Positions 1 through 32,734 of a stretch of 32,734 nt of DNA are shown here, in pieces. How positions within the stretch are numbered: the first letter of the stretch is position 1; every line of letters begins with the position of its first letter. Under the pieces are notes generated by a model, which did not search any database, was not told where the DNA came from, and worked only from the letters and a program-made list of their open reading frames with translations. This DNA comes from Bacillota bacterium (lineage in GTDB: Bacteria; Sysuimicrobiota; Sysuimicrobiia; Sysuimicrobiales; Segetimicrobiaceae). The position numbers were made by a program, and so were the translations under genes. The DNA lies in the NCBI GenBank assembly GCA_021324255.1, contig JAJPJL010000007.1, forward strand, positions 1-32,734, written 5' to 3'.

Positions 1-5
1 CCATT

Positions 6-106
6 CGGGGCTGGTTCCGGCTCTTCGGCGGCCCGGCCGACTTCGGTGGAAGTCCCGCGGCTTTGCGTCCCCGCCTCACGGCGGGTTTGCCCGTTCGGAA
101 GCCCCG
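6..106 (-). promoter_or_regulatory. c-di-GMP-I (GEMM) riboswitch aptamer
   Basis: Read on the minus strand, the two hallmark GEMM blocks are present in the right order: GGGCAAACC (plus coordinates 84-92) and GGGACGCAAAGC (60-71). Between them is a 6-bp stem closed by a GTGA (GNRA) tetraloop (70-85, loop 76-79). A second hairpin follows, GACTTC/GAAGTC with a CACC loop. The closing P1 helix is also there: CGGGGC and TTCCG at 96-106 pair with GCCCCG and CGGAA at 6-19. The G that matches Vc2 G20 is kept, which favours c-di-GMP over cGAMP. The expression platform and the controlled gene lie to the left of position 1, outside the window. The aptamer starts about 50 nt past the stop of the minus-strand ATP-grasp gene, so it may respond within a readthrough transcript or have its own promoter. 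The motif match is seen directly; ligand and control direction are inferred. Confidence 0.8.
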
Positions 107-132
107 CGTCCTATACGTATGCCCACGTTTGA

Positions 133-147
133 CCCGGCGTAGCCGGG
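133..147 (-). terminator. hairpin after ATP-grasp gene, terminator-like
   Basis: A perfect 6-bp stem, CCCGGC/GCCGGG with a TAC loop, lies 11 nt past the stop of the ATP-grasp gene and just ahead of the riboswitch. No U-tract follows it on the minus strand, so it is not a textbook intrinsic terminator. It could still mark the 3' end of the four-gene operon or stabilise it. Confidence 0.3.
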
Positions 148-158
148 CGTAGAGCGTC

Positions 159-1112
159 CTACTTCCCTGCCGGCGCCGCGGTCGATATCCGCCACAAACC
201 ACCCAGGTACCGATCGAACTCGTACGAGTCGAAGTAGAAGCGGCCCGCACCGGGCGTCACGGCGGTTTCTCCGAAGTACACTTGGGTCCCGCTGTCGTAC
301 ATGTCGACCCGGAGAAAGTCGAGCGGCCGGGCCAGGGTCTCGGCGCAGGCGATCAGCTCGTCGAGATGTGCGGGAGGCGGCGCGTCGCGCTCCAGGGGCT
401 GGTATCGTGCCGAGGCCACCGGAAGCTTGTGCCAGGACGGATCGTAGAAGCTCATCCGCGCGCCGGTCAAATATCCCTGCACGACCTGGATCATGCGAAC
501 GGTCCCGTCGAATACAAAGCATTTGTAATCGGTCGGCGTCGGTCCGGTGCCGTCGCTGATGAGCTCCTCGATGAGCACGCGCGGCTCGATCGGCCGGTAC
601 ATGGGCTCCCGAAAATGGAAATAGTAATTTTCCCCGAGCCACGAGCGGCACGTGCCGATCAACTCGTCCCGGTCCACCTCGGCTTTGTCGAGCACGACCC
701 GCACCCAGTGGGAGCCGTGTGACGCCTTCACCACGAAGGTATCCGGCAGCGCATCGAAGGGGATGTCTTCCGGCGCCGTCGTGGTCCAGTAGAGTCGAGG
801 CAGCACAGCCCCACCGACCGCATCGCGCACATACTCGCGGACGGCGTACTTGTCGGACAGCATGGTGAGAATCGGCCGCCGGTCGAATATCATCCGGTAC
901 AGGACCTTCTCCGTAAAGGTCCTCGGCTGAAACAGATTGGGGAACCTGCCGAACTGCATGCGGTAACCGCGCAGCGCCACCCACAACTCCGTCACCCTGT
1001 CCGCGAGCACCGCCGACACGGGGCCCGGGGCCGCCCGCCGCACGGCGCGCGGCGCCTCGTGTGTCGATGACGACCCCGTTACGCGCGCCGGATCCGCGCG
1101 GTCAACTGACAC
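159..1112 (-). CDS. TupA-like ATP-grasp enzyme
   Basis: This belongs to the TupA-like ATP-grasp family, named for a teichuronopeptide synthesis protein. ATP-grasp enzymes join a carboxylate to an amine or thiol through an acyl-phosphate, so a cell-wall or polysaccharide peptide ligase role is plausible; the substrate is unknown. Visible signatures are an FTEKVLYRM segment near the N-terminus, the nucleotide-binding stretch VVKASHGSHWVRVV, VLIEELI, PTDYKCFVFDG, and the C-terminal metal site RVDMYDSG...YFGE...PGAGRFYF. I chose the GTG at 1112 (317 aa) because GGAGG lies 8 nt upstream; an in-frame TTG at 1151 would add 13 residues with no comparable ribosome site. It is the last gene of the minus-strand group and follows an aminotransferase that could supply or process an amino acid. 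The family call is secure; the reaction is inferred. Confidence 0.85.
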   Translation of the reverse strand: MSVDRADPARVTGSSSTHEAPRAVRRAAPGPVSAVLADRVTELWVALRGYRMQFGRFPNLFQPRTFTEKVLYRMIFDRRPILTMLSDKYAVREYVRDAVGGAVLPRLYWTTTAPEDIPFDALPDTFVVKASHGSHWVRVVLDKAEVDRDELIGTCRSWLGENYYFHFREPMYRPIEPRVLIEELISDGTGPTPTDYKCFVFDGTVRMIQVVQGYLTGARMSFYDPSWHKLPVASARYQPLERDAPPPAHLDELIACAETLARPLDFLRVDMYDSGTQVYFGETAVTPGAGRFYFDSYEFDRYLGGLWRISTAAPAGK

Positions 1113-1214
1113 ACCGAGCACCTCCGTGTCGTGCAGCGTGACGCTGCCCAATGACCCGCCGCCGCGGGCCCCGAACGCGCCGCCCCCGAGGCACGGACGG
1201 CCGCGGTCCTCGTG

Positions 1215-2147
1215 TCACGAAACGTCCCCGGCGTCGTAGACGGGGGTCGCCCAGCGGGTGTGGGCCGGGTTGCGAACGGCGTCGTCCAGCGCCTTCCCGA
1301 GCCGCACGGTCAACGGACCGGGCGCGCCGGGCCCCACCGGATACCGGTCGACCGACACGATCGGCGTGACGCCCACAAGCGTCGTCGTGGCAAAGACCTC
1401 GTCCGCCGCATAGAGCTCGGACCGGTCGACCGGCCGCTCCACCATCGTGATGCCCATCTCGCGGCCCAGGTCGAGGATCGCCTGCCGTGTGATGCCCTCG
1501 AGGATCCCGCTCGCCACGTCGGGCGTCACCACCACGCCCGACCGCACCAAAAAGACGTTGGCAAGAGGTAACTCGCACACGTTGCCCGCGACGCTGGTGA
1601 GGATCGCGTCGTCGTACCCGTCCACCTTGGCTTGGATCTGGGCGAGCCGTACGTTGTGATAGTTCGCGCCCGCCTTGACCCGCGGGGGCGCCGCGATGTC
1701 GGGCAAGCGCTGCCATCCCGACGTGCACACATGGAGCCCTCCGGGGCGGCGGCCGGCGGTGGCGGCCTTGGCGACCATGAAGACTCCCGTCGTGATCTCC
1801 TCGGGGCGATAGCTGAAGACGGGCCCCGCGCCGAAGTACGCGACGATCCGCACGCCCGCATCCTCGCGAAACCCGTTCATGGCGACGAGCCGCCGGGCGG
1901 CGGCGCCGAGCTCCTCGTCCGAGTAGGGCACGGCGAGCCGCATGACCTTGGCCGACAGCCGCAGGCGCTGGAGGTGTTCGTGCAGGCGAAAGAAGTACAG
2001 GTTGTCCCCCGCCCGCGACCGGAATGCGCCGACCACCTCGTACGCGTTGAGGCCGCCGAGCACACACTGGGTGTCCACGTGCAGGCAGGCGTCGGCCCAG
2101 TCAACGATGCGTCCGTCGAGCCATCCGTAGCGCGGGGCCTGAGTCAT
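1215..2147 (-). CDS. class IV PLP aminotransferase (BCAT/DAAT-like)
   Basis: This 310-residue protein has the fold-type IV pattern of branched-chain and D-amino-acid aminotransferases and aminodeoxychorismate lyases. The likely Schiff-base lysine is K158 in RVKAGANYHN. The following acidic motif is CELPLANVFLV (E192), and GILEGITRQ and the TTTLVGVTPIVSVD segment come later. N-terminal WLDGRIV and RLHEHLQRL also fit the family. It would transfer an amino group between an amino acid and a 2-oxoacid, but substrate and stereochemistry cannot be read from the sequence. The reading frame stays open upstream through the regulator gene; the ATG at 2147 is where homology begins and lies 32 nt after the regulator stop. 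Its place between a two-component pair and an ATP-grasp ligase suggests an amino acid destined for the envelope rather than housekeeping synthesis (inference). Confidence 0.85.
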   Translation of the reverse strand: MTQAPRYGWLDGRIVDWADACLHVDTQCVLGGLNAYEVVGAFRSRAGDNLYFFRLHEHLQRLRLSAKVMRLAVPYSDEELGAAARRLVAMNGFREDAGVRIVAYFGAGPVFSYRPEEITTGVFMVAKAATAGRRPGGLHVCTSGWQRLPDIAAPPRVKAGANYHNVRLAQIQAKVDGYDDAILTSVAGNVCELPLANVFLVRSGVVVTPDVASGILEGITRQAILDLGREMGITMVERPVDRSELYAADEVFATTTLVGVTPIVSVDRYPVGPGAPGPLTVRLGKALDDAVRNPAHTRWATPVYDAGDVS

Positions 2148-2179
2148 GACCGCCGGGCGCAGCCGCCCTGCCCCCGGTC

Positions 2180-2968
2180 CTAATCCGTGGGGGAAGACGC
2201 GCGACCGGGCTTGGCGCCCGGGCCGGTGCCGGTGGCGTTGCCCCTCGACGGGGCCTCCTTTGGCGCAGCAAGCGGATCGGGGCTGTCCGCGGCGTCCGGC
2301 CGCGGCCACGTGGTCTGAGGCTGGAGGAGGTTCTTTTCGATCGCCCATGCCGCCGCATGGGCGCGGTTTCGCAGGCCCAGCCGGCGGTAGATGGACCGAA
2401 GGTGGCTCTTCACCGTCGACTCCGACAGGAAGAGCTTGGCGGCAATCTCCTTGTCCGCGAGGCCGCGGGCGACCTCGACCAGGACTTCGAGGTCGCGGTC
2501 GGTCAGGCCGTGGAGCCCCCTCCTGACCGGTTCGGTGCCGAAGCCGTTGCTCGCGAGGTCCTCGAGCAGCTGCCGGGCGATATTGGTGTTGATCATCGTG
2601 CGTCCCTGATGCACCGCCCGAATCGCACGGATCATGTTCTCCGGCGAGATGTCCTTCAGCACGTAGCCGACCGCGCCCGCGGCGATCGCCTTGCGGAACA
2701 ATCCCGGCTCGCTGTAGACGGTCAGGATCAGGACCTGCGTCGCCGGGCACTCCTGTTTGATCGCGCGCGTCGCCTCGATGCCGTCGCCGCCCGGCATCTT
2801 GAGATCCATGAGCACCACGTTCGGCTTGAGTTGCGCCGTCAGCCGGACGGCTTCCGGGCCGCTCTCCGCTTCGCCGACCACCTCGATGTCCGCGGCGTCC
2901 TGGAGTACGACCCGCAGGCCGACGCGGGTCAAGCTCTGATCGTCCACGATCAAGAGACGAATCGTCAT
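2180..2968 (-). CDS. NarL/FixJ-family response regulator
   Basis: This is a DNA-binding response regulator, 262 aa. The receiver domain (about 1-118) has the acidic pair D9/D10, phospho-acceptor D55 in VVLMDLKMP, switch T83 and conserved K105. The LuxR-type helix-turn-helix is at about 155-212 (LTDRDLEVL...STVKSHLRSIYRRLG). A tail of about 45 residues rich in Pro, Ala and Gly follows and is longer than usual for the family. The gene begins 28 nt after the histidine kinase stop, and GGGGG 7 nt before the ATG can serve as ribosome site, so the kinase is its likely partner. All phosphorylation residues are present, unlike in the second regulator at 4295. Targets are unknown; the divergent intergenic region and the polysaccharide operon are reasonable candidates. 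Confidence 0.93.
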   Translation of the reverse strand: MTIRLLIVDDQSLTRVGLRVVLQDAADIEVVGEAESGPEAVRLTAQLKPNVVLMDLKMPGGDGIEATRAIKQECPATQVLILTVYSEPGLFRKAIAAGAVGYVLKDISPENMIRAIRAVHQGRTMINTNIARQLLEDLASNGFGTEPVRRGLHGLTDRDLEVLVEVARGLADKEIAAKLFLSESTVKSHLRSIYRRLGLRNRAHAAAWAIEKNLLQPQTTWPRPDAADSPDPLAAPKEAPSRGNATGTGPGAKPGRASSPTD

Positions 2969-2996
2969 GCAATGGCCCCCGTTTCGGGAGAAGAGC

Positions 2997-3746
2997 TCAC
3001 GCGGAGGCGGCGCGCCGCATCCGGCGTCCCGGCGCGCCGAGCCGCTCCGGCAGCGGAATGCTCGCCCTGACCAGCGTGCCCTCGCCCGGACCCTTCCGAA
3101 TGTGCAGCGTGCCGCCCAGCAGGCGCACCTGGTCGTGCATCAGCGCGAGCCCAAACCCGCCGGGACGGCCGCCCTCGAACCCATCACCGTCGTCCTTGAC
3201 CTCCAGCACGATGGCGTGACGGGTGCGCTGCACCCGCACGGCGATGTGTCGTGCCGCCGCATGCCGCGCGGCGTTCACGAGCGCCTCGCGCCCCACCTCG
3301 GCGAGGCCCGTCACGATCGCGCTCGGCAGGTCGTCCAGCGGCGGCACGTCGAGGGACAGCGCCGCCCGCGTGTGCGGGCGAACCTCGTCGAGCGCGTCCC
3401 GCAGGTGGGACGCCAGCGACGCCTGCGCATCGTCCGCACCCGAGGACCGGAGCATGCCGATCGCCCGGCGGGTCGATTCCAATGCGGTCTCGGTGCTGCC
3501 GGTGGTCGCCCGCAGCGATTCGCGCGCGTCGGTCATCTCCGGCGGCAGGCGGCGATCGAGGGCGCGCAGCAGCGCGAGCGCCGTCGCCAGACACTGGGCC
3601 GGGCCGTTGTGGATCTCGAACGCAACGCGGAGCAAGCGCTCCTCGGTGCTCGACGAGGCGTCGGCCCGACCGCCACCTTCCGGCCGGTCCCCCGATCGAT
3701 GACCGCGGGTAGATCGTGTGACGTTGCGTCCCATTATCAGCCCCAT
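2997..3746 (-). CDS. soluble DegS/NarX-type sensor histidine kinase
   Basis: This HisKA_3-type kinase (249 aa) has no membrane segment and no recognisable sensor domain; the N-terminal 35 residues are polar and low in complexity. The dimerisation box is FEIHNGPAQCL, with H46 as the predicted phospho-acceptor. The ATPase domain shows the N box EALVNAARH (N158), the G1 box DDGDGF (185-190) and the G2 box GGFGLALMHDQVRLLGG. The HNGPAQ sequence resembles the DegS-type HDGPAQ, but Asn replaces the usual Asp/Glu next to the histidine. That acidic residue belongs to the DxxxQ phosphatase motif of this family, so catalysis may be altered. The ATG at 3746 overlaps the stop of the 76-codon upstream ORF (TAATG); an ATG four codons later is an alternative start. 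The likely output is the regulator directly downstream. Confidence 0.9.
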   Translation of the reverse strand: MGLIMGRNVTRSTRGHRSGDRPEGGGRADASSSTEERLLRVAFEIHNGPAQCLATALALLRALDRRLPPEMTDARESLRATTGSTETALESTRRAIGMLRSSGADDAQASLASHLRDALDEVRPHTRAALSLDVPPLDDLPSAIVTGLAEVGREALVNAARHAAARHIAVRVQRTRHAIVLEVKDDGDGFEGGRPGGFGLALMHDQVRLLGGTLHIRKGPGEGTLVRASIPLPERLGAPGRRMRRAASA

Positions 3747-3976
3747 TATGACATACCCCTTTTTGGCAACGTGGTGACCAGGATGATGAGCTTTTCCGGG
3801 GACAAGCGCTCACGCCCGGGAACGAGCGTGCTCCTGTTGTGCATCAGAAGAATGACCGTTCGGCCACAGCGCGCAGGCGTTGGCGATGAGAGGATATCCC
3901 GCAGGCGATACGTGGACTTCGTCATCAAATGATGGCGATGCCGGTACGACGTCCTCCCATCACCGAGGGTGAACAT
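3746..3976 (-). CDS. small upstream ORF, 76 aa, unknown
   Basis: This open frame fills nearly the whole leader of the kinase operon. It starts about 10 nt after the expected transcription start of the extended -10 promoter at 3994-4003. Its TAA stop is fused to the kinase start as TAATG, the usual arrangement for translational coupling. About 72 percent of its codons end in G or C, higher than the surrounding intergenic DNA. The product is basic, with a hydrophobic patch near the end (KLIILVTTL), and I do not recognise it. Only a weak GAAAG precedes the ATG. It may be a true small protein, a leader peptide, or a chance ORF. Coupling geometry and promoter placement are the evidence; there is no homology support. 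Confidence 0.4.
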   Translation of the reverse strand: MFTLGDGRTSYRHRHHLMTKSTYRLRDILSSPTPARCGRTVILLMHNRSTLVPGRERLSPEKLIILVTTLPKRGMS

Positions 3977-4294
3977 CGACTTTCGGCCGACACATTATAG
4001 CACGGCACGACGCTCACCGCGCGGAGAACGGATGCATCGACAATTGTTTAACAACACAAAATAAATCGATCCACCTCATGATCTCATACGTCACGCCCGT
4101 GCTTCCCGTTCAAAAGACGGTCGCGTGTTCAGTCATGGCAACGTACGTTCGCATCCAAATGTGGGACGCTTCCTCCAAAAAACCTACCAGGACTCTCCAA
4201 CAGAACGTGGGTGCGGCGGTAGGGGTCCGCCAATGCCTCCTCCATTAGAAGCAAATCTCCCTGAGACAATACACGGGACAAAGGATGGTTCCCA
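3977..4294. promoter_or_regulatory. divergent regulatory region
   Basis: This non-coding stretch separates the minus-strand kinase operon from the plus-strand regulator at 4295. Its GC content is clearly lower than that of the flanking genes. It holds the minus-strand extended -10, then an AT-rich patch at about 4041-4068 containing the inverted repeat TTGTT-T-AACAA (4044-4054), a plausible operator. No -35/-10 pair with good spacing is obvious on the plus strand. The plus-strand leader would be over 200 nt if transcription begins near the patch. It can fold CCTACC (4183-4188) onto GGTAGG (4218-4223), but it matches no riboswitch I know. Autoregulation by one of the two NarL-type regulators is possible. 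Confidence 0.45.
3994..4003 (-). promoter_or_regulatory. extended -10 promoter for the kinase operon
   Basis: On the minus strand this reads GTGCTATAAT: a perfect TATAAT at 3994-3999 preceded by TGC, the extended -10 form. At 17-bp spacing the -35 position (4017-4022) is GCGCGG and does not match, which is tolerated by extended -10 promoters. Initiation would be near 3987, giving a short leader to the 76-codon ORF and about 240 nt to the kinase start. Confidence 0.6.
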
Positions 4295-4969
4295 GTGGAG
4301 ACCAGTCGGACGGCATCGAAAGTGCGCGTGCTTGTCGTAGACGACACCACCTTGATGCGTCAGGGCATCAAGAGTTTCTTGGAAAAGCGCAGCACCATTG
4401 AATTCGTCGGGGAAGCCTCGAGCGCCGAAGAAGCCACCGAGCTCGCCGCGACGCTCCAGCCCGACGTCATCCTGCTCGACCAGGACATGCCCGGACTGGA
4501 CAGCATCGAGGCGATCAAACTCATCAAAGCGCGGCACCCCAAGTCCGAGATCATCGTGCTGGCAGAGGGCGCGGACGACGAGAAGCCGTTCCGGACGCTC
4601 GAAGCCGGCGCCACGGGCTACGTGCTCAAGGACATCACGCCGGAAAATCTCGCGCGGGCGGTGGAGGGCGTGTGCAACGGGCGCACCCTGATCCACCCGC
4701 ACGTCACCCGCCAGCTCGTCGAGCGATTCCGCACGCTGGCGCGCGAACAGACCAAGACCGACGGGACGCATCTCGGCGGCCTCACGACCCGCGAGTTCGA
4801 GATCCTGCTCGAGATGACCAAGGGCGCGACGGACCGCGAGATCGCGAACAAGATCTTCGTCAGCACCACAACGGTGAAGAGCCACATCCGCTCCATCTTC
4901 CGCAAGATCGGCGCCCGCAACCGCACGCAAGCGGTCGTGTACGTGCTGAAGAACCGGTTGATCACGTAG
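4295..4969 (+). CDS. orphan NarL-type response regulator lacking switch Thr/Ser
   Basis: This 224-residue regulator has a receiver domain (about 9-125) and a LuxR-type helix-turn-helix (about 162-220, LTTREFEIL...TTVKSHIRSIFRKIG). Acidic residues D16/D17, phospho-acceptor D62 in LLDQDMPG and K112 are present. The switch Thr/Ser expected 28 residues after the acceptor is Ala (A90, in IIVLAEGAD); the sister regulator at 2180-2968 has Thr at that place. Response to phosphorylation may therefore be weak or absent. The start is GTG, with AAGGA 9 nt upstream. It has no adjacent kinase on its strand and stands first in the polysaccharide gene series, 68 nt before the small ORF at 5038. A role as local activator of the series is likely but inferred. 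Confidence 0.92.
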   Translation: METSRTASKVRVLVVDDTTLMRQGIKSFLEKRSTIEFVGEASSAEEATELAATLQPDVILLDQDMPGLDSIEAIKLIKARHPKSEIIVLAEGADDEKPFRTLEAGATGYVLKDITPENLARAVEGVCNGRTLIHPHVTRQLVERFRTLAREQTKTDGTHLGGLTTREFEILLEMTKGATDREIANKIFVSTTTVKSHIRSIFRKIGARNRTQAVVYVLKNRLIT

Positions 4970-5037
4970 GCGGCCGCGCCCCGGTGCGGCTCGGCACGCG
5001 ATCAGGCGCGTCTGCGACACGCAGAACGGAGGGGACG

Positions 5038-5247
5038 ATGGCGGAGCGACACGTCAAGCTGAACGAGAAGCACGGCGGATCTCAGCATCCGCAATGGCCG
5101 ATCGGTTCGGCATTCGCGTATCAATCGTCGATCTGGCGGGTGCAGGGTCTGTATCTCGCGCCCACGTCCTCGGGCAGCCGCGAGCTGTGGTGGATCTTGG
5201 ACGAGCAGAAACCCGAGGCTTCGGATCTCGACAGCGGAGGCGAGTGA
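5038..5247 (+). CDS. small protein of unknown function, 69 aa
   Basis: A convincing short gene: GGAGGGG lies 4 nt before the ATG, and its stop is 2 nt before the start of the exporter gene, whose ribosome site (GGAGG) is inside this ORF. The product is soluble, has no signal peptide or membrane segment, and is rich in aromatic residues (W20, W33, W51, W52, several Tyr). Its core, WPIGSAFAYQSSIWRVQGLYL, looks like a beta-rich fold, followed by WWILDEQKPE and an acidic tail. I do not recognise a family. Position between a regulator and the export protein suggests an accessory or regulatory role in polysaccharide export. Confidence 0.7.
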   Translation: MAERHVKLNEKHGGSQHPQWPIGSAFAYQSSIWRVQGLYLAPTSSGSRELWWILDEQKPEASDLDSGGE

Positions 5248-5249
5248 TC

Positions 5250-6362
5250 ATGAGGCACGTGCTGCAACGACTGCGGAGGTACGCCGCGCCGGGACTGGCG
5301 CTTGCGGTGATGCTTGCGGCCGCGGGCCCCGCGGCAACGGCGCCGGTCTACATGGGACCGCCGCCGCAGGTCGGCGCGTCCCCATCCGGACAGCAGCCGG
5401 GGACGCCTCCGGCCGGACAGCAGCCGGGCGCGCCTCCGCCCGCCGATCAGGCCGTGCCGCCGTCGGCCCCTGGGTCGTCGACGCAGGCGCCCGTCGGCCC
5501 GGGCGCGCAGGCCGGCCAGAGCGACCAGCCGTACACGGTGCAGCCCGGCGACGTCCTCCAAATCTCGGTCGTGGGGGAGCCGGAGGTCACGGGCGCCGTC
5601 ACCGTGAGCCCGGACGGCGCGATCCAAATGCCGCTCGTCGGCCGGATCCCCGCGGCCGGCGCGACCCTGCCGCAACTCACGGACCGCGTGACCCAGGCGC
5701 TCAAGACGTACATCCGTGAGCCGCAGGTCGCGATCACGATTTCCCAGACCGCAACGCGCCAGCAGTTCGTGTACGTGCTGGGCCAGGTGGGGCGGCCCGG
5801 CGCCTACCAGATGCAGGAAGGCCTCACGATTGCCGGCGCGATCGCCGCGGCCGGCGGTCCGACCCCGAGCGCGGAGTTGACGCACGCCTTCATCATGCGC
5901 AAGTCCCAGACGATTCCCATCGACCTCCAGAGCCTGCTCGTCGACGGGAATACCCAGGCGAACGCGCAGGTGCAGCCGGGCGACGTCATCATGGTGCCCC
6001 AGGGCCGCGATCGCGTGCTCCTCATGGGGGCGGTAGCGCGGCCGGGCGCGTACGTGATCAACCCCGGTGACCGTCTGGTCGACCTGCTCTCCGCGGCCGG
6101 CGGCTCGGCGCAGGGCGCACAGCTCAAGAACGTCGGCATCATCCGGCACACCGTCCAGGCGAACACCGCGGCGGCGCCCAACAAGCCGACGGTGACCCAG
6201 GTCGACCTGACCAAGTTCTACACGAAGGGCGACATGACGCAGAACGTCGAGCTGCAGGCGGGGGACATCGTCTACGTGCCGGAGCGGGGACAGCATCCGA
6301 TCTGGGACTCGTTCCTCAACACGCTGGGAGGCCTGGGCTGGCTCGTGTGGTTCATGCACTGA
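5250..6362 (+). CDS. polysaccharide export protein (OPX/Wza-type)
   Basis: This 370-residue secreted protein belongs to the polysaccharide biosynthesis/export (OPX) family. An N-terminal signal peptide (about 1-31, hydrophobic core APGLALAVMLAAAG) is followed by a Pro/Gly/Gln-rich linker (about 36-90). The Poly_export domain begins at YTVQPGDVLQISVVGEPEV (about 95-165), and two SLBB-type domains follow (from about 172, VYVLGQVGRPGAY, and about 256, VLLMGAVARPGAY). No lipobox cysteine is present, so it is not a lipoprotein like E. coli Wza. The C-terminus ends in a short hydrophobic stretch (GLGWLVWFMH) rather than the long amphipathic helix that forms the Wza outer-membrane pore. The start at 5250 is set by GGAGG 9 nt upstream and the signal peptide; the frame is open further upstream. 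It probably works with the co-polymerase encoded next. Confidence 0.92.
   Translation: MRHVLQRLRRYAAPGLALAVMLAAAGPAATAPVYMGPPPQVGASPSGQQPGTPPAGQQPGAPPPADQAVPPSAPGSSTQAPVGPGAQAGQSDQPYTVQPGDVLQISVVGEPEVTGAVTVSPDGAIQMPLVGRIPAAGATLPQLTDRVTQALKTYIREPQVAITISQTATRQQFVYVLGQVGRPGAYQMQEGLTIAGAIAAAGGPTPSAELTHAFIMRKSQTIPIDLQSLLVDGNTQANAQVQPGDVIMVPQGRDRVLLMGAVARPGAYVINPGDRLVDLLSAAGGSAQGAQLKNVGIIRHTVQANTAAAPNKPTVTQVDLTKFYTKGDMTQNVELQAGDIVYVPERGQHPIWDSFLNTLGGLGWLVWFMH
5386..5439 (+). repeat. 27-bp tandem repeat, two copies
   Basis: Two adjacent near-identical 27-bp units encode the nonapeptides SGQQPGTPP and AGQQPGAPP in the Pro-rich linker of the export protein. The unit length is a multiple of three, so copy number could change without a frameshift and would alter the spacer between signal peptide and export domain. 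Confidence 0.75.
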
Positions 6363-6373
6363 GACGAGCCCGA

Positions 6374-6395
6374 GCGCCGCGAGGACCCGCGGCGC
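6374..6395 (+). other. strong intergenic hairpin
   Basis: A perfect 8-bp GC stem, GCGCCGCG/CGCGGCGC with a 6-nt AGGACC loop, sits between the export gene and the co-polymerase gene. No U-tract follows. It may stabilise or process the transcript, or reduce readthrough; it ends about 40 nt before the co-polymerase start, which has its own GGAGGG site. Confidence 0.4.
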
Positions 6396-6437
6396 GGTCG
6401 GTGGGCCGTGGCGAAATGATCGAGGAGGGTTAGACAC

Positions 6438-8600
6438 ATGGAATTCTGGCGATATTATCGGGTGCTCCGGCAGCGCTGGGTGGTCATCGTGGTGGCCATG
6501 GCCGCGGCGATCGGCGTCGGACTCGTCGGCGCGCGCCCCGGCGGCGATGATTACGCGGCCGTCGCGACGATGTCGGTGCCCGCCACGTCCCAGTTCCTCT
6601 TCATCGCGAACGTGGGCTCCGGTCCCATGCCCACGTCCGACCAGCTCATGCAGCTCGCGATCAATCTCGTGCGCAGCCGGGACGTGGCGACGCGGGCCAT
6701 CCAGCAGCTCCAGCTCGCCCTCACCCCCGAGGACCTCGCCACCCGCATCGCCGTGCAGCAGGACCCGAGCGGTGATATGCTTCGCGTCACCGCCAAGGGA
6801 CCGACGCCGGCCGCGGCCGTGATGCTCGCAAACGCCATCGTCGACAACGCCGCGGCGTTCAGCCGGGATGTCCAGCGCCGCGAATCCACGCTCGGCCGCG
6901 AGTTCATCGAGAAGCAGCTCGCGGACGCGCAGACCAACCTCCGCGCGGCGGAGGACGCCCTGCTCGCCTACCAGCAGAAGAACGGGGTGGCGCTCGCGTC
7001 CGGCCAGAGCGCCGAGATCGGCGCGCTCCAGGCCGAGGCCCAGCAAAACGACTTCGCGCTCCAGGAAGCCAACGCGAAGATCGCGTCGTACACCTCGCAG
7101 ATGCAGGCGGCCGGGGCCGCCCCCGCGCAGCTCCAGGACAACGCGGTCACCCAGCAGCTCCGCGCCGAGCTCGTGCAGCTCGAGGTCCAGCTCGCCGCCC
7201 AGCTGGCGGTACACACGGACGCCTACCCCGCGGTCGTCGCCCTCAAGGCGCAAATCGACGCGGTCAAAGGGCGCCTCAACACGGAGCTGCAGAAGATCGC
7301 GGCCACGAGCCAGGGGCAGCATACCCCGATGTACGAGGCGCTCGCCATGAACCGGATCGCCGCGCAGACCGACCAGATCGCGCTCGAGGCGCGCAGGCAG
7401 GCGATCCAGCAGGCGATCACCGCGGCGACGCAGCATCTGCCGACGGTCGCGCAGACCCAACTCGACGCGGCGCGGCTGAACCGCACGGCGGAGATCCTCA
7501 CGACCCAGGTCGCCAACCTGGAAGGCCAGCTCGCCCAAGCCCGCGTCCGCGAGCAGGAGATGCAGAGTCTCGGGGCCCTGACGGTCCTGGATCACGCCAG
7601 CAGCGCATTCGCCTCGCCGTTCTCCGGCAAGCCGTTCAAGCTCACGCTCGCGGGCGTGCTCGGGCTGCTCGGCGGGATCGGGCTCGCGTTCTTCCTGGAA
7701 TATGTGGATACGAGCATCAAGACGCCGGAGATGGCGGAGCGTCTGCTCGGGGTGCCGGCGCTCGTCGCCATCCCCCGGCACAACCCGCCGTTCGACGAGG
7801 CGTACCGCCTGCTGACCGTCAACCTCCTGGCGCGCGAGCCGGGCGACGGCGGCGGCGTCGTGATCGCCGTGACGAGCCCGCAGCCGCGCTCGGGAACGTC
7901 GACGGTCGTCTCCAACCTCGCGCAGGCGTTCGCCGCGGCGGGCCAGCGCACGGTGGTCGTCGACGCCGCCCTCCGGGAGCCGGTGCAGCACGCCCTGTTC
8001 AACGTCGCCAACGAGAAAGGCGTCGCCGAGGTCCTGGCCGGGACCGCCACGCTCCCGGAGATCCTCATGCCGGTGAAGCCGAACCTGTGGCTGGTCACGA
8101 GCGGCGCGGAGCGCACGCCGGACATGGGCATGCAGCTCGGGTCCGCGGCCATGGCATCGGTGCTGGCGGACCTGCGCCAGCGCGCCGACGTGATCCTCGT
8201 CGACACGTCGTCCGCCGGCGCGTTCGCGGACGTGTACGCGCTGGCCCCGCTGGCGTCCGGCGCGCTGATCGTCCTGGACGGCAGCCGCGCCCCGCGGGGC
8301 ATCGAGGAGCAGGTCAAGCTGCAGTTCGACCGGCTCGGCACGCCGGTCATCGGTTCGGTCCTGAGCAAGGTGCGGCCGGACCTGGTCGACAGCTATTACT
8401 ACCAGGAGTACTTCTACCGCAACCGTGCCGTGGCCAGGATCGCGCCGGCGGCCGCCACCACGAGCCTCGCGCTGCTCGTCGTCGCGGGCGGGCTCACGGT
8501 CGGGTTGTGGCTGTGGTTCCACTCGGGCGGCATCGCGGACCGGGCGCTGGCGCAGCCGGCCCCCAATGCACCGTCGCTGGTGAATCTCACGCGGAGGTAA
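6438..8600 (+). CDS. Wzc-like chain-length protein with degenerate BY-kinase domain
   Basis: This 720-residue membrane protein joins a Wzz-type co-polymerase to a bacterial tyrosine kinase-like domain. Its order is TM1 (about 14-33), a long extracytoplasmic Ala/Gln-rich coiled-coil region, TM2 (about 402-420), then a P-loop domain (about 470-645). The nucleotide-binding motifs have decayed. Walker A reads SPQPRSGTST, with T487 where the essential Lys belongs. Walker A' reads VVVDAALREP, with A511 replacing the second Asp. Walker B is VILVDTSS (D589). A tyrosine cluster, DSYYYQEYFY (651-660), is nevertheless kept, and a third hydrophobic segment (about 674-695) follows, which standard Wzc/CapB tails lack. 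It probably controls chain length or links polymerase to exporter, and is predicted not to be an active kinase. GGAGGG 8 nt upstream supports the start. Confidence 0.9.
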   Translation: MEFWRYYRVLRQRWVVIVVAMAAAIGVGLVGARPGGDDYAAVATMSVPATSQFLFIANVGSGPMPTSDQLMQLAINLVRSRDVATRAIQQLQLALTPEDLATRIAVQQDPSGDMLRVTAKGPTPAAAVMLANAIVDNAAAFSRDVQRRESTLGREFIEKQLADAQTNLRAAEDALLAYQQKNGVALASGQSAEIGALQAEAQQNDFALQEANAKIASYTSQMQAAGAAPAQLQDNAVTQQLRAELVQLEVQLAAQLAVHTDAYPAVVALKAQIDAVKGRLNTELQKIAATSQGQHTPMYEALAMNRIAAQTDQIALEARRQAIQQAITAATQHLPTVAQTQLDAARLNRTAEILTTQVANLEGQLAQARVREQEMQSLGALTVLDHASSAFASPFSGKPFKLTLAGVLGLLGGIGLAFFLEYVDTSIKTPEMAERLLGVPALVAIPRHNPPFDEAYRLLTVNLLAREPGDGGGVVIAVTSPQPRSGTSTVVSNLAQAFAAAGQRTVVVDAALREPVQHALFNVANEKGVAEVLAGTATLPEILMPVKPNLWLVTSGAERTPDMGMQLGSAAMASVLADLRQRADVILVDTSSAGAFADVYALAPLASGALIVLDGSRAPRGIEEQVKLQFDRLGTPVIGSVLSKVRPDLVDSYYYQEYFYRNRAVARIAPAAATTSLALLVVAGGLTVGLWLWFHSGGIADRALAQPAPNAPSLVNLTRR

Positions 8601-8608
8601 CACGTTTC

Positions 8609-9937
8609 GTGGATGCGGTAACAACGCAGGAGCCCGCAACGGGGCTGGAATCGAAGATTCGCACGCGCGCCGCGCGCGTCGGGGTGATCGGCCTGGGGTA
8701 CGTCGGCCTCGCCCTCGCGGTCGAGACCGCCGAGATCGGGTTCCCCGTCGTGGGCATCGAGATCGACGAGGACAAAGCCGCGATGGTCAACGGCTGCCGG
8801 TCCTATATCGGCGACGTCACCGACGACGCGCTGGATCGCGTCGTCGCCGCCGGACGGTTCCGCGCGACGACGGACTACGGCGCGCTCCGGGACGCGGACG
8901 TCATCATCATCTGCGTGCCGACGCCGCTCACCAAGAGCAAGGAGCCGGACCTCTCCCACGTGATCGCGGCCGCCCAGGCATGCGTGCCGGCGATCCGGCG
9001 CGACACGCTCGTCGTCCTGGAGAGCACCACGTATCCGGGCACGACCGTCGAGGTCGTGAAGCCGATCCTGGAGACGAGCGGCCTCCAGGCCGGAGCGGAC
9101 TTCGCGCTGGCGTTTTCGCCCGAGCGGATCGATCCCGGCAACCGGCGGTACAGCCTGCGCTCGATTCCCAAAGTGGTGGGCGGCATGACGCCGGCGTCGA
9201 CGCAGGTCGCGCGGACCTTTTACGAGCAGATCGCGAACACGGTCGTGCCCGTGTCCTCCCCCACGGTCGCCGAGATGGTCAAGGTCTACGAGAACGTGTT
9301 CCGCAACGTCAACATCGCGCTCGTGAACGAACTGACCCTGCTCTGCGATCGCATGTCGCTCGACGTGTGGGAGATCATCGAAACCGCGGCGACGAAGCCG
9401 TACGGCTTCATGCCGTTCTATCCCGGGCCCGGCGTGGGCGGACACTGCATTCCCGTCGATCCGTACTACCTGTCGGCGAAGGCCCGCGAGTACGACTTCC
9501 ACGCCCGGTTCATCGAGCTCGCCGCCACGGTCAACGACAGCATGCCGTACTACGTCGTCTCGCGGACGACGGGGGCGCTGGAGGCACGGGGCAAGACGTT
9601 GTGGGGGTCCAGGGTGCTGCTGCTCGGCGTGGCCTACAAGCGCGACATTCCGGATGTTCGGATGTCGCCCGCGCTCAAGGTCTTGGGGCTGCTCCACAAG
9701 CGCGGCGCGTCGGTGTCATATCACGATCCGCACGTGCCCGAGATCGCGCTGGCCAACCCGGGGACGATCCGGTCGCAGCCGCTCACCGACCAGGTCCTCG
9801 CGGATGTCGACTGCGTCATCCTCACGACGGATCACACCGCGATCGACTACGATCGCATCGTCGCGCGCGCTCCGCTGATCATCGACACGCGCAACCGGCT
9901 GCACGACTACCGGGCGTCGCACGTGGTCCGGCTCTGA
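8609..9937 (+). CDS. nucleotide-sugar 6-dehydrogenase (WbpA/WecC type)
   Basis: This UDP-sugar dehydrogenase (442 aa) oxidises C6 of a UDP-sugar to the uronic acid using two NAD+. The N-terminal Rossmann motif is GLGYVG (28-33). The catalytic cysteine is C280 in GPGVGGHCIPVDPYYL. That sequence, with the following KAREYDFHARFIELA, resembles UDP-GlcNAc 6-dehydrogenase (WbpA) and UDP-ManNAc dehydrogenase more than UDP-glucose dehydrogenase. The C-terminal UDP-binding domain includes GVAYKRDIPDVRMSPALKVL. The start is GTG at 8609, with GGAGG 11 nt upstream inside the end of the co-polymerase gene; the frame is open further upstream but overlaps that gene. Its product would give the polymer negatively charged residues and a carboxyl group for later amidation. 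Confidence 0.93.
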   Translation: MDAVTTQEPATGLESKIRTRAARVGVIGLGYVGLALAVETAEIGFPVVGIEIDEDKAAMVNGCRSYIGDVTDDALDRVVAAGRFRATTDYGALRDADVIIICVPTPLTKSKEPDLSHVIAAAQACVPAIRRDTLVVLESTTYPGTTVEVVKPILETSGLQAGADFALAFSPERIDPGNRRYSLRSIPKVVGGMTPASTQVARTFYEQIANTVVPVSSPTVAEMVKVYENVFRNVNIALVNELTLLCDRMSLDVWEIIETAATKPYGFMPFYPGPGVGGHCIPVDPYYLSAKAREYDFHARFIELAATVNDSMPYYVVSRTTGALEARGKTLWGSRVLLLGVAYKRDIPDVRMSPALKVLGLLHKRGASVSYHDPHVPEIALANPGTIRSQPLTDQVLADVDCVILTTDHTAIDYDRIVARAPLIIDTRNRLHDYRASHVVRL

Positions 9938-9998
9938 TGACGGGCCGGCCGGACGTCGGGGGATCACCGGGCCGCGCGGAGCCTGCTCAGAGACTGCG

Positions 9999-11561
9999 AT
10001 GAAGGGACACGCTTCGGCCGCGCGGGCGACGCTGCTGCTCGCCCTGGGGCTCGGTGCCGCCGTGGCCTTCGGCAGCATCGTCCTCCCGGGGTCGCGCGCG
10101 CTGCTCGGACTCGTGGCGGCGGGCGTGGCGGTCGTGACGCTCTTCAACCCGAAGATCGCGCTGTACCTCATCGTCCCGGCCATGACGTTGTCGCCGGAAC
10201 TCCCGCTCCACGGCGTCGCGGTGCGCATCGAGGACCTGATGATGGTGCCGCTGACCGTCGGATGGCTGGCGCACCTGTGCGTCGCCAAGACCCGCCGCAA
10301 GACGCCGTTCGACCGCATCCTCCTGGCCTACGTCCTCGTCAGCATCGCGGCCACGATCTGGGGCGCCGCGCTCGGGACCGTGCACCTCGCGGCCGTGAGC
10401 AAGTACGACAGCTCGCCGCTCCACGTCCTCAAGCGGATCGAGTTCGTCGTGCTCTTCTTCATCGTCGCGGATACCGTGGAGTCCCTGGCCGACGCCAGCC
10501 GGATCACGTACGTCCTCCTCGGCTCCATGATCGCGCTCAGCCTCTATTCGGCCTGGCAGTTTCACACCAACCAGGCGATCGCGCTGGGCCCCGAGGGCGC
10601 GCCCGTCCACGAGCCCGGCATGGCGTCGATGGTGACCGTCGGGCTCGCGCTCGGGCTGATGCGGAGCGCCGCCACCCCGCGCGCGCGTTTCGCCCTCACG
10701 CTGATCGTGCTGTTCGGCGTGGCCACGTTGCCGCTCGCGCTCGGCCGCAACTACATCGCCGCGACGTTGATCATCCTGCTGTACGTCGGCTTCCGGGAAC
10801 AGCGGTGGATCCTCTTCGCCGTGCCGGCGCTCGGCGCGCTGGCGTTCCTCGTGTACCCCGAAGGGGTGGCCCACCGGATCCTCACCCTCGGCAACGTGTT
10901 CTCGCCCGACCTGAGCACGCTCAACCAGACGTCGACCGCGCCGACATCGATCTTCTACCGAGCCCAGGCACCGCTCTACTACACGATGTGGGCGCTCGGC
11001 GCGTCGCCGTTGCTGGGGCTTGGGATGGGCAGCGTCCCGCTGGGCTTCATCGACAGCGAGTACGTCATCCAGCTGTTCTATACGGGGCTCGTCGGGCTGG
11101 CGATCTTTCTCCTCTTCGGCGCCAGGTTGTTCCGGGTGATGCGGACCATGGCGCGAGCGACCACGGACGCCCAGGCCGCCGGCCTCGTCCAGGGAGGCAT
11201 GCTCGTGATCCTGGGATACGCCGTCTACAGCCTCTTCGCGGCGTCGGTCTCGGCCACGCACACGGGAGGGCCGTTCTTCGTTCTGGCGGCCGTCATCGGC
11301 TCGCTGTCGCGCATCCTCCTTCCGCAACCGGCGGCGCAGGCGGCACGGGGCCGCATCGGGAGCCGGGCGCTCGTCCCGGTTCGGGCGACGGCGCTGCTCG
11401 GGGGCCGGACCGCCGACAACCCGTGGAAGCGCCTCGTCGTGAGGCGGCAGGTCTCCGCCCCGCCGCGCCCGGCCGCCCGCTCCCGGCGTGAGTTGTGGGC
11501 GCCGTCCGGCGACCGCCGGCTGTCGGCCTTGCCGCGGGCCGCGTCCGATCCGCGTTCCTGA
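9999..11561 (+). CDS. Wzy/WaaL-type O-antigen polymerase or ligase
   Basis: This 520-residue integral membrane protein has around ten or more hydrophobic segments and the organisation of the O-antigen ligase/polymerase superfamily. The most diagnostic part is the late segment ASPLLGLGMGSVPLGF...SEYVIQLFYTGLVGLAIFLLFG, matching the family pattern of a glycine-rich loop followed by an amphipathic stretch and GLVG. A basic, Pro/Arg-rich cytoplasmic tail of about 75 residues (from about 445) is unusual. The family covers both Wzy polymerases and ligases, and sequence alone does not separate them; next to Wzc- and Wza-like genes a polymerase is favoured. The ATG overlaps the stop of a 21-codon mini-ORF (ATGA) and has only a weak ribosome site, suggesting coupling. 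Confidence 0.85.
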   Translation: MKGHASAARATLLLALGLGAAVAFGSIVLPGSRALLGLVAAGVAVVTLFNPKIALYLIVPAMTLSPELPLHGVAVRIEDLMMVPLTVGWLAHLCVAKTRRKTPFDRILLAYVLVSIAATIWGAALGTVHLAAVSKYDSSPLHVLKRIEFVVLFFIVADTVESLADASRITYVLLGSMIALSLYSAWQFHTNQAIALGPEGAPVHEPGMASMVTVGLALGLMRSAATPRARFALTLIVLFGVATLPLALGRNYIAATLIILLYVGFREQRWILFAVPALGALAFLVYPEGVAHRILTLGNVFSPDLSTLNQTSTAPTSIFYRAQAPLYYTMWALGASPLLGLGMGSVPLGFIDSEYVIQLFYTGLVGLAIFLLFGARLFRVMRTMARATTDAQAAGLVQGGMLVILGYAVYSLFAASVSATHTGGPFFVLAAVIGSLSRILLPQPAAQAARGRIGSRALVPVRATALLGGRTADNPWKRLVVRRQVSAPPRPAARSRRELWAPSGDRRLSALPRAASDPRS

Positions 11562-11576
11562 TCCCGCCGGGCGGGA
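11562..11576 (+). terminator. hairpin directly after the polymerase stop
   Basis: TCCCGCC-G-GGCGGGA is a near-perfect inverted repeat starting on the base after the polymerase stop codon. No T-run follows. With the 126 nt of non-coding sequence before the ABC-transporter genes, it may be a partial terminator or a processing site. The rest of that gap holds an AGGAGG ribosome site at about 11682-11687 and no clear promoter. Confidence 0.3.
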
Positions 11577-11702
11577 CCGCGGAGCGTGATGGTGGCGCGC
11601 ATATCGAACGGACAAACCGCAAGTGGTCCAACGATCCGGGACGGCGCGCCTCTGACCGCGCAGCGCACGATATGATGGCACAGGAGGAGTGATCCCACAC
11701 GC

Positions 11703-12539
11703 ATGACCGCCACCGCAATCGAGCTCGTCATCGAGTCGACCAACTACACGCGTCCCCGTGACCGCGCGCGCGAGCTGTGGGCGTTTCGCGAGGTCGTCCT
11801 GGCGTTCGCGGAGCGCAATATTCGCGTCAAGTACAAGCAGGCCGTCCTCGGGGTCTTGTGGGCGGTGCTTCAGCCCCTGATCTTTCTCGGCATCTTCATG
11901 GTCGTCTTCGGCCGCATGGGCAACATCTCCGGCGGAGCCACCTCGTACCCCGCGTTTGCGCTCGCCGCCCTGGTCCCCTGGTTTTTCGTGCAGACGGCCG
12001 TCACGTTCGGCGCGCAGGCGCTGCTCATGGACAGCGCGCTGCTGCGCAAGGTCTACTTCCCCCGCGAGGCCCCCGTGATCGGCGCGGTGCTGAGCGCGGG
12101 ACTCGACTTCGCCGTCGGCTTCGTCCTGCTGCTCGTCCTGGAACCGCTGCTCGGGGGCCATCTGTCGTGGAACCTGCTCATGGCGGTCCCGTTGTGGCTG
12201 GTCCTCGCGGTGCTCACGACCGGGGTCTCGTTGATCCTCGGAGCGCTGAACGTGTATTATCGAGATTTCCGGTTCGTCCTTCCCGTGGTGCTGCAGCTGT
12301 GGATGTTCGGCAGTCCCGTCGCGTACCCGCTGAGCGCCGTGCACGCGGAGTGGCGCGGCGCGTACGTCCTGCTCAACCCCGCGGCCGGGGTGCTCGACGG
12401 CTTTCGCCGCGCGCTCGCGGAGGGGCGCCTGCCGGACCTGGGTCTCCTGGGGCTCAGCACCGCCGTGTCATGCCTCGTGGCGTGGTTCGGCTACTGGTTG
12501 TTCAAACGCATGGAACCCGGATTCGCCGATGTGGTGTAA
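11703..12539 (+). CDS. wzm: polysaccharide ABC transporter permease (Wzm)
   Basis: This ABC-2-type permease (278 aa) has six hydrophobic segments and the Wzm/TagG landmarks: WAFREVVLAFAERNIRVKYKQAVLGVLWAVLQPL near the N-terminus, a central ALVPWFFVQTAV, then LNVYYRDFRFVLPVVLQLWMFGSPVAYP. It would move lipid-linked glycan across the cytoplasmic membrane together with the ATPase encoded 3 nt downstream. Length is standard. A GGAGGAG lies rather far (about 13 nt) from the ATG. Confidence 0.93.
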   Translation: MTATAIELVIESTNYTRPRDRARELWAFREVVLAFAERNIRVKYKQAVLGVLWAVLQPLIFLGIFMVVFGRMGNISGGATSYPAFALAALVPWFFVQTAVTFGAQALLMDSALLRKVYFPREAPVIGAVLSAGLDFAVGFVLLLVLEPLLGGHLSWNLLMAVPLWLVLAVLTTGVSLILGALNVYYRDFRFVLPVVLQLWMFGSPVAYPLSAVHAEWRGAYVLLNPAAGVLDGFRRALAEGRLPDLGLLGLSTAVSCLVAWFGYWLFKRMEPGFADVV

Positions 12540-12542
12540 CCG

Positions 12543-13838
12543 ATGAGCTGGGCGATTCGATTCGAGGGCGTCAGCAAGAAATACCCGGGCGCCGGGTGGG
12601 GCTATCCATCCCTGCGGGGCGACCTCAGCCGCCTCGGCCGCTCCGTCGCAGCGCGGTTCATGCGCCGGAAGGGGGATCCCGGCGGCCCGTTCGCGCTGCG
12701 CGATGTCTCCTTTGACGTGAAGGAAGGCGAGGCGTTCGCCATCGTCGGACCCAACGGCGCCGGCAAGACCACGGCCCTCAAGCTCTTGACCAGGATCTCG
12801 TTCCCGACGCGGGGGCGCATCCGCGTGCGCGGCCGCATCGGCGCGCTGATCGAGGTCGGATCGGGCATCCACCCGGAGCTGACCGGGCGCGAGAACATCT
12901 GGCTGTACGGCCGCATCATGGGCATGTCACGGCAGGAGATCAGCCGCCGGTTCGACGAGATCGTGGACTTCGCCGAGCTCGGCGACGTCCTCGACCGGAC
13001 GGTGAAGCGGTACTCCTCCGGGATGCAGCTTCGGTTGGGGTTCTCGATCGCCAGCCACCTGGACCCCGACATCTTCGTCGTGGACGAAGCCCTCGCCGTC
13101 GGCGACGCGGGCTTCCAGGCGAAGTGCGTCGAGCGGATGATGCGCCTCGTCGCCGAGGGGCGAACGCTCCTCTTCGTCTCGCACAACCTCACCGCCGTGG
13201 AGGCCATCTGCCGGCGCGGCATCTTTCTGCTCGACGGGCAGATCGAGCGGGACGGCGCGATCCGCGAGGTCCTCCAATCGTACGTCGATTGGATCGACGC
13301 GCGCCAGCAGGAGCGGTGGAGTTCCCCGGGGGCGCCGCGGGGCCGGGGGCTCGCGGTCGAGCGCGTCTCGTTTCACGACGCGTCGGGAGCGGAATGCGCG
13401 GCGTTTCGGACCGGCGATACCATCGAGATCCGCATCGCCGTGCGGCCGTCGCGGCCCATCGTGCAGCCGGCCTTCGCGTTCGGGATCACCGACGGGCGCC
13501 CCGGCAGCCTGATCATTTGCTCCATGGCGGTGGACGGCCAGGTGCCGCCCGTCATCGACCGGCCGACGGTGGTGTCGTGCCGGATCCACGACCTCCCGTT
13601 GCTGCCCCGGGTGTACCAGACGTGGTGCAGCGTGATCGGCAACCACGCGTACGGCGACCTCCTGGACTGGCAGATCGTCGGCACGTTTCGCGTCATGGAG
13701 GGGCCCCTGGGCGCGGGCGCCCCGGCGCCGCTGAGCGCGCTTCGCACGAGCGGCGTGATCCATGTCGCGCATGCCTGGGACGTTGCGACGACCGGCGACC
13801 CGGACGTCGTCGCCGCGGCCGAGGGGTACTCGCCGTGA
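12543..13838 (+). CDS. wzt: polysaccharide ABC transporter ATPase with C-terminal domain (Wzt)
   Basis: This is the ATP-binding partner of the permease, 431 aa. The nucleotide-binding domain contains Walker A GPNGAGKT (69-76), signature YSSGMQLRLGFS, Walker B IFVVDEALAVGD and the switch SHN. The last 165 residues or so (from about 265) form a separate beta-rich domain (GLAVERVSFHDASGAEC...) like the carbohydrate-binding C-terminal domain of Wzt proteins that recognise the finished O-antigen terminus before export. Such a domain implies that chains are completed in the cytoplasm and recognised by an end cap, at least in the characterised O8/O9a-type systems. Its stop overlaps the next GT2 start by 4 nt (GTGA), so synthesis of exporter and transferase is coupled. 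Confidence 0.93.
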   Translation: MSWAIRFEGVSKKYPGAGWGYPSLRGDLSRLGRSVAARFMRRKGDPGGPFALRDVSFDVKEGEAFAIVGPNGAGKTTALKLLTRISFPTRGRIRVRGRIGALIEVGSGIHPELTGRENIWLYGRIMGMSRQEISRRFDEIVDFAELGDVLDRTVKRYSSGMQLRLGFSIASHLDPDIFVVDEALAVGDAGFQAKCVERMMRLVAEGRTLLFVSHNLTAVEAICRRGIFLLDGQIERDGAIREVLQSYVDWIDARQQERWSSPGAPRGRGLAVERVSFHDASGAECAAFRTGDTIEIRIAVRPSRPIVQPAFAFGITDGRPGSLIICSMAVDGQVPPVIDRPTVVSCRIHDLPLLPRVYQTWCSVIGNHAYGDLLDWQIVGTFRVMEGPLGAGAPAPLSALRTSGVIHVAHAWDVATTGDPDVVAAAEGYSP

Positions 13839-15055
13839 CCGGGGCGCTCGTCAGCGTCGTGATCCCCGCATACAACGCCGGGGCGTTCATCGAAGAGGCG
13901 CTGCAGAGCGTCCTGGGGCAGAGCTACTCCAACCTGGAGGTCATCGTCGTCGACGATGAGTCGACCGACGACACGCGCGCGCGTGTCGCCGCCTTCGGCG
14001 CGCGCGTCACGCTCATTCCCCAGGCCAACGCCGGCGCGGCCGTCGCCAGGAACACCGGCATCCGGCACAGCCACGGCACGTATCTCGCGTTTCTCGATGC
14101 CGATGACATCTGGCTCCCGAACAAGGTGGCGCGCCTCGTCGACGCGTTGGAACGCCACCCCGGGGCCGGCGCCGCGTACCACGGGTACGTAGCCATGGAC
14201 GAGGACGGCGCCGTCGTGGGGCAGCCGGTCCTCCCCGCGCACGACGGCGACGTGCTGGAACCGCTCCTCCTGGGGTGCTTTTTCGGGCCGCCCATGGTCA
14301 TGATCCCGCGGGCGTGTCTCGACCGCGTCGGCGGGTTCGACCCGGAGCTCAGGCTCGGCGAGGATTGGGATCTCTTCCTCCGCATCGCGCTGGCGGGCCT
14401 TCCGGTCCGGTGCGTCCCGGAGATTCTCGTGCGGTGCCGCGCGCATCGCACGAACACGACGCGGGATCTGGTCCGCGCCGCCGCGTTCGGCCGGGTCATT
14501 CTGGACCGGGCGTTTGCTGATCCCCGGCTGCCCGCGCGCCTCCGGACCCGGCGCTTCCGCACCGCGGCGTACAAGACGCATGCCGTCTTCCAGGCGGGAC
14601 GGTGTCTCCGGGCCGGCCTCTGGGCGGACGGCGTCGCGCTCTTTCTCGAGGCGGCGCGGCTGGATCCGCGCATGCTGTCACGACCCAGCTCGTATCTGGA
14701 CCTGGCGCTCCGGACGTTGCCGCTGGCGGACCAGACGTGGCCGGGGCTGGCGCGGCACGCGGATCAGGCGGCGGCGCTGCTGACGAACGTGCTCGAGGGC
14801 CTGTTCCAATCGTCCGGCCTTCCCACGGAGCTGGCGCGGCAGCGGCGCCCGGCCTGGAGCGCCCTGTGGATCACCATCTCGGTCGTCCAGGCGCTCGCGC
14901 ATCGATACGCCGTGGCTGCCGCGACCCTGGGGCGGGCGTTTGTCACGGATCCGCTGACGGTGACGGCCGCGCTCGCGCGCGCGGGAACTGGGCGTTGGAT
15001 GTCCATCCCATCCTCGTGGCGGCCCGTCCGCCTCTGGACCACGGAGCGCTGCTGA
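13835..15055 (+). CDS. GT2 glycosyltransferase with helical C-terminal domain (paralog A)
   Basis: A family 2 glycosyltransferase, 406 aa. The GT-A domain occupies about 1-230, with SVVIPAYNAG, VVDDESTDDT and the DXD motif LDADD (D88/D90); GEDWDLFLRIA supplies the later catalytic acidic motif. Residues from about 230 form an Ala/Leu/Arg-rich helical region not typical of simple GT2 enzymes, with the landmarks RAFADPRLP, RPSSYLDLALRTLP and RRPAWSALWI. The same extension occurs in paralogs B (15055) and C (31500). The start is GTG, overlapping the Wzt stop by 4 nt, with GAGGGG 8 nt upstream. No membrane segment is evident, so it is probably cytoplasmic or peripheral. Donor and acceptor sugars are unknown. 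Confidence 0.92.
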   Translation: MTGALVSVVIPAYNAGAFIEEALQSVLGQSYSNLEVIVVDDESTDDTRARVAAFGARVTLIPQANAGAAVARNTGIRHSHGTYLAFLDADDIWLPNKVARLVDALERHPGAGAAYHGYVAMDEDGAVVGQPVLPAHDGDVLEPLLLGCFFGPPMVMIPRACLDRVGGFDPELRLGEDWDLFLRIALAGLPVRCVPEILVRCRAHRTNTTRDLVRAAAFGRVILDRAFADPRLPARLRTRRFRTAAYKTHAVFQAGRCLRAGLWADGVALFLEAARLDPRMLSRPSSYLDLALRTLPLADQTWPGLARHADQAAALLTNVLEGLFQSSGLPTELARQRRPAWSALWITISVVQALAHRYAVAAATLGRAFVTDPLTVTAALARAGTGRWMSIPSSWRPVRLWTTERC

Positions 15056-16263
15056 TGGCTGCGCCGGCCGTCAGCGTGATCACCGCGGCGTACAACGCCG
15101 GGCGCTTCGTGGAGGAGACGCTCACCAGCATCGTGGCGCAAACATACCAGGACTTCGAGATGATCGTCGTCGACGACGGGTCGACGGACGACACGCGGGA
15201 GCGCGTCCTCAGGTTCGCCCCCCGGGTCACGCTCCTCAGCCAGGCCAACGGCGGCGTCGCCGCCGCGCTCAACGCGGGACTCCGTCGCGCCCGGGGCGCC
15301 TACGTGACGTTCCTCGACGCGGACGACGTGTGGGTCCCGCGGCGTCTCGAACGCGTGATGCGCGCGTTCGAACACGACCGTGGCGTCGGCGCCGTCTACC
15401 ACGGATACGCGGCGGTCGACGAAGCGGGAGCTCCGCTCGGGGGGGCATTCGTGCCGCCGCCGCGCGGCGACGTCCTGGAGCCGCTGCTGTGCGGACTCTT
15501 CATCGGGCAATCGATGATCACGCTCCGGCGCGCCTGCTTCGACCGCGCCGGCATCTTCGACACGGCCCTGCGAACGTGCCCCGACTGGGACCTCCTTCTC
15601 CGCGTGGCGCTGTCCGGGGAGCGGTTCTGCTGCGTGTCCGAAGCGCTGGTCCGCTACCGCATCCATGGGCACAACCTGACGCGCAACTTCGCCCGCCTCG
15701 TACGAGAGGGCCGGATCGTCCTCGACCGGGCGTTTGCCGATCCCCGGCTCCCGCGGGCGCTCCAGAGCGGCGCCGTCCGCGCCCGGGCGTACGGGCACTT
15801 GTCGATCTCGGTCGCGGCCCGGTGCATTCAGCAAGACCAGTGGTCCGACGGGCTCGCGTTGCTGCTGGACGGCATCCGGGCCCACCCGCGCGTCCTGGTT
15901 CGCCCGAGCTTCTACCTGGACCTCGCCGAGCGCGCCCTGCCGCTCTCCCGCGCCGGGGAGCGTCAGCCGCAACCGGCCGCCCGGAGCGATCGTGCGATCG
16001 GGTTCCTCACGGACGTGCTGGCACGGCTGTTTGAGATGCCGAACCTGCCGCCGGAGGTGGCGCGGCGCAGGCGCCATGCCTGGAGCGCGCTCTGGGTCGC
16101 GGCGGCCGCGCTGCAGAACGCCGCGGGGCGGCGCCCGCTCGTGGTCTCCAACCTGGCGCGCGCGCTGCTCGTCCATCCCGCGACCGCGGCCGCGGCCCTG
16201 GTGCGCGCGGGCGCCGCCCACGCGGCCGAAGCGCGCCCGGCATGGAACCAGCCGTCCGAGTAG
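15055..16263 (+). CDS. GT2 glycosyltransferase with helical C-terminal domain (paralog B)
   Basis: This is the tandem paralog of the preceding gene, 402 aa, collinear along its full length. It has SVITAAYNAG, VVDDGSTDDT, DXD at D88/D90 (FLDADD) and CPDWDLLLRVA. The C-terminal helical extension again has RAFADPRLP, RPSFYLDLAERALP and RRHAWSALWV. Its ATG shares one base with the previous stop (TGATG), and ACGGAG 8 nt upstream is the ribosome site. The domain arrangement and tandem position point to a local duplication, with divergence sufficient for different sugar specificity. Confidence 0.92.
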   Translation: MAAPAVSVITAAYNAGRFVEETLTSIVAQTYQDFEMIVVDDGSTDDTRERVLRFAPRVTLLSQANGGVAAALNAGLRRARGAYVTFLDADDVWVPRRLERVMRAFEHDRGVGAVYHGYAAVDEAGAPLGGAFVPPPRGDVLEPLLCGLFIGQSMITLRRACFDRAGIFDTALRTCPDWDLLLRVALSGERFCCVSEALVRYRIHGHNLTRNFARLVREGRIVLDRAFADPRLPRALQSGAVRARAYGHLSISVAARCIQQDQWSDGLALLLDGIRAHPRVLVRPSFYLDLAERALPLSRAGERQPQPAARSDRAIGFLTDVLARLFEMPNLPPEVARRRRHAWSALWVAAAALQNAAGRRPLVVSNLARALLVHPATAAAALVRAGAAHAAEARPAWNQPSE

Positions 16264-16264
16264 C

Positions 16265-17755
16265 ATGCGCATCCTGTTGGTCACACGCGAAGATCCGCAC
16301 AAGGCGCTGACCGGCGTCGCGACCTACGTCCGGGACCTCGCGGCGGTACTCGGCCGCGCGGGCCACGAGATCGCACACCTGCACGTGAGTCCGCACCCCG
16401 CCTGGCGGCGTCCCCGGCTGCGCTGGTCCCGGCGGGGTCACACGCTCACGGGCGTCGTGGCGGTCCCCGCGGCCGGGCGCACCGAAGAGGAACGCCTGCG
16501 CGCGGACGTCGCCTGGACGGAGGTCGACCAGCTCCTGGCCGAGGCGCTGCGGCGGGTGCGGCCCGCCGTGCTCCACGTCCACGATCTGTCGGGAATCCCG
16601 GCGAGCCTCGTCCAAACCGCCCAAGAGGCCGGTCTCCCGGTTGTGGTCACGATGCATGACTTCTGGCCGTTTTGCCGGCAGTTTCTCCTCGTGCGACCGG
16701 GGCTCACCCCGTGCTCCGGATCCGGCGGCGGGCGGAACTGCGCGACGTATTGCGCCGCGCACCCCGCTCCCGCGGGGCGCCGCTTCGCCCGGTGGGCGGA
16801 CGAGTCGCTCCCCCGGGGCGTACGCGAGGGCGTGCGGTGGGCCCGGGCGTTGTACCGGCGCCGGGGCGGCGGAAGCGGCTCGCAATTCATCGTCGTCAAT
16901 CCGCCGGCGCCTGACCGGGTCCCGGACCCGCGCATCATCGCCGCGTACGCAAAACGGGAGACCCGGATGCGCGAGACGCTGCTGGCCGCCGACCGGCTCT
17001 TTACGGTCTCGCGATCCGCCAAGGCGATGTATGTCCGCCACGGCTATCCGGAGGACCGCATTCACGTGCTGCCGCTCTCACTCGAGACCGTGGAGTTGGC
17101 GCGGCGGCGCCTCCGCACGTTCGAACGGTACCCGATCCGCTTCGGGTTCCTGGGACGGGTGACGCCCTGGAAGGGAGCCCACGTGCTCGCCGAGGCGGCC
17201 CGCGGAGTCCCGGCGGAGCGCGCGCAGTTCACGTTCTACGGCGCCGTCGCCCCGGAAGACCGCGCCCACCTCGCGGCCTTGAGCGGCCATCATCCCGGCG
17301 TCGTCTTCGCGGGGCGCTACACGCGGCGGGATCTGATCCGGCACCTCGACGCCATCGACGTGGCGGTGTTCCCGTCGATCATGACCGAGACCCTGGGTCT
17401 CGTCGGCCTGGAGGCCCAGGCGGCCGGGATCCCGATCATCGGCGCCGCCCACGGCGCGATCGCGGAGTACGTGCAGGACGGTCGCAACGGCCTGCTGTTT
17501 CCGCCGGGCGATGCCGGCGCGCTGCGCGAGCGGATCCTCCGGGTGGTGGACCATCCGGACTTGATCGCGCACCTGTCCTCCGCGGCAGGTGTCCCGCCGC
17601 GCATGGGGGACCACGTGCAGACGGTGCTGGCGGCGTACGACGATGTCGTGCGCGCCCGCCGCCAGGCGGCCGGCCCGGAAACAGGCGTCGCCGCGGCGCC
17701 GCCGGCCGGCGCGAGGCGCGCGCCCGTGGGCCCGCAGGAGGAGACTACGGCATGA
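16265..17755 (+). CDS. GT4 glycosyltransferase
   Basis: A GT-B fold family 4 glycosyltransferase of 496 aa, longer than the usual 380-400. The N-terminal acceptor domain begins MRILLVTREDPHKALTGVATYVRDLA and includes VLHVHDLSG and VVVTMHDFWPFC. A central insertion holds a Cys-containing segment (CSGSGGGRNCATYC) of the kind seen in GT4 enzymes that follow an HDFWPxC motif. The C-terminal donor domain has FLGRVTPWKGAHVL and the E-x7-E motif ETLGLVGLE (E375, E383). A disordered Pro/Ala-rich tail of about 40 residues ends the protein. The stop overlaps the next start (ATGA). Substrate is unknown. Confidence 0.92.
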   Translation: MRILLVTREDPHKALTGVATYVRDLAAVLGRAGHEIAHLHVSPHPAWRRPRLRWSRRGHTLTGVVAVPAAGRTEEERLRADVAWTEVDQLLAEALRRVRPAVLHVHDLSGIPASLVQTAQEAGLPVVVTMHDFWPFCRQFLLVRPGLTPCSGSGGGRNCATYCAAHPAPAGRRFARWADESLPRGVREGVRWARALYRRRGGGSGSQFIVVNPPAPDRVPDPRIIAAYAKRETRMRETLLAADRLFTVSRSAKAMYVRHGYPEDRIHVLPLSLETVELARRRLRTFERYPIRFGFLGRVTPWKGAHVLAEAARGVPAERAQFTFYGAVAPEDRAHLAALSGHHPGVVFAGRYTRRDLIRHLDAIDVAVFPSIMTETLGLVGLEAQAAGIPIIGAAHGAIAEYVQDGRNGLLFPPGDAGALRERILRVVDHPDLIAHLSSAAGVPPRMGDHVQTVLAAYDDVVRARRQAAGPETGVAAAPPAGARRAPVGPQEETTA

Positions 17756-18537
17756 GCGGCGAGCGAATGATGGGGATCGTACCCGCGGGGGGCCGCGGAA
17801 CGCGCCTGGCGCCCTATCCCGGGCCGAAAGAACTGTTCCCGGTGGGCTGGCAGCCGTATCAGATCAACGGCGAAGTGCACCGGCGCCCCAAGGTCGTCAG
17901 CCAGTACGTCCTGGAGAGCATGGCGCAGGCCGGCGTCCGTCACGTGCTCATGATCGTGGGCGAGCACAAGTACGATCTGCTGCGCTACTACGCCGGCGGC
18001 GATCGCGTCGGCCTCCACCTCTCGTACCTCTACCAGGACGAGCCGCTGGGGATGATGCACGCGATCGACCTCGCGTACCCCTGGACCCGGGACGCGCGCC
18101 TCCTGTTCGGCATGCCGGACACGATCACGCATCCCCCGGACGCGTTCGAGCGGCTCCTTCATGCGCACCGCCTCCACGGCGCCGATCTCACGCTCGGGCT
18201 GTTCGAGACGGTGCGTCCGTGGAAGTTCGGCATGGTGGACATGGACGCCGCCGGCCGCATTGTCGCGCACGTCGACAAGCCCCGGGAAACGGCCCTCCGG
18301 CACATGTGGGGCATGGCCGTGTGGGAGCCGTCGTTCACGGAGCTCATCCACGAGGTGAGCGCCCGCCCCGCCGAACCCGGCAGACGCGAGCCGGTCTTGG
18401 GCGATGCGATCGACGAGGCGCTGGCGCGGGGCTACCACGTCCGCGGGCATGCGTTCCCCGACGGTTTCTACGTCGACATCGGCACGTACGATGAGATCCT
18501 GGAAGCGCAGGCGAAGATCGCGGAGGTGCTCCGCTGA
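17752..18537 (+). CDS. sugar-1-phosphate nucleotidyltransferase
   Basis: A 261-residue NTP-transferase-family enzyme that would activate a sugar-1-phosphate with a nucleoside triphosphate. The N-terminal signature is PAGGRGTRLAPYPGPKELFPVG (from residue 11), with K26 as the conserved lysine. D123 in FGMPDTI is the expected metal-binding aspartate, although the usual GD is PD here. The C-terminal FYVDIGTYDEILEA matches glucose-1-phosphate thymidylyl- or uridylyltransferases. It lacks the C-terminal hexapeptide domain of bifunctional GlmU-like enzymes. GGAGGAG 8 nt upstream supports the ATG at 17752. Base and sugar specificity cannot be told; no RmlBCD partners are present in the window. Confidence 0.9.
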   Translation: MSGERMMGIVPAGGRGTRLAPYPGPKELFPVGWQPYQINGEVHRRPKVVSQYVLESMAQAGVRHVLMIVGEHKYDLLRYYAGGDRVGLHLSYLYQDEPLGMMHAIDLAYPWTRDARLLFGMPDTITHPPDAFERLLHAHRLHGADLTLGLFETVRPWKFGMVDMDAAGRIVAHVDKPRETALRHMWGMAVWEPSFTELIHEVSARPAEPGRREPVLGDAIDEALARGYHVRGHAFPDGFYVDIGTYDEILEAQAKIAEVLR

Positions 18538-19487
18538 CCCCGCTCCGCCTCTCGGTGGTCATCACCACGGCGAACGCGCGCGCGGTCGTCGGACCGTGTC
18601 TCGACTCGCTGCTCGCCGACGTGCGCGGCGCGGGTGTGTCCCACGAGGTCATCGTCGTCGACGATGCCTCGGCCGACGGGACGGCCGAGTTCGTGGCGGC
18701 GCGGTTCCCGGACGTCACCCTCGTCCGCCGGGATACGCCGGGCGGATACGCCGCCGCCAACAACATCGGCATCCGAGCCGCGCGCGGGGACGCGGTGCTG
18801 TTGCTCAACGCGGACACCGTTGTGCGGCCGGGCGCCGTGACGGCGCTGCTCGCGGCCCTGGACCGCTATCCCGGGGCGGCGGCCGTCGGGCCGACGCTCC
18901 TCAACCCGGACGGATCGATCCAGCGCTCGTGCTGGCGCTTCCCGCTCCGCACCGTGATCGGCAACACGCTGTGGTTGTTCCGCGCGGGGGTGTGGGACGA
19001 TTATCGGGCGTGGGACCACCGTGCGGACCGTCCCGTGGATTGGATCAGCTCCGCGGCGCTGATGATCCGCCGCGCGGCGTTCGCGACCGTCGGCCTCCTG
19101 GACGAGCGCTTTTGGGTCTACGGGGTCGATATCGATTGGGGCCTGCGCGCGCGCCGCGCCGGGTACGAGATCGTGTCCGTCGCCGCCGCCCGGATCGTGC
19201 ACCTCGGCGGACGATCGTGGGGCAACGCCACCGACCGGCAGTACGAGGATCACATGCGGTCGCAGGCGCTGCTCTTCCGCCTGCATCACGGCCGCGCCGG
19301 CTTGATCCTGTTCCACGGGCTCATCTTGCTCAACAGCGCCGCGCGGGTGCTCGTCTGGGGCCTGCCGTCGTTGCTCGGGCTCGAGACGGCCAGGCGCAAG
19401 ACGGCCGAGTTTCTCCGGCTCGCCCGCTGGAGCCTGACCGGCCGTGCCGGCGTCCAGGCGCGCGCGGAACGGAAGCTGTCGCCGTGA
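18534..19487 (+). CDS. GT2 rhamnosyltransferase-like glycosyltransferase, probable CTG start
   Basis: A family 2 glycosyltransferase (317 aa) of the rhamnosyltransferase-like type: LSVVITTANARAVVG, VVDDASADGT, LLLNADT (N92-D94 in place of a strict DXD), WISSAALMIRRAAF and RFWVYGVDIDWGLRARRAGY. The C-terminal region has a hydrophobic helix (LILFHGLILLNSAARVLVWGL) that may bind the membrane. The frame has no ATG, GTG or TTG between an upstream stop at 18492 and GTG 18555. Starting at 18555 would cut into the first beta-strand and leaves no ribosome site. CTG at 18534 has GGAGG 7 nt upstream and overlaps the previous stop by 4 nt (CTGA), like its neighbours, so I place the start there. Confidence 0.88.
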   Translation: MTPLRLSVVITTANARAVVGPCLDSLLADVRGAGVSHEVIVVDDASADGTAEFVAARFPDVTLVRRDTPGGYAAANNIGIRAARGDAVLLLNADTVVRPGAVTALLAALDRYPGAAAVGPTLLNPDGSIQRSCWRFPLRTVIGNTLWLFRAGVWDDYRAWDHRADRPVDWISSAALMIRRAAFATVGLLDERFWVYGVDIDWGLRARRAGYEIVSVAAARIVHLGGRSWGNATDRQYEDHMRSQALLFRLHHGRAGLILFHGLILLNSAARVLVWGLPSLLGLETARRKTAEFLRLARWSLTGRAGVQARAERKLSP

Positions 19488-20695
19488 GGCTGCTCGTCGC
19501 GGCGCCGTTTGTGCCCTATCCGCTCGACTTCGGCGGAGCGATTCGCATCTACGAGCTGCTCCGCCATGTGGCGGCCCGGCACGAGGTCGTTCTGCTCTGC
19601 CCTGAGCCGATCGACCGCGCGGCGGCCGCCGCGCTGAGCTTCTGCGCCGCCGTGGAGCCCTTTCCGGCCCCCGCCTCCCGGCCGTGGCCCGAGCACGCGC
19701 GCCGCCTGCTCGGGCCGCTGCCGGCCTCGGTCAGCCTGACCGCGGACGCGCTCCTGTCGCGCGTGCGCCGCCTCCTTCGCGGACGGCGGTTCGATGTCGC
19801 GCAGATCGAGTTTCTCGGTCTCGCGCACCTTCGGGACGCCGTTCCCGACGGCGTGCCCGCGGTGCTGGTGGAACACTGTCTCGCCACGGAGTCCAGGGCG
19901 CGGCAACTCGGGCTCATGCCCTGGGGGCCCCGGCGCCTGTACTACGCGCTCGATTCGCTCAAGCTCCGCCGGTACGAGCCGGCCGCGATCCGTGCGTTCG
20001 ACGGCTGCATCGCCGTCTCGGAACGCGACGCGGAGCAGATCCGCGCATGGGCGCCGCGCGTGCGCACCACGACCGTCCCGAATGGCGTCGACACCGAGTT
20101 TTTCCAGCCGGCCGAGGATGCCGGCGGCACGGAGCTGCTGTTTCTGGGGTCGTTCCATCTCGACGCCGCAAACGTGGACGCCGCCGTCCGGATGGCGCGC
20201 GAGATCCTGCCTCGCGTGCGCCGGCGCGTGGCGGACGCGCGGCTCACCATCGTCGGGACGCAGCCGCCGCCCGCGGTGACGCGATTGGCCGGGTTGCCGG
20301 GCGTCAGGGTCGCCGGAGGCGTGCCGGACGTGCGGCCGTATCTTGCGCGCGCCGCGGCCGTGGCGCTCCCGCTGCGCGCGGGCGCCGGGACAAAAGTGCG
20401 CATCGCCACCGCCATGGCCGCGCAACGCGCGGTCCTGGCCTCCCCGCTCGCCGCGGAGGGTCTGGACGCGGTCCCCGGCGAGGAGATCGTGATCGCGCGG
20501 GACGCGGCGGAGTTCGTGGAGGAAGCGACGGCGCTGCTGCGCGACGCCCGGCGGAGGGTGCGGATCGGGCGGGCGGCGCGGGCGCGGGCGGTTCGTGACT
20601 ACGACTGGCGGGTACTCGCGCGCCGGCTGGAGACGTTCCACACCTCGCTCGCCGATGGCCGCGGGACGCCGTCGGCGCTCACGGACGCCGGATAG
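19484..20695 (+). CDS. GT4 glycosyltransferase (EpsH1/PEP-CTERM-type)
   Basis: A GT-B family 4 transferase, 403 aa, of the type found in exosortase-linked EPS clusters. The N-terminus is RLLVAAPFVPYPLDFGGAIRIYELLRHV, followed by DVAQIEFLGLA and LVEHCLATES. The donor domain has ELLFLGSFHLDAANVDA and ALPLRAGAGTKVRIATAMAAQRAVLAS, in which the usual E-x7-E is replaced by the AGAGTK loop, as in this subfamily. The start is GTG, overlapping the previous stop by 4 nt, with ACGGAAG 8 nt upstream. It probably works on the lipid-linked repeat unit; sugar unknown. Confidence 0.9.
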   Translation: MRLLVAAPFVPYPLDFGGAIRIYELLRHVAARHEVVLLCPEPIDRAAAAALSFCAAVEPFPAPASRPWPEHARRLLGPLPASVSLTADALLSRVRRLLRGRRFDVAQIEFLGLAHLRDAVPDGVPAVLVEHCLATESRARQLGLMPWGPRRLYYALDSLKLRRYEPAAIRAFDGCIAVSERDAEQIRAWAPRVRTTTVPNGVDTEFFQPAEDAGGTELLFLGSFHLDAANVDAAVRMAREILPRVRRRVADARLTIVGTQPPPAVTRLAGLPGVRVAGGVPDVRPYLARAAAVALPLRAGAGTKVRIATAMAAQRAVLASPLAAEGLDAVPGEEIVIARDAAEFVEEATALLRDARRRVRIGRAARARAVRDYDWRVLARRLETFHTSLADGRGTPSALTDAG

Positions 20696-20722
20696 CGAGC
20701 ACACGGGCGGGGGAGCATCGAC

Positions 20723-22639
20723 ATGTGCGGGATTTGCGGACTCGCGGCCGACAGCACGCTCACGGAGCGTGAGCGATCGTGTTTGGGGCCGATGACGGAC
20801 GCCCTCGTGCACCGGGGCCCCGATGACGGGGGCCGGTACATGGGGACGTCCGCCGCGCTTGGCAGCCGCCGACTCAGCATCATCGACCTCGCGGGCGGAC
20901 ACCAGCCGATCGGCAACGAGGACGGCACGGTGTGGGTCGTGCAAAACGGGGAGATCTTCAATTACCGCGAGCTCCGCGGCGACCTCGTGGCCCGGGGACA
21001 CCGCTTTGCCACCGCGAGCGACACCGAGGTCATCCTGCACCTCTACGAGGAGCACGGCCCGGAGTGCGCGGCGCGCCTGCGCGGGATGTTCGCGTTCGCG
21101 ATTTGGGACGAGCCCCGCGGCCGCCTGATCCTGGCGCGCGACCGCCTCGGTATCAAGCCGCTCTACTATCACGAGAGCGCCGGCCGCCTGGCGTTTGCCT
21201 CGGAACTCAACAGCCTCCGCCTCGCGCTCCCGTCTGCGCCCGAGCTCGACCTCCAGGCGCTCGACGAGTACATCACGCTGGGGTATGTGCCGGCGCCGCG
21301 CACGATCCTGGGGGGGTGCCGCAAGCTCCCGCCCGCCCACGTCCTGGAGTGGACCCGAGGCGAGAGCCGGCTCCACCGGTACTGGGCCATGAGCTACGAA
21401 AGCGGCGGGCGCCCCACGGAGGCCGCGGCGGTCCACGGCCTGCGAGCGCACCTCGAGGACGCCGTCCGCGCGTGGATGATCAGCGACGTCCCGGTCGGCG
21501 CCTTTCTCAGCGGCGGGCTCGACTCATCGGCGGTGACGGCGCTGATGTGCCGCGCGACGCCCCGGCGCGTCCAGACGTTCTCGATCGGGTTCGACGACCC
21601 CGCGTACAACGAACTGGGGTATGCGCGGCAGGCGGCGGACCAGTGCGGCACGGACCACCACGAGGTCGTGCTCGGCGATCGGGAGATCCTGCACCTGCCG
21701 CAGCTCGCCTGGTACCTCGACGAGCCCATGGCGGACGACTCCACGGTGCCGATGTTCGCCGTGTCGAGGCTGGCGCGGCAACACGTCAAGGTCGTCCTGT
21801 CGGGCGACGGCGGCGACGAGCTCTTCGGCGGTTACGGGTGGACGACCCGCGACCAGCTCCGCCGCGCGTCCGCCTGGCTGCCCCGGCCGCTCAGGCGCGC
21901 GCTCGCCCGTGTTGCGGCCGACACGCGCCCGGTGCCGGCCGGGGGATGGGCCGGGCGGGTACGCACGGGCCTGCGCGACATCGCCGGGACCATGGAAGAC
22001 GGGTACCTCCGGCGCACCACGGTCACGGCCTCATTTCGCGCGTCGCTGTACGGCGAGGCGCTGCGCGCGCGCCTCAACGGCCATGACGGAGCCGCCACGC
22101 TGCGCGAACTCCTGGCGTCGGCCGACGTCAAGGACGCCCGCGAGCGCATGCTGCACGCGGATCAATCCGCCTACCTGCCGGACGACATTCTGTTCAAGGT
22201 GGACCGGATGAGCATGGCCCACTCGCTCGAGGCGCGCACGCCGCTGCTCGACCATCACCTGGTCGCGTACGCGGCGGCGCTGCCGTACGATCTCAAGGTC
22301 CGCGGCCTGACGTCGAAGTACCTGTTCAAGCGCGCGGTGCGGGATCTCGTGCCGGCGCCGCTGCTGCGCCAGCGCAAGCAGGGCTTCAGCATGCCGATCG
22401 GCCGGTGGCTGCGCGGCCCGGCGGGCGCGCACGCGCGCCGGATCCTGCTCGGCGGGACCGCGGAGCGTCGCGGATTGTGGACGCCCCGGTTCGTGCGGTG
22501 GATGCTGGACGAGCACCAAGCGGGCCGGCACGACTTCGGCCGGCGGCTCTGGAGCTTGCTGGTGTTCGAGGTGTGGGCGCGGATGCGCCTGGATGCGGCG
22601 CCGGCCGCCCCGCCCGCCGAACTCGGGGATCTCGTCTAG
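20723..22639 (+). CDS. asnB: glutamine-hydrolysing asparagine synthase-type amidotransferase
   Basis: A 638-residue AsnB-family enzyme. The N-terminal class II glutaminase domain begins MCGICGLAAD, with nucleophile C2, and includes RLSIIDLAGGHQPI and NGEIFNYRELR. The synthase domain has the pyrophosphate loop SGGLDSS (263-269) and VVLSGDGGDELFGGYGW. All catalytic landmarks are present, so it should hydrolyse glutamine and adenylate a carboxylate for amidation. Inside a polysaccharide operon with a WbpA-type dehydrogenase, amidation of a uronic acid (as proposed for WbpS-like proteins) is a better guess than free asparagine synthesis. GGGGGAG 7 nt upstream fixes the ATG. It is close to the amidotransferases found in exosortase-associated clusters, but no exosortase is seen here. 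Confidence 0.93.
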   Translation: MCGICGLAADSTLTERERSCLGPMTDALVHRGPDDGGRYMGTSAALGSRRLSIIDLAGGHQPIGNEDGTVWVVQNGEIFNYRELRGDLVARGHRFATASDTEVILHLYEEHGPECAARLRGMFAFAIWDEPRGRLILARDRLGIKPLYYHESAGRLAFASELNSLRLALPSAPELDLQALDEYITLGYVPAPRTILGGCRKLPPAHVLEWTRGESRLHRYWAMSYESGGRPTEAAAVHGLRAHLEDAVRAWMISDVPVGAFLSGGLDSSAVTALMCRATPRRVQTFSIGFDDPAYNELGYARQAADQCGTDHHEVVLGDREILHLPQLAWYLDEPMADDSTVPMFAVSRLARQHVKVVLSGDGGDELFGGYGWTTRDQLRRASAWLPRPLRRALARVAADTRPVPAGGWAGRVRTGLRDIAGTMEDGYLRRTTVTASFRASLYGEALRARLNGHDGAATLRELLASADVKDARERMLHADQSAYLPDDILFKVDRMSMAHSLEARTPLLDHHLVAYAAALPYDLKVRGLTSKYLFKRAVRDLVPAPLLRQRKQGFSMPIGRWLRGPAGAHARRILLGGTAERRGLWTPRFVRWMLDEHQAGRHDFGRRLWSLLVFEVWARMRLDAAPAAPPAELGDLV

Positions 22640-22680
22640 GACGGTCTCGCGGTGACGATCGCGATGGACGGCGGGAAGCG

Positions 22681-23643
22681 ATGAAGCCTGTCACGGCGCT
22701 GCCGAGCGGCGCCACGACACAGGCGTCGGCGGCGGCGATCCGCAGGACGTTCGTGCGCTACCTGCGCGAAGGACCGGCGCCGGCGGTGCGCGTGCTGCCG
22801 CCCCGGGACCGCTCCGCGCCGCCTGTCCTCAGCATCATCATCCCCACGGCAGACGGCACCCGCGGCGGCAACCTCGCCCGGCTTCTCGAGGAGCTCCGCG
22901 GGCAGACGCTCCCCCGGTTCGAGGTCATCGTGGTGGAAGGGGACCGCCGGCAGGGACGCGCGATCAACACGGGCGCGGCGATTGCGCGCGGCGACATTTT
23001 GGTCACCATGGACGACGACACGAGGCTCGGGCACGGCGATCTCCTGGAGCGTCTCGTGGCCGTGTTTGCCGAGGATTCCTCGATCGGGATCGTGGGGGTC
23101 AGCAACGTGGTGCCCCCCGATGCTCCCTGGATCGTGCGCCGGGCCATGCGGGAGCTTCCCCGCCGCTCATCCCGCCTCGTCGACCGGGTGACCGACAGCG
23201 ACATGGCCGAGCATCCGTGCCTGGCGATCCGCAAGGACGTGTTCTACCGCATCGGCGGCGAGCACGAGTGGATCCCGCGAGGCCTGGATCCGTACCTGCG
23301 GCAGGAAGTGCGCCGTCTCGGCTACCGCGTGGTGGTCGCGCCGCGCGCGTGGATCCACCATCTCCTGCCGCCGTCGCTGCGCGGCATCCTCGGCCAGTAC
23401 TATCGCAACGGGGTCGGGGCGGCGTACGTGGCCAAGTTCTATCCGGAATTCGTCATCGATCAGACCCTCGACCACCGCGCGAGGCCGGGCACGCCCGGCA
23501 GCCGCCTCACACGGGGCGTCCGCTATGCGGGGCGGGTGCTGGCGTCGGTCGTGACGCTGCGCTGGATCTACCTCGCCACCCTGGCATCCTATGCCGCCGG
23601 GTACGCGTGGGGCATGCGGCGGCTCCGAGACGACTCGCTGTGA
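22681..23643 (+). CDS. GT2 glycosyltransferase
   Basis: A family 2 glycosyltransferase, 320 aa. The GT-A core begins at about 49 (VLSIIIPTADGTRGGNLARLLEEL), with QGRAINTGAAIARGDILVTMDDDTRLG; D111-D113 form the acidic metal site. The N-terminal 45 residues are an extra segment ahead of the core. The C-terminus has a hydrophobic stretch (about 293-310, WIYLATLASYAAGYAWG) that could anchor it to the membrane. GCGGGAA just before the ATG is the only ribosome site. The stop overlaps the next gene by 4 nt (GTGA). It is distinct from the A/B/C paralog group. Confidence 0.88.
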   Translation: MKPVTALPSGATTQASAAAIRRTFVRYLREGPAPAVRVLPPRDRSAPPVLSIIIPTADGTRGGNLARLLEELRGQTLPRFEVIVVEGDRRQGRAINTGAAIARGDILVTMDDDTRLGHGDLLERLVAVFAEDSSIGIVGVSNVVPPDAPWIVRRAMRELPRRSSRLVDRVTDSDMAEHPCLAIRKDVFYRIGGEHEWIPRGLDPYLRQEVRRLGYRVVVAPRAWIHHLLPPSLRGILGQYYRNGVGAAYVAKFYPEFVIDQTLDHRARPGTPGSRLTRGVRYAGRVLASVVTLRWIYLATLASYAAGYAWGMRRLRDDSL

Positions 23644-24968
23644 CCGCGGCGGCCGCGAGGAGCGCTGCCCTCCACTTGCGCCACACGGGCCTCCGCCTGC
23701 TCCTCCACGGGCGAGGCGGCGAGGCGCAGGCGCTCCACGCCGAGGCGCAATGGTGGGCCGCCGACATTCTCCGGGCGCGCCAATGGGGCTGGCTGCAGGA
23801 CATTCTGCGCGCCGCCTGGGATGCGGGCGAGTTCTACGCCGCCCGCATGGCGGAGAGCGGCCCTCCGCCGCTCGACCCCGCGCGGTTTCGCCGCGTGCCG
23901 CCGCTCACCCGCCGAGACCTCGCGCGCCAGCTCCGGCAGACCGCCGCGGCGCGGCGGGCAGGTCTCATGCGAACGTCCGGCGGCAGCGGCGGCGCCGCGG
24001 TCGCGATCCCGCTCGACCGCGACACCTACGCCTGGTACGTCGCGGGGACGTGGCGCGGGTTTCAATGGTGGGGGGTCGAGCCGGGCGACCCCGTCGCGCT
24101 GCTGCTCGGCCGCTCCCAGGGGTCGCCGCTGCACGCGCTCCTCGCGCTGGCCAAGGACCGCGTGATCAACTGGCACCGTTTCCCGGTCGATCCCGCGTTC
24201 GACGACCGTGCCGCGGGGATCGTGCGCGCGATGGAGCGGCTGAGGCCTGCCCTGCTGTACGGGTATCCGTCGGCGCTGCACCGCCTCGTGCGGGCGATCC
24301 GTGCCGGGGGCCTGCGCCTCCGCGCGCGGCCCAAGGCCGTGGTCCTCACAGGCGAGCCCCTCTACGTGTTTCAGCGGCAGGCGATCGCGGAGACCTTCGG
24401 TTGCCCCGTCGTGGAGGAGTACGGCTCCGGAGAGCTCGGTTCGGTCGCGTTCGAGTGCCCGCACGGCGCGCTCCACGTCACCGCCGAGAACGTGTACCTG
24501 GAGACCGTCGCGGCCGAGAGCGGCGGCGAGCGCGTGCTCGCCACGCAGCTGCGCAACCGCCTGGCCCCGCTCGTCCGGTACGAGATCGGCGACATCGGCG
24601 TCATCGACGCCGAACCGTGCGGCTGCGGGCGAGGGCTGCCGACGCTCAGGATCCTCGGCCGGGACCGCGACCGCCTGGAGCGCGCCGGATCGCGCAGCCT
24701 GGCGAGGCCGCTCGTGGAGCGGTTCCTCGGCGCGCTGCCGGAGGCGCTGCACGGGCGGGTCCGGATCGTGCACCCGGCCGCCGGCGTGCTGGTCGTCGAG
24801 GTGGAAACGGCGCCGGACGCCGCGGAGCAGCCGGATCGCCTCGTCCGGGCGGCGCGGGAGACTTTCACCGGCGGGTGGCGAATCGAGGTGCGGCCGGTCC
24901 GGCGGTTCGAGCGGCTTCCTTCCGGCAAGCTTCCGTATTTCGCGCTCGGCGCGCAGGGCGCCACATGA
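23640..24968 (+). CDS. CapK/PaaK-type adenylate-forming enzyme
   Basis: A 442-residue member of the phenylacetate-CoA ligase (PaaK/CapK) branch of the ANL superfamily, which activates a carboxylate with ATP as an acyl-adenylate. The P-loop is TSGGSGG (112-118). VVEEYGSGELGSVAFECPHG corresponds to the A5 region. RYEIGDIG and the CGCGRGLPTLRILGRDRDRL segment are typical of this branch. The C-terminal catalytic Lys is K430 in LPSGKLPYF. CapK-type members occur in many capsule clusters with unproven substrates; acylation or amino-acid loading of a sugar is possible. The start is GTG, overlapping the preceding stop by 4 nt; the frame is open upstream but belongs to another gene. Confidence 0.87.
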   Translation: MTAAAARSAALHLRHTGLRLLLHGRGGEAQALHAEAQWWAADILRARQWGWLQDILRAAWDAGEFYAARMAESGPPPLDPARFRRVPPLTRRDLARQLRQTAAARRAGLMRTSGGSGGAAVAIPLDRDTYAWYVAGTWRGFQWWGVEPGDPVALLLGRSQGSPLHALLALAKDRVINWHRFPVDPAFDDRAAGIVRAMERLRPALLYGYPSALHRLVRAIRAGGLRLRARPKAVVLTGEPLYVFQRQAIAETFGCPVVEEYGSGELGSVAFECPHGALHVTAENVYLETVAAESGGERVLATQLRNRLAPLVRYEIGDIGVIDAEPCGCGRGLPTLRILGRDRDRLERAGSRSLARPLVERFLGALPEALHGRVRIVHPAAGVLVVEVETAPDAAEQPDRLVRAARETFTGGWRIEVRPVRRFERLPSGKLPYFALGAQGAT

Positions 24969-26170
24969 AGGCGCTCCTGATCACGAACGACTTCCCCCCC
25001 ATGCCGGGGGGAGAAGCAACGCTGTACGCGCGCATCTGCGCAACCGTGCCGCCGCAGACGGTCATCGTGCTCGCCCCGCATGTGGCCGGCGATCACGCCT
25101 TCGACGCGCGCCAGCCCTACCGCATCATCCGGCGGCGCGCGCCCGTGCACCCGCACCCGGTCGCGCGGATCTATCAACTCGTGATCCTGGGGCTGTGCGC
25201 CGCGCGCCTCGTTCGCCGCGAGCGGGTGAGCGCCGTTCACGTCGCCCACCTGTATCTCGGGCCCATCGCGCTCGCGCTCCGGCGGCTCCTCGGCATCCCC
25301 TACGTCCTCTACCTGCACGGCGGCGAAATGGCGCCGTACATGCGCTGGCGGCCGATCCGGCGTTTCGCGGAAGCCGTGGTGCGCGGCGCCGGCCGGGTCG
25401 TCGTCAACAGCGAGTTCACGCGCCGGCACTATGCGGCGCTCGGCATGGCGCACCCGTCCACGGACGTCTTGACGCCCGGCGTCGACGTCGTGCGCTTTCA
25501 TCCGTGCGCGGGCCCCGAGGCGTCCCGGGCCCGGTACCGGGTCGACGGCACGCGCACGATCCTGACGGTGGGCCGCCTCATCGAGCGCAAGGGCCACGAC
25601 ATGGTCATCGCGGCGCTGCCCCGGATCCGGCAGGCCGCGGGCCCGGTACGCTACGTCATCGCGGGCGCGGGTCCTGAGGAGCCCCGCCTCCGCGCGCTCG
25701 CGCGTCGAGCGGGCTGCGCGGACGACGTGGTCTTCGCCGGGCACGTTCCCGACGACGAACTGCCGGCCGTCTTCGCGGCGTGCGATGTGTTCGTGATGCC
25801 GAGCCGCGCGCTCGCGCAGCGCGACGGCATCGAGGGCTTCGGCATCGTCTTCGTGGAAGCCGGCGCGTGCGGCAAGCCCGTTGTCGGAGGCAAGAGCGGC
25901 GGGATGGCCGATGCGGTAGCGGACGGTGTGACCGGCATCCTCGTCGACCCCGAGAACGTCGACGAGATCGCCGGCGCGGTCATTGGGCTCCTCCGCGACC
26001 GCGATGCCGCGGGCCGGATGGGCGCCGAGGGACGCCGCCGTGCCGCGGCGCTCGAGGCCGCGTGGCGGCGCACGGTGCGCGCGATCTGGGACGCGGCCCC
26101 GGGCGCCGCAGCGGCGGGCGATTCGCCGGGGCCGCAGGCGGCGTCACAGCCCGTGGAGCAGGCCAAATGA
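24965..26170 (+). CDS. GT4 glycosyltransferase (PimB-like)
   Basis: A family 4 GT-B transferase, 401 aa, of the PimB/mannosyltransferase-like type. N-terminal ALLITNDFPPMPGGEATLYARI is the acceptor-domain glycine loop; YVLYLHGGEMAPY and VVVNSEFTRRHY follow. The donor domain has ILTVGRLIERKGHDMVI, VIAGAGPEEPRLRALA and the E-x7-E motif EGFGIVFVE (E290, E298), then ACGKPVVGGKSGG. A short Ala/Pro/Gln tail ends it. Both ends overlap neighbours by 4 nt (ATGA), so it is co-translated with the CapK-type gene and the next GT4. Confidence 0.92.
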   Translation: MKALLITNDFPPMPGGEATLYARICATVPPQTVIVLAPHVAGDHAFDARQPYRIIRRRAPVHPHPVARIYQLVILGLCAARLVRRERVSAVHVAHLYLGPIALALRRLLGIPYVLYLHGGEMAPYMRWRPIRRFAEAVVRGAGRVVVNSEFTRRHYAALGMAHPSTDVLTPGVDVVRFHPCAGPEASRARYRVDGTRTILTVGRLIERKGHDMVIAALPRIRQAAGPVRYVIAGAGPEEPRLRALARRAGCADDVVFAGHVPDDELPAVFAACDVFVMPSRALAQRDGIEGFGIVFVEAGACGKPVVGGKSGGMADAVADGVTGILVDPENVDEIAGAVIGLLRDRDAAGRMGAEGRRRAAALEAAWRRTVRAIWDAAPGAAAAGDSPGPQAASQPVEQAK

Positions 26171-27432
26171 CGCGCGCCAGGACGTACGCCGAGCCGCTTC
26201 CGCCGGCCTCAACGGGCGCGCCGGGCACGACGCACGGGCCGCGCCGCATTCGGGTCCTCCACGTGATCACCCGCATGGTGCTGGGAGGCGCGCAGGAGAA
26301 CACGCTGCTCACGGCCACGCGCCTCGATCGCGCGCGCTACGACGTCACGCTGGCCAGCGGACCGACGGCCGGGCCCGAGGGCACCCTGGAACCGCGGATC
26401 CCGAGCACGCTGCCGTTCGTCCGCGTGCCGGAGCTGGTGCGGGATCCGCACCCGGCGAAGGATCCGGTGGCGCTACTTCGTCTCTACCGGCTGATGCGGC
26501 GCGGGCGGTTCGACATCGTGCACACGCACACCACCAAGGCGGGCCTGCTCGGCCGCATCGCCGCCGCGTGGGCGCGCGTCCCCGTGATCGTGCACACGCC
26601 GCACGGGCATGCGTTCCACGACTATCTCGGCGCGCGGGGCTCCGCCGCCCTCTGCGCGGTAGAGCGCGTGCTGGCGCGGCGCACCACGCGGATCATCTGC
26701 CTCACGGACGCGGAGCGCGACGATCATCTGCGCCTGCGCATCGGCGCGCCGGAGCGGTTCACCGTCATCCACAGCGGCGTCGATCTCGATCGGTTTCGCC
26801 CGGGGCAGGGCGCCGGCGAGCACGCGCGGCGGAAGCTCGGTCTGGCCCCCGGCGTGCCGCTCATCGGCTGTGTCGCGCGTCTCGTGCCGGTCAAGGGTGT
26901 GCAATACCTCTTGGAGGCGATGCCCGCGGTGCGCGCGGCGGTGCCGGGCGCGACCGCCGTGTTCGTGGGCGACGGCCCGCTTCGCCCCGCGCTGGAGGCG
27001 CGGGCGGCGGCCCGCGGGCTGCAGAGCGGCGCCGTGTTTCTCGGCCTCCGAGACGACGTGGCCGAACTCCTGGCGGCCTTCGACGTCGTCGTCCTGCCCT
27101 CGCTCAACGAGGGCATGGGCCGCGCCGCGGTGGAGGCGCTCGCGGCCGGCCGGCCGGTGGTGGCGTCGCGCATCAGCGGCATCCAGGACGTCGTGGCCGA
27201 CGGGGAGACCGGACTGCTCGTCCCTCCGCAGGATCCGGCGGCGCTCGCCGCCGCCCTGATCCGGTGCCTCCGCGACCCGGCGCTCCGGGCGAGGTTCGGA
27301 CAGCGGGGACCGGCCAGCGTCGGCCGGTTCGGCGCACAGGCCATGCTCGACGGCATCGATACCCTGTATCAAGAACTGCTCGGCGCAGGCGCGGGAGCGC
27401 GCTCGGACGAACCGTCAATTTCGCTCGGATGA
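26167..27432 (+). CDS. GT4 glycosyltransferase
   Basis: A family 4 transferase, 421 aa. After a 28-residue polar leader come RVLHVITRMVLGGAQENTLLTA (glycine-rich acceptor loop), DIVHTHTTKAGLLGRIAA, VIVHTPHGHAFHDYLG, and VIHSGVDLDRFRPG at the domain junction. The donor domain shows CVARLVPVKGVQYLLEAMP, the E-x7-E motif EGMGRAAVE (E315, E323) and AAGRPVVASRISG. This HTHTTKAG/HTPHGH type is common in O-antigen and EPS clusters. GGAGCAGG just upstream is the ribosome site. It ends the tightly overlapped run that began at 22681; a 90-nt non-coding gap follows, holding a small CTCCT/AGGAG inverted repeat and no clear promoter. Confidence 0.92.
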   Translation: MTRARTYAEPLPPASTGAPGTTHGPRRIRVLHVITRMVLGGAQENTLLTATRLDRARYDVTLASGPTAGPEGTLEPRIPSTLPFVRVPELVRDPHPAKDPVALLRLYRLMRRGRFDIVHTHTTKAGLLGRIAAAWARVPVIVHTPHGHAFHDYLGARGSAALCAVERVLARRTTRIICLTDAERDDHLRLRIGAPERFTVIHSGVDLDRFRPGQGAGEHARRKLGLAPGVPLIGCVARLVPVKGVQYLLEAMPAVRAAVPGATAVFVGDGPLRPALEARAAARGLQSGAVFLGLRDDVAELLAAFDVVVLPSLNEGMGRAAVEALAAGRPVVASRISGIQDVVADGETGLLVPPQDPAALAAALIRCLRDPALRARFGQRGPASVGRFGAQAMLDGIDTLYQELLGAGAGARSDEPSISLG

Positions 27433-27522
27433 GTGCTGCCGGGCGGCGTCCTCCTGTGTTAGAAGGAGACGAAGATCACTCGACCTGTCGCCGAACCGCA
27501 ACGGACGGAGGAATCGCGTGCC

Positions 27523-28527
27523 ATGCGAGTACTTGTCACAGGAGGCGCCGGCTTCATCGGATCCCATCTCGTCGACCGGTTGATCGCACGGGGCGATCAG
27601 GTATGCGTCCTCGATCACCTCTCCACCGGCCGGATCGAGAACGTGCGGCAGTACGTCGACCATCCCCGGTTCACCTTGGTCAAGGACAGCATCCTCAATG
27701 CCGACGTGGTGAACCGGTTGGTGGAATCCTGCGACCTGGTGTTCCATCTGGCGGCGGCGGTCGGCGTCTGGCACATCGTGGAGAATCCCCTGGCCGCGAT
27801 CAGCGTGAACGTCGAAGGCACCGAGAACGTGCTGCGGGCCGCGTTTCGCTTCTGGCGCAAGGTCGTGATCGCGTCCTCCTCGGAAGTGTACGGCAAATCG
27901 ACGAAGGCGCCGCTCGGCGAGGACGACGACCGCGTGCTGGGCCCCACCACGATCTCCCGGTGGTCGTATTCCTCCGCCAAGGCCATCGACGAGCATTTCG
28001 CGTACGCGTACGCGGCCCGGGGCCTGCCCGTCGCGATTCTGCGGTTTTTCAATGTGTACGGGCCGCGGATCCACGAGAACGGCTACGGCACGGTCGTGGC
28101 CCGGTTCATTCATCAGGCCTTGAACGGGCGGCCGTTGACGGTGCACGGGGACGGGCGCCAGACCAGATGCTTCTGCCACGTCGAGGACACGGTGCGGGGG
28201 ATCCTCCTGGCCTCCGAGGTCGAGGCCGCGGAAGGGCAGGTCTTCAACATCGGCAACGACGTCGAGATCACCATGCACGATCTCGCGCTCCTGATCAAAC
28301 GACTGTCCGGTTCCAGTTCGGAGGTGCGGTTCGTCGCGTACCAGGACTATTACGGCCAGCGCTTCGAGGACACGCCGCGGCGCGTGCCGGACCTGCGCAA
28401 GGCGGCGCGCATTCTCGGATACCGGCCCGAGATCGGGCTCGAGACAGGGCTGGCGCGCACGATTGAGTGGTGCCGGCAGCACCGCTTCGTGGAGGGCCCG
28501 GAAGCGCGTCTCGGCGTCGAGCCATGA
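27523..28527 (+). CDS. SDR-family nucleotide-sugar epimerase/dehydratase
   Basis: An extended short-chain dehydrogenase of 334 aa acting on a nucleotide sugar. The NAD-binding motif is GGAGFIG (7-13). The catalytic triad is visible as S119/S120 in ASSSEVYG and Y149-x3-K153 in WSYSSAK. RFFNVYGPRIHENGYGTVVARFI and VHGDGRQTRCFCHVEDTV are the substrate-domain signatures. The SEVYG...SRW-YS pattern resembles UDP-glucuronate decarboxylases and the ArnA C-terminal group as well as GalE-like 4-epimerases, so decarboxylation of a UDP-uronate or 4-epimerisation are both possible. GGAGG lies 11 nt before the ATG. It overlaps the WbqC-like gene by 4 nt. Confidence 0.9.
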   Translation: MRVLVTGGAGFIGSHLVDRLIARGDQVCVLDHLSTGRIENVRQYVDHPRFTLVKDSILNADVVNRLVESCDLVFHLAAAVGVWHIVENPLAAISVNVEGTENVLRAAFRFWRKVVIASSSEVYGKSTKAPLGEDDDRVLGPTTISRWSYSSAKAIDEHFAYAYAARGLPVAILRFFNVYGPRIHENGYGTVVARFIHQALNGRPLTVHGDGRQTRCFCHVEDTVRGILLASEVEAAEGQVFNIGNDVEITMHDLALLIKRLSGSSSEVRFVAYQDYYGQRFEDTPRRVPDLRKAARILGYRPEIGLETGLARTIEWCRQHRFVEGPEARLGVEP

Positions 28528-29231
28528 TCGTCGCCATTCATCAGCCGCACTATCTGCCGTGGCTCCGCTACGTCCAGAAGATCGCCCTCGCCGACGTCTT
28601 CGTCCTCCTGGACGACGTGCAGTTCACGAAGAACGGCTGGCAAAACCGGACCAGGATCAAGAACGCGCAGGGTTGGATGTACCTGACGGTGCCGGTGCGC
28701 GACGCGTTCGGCAAGGCCATCAACGAGGTGCTGATCAACAATCAAGAGCGGTGGCGTCCCAAGCATTGGCAGGCGCTCCGGACGAATTATAGCCGAACGC
28801 CCTACTTCGACCGCTACGGGACGCTCCTGCGGCCGGTGTACGAGCGCCCGTGGGAGTCGGTGTGCGAGCTCAGCATCCACCTCCTCACCCTCCTGTTGCC
28901 GGCCCTGGGCGTCCGTACGCGACTGGTGCGGAGCTCCGAGCTCGGAGTCGCGGGGACCGGCACGGCCAGGGTCGTGGACATCTGCCGCCGGCTCGGCGCG
29001 ACGGCCTACCTCACGGGGGACTACGCCGCGACGAACCATCTCGACATGGCGGCATTTGCGCCGCACGGCATCGCCGTGCGGCCGCAGGGATGGCGGAGCC
29101 CCGTCTACCGGCAGCAGTTTCCCGCGGCCTCGTTCATCCCGGATCTCTCCATCGTGGACCTGCTCTTCAACGAGGGCGATCGGAGCCTGGATGTGCTGGG
29201 TGCCGGCGCGCGTGAATCCGCGCCCGCGTGA
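28524..29231 (+). CDS. WbqC-like family protein
   Basis: A 235-residue WbqC-like protein. The diagnostic N-terminus is HQPHYLPWLRYVQKIALADVFVLLDDVQFTKNGWQNR, starting at residue 6. Members are found in O-antigen and EPS clusters and often sit beside amino-sugar pathway genes; their reaction is not settled, with transfer of an acyl or aminoacyl group to a sugar the usual proposal. No signal peptide or membrane segment is present, so it is cytoplasmic. The start ATG overlaps the previous stop (ATGA). A longer frame upstream (from 28467) has no support, since conservation begins at the ATG. Confidence 0.9.
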   Translation: MIVAIHQPHYLPWLRYVQKIALADVFVLLDDVQFTKNGWQNRTRIKNAQGWMYLTVPVRDAFGKAINEVLINNQERWRPKHWQALRTNYSRTPYFDRYGTLLRPVYERPWESVCELSIHLLTLLLPALGVRTRLVRSSELGVAGTGTARVVDICRRLGATAYLTGDYAATNHLDMAAFAPHGIAVRPQGWRSPVYRQQFPAASFIPDLSIVDLLFNEGDRSLDVLGAGARESAPA

Positions 29232-31399
29232 GGCGCGCGGATCGACCTAAGACGGCCGGTGCGGACCCGATGACCGGACGATCCCGCGGCGGCAGCCCGG
29301 GCGGCCGCAGGTTGTCCCGGCGCGCCCTCATCGCAGCCGTCCAGGGGATCGCGGCGGGTACCGTGCTTCTCGGGCGGTCCGGACGGCCGCGGTCCGGCAG
29401 CGCGGCGCCGGCTCCGGCGAGCCCACCGGGCGGGGCCGCGCTCCGTCGTGTCGGGGTCCTCGACACTCCGCAGGGATTCGGCGGCCCCTGCGCGTTCGTC
29501 TCGACGGGCGGCAACAGCGTTCTCGTCATGGCGAATGGCGAGAGCGCGTACATGAACCAGATCGCGATCGACGTGACGTCCCCAGCGTCGCCGCGGATAC
29601 TCGCACAGGCCGCGGCATTCCCGTACCTCTGGGGGATGGCGGCGGCCGGCGACATGGCCGTGTTCGCATCGTCCGTCGACCCGGGCATCGGCGCGTACCG
29701 CTCCACGACGCTCGCGCGGATCTGGCAGCGGCCGCTTCCGGCGACAACCCATGCCGTGGCGACCGACGGGACCAACGTGTTCGTCCCCCAGGAGGGGACG
29801 GCGGCACTGCTGGTCCTTGACGGCAAGACCGGCGCCACCCGCGGAACCGCCCGGCTCCCCGCCGGGGCCGCGTTCGGCAAAGTGTATGGGACCGTGTACC
29901 AGAGCGGCCGGGTCTACGCGGCCGATCCGGCGCTCGGCGTGGTCGTCTTTGACGTCGCCGAGCCGGCGTCGCCATCCTACGTCACGAGATTCGGACGGGG
30001 AACGAGCAACATCGCGGTCACGGGAACGCGGGCGTGGGTCGTGCCGACGTCGTTCGGAGGAGGAGGCAATACGCTGGAGTGCTGGGACCTGAGCCGGCCA
30101 CGCGCTCCCTCCCGCGTGGGCGAGTACTCGCTGCCTGCGGCGCGCGCGAACGGCGCCGCCGTGCGTCCCACGTTGTTTGCGCCCGCGGCGACCGCCAATG
30201 GCACGCGGCTCTACGTTGTATTCAACGACTTGAACCAGGATGGCAATAGCAGCGCCGCCAACGCGTCAGGGTTCTATGCGTTCGACGTCGCCGGAGCGTC
30301 GCCGCGCCCGATCGGCCGGTTCGCCTACCCCATTCCACCCACGCGAGGGTACGCGTATCCCGTCGCGATCGCCGTCGATGCGTCCGGCAACGTCATCGCG
30401 TTGACGTCCTACTACTACGGACTTCAGATCTGGGAGCGGAGCGCCGCGGACGATTGGTCGGTCGCCAGCACCGTACCCACGGTCGGGGAATGCCGCGACG
30501 TGTACGTGGACGCGGCCGGGAATCAGACGGCGCTCGCACGATGGGTCGTCACGAGCAAGACGACCGCGGGGCGGGTGTCGAATTACAACGAGGTCGGCTT
30601 CCTGTTCGAGGGCTGGCGCGCCATCACACCGGGCACGATCCTGGTCATGGACCCGATCTCCGGAAGCGGTTTCCCGCGCGCCTACTCCGTGGCGCGCGGC
30701 CAGCTATCGCCGCTCGGCACGGTCAGGCTGAGCGGGGGGCTCGTCACGGACGCGGCGTACGACGGGTCCGGGTACCTGTATGTCTGCAGCGGAACAAGCG
30801 GGTTCACGGCGGGGCGTATCGACCCCGGCCGCGTCACCAACGTCACGCAGATCGGCACCGCGCCCGCGTACGCCGAGCGGGTCGCCCTGAACGGCAAGGC
30901 GCAGGCGTGGGTGGTCTCGCCCAAGGATGGTGTCACCTGCATCGACATACGCAACCCCTCGTCTATGTCGATCCTCGCGCGGGATCCGGCGCCCTTCGCC
31001 GAAAACGGCATGTGCGGGATCTGTGTGGCCGCCGGCCGCGTCTACGCGGCATGCGGGAGCGGCGGCATCCGGATCTACAACCCCGCGACGCTCAGGTGGA
31101 CCGGCGTTCTCGCGGACGACCCGCGGTCCGGCAAGATCTTCCCGACATGGGTCGAGACGTTCACGGGTCCCGCGACGGGCACGCCCTATCTCGTCGTCTG
31201 TCACTACGGCGACGGGATATCGTACCACCCGCCCGAAGGCCTGAGGATCTACAGTCTCGCCGATCCCGACGCGCCCCGGTTCGTCGCCGACTATCCGGCG
31301 CGCGGGGACGCCAACTTCCGGTGTCGCTTCGCCAACGGGTATCTGTACCGCTGCGCACTGTGGGGTGTCGAACAGCTGGCGGTGAGCAGCTCATGGTAA
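29228..31399 (+). CDS. Tat-exported beta-propeller protein with LVIVD-like repeats
   Basis: A 723-residue secreted protein with no recognised enzyme domain. The N-terminus holds a twin-arginine signal, SRRALIAAVQGIAAGTVLL (from residue 30), so it should be exported folded. The mature part consists of repeats resembling the LVIVD beta-propeller motif, each with a D-x-(S/A)-x-P-x-x-P core: IAIDVTSPASPRILAQ, VVVFDVAEPASPSYVTRF, LECWDLSRPRAPSRVGEY, VTCIDIRNPSSMSILARD and LRIYSLADPDAPRFVADY. A Cys-containing segment, NGMCGICVAAGRVYAACGSGG, occurs late. GTG 29228 overlaps the WbqC-like stop by 4 nt; ATG 29270 is a good alternative and gives a more normal Tat n-region. It may bind or process the exported polymer (inference). 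Confidence 0.82.
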   Translation: MRRADRPKTAGADPMTGRSRGGSPGGRRLSRRALIAAVQGIAAGTVLLGRSGRPRSGSAAPAPASPPGGAALRRVGVLDTPQGFGGPCAFVSTGGNSVLVMANGESAYMNQIAIDVTSPASPRILAQAAAFPYLWGMAAAGDMAVFASSVDPGIGAYRSTTLARIWQRPLPATTHAVATDGTNVFVPQEGTAALLVLDGKTGATRGTARLPAGAAFGKVYGTVYQSGRVYAADPALGVVVFDVAEPASPSYVTRFGRGTSNIAVTGTRAWVVPTSFGGGGNTLECWDLSRPRAPSRVGEYSLPAARANGAAVRPTLFAPAATANGTRLYVVFNDLNQDGNSSAANASGFYAFDVAGASPRPIGRFAYPIPPTRGYAYPVAIAVDASGNVIALTSYYYGLQIWERSAADDWSVASTVPTVGECRDVYVDAAGNQTALARWVVTSKTTAGRVSNYNEVGFLFEGWRAITPGTILVMDPISGSGFPRAYSVARGQLSPLGTVRLSGGLVTDAAYDGSGYLYVCSGTSGFTAGRIDPGRVTNVTQIGTAPAYAERVALNGKAQAWVVSPKDGVTCIDIRNPSSMSILARDPAPFAENGMCGICVAAGRVYAACGSGGIRIYNPATLRWTGVLADDPRSGKIFPTWVETFTGPATGTPYLVVCHYGDGISYHPPEGLRIYSLADPDAPRFVADYPARGDANFRCRFANGYLYRCALWGVEQLAVSSSW

Positions 31400-31423
31400 C
31401 CGCTGCGTTCGGTCGAACGAGTC

Positions 31424-31450
31424 CTGCCGGAGCGTCCGCTCCCCCGGCAG
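31424..31450 (+). other. intergenic hairpin before the last GT2
   Basis: CTGCCGG pairs with CCGGCAG, with an inner GAGC/GCTC stem, in the 100-nt gap after the beta-propeller gene. There is no T-run after it. It could be a weak or factor-dependent terminator between the two genes; nothing else is evident in the gap. Confidence 0.3.
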
Positions 31451-31499
31451 ACGGACCGGAAGGCGACGAACCGGACGGATTGAGTGCCTGGTAACGGGG

Positions 31500-32734
31500 A
31501 TGGACGGTCGACGCGAACCCGATCCGCTGATCAGTGTGATCATTCCCACGTACAATTACGGGCGGTTCATCGCTGACGCCGTCGAGAGCGCGTGCGCGCA
31601 GACCTACACCCATACGGAGTTGATCGTCGTCGACGACGGGTCCACGGACGACACGAAGGCTCGTCTTGCGCCGTTCGGAGCCCGCGTGCGATACCTGTAT
31701 CAATCAAACGCCGGGACGGCCGCCGCGCGGAACACCGGGATCCGGGCCGCGCGAGGAGCCTATCTCGCGTTCCTCGATGCCGACGACGTGTGGCTGCCGC
31801 GCAAGCTCGAGCGCCAACTCGATGCGCTGAGACGCGGCGAGGGAGCCGGCGGCGCGTATGGTTGGTGCGGGTTCATCGACGAACGAGGCGGGGTCCTGCC
31901 GCAGGTGATTCGTTCGGCTCACGACGGTTCCGTCCTCGAGGCGCTGCTGCTCGGCCACTTCTTCTACTTCGACACCTCGCTCGTGCGCCGCGAATGCTTC
32001 GAGCGCGCCGGGCTGATGGACGCGACGCTCAAGAACTTCGAGGATTGGGACATGGCGCTGCGGATCGCTCAGGCAGGCTATGAATTCGTCGCGGTGCCGG
32101 AGGTGCTGGTGAGGAAACGAGTCCACGCCCACAGCATGACGCACAATCGGCAGCGGCTCACCCACTACGAGCGGTGCGTCTTGGATAGAGCCGTCAAAGC
32201 GTTGCCCCCCGAGAAGAAGTGGCGGGATATCACGACGGCGGCGTACCGTCGCTACTTCATCTCCAATGCCATCATGCATCTTCGGGATCACAACCGGCGC
32301 GAAGGGCTGGCGCTCCTGGCCGCGGGGGTCTCGCTCCAGCCGCAAGTGCTGACATACCCGGGACTGTACCTGCGCCTCCTTGAAGGGCTCCTGCCTTGGG
32401 GGTATCAAAGTCCCGAGGCGGCAATCGATCGGTTGAACTCCACTGCGCCGGAGGCGATGCGGTTGGTCCGGCAGTTCCTCAGCAGCCCCGAGCACCCGCC
32501 GGCGATCCGGCGCCGCCGGCGCCTGGCCTGGAGCAACTGCATGCTGGCGTTCGCCATCGCCCACGCTCGAGCGCGCCGCTGGAGCAACGCGGCGGGATTT
32601 CTGATCAAGGCCGTGGCCGCGCAGCCGATGGGGCCGGTTGTCGCCGCGCTGGCAAAGCTGCGGCACGCGTGGTCGACGTCCCGGCGCGGCCGCGACCACG
32701 GGTGGCACCGCGTGGCGCGAGCAGGACCGCAGTA
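31500..32734 (+). CDS. GT2 glycosyltransferase, paralog C, cut by the window end
   Basis: A family 2 glycosyltransferase collinear with paralogs A and B. The GT-A core has LISVIIPTYNYG, VVDDGSTDDT, the DXD motif FLDADD (D93/D95) and FEDWDMALRIA. The helical C-terminal extension is present but more diverged: TYPGLYLRLLEGLLP and RRRLAWSNCMLAFA match RPSFYLDLAERALP and RRHAWSALWV of B. 411 codons are visible. The last two bases of the window are TA in the third-codon frame, so one more A or G would end it at 411 aa, close to 406 and 402 for A and B. The start is ATG 31500 with only a weak GGGG before it. Confidence 0.9.
   Translation, partial: MDGRREPDPLISVIIPTYNYGRFIADAVESACAQTYTHTELIVVDDGSTDDTKARLAPFGARVRYLYQSNAGTAAARNTGIRAARGAYLAFLDADDVWLPRKLERQLDALRRGEGAGGAYGWCGFIDERGGVLPQVIRSAHDGSVLEALLLGHFFYFDTSLVRRECFERAGLMDATLKNFEDWDMALRIAQAGYEFVAVPEVLVRKRVHAHSMTHNRQRLTHYERCVLDRAVKALPPEKKWRDITTAAYRRYFISNAIMHLRDHNRREGLALLAAGVSLQPQVLTYPGLYLRLLEGLLPWGYQSPEAAIDRLNSTAPEAMRLVRQFLSSPEHPPAIRRRRRLAWSNCMLAFAIAHARARRWSNAAGFLIKAVAAQPMGPVVAALAKLRHAWSTSRRGRDHGWHRVARAGPQ

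What the first reader, a model, noticed from the sequence alone, without database searches (positions are those of the whole stretch)
6..106. c-di-GMP-I riboswitch at the left edge, linking the locus to c-di-GMP
The minus strand carries both conserved GEMM blocks, a GTGA-capped P2-type stem, a second hairpin and a matching P1 helix. It follows a polysaccharide-type gene and precedes whatever lies left of the window on the same strand. c-di-GMP classically controls exopolysaccharide and motility, so the off-window gene is probably part of the same programme. The tetraloop is GTGA rather than GAAA and no 11-nt receptor is visible, so tertiary docking may use a simpler receptor.
Basis: partly seen in the sequence, partly recalled or inferred. 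Interest (0 to 1): 0.7.

Follow-up and report, generated by a model that had tools for sequence, protein, structure and literature searches.

The report
c-di-GMP riboswitch for secreted CAP protein
The left edge of this window holds a real, ordinary-class c-di-GMP riboswitch from an uncultured soil bacterium; it most likely controls a secreted CAP-domain protein encoded just outside the window, next to an exopolysaccharide gene cluster.

Summary
Window 23-101 (minus strand) matches Rfam c-di-GMP-I (61.9 bits, cut-off 35) and, almost equally, c-di-GMP-I-GGC (62.5, cut-off 59). By sequence the ligand contacts are canonical (G20, A47, C92), so c-di-GMP is the expected ligand. The window is a whole contig. 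Its left end shares an exact 103-mer with contig C49, where the same strand continues into a secreted CAP/SCP protein (PF00188). A sister species has aptamer and gene on one contig. The window's polysaccharide-export cluster is syntenic beside this unit in two congeners, so the guess of a shared programme is partly supported; the switch itself does not drive those genes. The host belongs to the family of Ca. Segetimicrobium (Sysuimicrobiota/CSP1-3). c-di-GMP-I aptamers occur in 43 of 43 genomes of its order, and 15 of 33 CAP genes there sit behind one. I infer repression by c-di-GMP: the ribosome-binding site and start lie in a strong hairpin, or in P1 at paralogous CAP genes. The RNA class is known; the phylum-wide regulon and its CAP focus look new.

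The parts
19..103 (-). c-di-GMP-I riboswitch aptamer including P1 (P1 strands 99-103 and 19-23)
   Evidence: RF03167 23-100 62.5 bits; RF01051 24-101 61.9 bits; P1 by RNAfold
70..85 (-). P2 stem with GUGA tetraloop at 76-79
   Evidence: sequence, CM alignment
30..61 (-). P3 hairpin
   Evidence: CM alignment
91..91 (-). G20, ligand-contact position (Vc2 numbering)
   Evidence: sequence; contacts G20/A47/C92 from PMC4744006 passages
64..64 (-). A47, ligand-contact position
   Evidence: sequence; numbering C46-A47-A48-A49-G50 from PMC7288161 passage
28..28 (-). C92, ligand-contact position
   Evidence: sequence and CM alignment
1..16 (-). 5' arm of the expression-platform hairpin; ribosome-binding site, start and 3' arm lie left of the window on contig C49 (L017)
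   Evidence: exact 103-nt contig overlap; hairpin z -5.0
159..1151 (-). TupA-like ATP-grasp gene upstream of the aptamer; not its target
   Evidence: PF14305 E 1.8e-34
2180..2968 (-). LuxR-type response regulator, conserved neighbour of the riboswitch unit in G001 and G002
   Evidence: PF00072 and PF00196; 92% and 89% identity in syntenic regions
5094..13838 (+). polysaccharide export genes (SLBB/Poly_export, ABC-2 permease, Wzt-like ATPase), divergent from the riboswitch

Best explanation
A c-di-GMP-I (GEMM-I) riboswitch in the 5' leader of a secreted CAP/SCP-domain protein gene lying just left of the window, in an uncultured member of Ca. Segetimicrobiaceae (Sysuimicrobiota). Shown: aptamer identity, canonical core, downstream CAP gene, and repeated pairing of aptamers with CAP genes in two families. 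Inferred: when c-di-GMP binds, P1 is held shut, the region after it is free to form the hairpin that encloses the ribosome-binding site and start, and CAP translation falls (an OFF switch). Without ligand the 5' P1 strand can pair with the hairpin's 5' arm and leave the start open. Class and target alone I hold at about 0.93; the confidence below is for the whole statement with the OFF direction.
For: CM scores. G20, A47, C92 present. The genome carries 11 GGDEF domains, and relatives' aptamers sit before GGDEF (2) and HD_5 (3) genes among 68 first genes scanned, as expected for a c-di-GMP sensor. Same-strand CAP gene past an exact 103-nt overlap; G002 has regulator, aptamer and CAP gene on one contig. 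15 of 33 CAP genes in 43 genomes have a sense aptamer just upstream; CAP is the commonest family among first genes, 12 of 68. Aptamer plus leader is 94.2% identical between G000 and G002 while the coding part is 72.1%. Hairpin around ribosome-binding site and start: z -5.0, -4.6, -6.7, -3.7, -1.4 in five relatives. In the seven family members of the second CAP type, a purine run read as the ribosome-binding site (GGAGG in 4, other G-rich runs in 3) is in the 3' strand of P1 (read by eye). Vc2 is described as a translational OFF switch governed by P1 (PMC9262584, section 21).
Against: No binding or expression data exist. The alternative pairing of the P1 5' strand with the post-aptamer region is no stronger than with shuffled sequence (z -1.6 to 0.9 in eight relatives), although RNAfold forms it at intermediate transcript lengths in four of the five Segetimicrobiaceae sequences with this hairpin. 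G005's hairpin is weak (z -1.4). No canonical start codon fits the hairpin in the own genus (an ATT is in place). The same 103-mer occurs in G001, so the junction C102-C49 rests on binning and synteny as well as overlap. 18 of 33 CAP genes have no sense aptamer found in front.
Confidence: 0.62

Rival explanations
1. Same riboswitch and target, but ON: ligand-held P1 prevents a competing structure and raises CAP expression, or the hairpin acts as a weak transcription terminator.
For: Tandem aptamers on contig C39 and its relatives (6 aptamers, 3 species) have a hairpin whose 5' arm is the P1 3' strand, followed by a T-rich stretch (poor in one of the six), the ON layout. Terminator-like hairpins follow 38 of 86 family aptamers against 38 of 1580 control places. 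Two f2 CAP leaders (L273, L268) show hairpins followed by T-rich stretches (read by eye).
Against: The T-rich stretch after the window's hairpin is not kept in G001 and G002, while the enclosed ribosome-binding site is. In the second CAP type the ribosome-binding site is part of P1.
Confidence: 0.3
2. A c-di-GMP-I-GGC variant (RF03167) with an altered ligand.
For: RF03167 scores 62.5 bits, above its cut-off of 59, slightly above RF01051.
Against: The printed RF03167 consensus has G where the window has A47; 83 of 87 distinct family aptamers were parsed as A47, and the other 4 read GCAAAG by eye. That G47 gives the class its name is recalled; the founding paper is not held.
Confidence: 0.05
3. 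A cGAMP sensor (GEMM-Ib).
For: Same aptamer scaffold; five relatives have A20.
Against: The window has G20; cGAMP binding is described for a G20A mutant and for Geobacter aptamers (PMC7288161 passage).
Confidence: 0.03

Closest known systems
Vc2 / c-di-GMP-I (GEMM-I, RF01051) riboswitches
   Same: Aptamer fold, G20/A47/C92 core, GNRA loop on P2, P1 as the switching helix; translational OFF described for Vc2 (PMC9262584 section 21).
   Different: GUGA loop, J1/2 that looks one base shorter, target is a CAP-domain protein, host phylum Sysuimicrobiota.
c-di-GMP-I-GGC (RF03167)
   Same: Overall sequence; passes its score cut-off.
   Different: Has A47 where the RF03167 consensus has G.
Cd1 of C. 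difficile (class I, OFF) and the class II pilin riboswitch (ON)
   Same: Opposite wiring of surface genes by c-di-GMP in one organism (PMC4744006 passage), as inferred here for CAP and a glycine/asparagine-rich protein.
   Different: Here both are class I, on neighbouring genes of one contig.
YkwD-like bacterial CAP/SCP proteins (PF00188)
   Same: Secreted single CAP domain; weak match to 4ifa. The name YkwD is recalled.
   Different: Expression behind a c-di-GMP riboswitch, not found described in my searches.

Membership tests
c-di-GMP-I riboswitch (RF01051) | covariance score above the curated cut-off | tested here: met
   61.9 bits, cut-off 35
c-di-GMP-I riboswitch (RF01051) | ligand-contact residues G20, A47, C92 | tested here: met
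   window 91, 64, 28 minus strand (contacts)
c-di-GMP-I riboswitch (RF01051) | GNRA loop on P2 docking a receptor in P3 | tested here: inconclusive
   GUGA loop present; 83 of 87 family aptamers parsed as GNRA; receptor not tested
c-di-GMP-I riboswitch (RF01051) | 5' leader of a same-strand gene | tested here: met
   CAP gene start about 13 nt left of position 1
c-di-GMP-I riboswitch (RF01051) | binds c-di-GMP and changes expression | not testable with these tools
   needs in-line probing and a reporter
c-di-GMP-I-GGC (RF03167) | covariance score above cut-off | tested here: met
   62.5 bits, cut-off 59
c-di-GMP-I-GGC (RF03167) | G at position 47 (naming recalled) | tested here: not met
   A at window 64, G in the consensus line
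GEMM-Ib / cGAMP riboswitch | A at position 20 | tested here: not met
   G at window 91

The most novel reading that the evidence does not exclude
Throughout Sysuimicrobiota, c-di-GMP-I riboswitches form a large lifestyle regulon whose commonest single target is secreted CAP proteins. CAP proteins are shut off and a neighbouring glycine/asparagine-rich surface protein is switched on by the same signal, and in one genus the orthologous surface-protein aptamer has drifted to A20, that is, to sensing cGAMP.
Probability: 0.2. Interest if true: 0.65.

Novelty: new member of a known kind. Interest (0 to 1): 0.4.

Why it matters
It gives an uncultured, globally common soil phylum a readable c-di-GMP regulon from sequence alone (CAP proteins, sigma factors, PilT-like ATPases, pilin-like proteins, c-di-GMP enzymes). 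It also gives bacterial CAP proteins, whose role is poorly known, a testable regulatory context beside an exopolysaccharide locus. The riboswitch itself is of a known class.

Tried and rejected
Naming the organism with the ATP-grasp protein found no relative; the sigma-factor alignment worked through two contigs of matching length. Whether the P1-alternative pairing exceeds chance: it does not. Classing the element as GGC: rejected on A47. Antisense control of CAP at G004 C27: rejected, since that aptamer leads into a glycine-rich-protein orthologue on its own strand (orthology read by eye). Reading the ATP-grasp gene as a conserved partner: rejected, as G001 and G002 lack it there. Covariation of loop and receptor was considered and not done. 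Of the 94 matches, 92 were analysed: the window's own copy (same locus as C49) and G011:C30 were left out; both contig halves of the G001 locus are among the 92. First genes were chosen by an open-frame and GC-position rule; 22 of 92 aptamers got none.

Full report
What is there. The window is a complete contig (C102) of a 3.74 Mb, 142-contig genome. Its first 103 bases hold a c-di-GMP-I aptamer on the minus strand: RF03167 at 23-100 with 62.5 bits, RF01051 at 24-101 with 61.9 bits. The three ligand-contact positions named for Vc2 in PMC4744006 (passages), G20, A47 and C92, are G, A and C here (window 91, 64, 28). RF03167 fits slightly better in score, but its printed consensus has G where the window has A47, so I file the element under c-di-GMP-I.

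Why it sits at the edge. The last 103 bases of contig C49 are the first 103 of the window. The same 103-mer ends contigs C53 and C116 of congener G001, and the two species share 111 identical bases there. The simplest reading is that an assembler could not separate two co-occurring species at this conserved leader. The contig break is therefore itself a sign of conservation. It also means that the overlap alone does not prove the join C102-C49. G002 supports the gene order: regulator, aptamer and CAP gene lie in that order on one contig, C73.

What it controls. On C49 the minus strand runs into a secreted CAP/SCP protein of about 194 aa or slightly more (PF00188, E 7.3e-13), starting about 13 nt left of window position 1 if the ATT is the start. 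Orthologues follow an aptamer in G001, G002, G005 and G006, in G011 (truncated by a contig end), and, with 53% and 50% identity, in G015 and G013 of another family. In 43 genomes of the order there are 33 CAP hits. I scanned all 33 surrounding loci for RNA families: 15 have a sense aptamer just upstream, 12 in the window's family and 3 in a second family. One further locus has an aptamer on the other strand that serves a different gene, and 17 have none. With at most 13 aptamers listed per genome and several thousand genes, chance would give well under one such case (estimate, not a call).

The wider regulon. RF01051 rings in 12 of 12 family genomes (4-13 matches each) and 43 of 43 in the order. 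Contig lengths 19273 and 8735 identify G007 and G008 with records of Terrabacteria group bacterium ANGP1, now Ca. Segetimicrobium genomatis, Ca. Sysuimicrobiota. Of 68 first downstream proteins scanned, 12 match CAP, 7 sigma-70, 4 T2SSE (PilT-like), 3 HD_5, 2 GGDEF, and others occur up to three times; 22 of 92 aptamers had no first gene by my rule. Genome G000 has 11 GGDEF domains. The phylum paper PMC11604079 (passages only) holds neither riboswitch nor c-di-GMP in its main text; searches for the phylum with riboswitch, and for CAP terms with c-di-GMP riboswitches (listings only; one search listed 8 of 257), showed no prior report.

The locus. The rest of the window is a polysaccharide-export cluster (Poly_export/SLBB, ABC-2 permease, Wzt-like ATPase, glycosyltransferases, nucleotidyl transferase, epimerase). 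Much of it is syntenic beside the riboswitch unit in G001 (75-97% protein identity for the best matches) and G002 (38-89%), within the stretches fetched; the ATP-grasp and the aminotransferase-like gene next to it had no match there. So in G000 two genes lie between the LuxR-type regulator and the aptamer.

How it most likely works. After the aptamer comes a hairpin enclosing GGAGG and the start region: z -5.0, -4.6, -6.7 (own genus), -3.7 (G011), -1.4 (G005). Its arms are kept in the genus while the loop changes. In the second CAP type the purine run taken as the ribosome-binding site is the 3' strand of P1 in all seven family leaders examined (by eye). Both layouts predict that ligand-held P1 lowers translation, as described for Vc2 (PMC9262584 section 21). 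Against this, the pairing that would open the hairpin without ligand is no better than with shuffled sequence. Elsewhere in the same genome the wiring looks opposite: tandem aptamers on C39 share their P1 3' strand with a terminator arm, the ON layout, before a glycine/asparagine-rich protein gene that follows a CAP gene. Direction for the window is therefore an inference, about two in three.

Verdict. Interest is moderate: an ordinary riboswitch with an informative regulon.

Noticed in passing
G011:C250, G011:C187, G006:C11, G003:C8, G004:C27 (L138, L143, L110, L089, L094): Five family aptamers read GAGCA, i.e. A20, the change linked to cGAMP sensing; two of them precede a glycine-rich-protein gene whose relatives in the window's genus have G20 aptamers.
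   Followed up: partly
L018 (G000:C39) 1-2000: A CAP gene behind one aptamer is followed by two tandem aptamers, each with a terminator-like hairpin overlapping P1, before a glycine/asparagine-rich protein gene; a like order of aptamers is seen in G001:C4 and G002:C57.
   Followed up: partly
L020 (G000:C103) from 7786: An aptamer precedes a sigma-70 factor, a MerR-like gene and a second sigma factor; in G008 and G010 a gene that I take for a roadblock/MglB-like protein follows (MerR and roadblock names recalled, not scanned).
   Followed up: partly
L068, L087, L090: Aptamers precede GGDEF and HD_5 genes, suggesting feedback on c-di-GMP turnover.
   Followed up: no
L017 14873-14900 minus and the G001, G002 orthologues: The CAP frame has no ATG/GTG/TTG at the right distance from GGAGG; an ATT codon is conserved there in three species.
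   Followed up: partly
L017 10184-11369 minus: A sortase gene beside a proline-rich protein with an LPFTG-like tail on contig C49 (tail read by eye).
   Followed up: no
window 5094-32734: A long polysaccharide export and synthesis cluster on the plus strand, with some frames without Pfam match at E 1e-5 (e.g. 6438-8600, 29228-31399).
   Followed up: partly
window 8872-8965 minus: tRNA-Pro (tgg) predicted between polysaccharide genes; Rfam's tRNA model did not list it at its cut-off.
   Followed up: no

Follow-up and report, generated by a model that had tools for sequence, protein, structure and literature searches.

A polysaccharide co-polymerase with a conserved, lysine-less BY-kinase-like domain, a candidate phosphorylation-independent scaffold for export

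The open reading frame at 6438–8600(+) of the window (the whole 32,734-nt stretch of DNA that was analyzed) encodes a 720-aa protein identified from profile matches and alignments as a Wzz/Wzc-type polysaccharide co-polymerase (PCP), PCP-2a-like, with a fused BY-pseudokinase domain. With moderate confidence, this domain is read as a phosphorylation-independent structural scaffold, probably octameric, that couples export to an OPX protein.

Domain layout and active-site residues

A profile search of the 720-aa protein matched the polysaccharide chain-length-determinant family TIGR03007 over residues 9–448 (121 bits) and the BY-kinase model TIGR01007 over residues 474–658 (103.5 bits, slightly below the curated cut-off of 108). 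PF02706 (Wzz) covered residues 5–91, with 23 bits in the protein scan (cut-off 25.5) and 26.5 bits in the genome scan, and the structurally solved relatives are CapAB, Wzc, VpsO, Etk, and BceF. The Wzz domain, the two flanking TM helices, and the fused cytoplasmic domain with a BY-kinase fold are those of a PCP-2a protein; assignment to PCP-3 (KpsE/CtrB) is contradicted by a TIGR01010 score of 32.4 bits, against a cut-off of 437.5, and by the presence of the kinase-fold domain. Two AlphaFold runs (three sequences) were of low confidence (mean pLDDT 49 and 51), so we only infer the oligomeric state and helix placement discussed below. The features of the protein are as follows.

6438–8600 (+): PCP-2a-like polysaccharide co-polymerase with BY-pseudokinase domain, 720 aa (TIGR03007, TIGR01007, solved relatives)
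6477–6533 (+): TM helix 1, residues 14–32 (hydropathy; inside the PF02706 stretch)
7641–7697 (+): TM helix 2, residues 402–420 (hydropathy)
7860–8390 (+): core of the BY-kinase-like (pseudokinase) domain, residues 475–651 (TIGR01007, solved relatives, Wzc alignment, dN/dS)
7872–7904 (+): degenerate Walker A, TSPQPRSGTST, residues 479–489, with T487 in place of the catalytic Lys (alignment)
7962–7970 (+): Walker A', DAA, residues 509–511, first Asp kept and second gone (alignment)
8202–8213 (+): Walker B, DTSS, residues 589–592, Asp kept and TPP motif altered (alignment)
8394–8417 (+): C-terminal tyrosines Y653, Y654, Y655, Y658, and Y660 (sequence; Y653 alone invariant among 14 homologues)
8463–8519 (+): third hydrophobic helix, probable TM, residues 676–694 (hydropathy; seen in 12 of 14 fused homologues)

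The stretch singled out in the sequence-only reading, 7860–8420, runs from codon 475 to codon 661, that is, from the P-loop strand through the end of the tyrosine cluster. Residues were mapped onto E. coli Wzc (L137, from MG1655), giving the correspondences K540 to T487, T541 to S488, D562 to D509, D564 to A511, and D642 to D589. This alignment bears out the earlier observations that the P-loop matches those of BY-kinases but has T487 for the lysine and that A511 replaces the second Walker A' Asp. Among the residues that mark active BY-kinases, the Walker A lysine (GK[ST]) is therefore missing and the Walker A' DxD is reduced to D509-A-A511; the Walker B Asp is present as D589 and is invariant across the 14 homologues. 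Homology to the BY-kinase fold with catalytic residues missing is the pattern of BY-pseudokinases of the EcpK/HfsB kind. The search for homologues sharing the substitutions, which the sequence-only reading had proposed, showed that the Walker A lysine is absent from all 14 fused homologues, drawn from two phyla (T in 12, S in 1, R in 1), and two further homologues of the second phylum carry the same Arg. The position of the second Walker A' Asp drifts between A, D, Q, and N, and the P-loop residues G486, S488, and T489 are invariant along with D509 and Y653.

In Wzc, the K540M mutant cannot autophosphorylate and forms a homogeneous octamer (PMC8285477); with the lysine missing throughout the fused family, the proposal that the protein is a pseudokinase incapable of autophosphorylation is supported. 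The accompanying proposal that ATP binding is lost is less secure, as the invariant P-loop Gly/Ser/Thr and D509/D589 leave a nucleotide- or Mg-binding pseudo-site possible. A possible, though doubtful, alternative to the scaffold reading builds on these residues: the domain would be a nucleotide sensor whose site, incapable of phosphotransfer, would still bind Mg-nucleotide or a different ligand, and its being filled or empty would switch the oligomeric state. It is consistent with invariance of the Mg-coordinating P-loop Ser/Thr and both aspartates, in contrast to the drift at the second Walker A' Asp, and with a basic residue at position 482 in 11 of 14 fused members against 0 of the 16 intact kinases of the set. 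Fold constraints alone may, however, explain the conservation, and a basic residue at 482 is neither universal (the window genus has Q482, with R or H at 484) nor specific to pseudokinases, since the S. aureus CapB1 P-loop, TSEKPGAGKST, has one at the equivalent position. In MinD/ParA proteins, the deviant-Walker-A lysine occupies position 482. Catalysis through a relocated R/K482 was rejected, because the window genus does not have this residue and CapB1 does.

Conservation and distribution of lysine-less proteins

Independent MAGs contain homologues that share the substitutions, at 97% (L007/L010), 79% (L011), and 57% (L008/L012) identity, so neither sequencing error nor chance accounts for them. 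The kinase-like domain is in frame and intact in 14/14 homologues, and its dN/dS in the closest pairs was 0.018 (L010) and 0.07 (L011), compared with 0.075 and 0.18 for the periplasmic domain. Pseudogene decay was rejected on these values, and "decayed", the earlier description of the kinase site, is misleading for a domain under strong purifying selection. Because the lysine is gone family-wide and the dN/dS of the domain is low, the domain is conserved for something other than phosphotransfer. It is very improbable that the kinase part has no function and is simply carried along by a PCP that still works: the loss of catalytic residues and the recurrence of independent losses in the phylum (G001:C109, G006:C26) would suit such a vestige, but the kinase part shows stronger conservation than the periplasmic part, has stayed in frame, and persists in bipartite systems as a gene of its own.

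The phylum was sampled with 43 genomes of one order, nearly all of them draft assemblies; this makeup would agree with CSP1-3/Sysuimicrobiota (PMC11604079), a tentative assignment. In a kinase-domain tree from which the motif columns were left out, the fused proteins without the lysine, one of which comes from another phylum, formed a clade (96/85), and a minimum of three changes is required to explain where on this tree the lysine is present or absent. Lysine-less kinases are also found in the phylum as stand-alone proteins of bipartite systems, with A, S, V, or T at that position (G005, G014, G021, G023, G026, G032, and G041), and the kinases at G023:C37, G032:C4, G041:C1, G014:C20, and G026:C1 (998 kb) are pseudokinases too. 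The tree comparison neither establishes nor rejects a single origin of the fused and bipartite lysine-less proteins (p-AU 0.306). A second fused co-polymerase lineage, consisting of L066 (G001:C109) and L077 (G006:C26), underwent a separate loss of the Walker A Lys (T/Q) and of the Walker B Asp. Both of these proteins have kept their tail tyrosines, and their loci are of Wzx type. Intact kinases do occur in the phylum (e.g., L024, L027, L028, and L030), with stand-alone ones in G008, G010, and G011. The comparisons indicate that the catalytic lysine was lost long ago in an old family.

The bipartite PCPs L074, L075, L076, L078, L079, L070, and L067 have a third TM helix, and their partners are stand-alone kinase-like proteins without the Walker A Lys; these pairs resemble HfsA/HfsB.

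Tyrosine tail, third helix, and the search for phosphorylation partners

Residues 651–662 read DSYYYQEYFYRN. The retained tyrosine cluster described in the sequence-only reading is there, with five tyrosines at 653, 654, 655, 658, and 660, but retention across the family extends to Y653 alone, and homologue L014 has a single tail tyrosine. The median number of tail tyrosines is 4 in fused members and 6 in intact kinases, a shortfall with a Mann-Whitney p of 1e-4 that is not corrected for relatedness.

The third hydrophobic helix starts ~16 residues past Y660 (mean Kyte-Doolittle 1.96 over residues 676–694) and by hydropathy is found in 12/14 fused members and 0/16 intact kinases. To that extent, the earlier claim of an extra C-terminal helix foreign to standard Wzc/CapB is upheld, but stand-alone PCPs of the same phylum likewise carry the helix, and one of them (G008:C196) adjoins an intact stand-alone BY-kinase, which weakens its candidacy as a hallmark of pseudokinases. 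In L022 (G057:C1), a homologue from another phylum, a RodZ_C domain (PF13464, residues 819–886) follows the third TM helix. RodZ_C is normally an extracytoplasmic domain, and its location beyond the helix supports a third membrane crossing; the helix probably does cross the membrane, a topology deduced from sequence. Other architectures were seen in the family. G061 and G062 look the same as L022, with a C-terminal RodZ_C; L018 and L019 (G022:C6, G019:C7) have an insert in the periplasmic region (~residues 250–330) and no third TM helix; and L016 (G006:C16) has a repetitive Gly/Ala-rich C-terminal extension of ~200 residues past it.

The tyrosines could in principle be modified in trans, with another kinase adding phosphate and a phosphatase removing it, as the sequence-only reading had suggested. 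Its statement that the window contains neither a partner kinase gene nor a phosphatase gene is correct for the genes annotated here. Searches of the window genome (completeness 94.85%) with the TIGR01007 and PF13614 models found no intact BY-kinase, and the other matches to these models look like proteins of the ParA, MinD, Mrp, and ArsA types. Intact BY-kinases were absent from 11 of the 13 phylum genomes with the fused form (10/12 when the window genome is excluded) and present in G010 and G011 only; the searches were able to detect such kinases, as shown by those found in the same phylum. Neither the window genome (G000) nor G006 yielded a low-molecular-weight (LMW) tyrosine phosphatase. 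Other genomes have one, located away from the fused locus except in G019 and G022, where it lies ~24 kb away. Phosphorylation in trans is thus disfavored and judged improbable, given that intact BY-kinases are missing from the window genome and most of its fused-form relatives. The persistence of all five tyrosines in the window genus and the intact stand-alone BY-kinases of a few relatives (G008, G010, G011) would agree with it; against it are the BY-kinase result, the reduction of the invariant tail to Y653, the single tyrosine of L014, and the LMW phosphatase result in G000 and G006, from searches that covered BY-kinases and LMW phosphatases.

Export locus, proposed role, and known systems

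The genes surrounding the fused protein include the following.

5094–6362 (+): OPX protein (Poly_export and two SLBB_2 domains), probable outer-membrane/periplasmic partner (domain matches; adjacent homologue at most fused members)
8600–9937 (+): nucleotide-sugar dehydrogenase, WecC/TviB-like, directly downstream (TIGR03026 profile match; conserved neighbor)
9999–11561 (+): polytopic membrane protein with 9 hydrophobic segments, possibly Wzy/WaaL-like (hydropathy; conserved neighbor)
11703–12539 (+): ABC-2 polysaccharide exporter permease, Wzm-like (domain annotation)
12543–13838 (+): ABC exporter ATPase with a weak Wzt_C-like C-terminal domain (domain annotation)

The order OPX, fused pseudokinase, WecC/TviB-like dehydrogenase, and polytopic membrane protein is conserved, and the window contains many glycosyltransferases along with the Wzm-like and Wzt-like exporter genes. 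The polytopic protein gave no Pfam, NCBIfam, or PDB match, and in its homologues the sole match was to Wzy_C (E=0.0012, 1/7); it is a candidate polymerase or ligase. Co-loss of the Tyr71 phosphosite of E. coli Ugd was considered and proved uninformative, as the neighboring enzyme is a dehydrogenase of the WecC/TviB kind and none of the sequences has the Tyr. Upstream of the cluster are a TupA-like ATP-grasp protein at 159–1151(-) and a class IV aminotransferase frame at 1215–2972(-). A c-di-GMP-I-GGC riboswitch aptamer at 23–100(-) scored 62.5 bits with RF03167, above gathering, and the gene it controls would be outside the window. A viral_contigs scan gave no match. The window genome encodes BamA, which indicates that the organism, a soil bacterium, is diderm despite the NCBI label Bacillota of close relatives; in a diderm host an OPX protein makes sense.

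Among the 9 fused loci with sufficiently long flanks, 7 have an ABC2_membrane gene within ~13 kb (G000, G001, G002, G006, G007, G019, and G022), and no Wzx was found on the contigs of these seven. At G031 and G057, Wzx is close by, and at G004 there is no ABC exporter close by and Wzx is 11 kb away. A switch to ABC export is not supported as a simple explanation for the loss of the lysine, because the pseudokinases of G031 and G057 adjoin Wzx. Since deep-branching members have Wzx, lysine loss probably preceded, or was separate from, the association with ABC exporters.

The scaffold reading draws on structural data for Wzc, in which K540-D642 pairing stabilizes the open state and T541-D642 contact marks the closed, octamer-compatible state (PMC8517177). 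The change of K to T with S488 and D589 kept should therefore favor a standing octamer. Without the lysine there would be no autophosphorylation and hence no Wzc-style cycle of octamer and monomer driven by phosphorylation. By analogy with Wzc K540M, the protein would be a constitutive octamer in which S488 and D589 could still form the contact of the closed state, and its third TM helix would hold what was once the tyrosine tail close to the membrane. Such a standing inner-membrane/periplasmic scaffold would dock on the OPX protein and couple it to the exporter, Wzm/Wzt here and Wzx in some relatives, and any switching would occur through protein-protein contact or nucleotide occupancy instead of phosphotyrosine. 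A locked octamer alone would fail in E. coli, where capsule production needs Wzc cycling. More tentatively, and as an unlikely but possible history, the BY-kinase domain may have been converted early in this phylum into a non-catalytic and possibly nucleotide-gated structural element of the export machinery, which lost the lysine but not its Mg-site residues and acquired a third membrane anchor before passing from Wzx- to ABC-exporter-dependent pathways. If true, this would give a PCP-2-derived protein doing the job of a PCP-3. The KpsE/CtrB PCP-3 proteins of ABC-transporter-dependent capsules resemble the window protein as a probable PCP link between an ABC polysaccharide exporter and OPX; PCP-3 proteins are not known to carry a kinase domain.

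Among the closest known systems, E. coli Wzc has the Wzz domain and the two TM helices in common with the window protein, as well as the P-loop kinase domain and the C-terminal tyrosines, and it can be aligned over the whole kinase domain. Unlike Wzc, the window protein has K540 and D564 replaced, a third TM helix, a shorter linker between TM2 and the kinase domain, and an altered oligomerization motif (EX2RX2R, with T for the last R). A dead kinase as PCP partner is a concept already known from EcpK/EpsV, HfsB/HfsA, and fused PCP-2/pseudokinases, as reported in PMC12004946. EcpK/EpsV of Myxococcus xanthus is likewise a BY-pseudokinase working with a PCP-2 and proposed to be a scaffold without phosphorylation, but EcpK is a separate protein of a Wzx/Wzy pathway and has lost all Walker motifs and the C-terminal Tyr (PMC12004946). 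HfsB of Caulobacter crescentus, as summarized in the same source, is a stand-alone BY-pseudokinase required by its PCP, HfsA, and differs in being bipartite and having no Tyr tail; on that summary, the bipartite pseudokinase pairs of the phylum (e.g., G023:C37) are closer to HfsB/HfsA than is the window protein. The fused PCP-2/BY-pseudokinases of Cuthbertson et al., S. meliloti SMc01795 and V. vulnificus VV1_2305 (via PMC12004946), are described as combining a TM/periplasmic PCP part with a dead BY-kinase domain in one polypeptide, as seen here. Compared with them by description, not by sequence, the window protein belongs to a diderm phylum labeled Bacillota at NCBI, has a third TM helix, keeps the Walker B Asp, the first Walker A' Asp, and the P-loop Ser/Thr, and comes from a family found mostly at ABC-exporter loci.

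New relative to known BY-pseudokinases are thus the lineage, the third helix, the retained Mg-site residues, and the ABC-exporter context, a combination not found described in the open-licence full-text papers searched. According to the Wzc model, polymer cannot be exported without cycles of tyrosine phosphorylation; a phylum with many dead but strongly conserved kinase domains, in which most genomes that carry the fused form have no intact BY-kinase, offers a natural test of structural versus catalytic Wzc function. The phosphorylation-independent PCP-2 group of EcpK and HfsB gains another diderm lineage and a presence at ABC-exporter loci.
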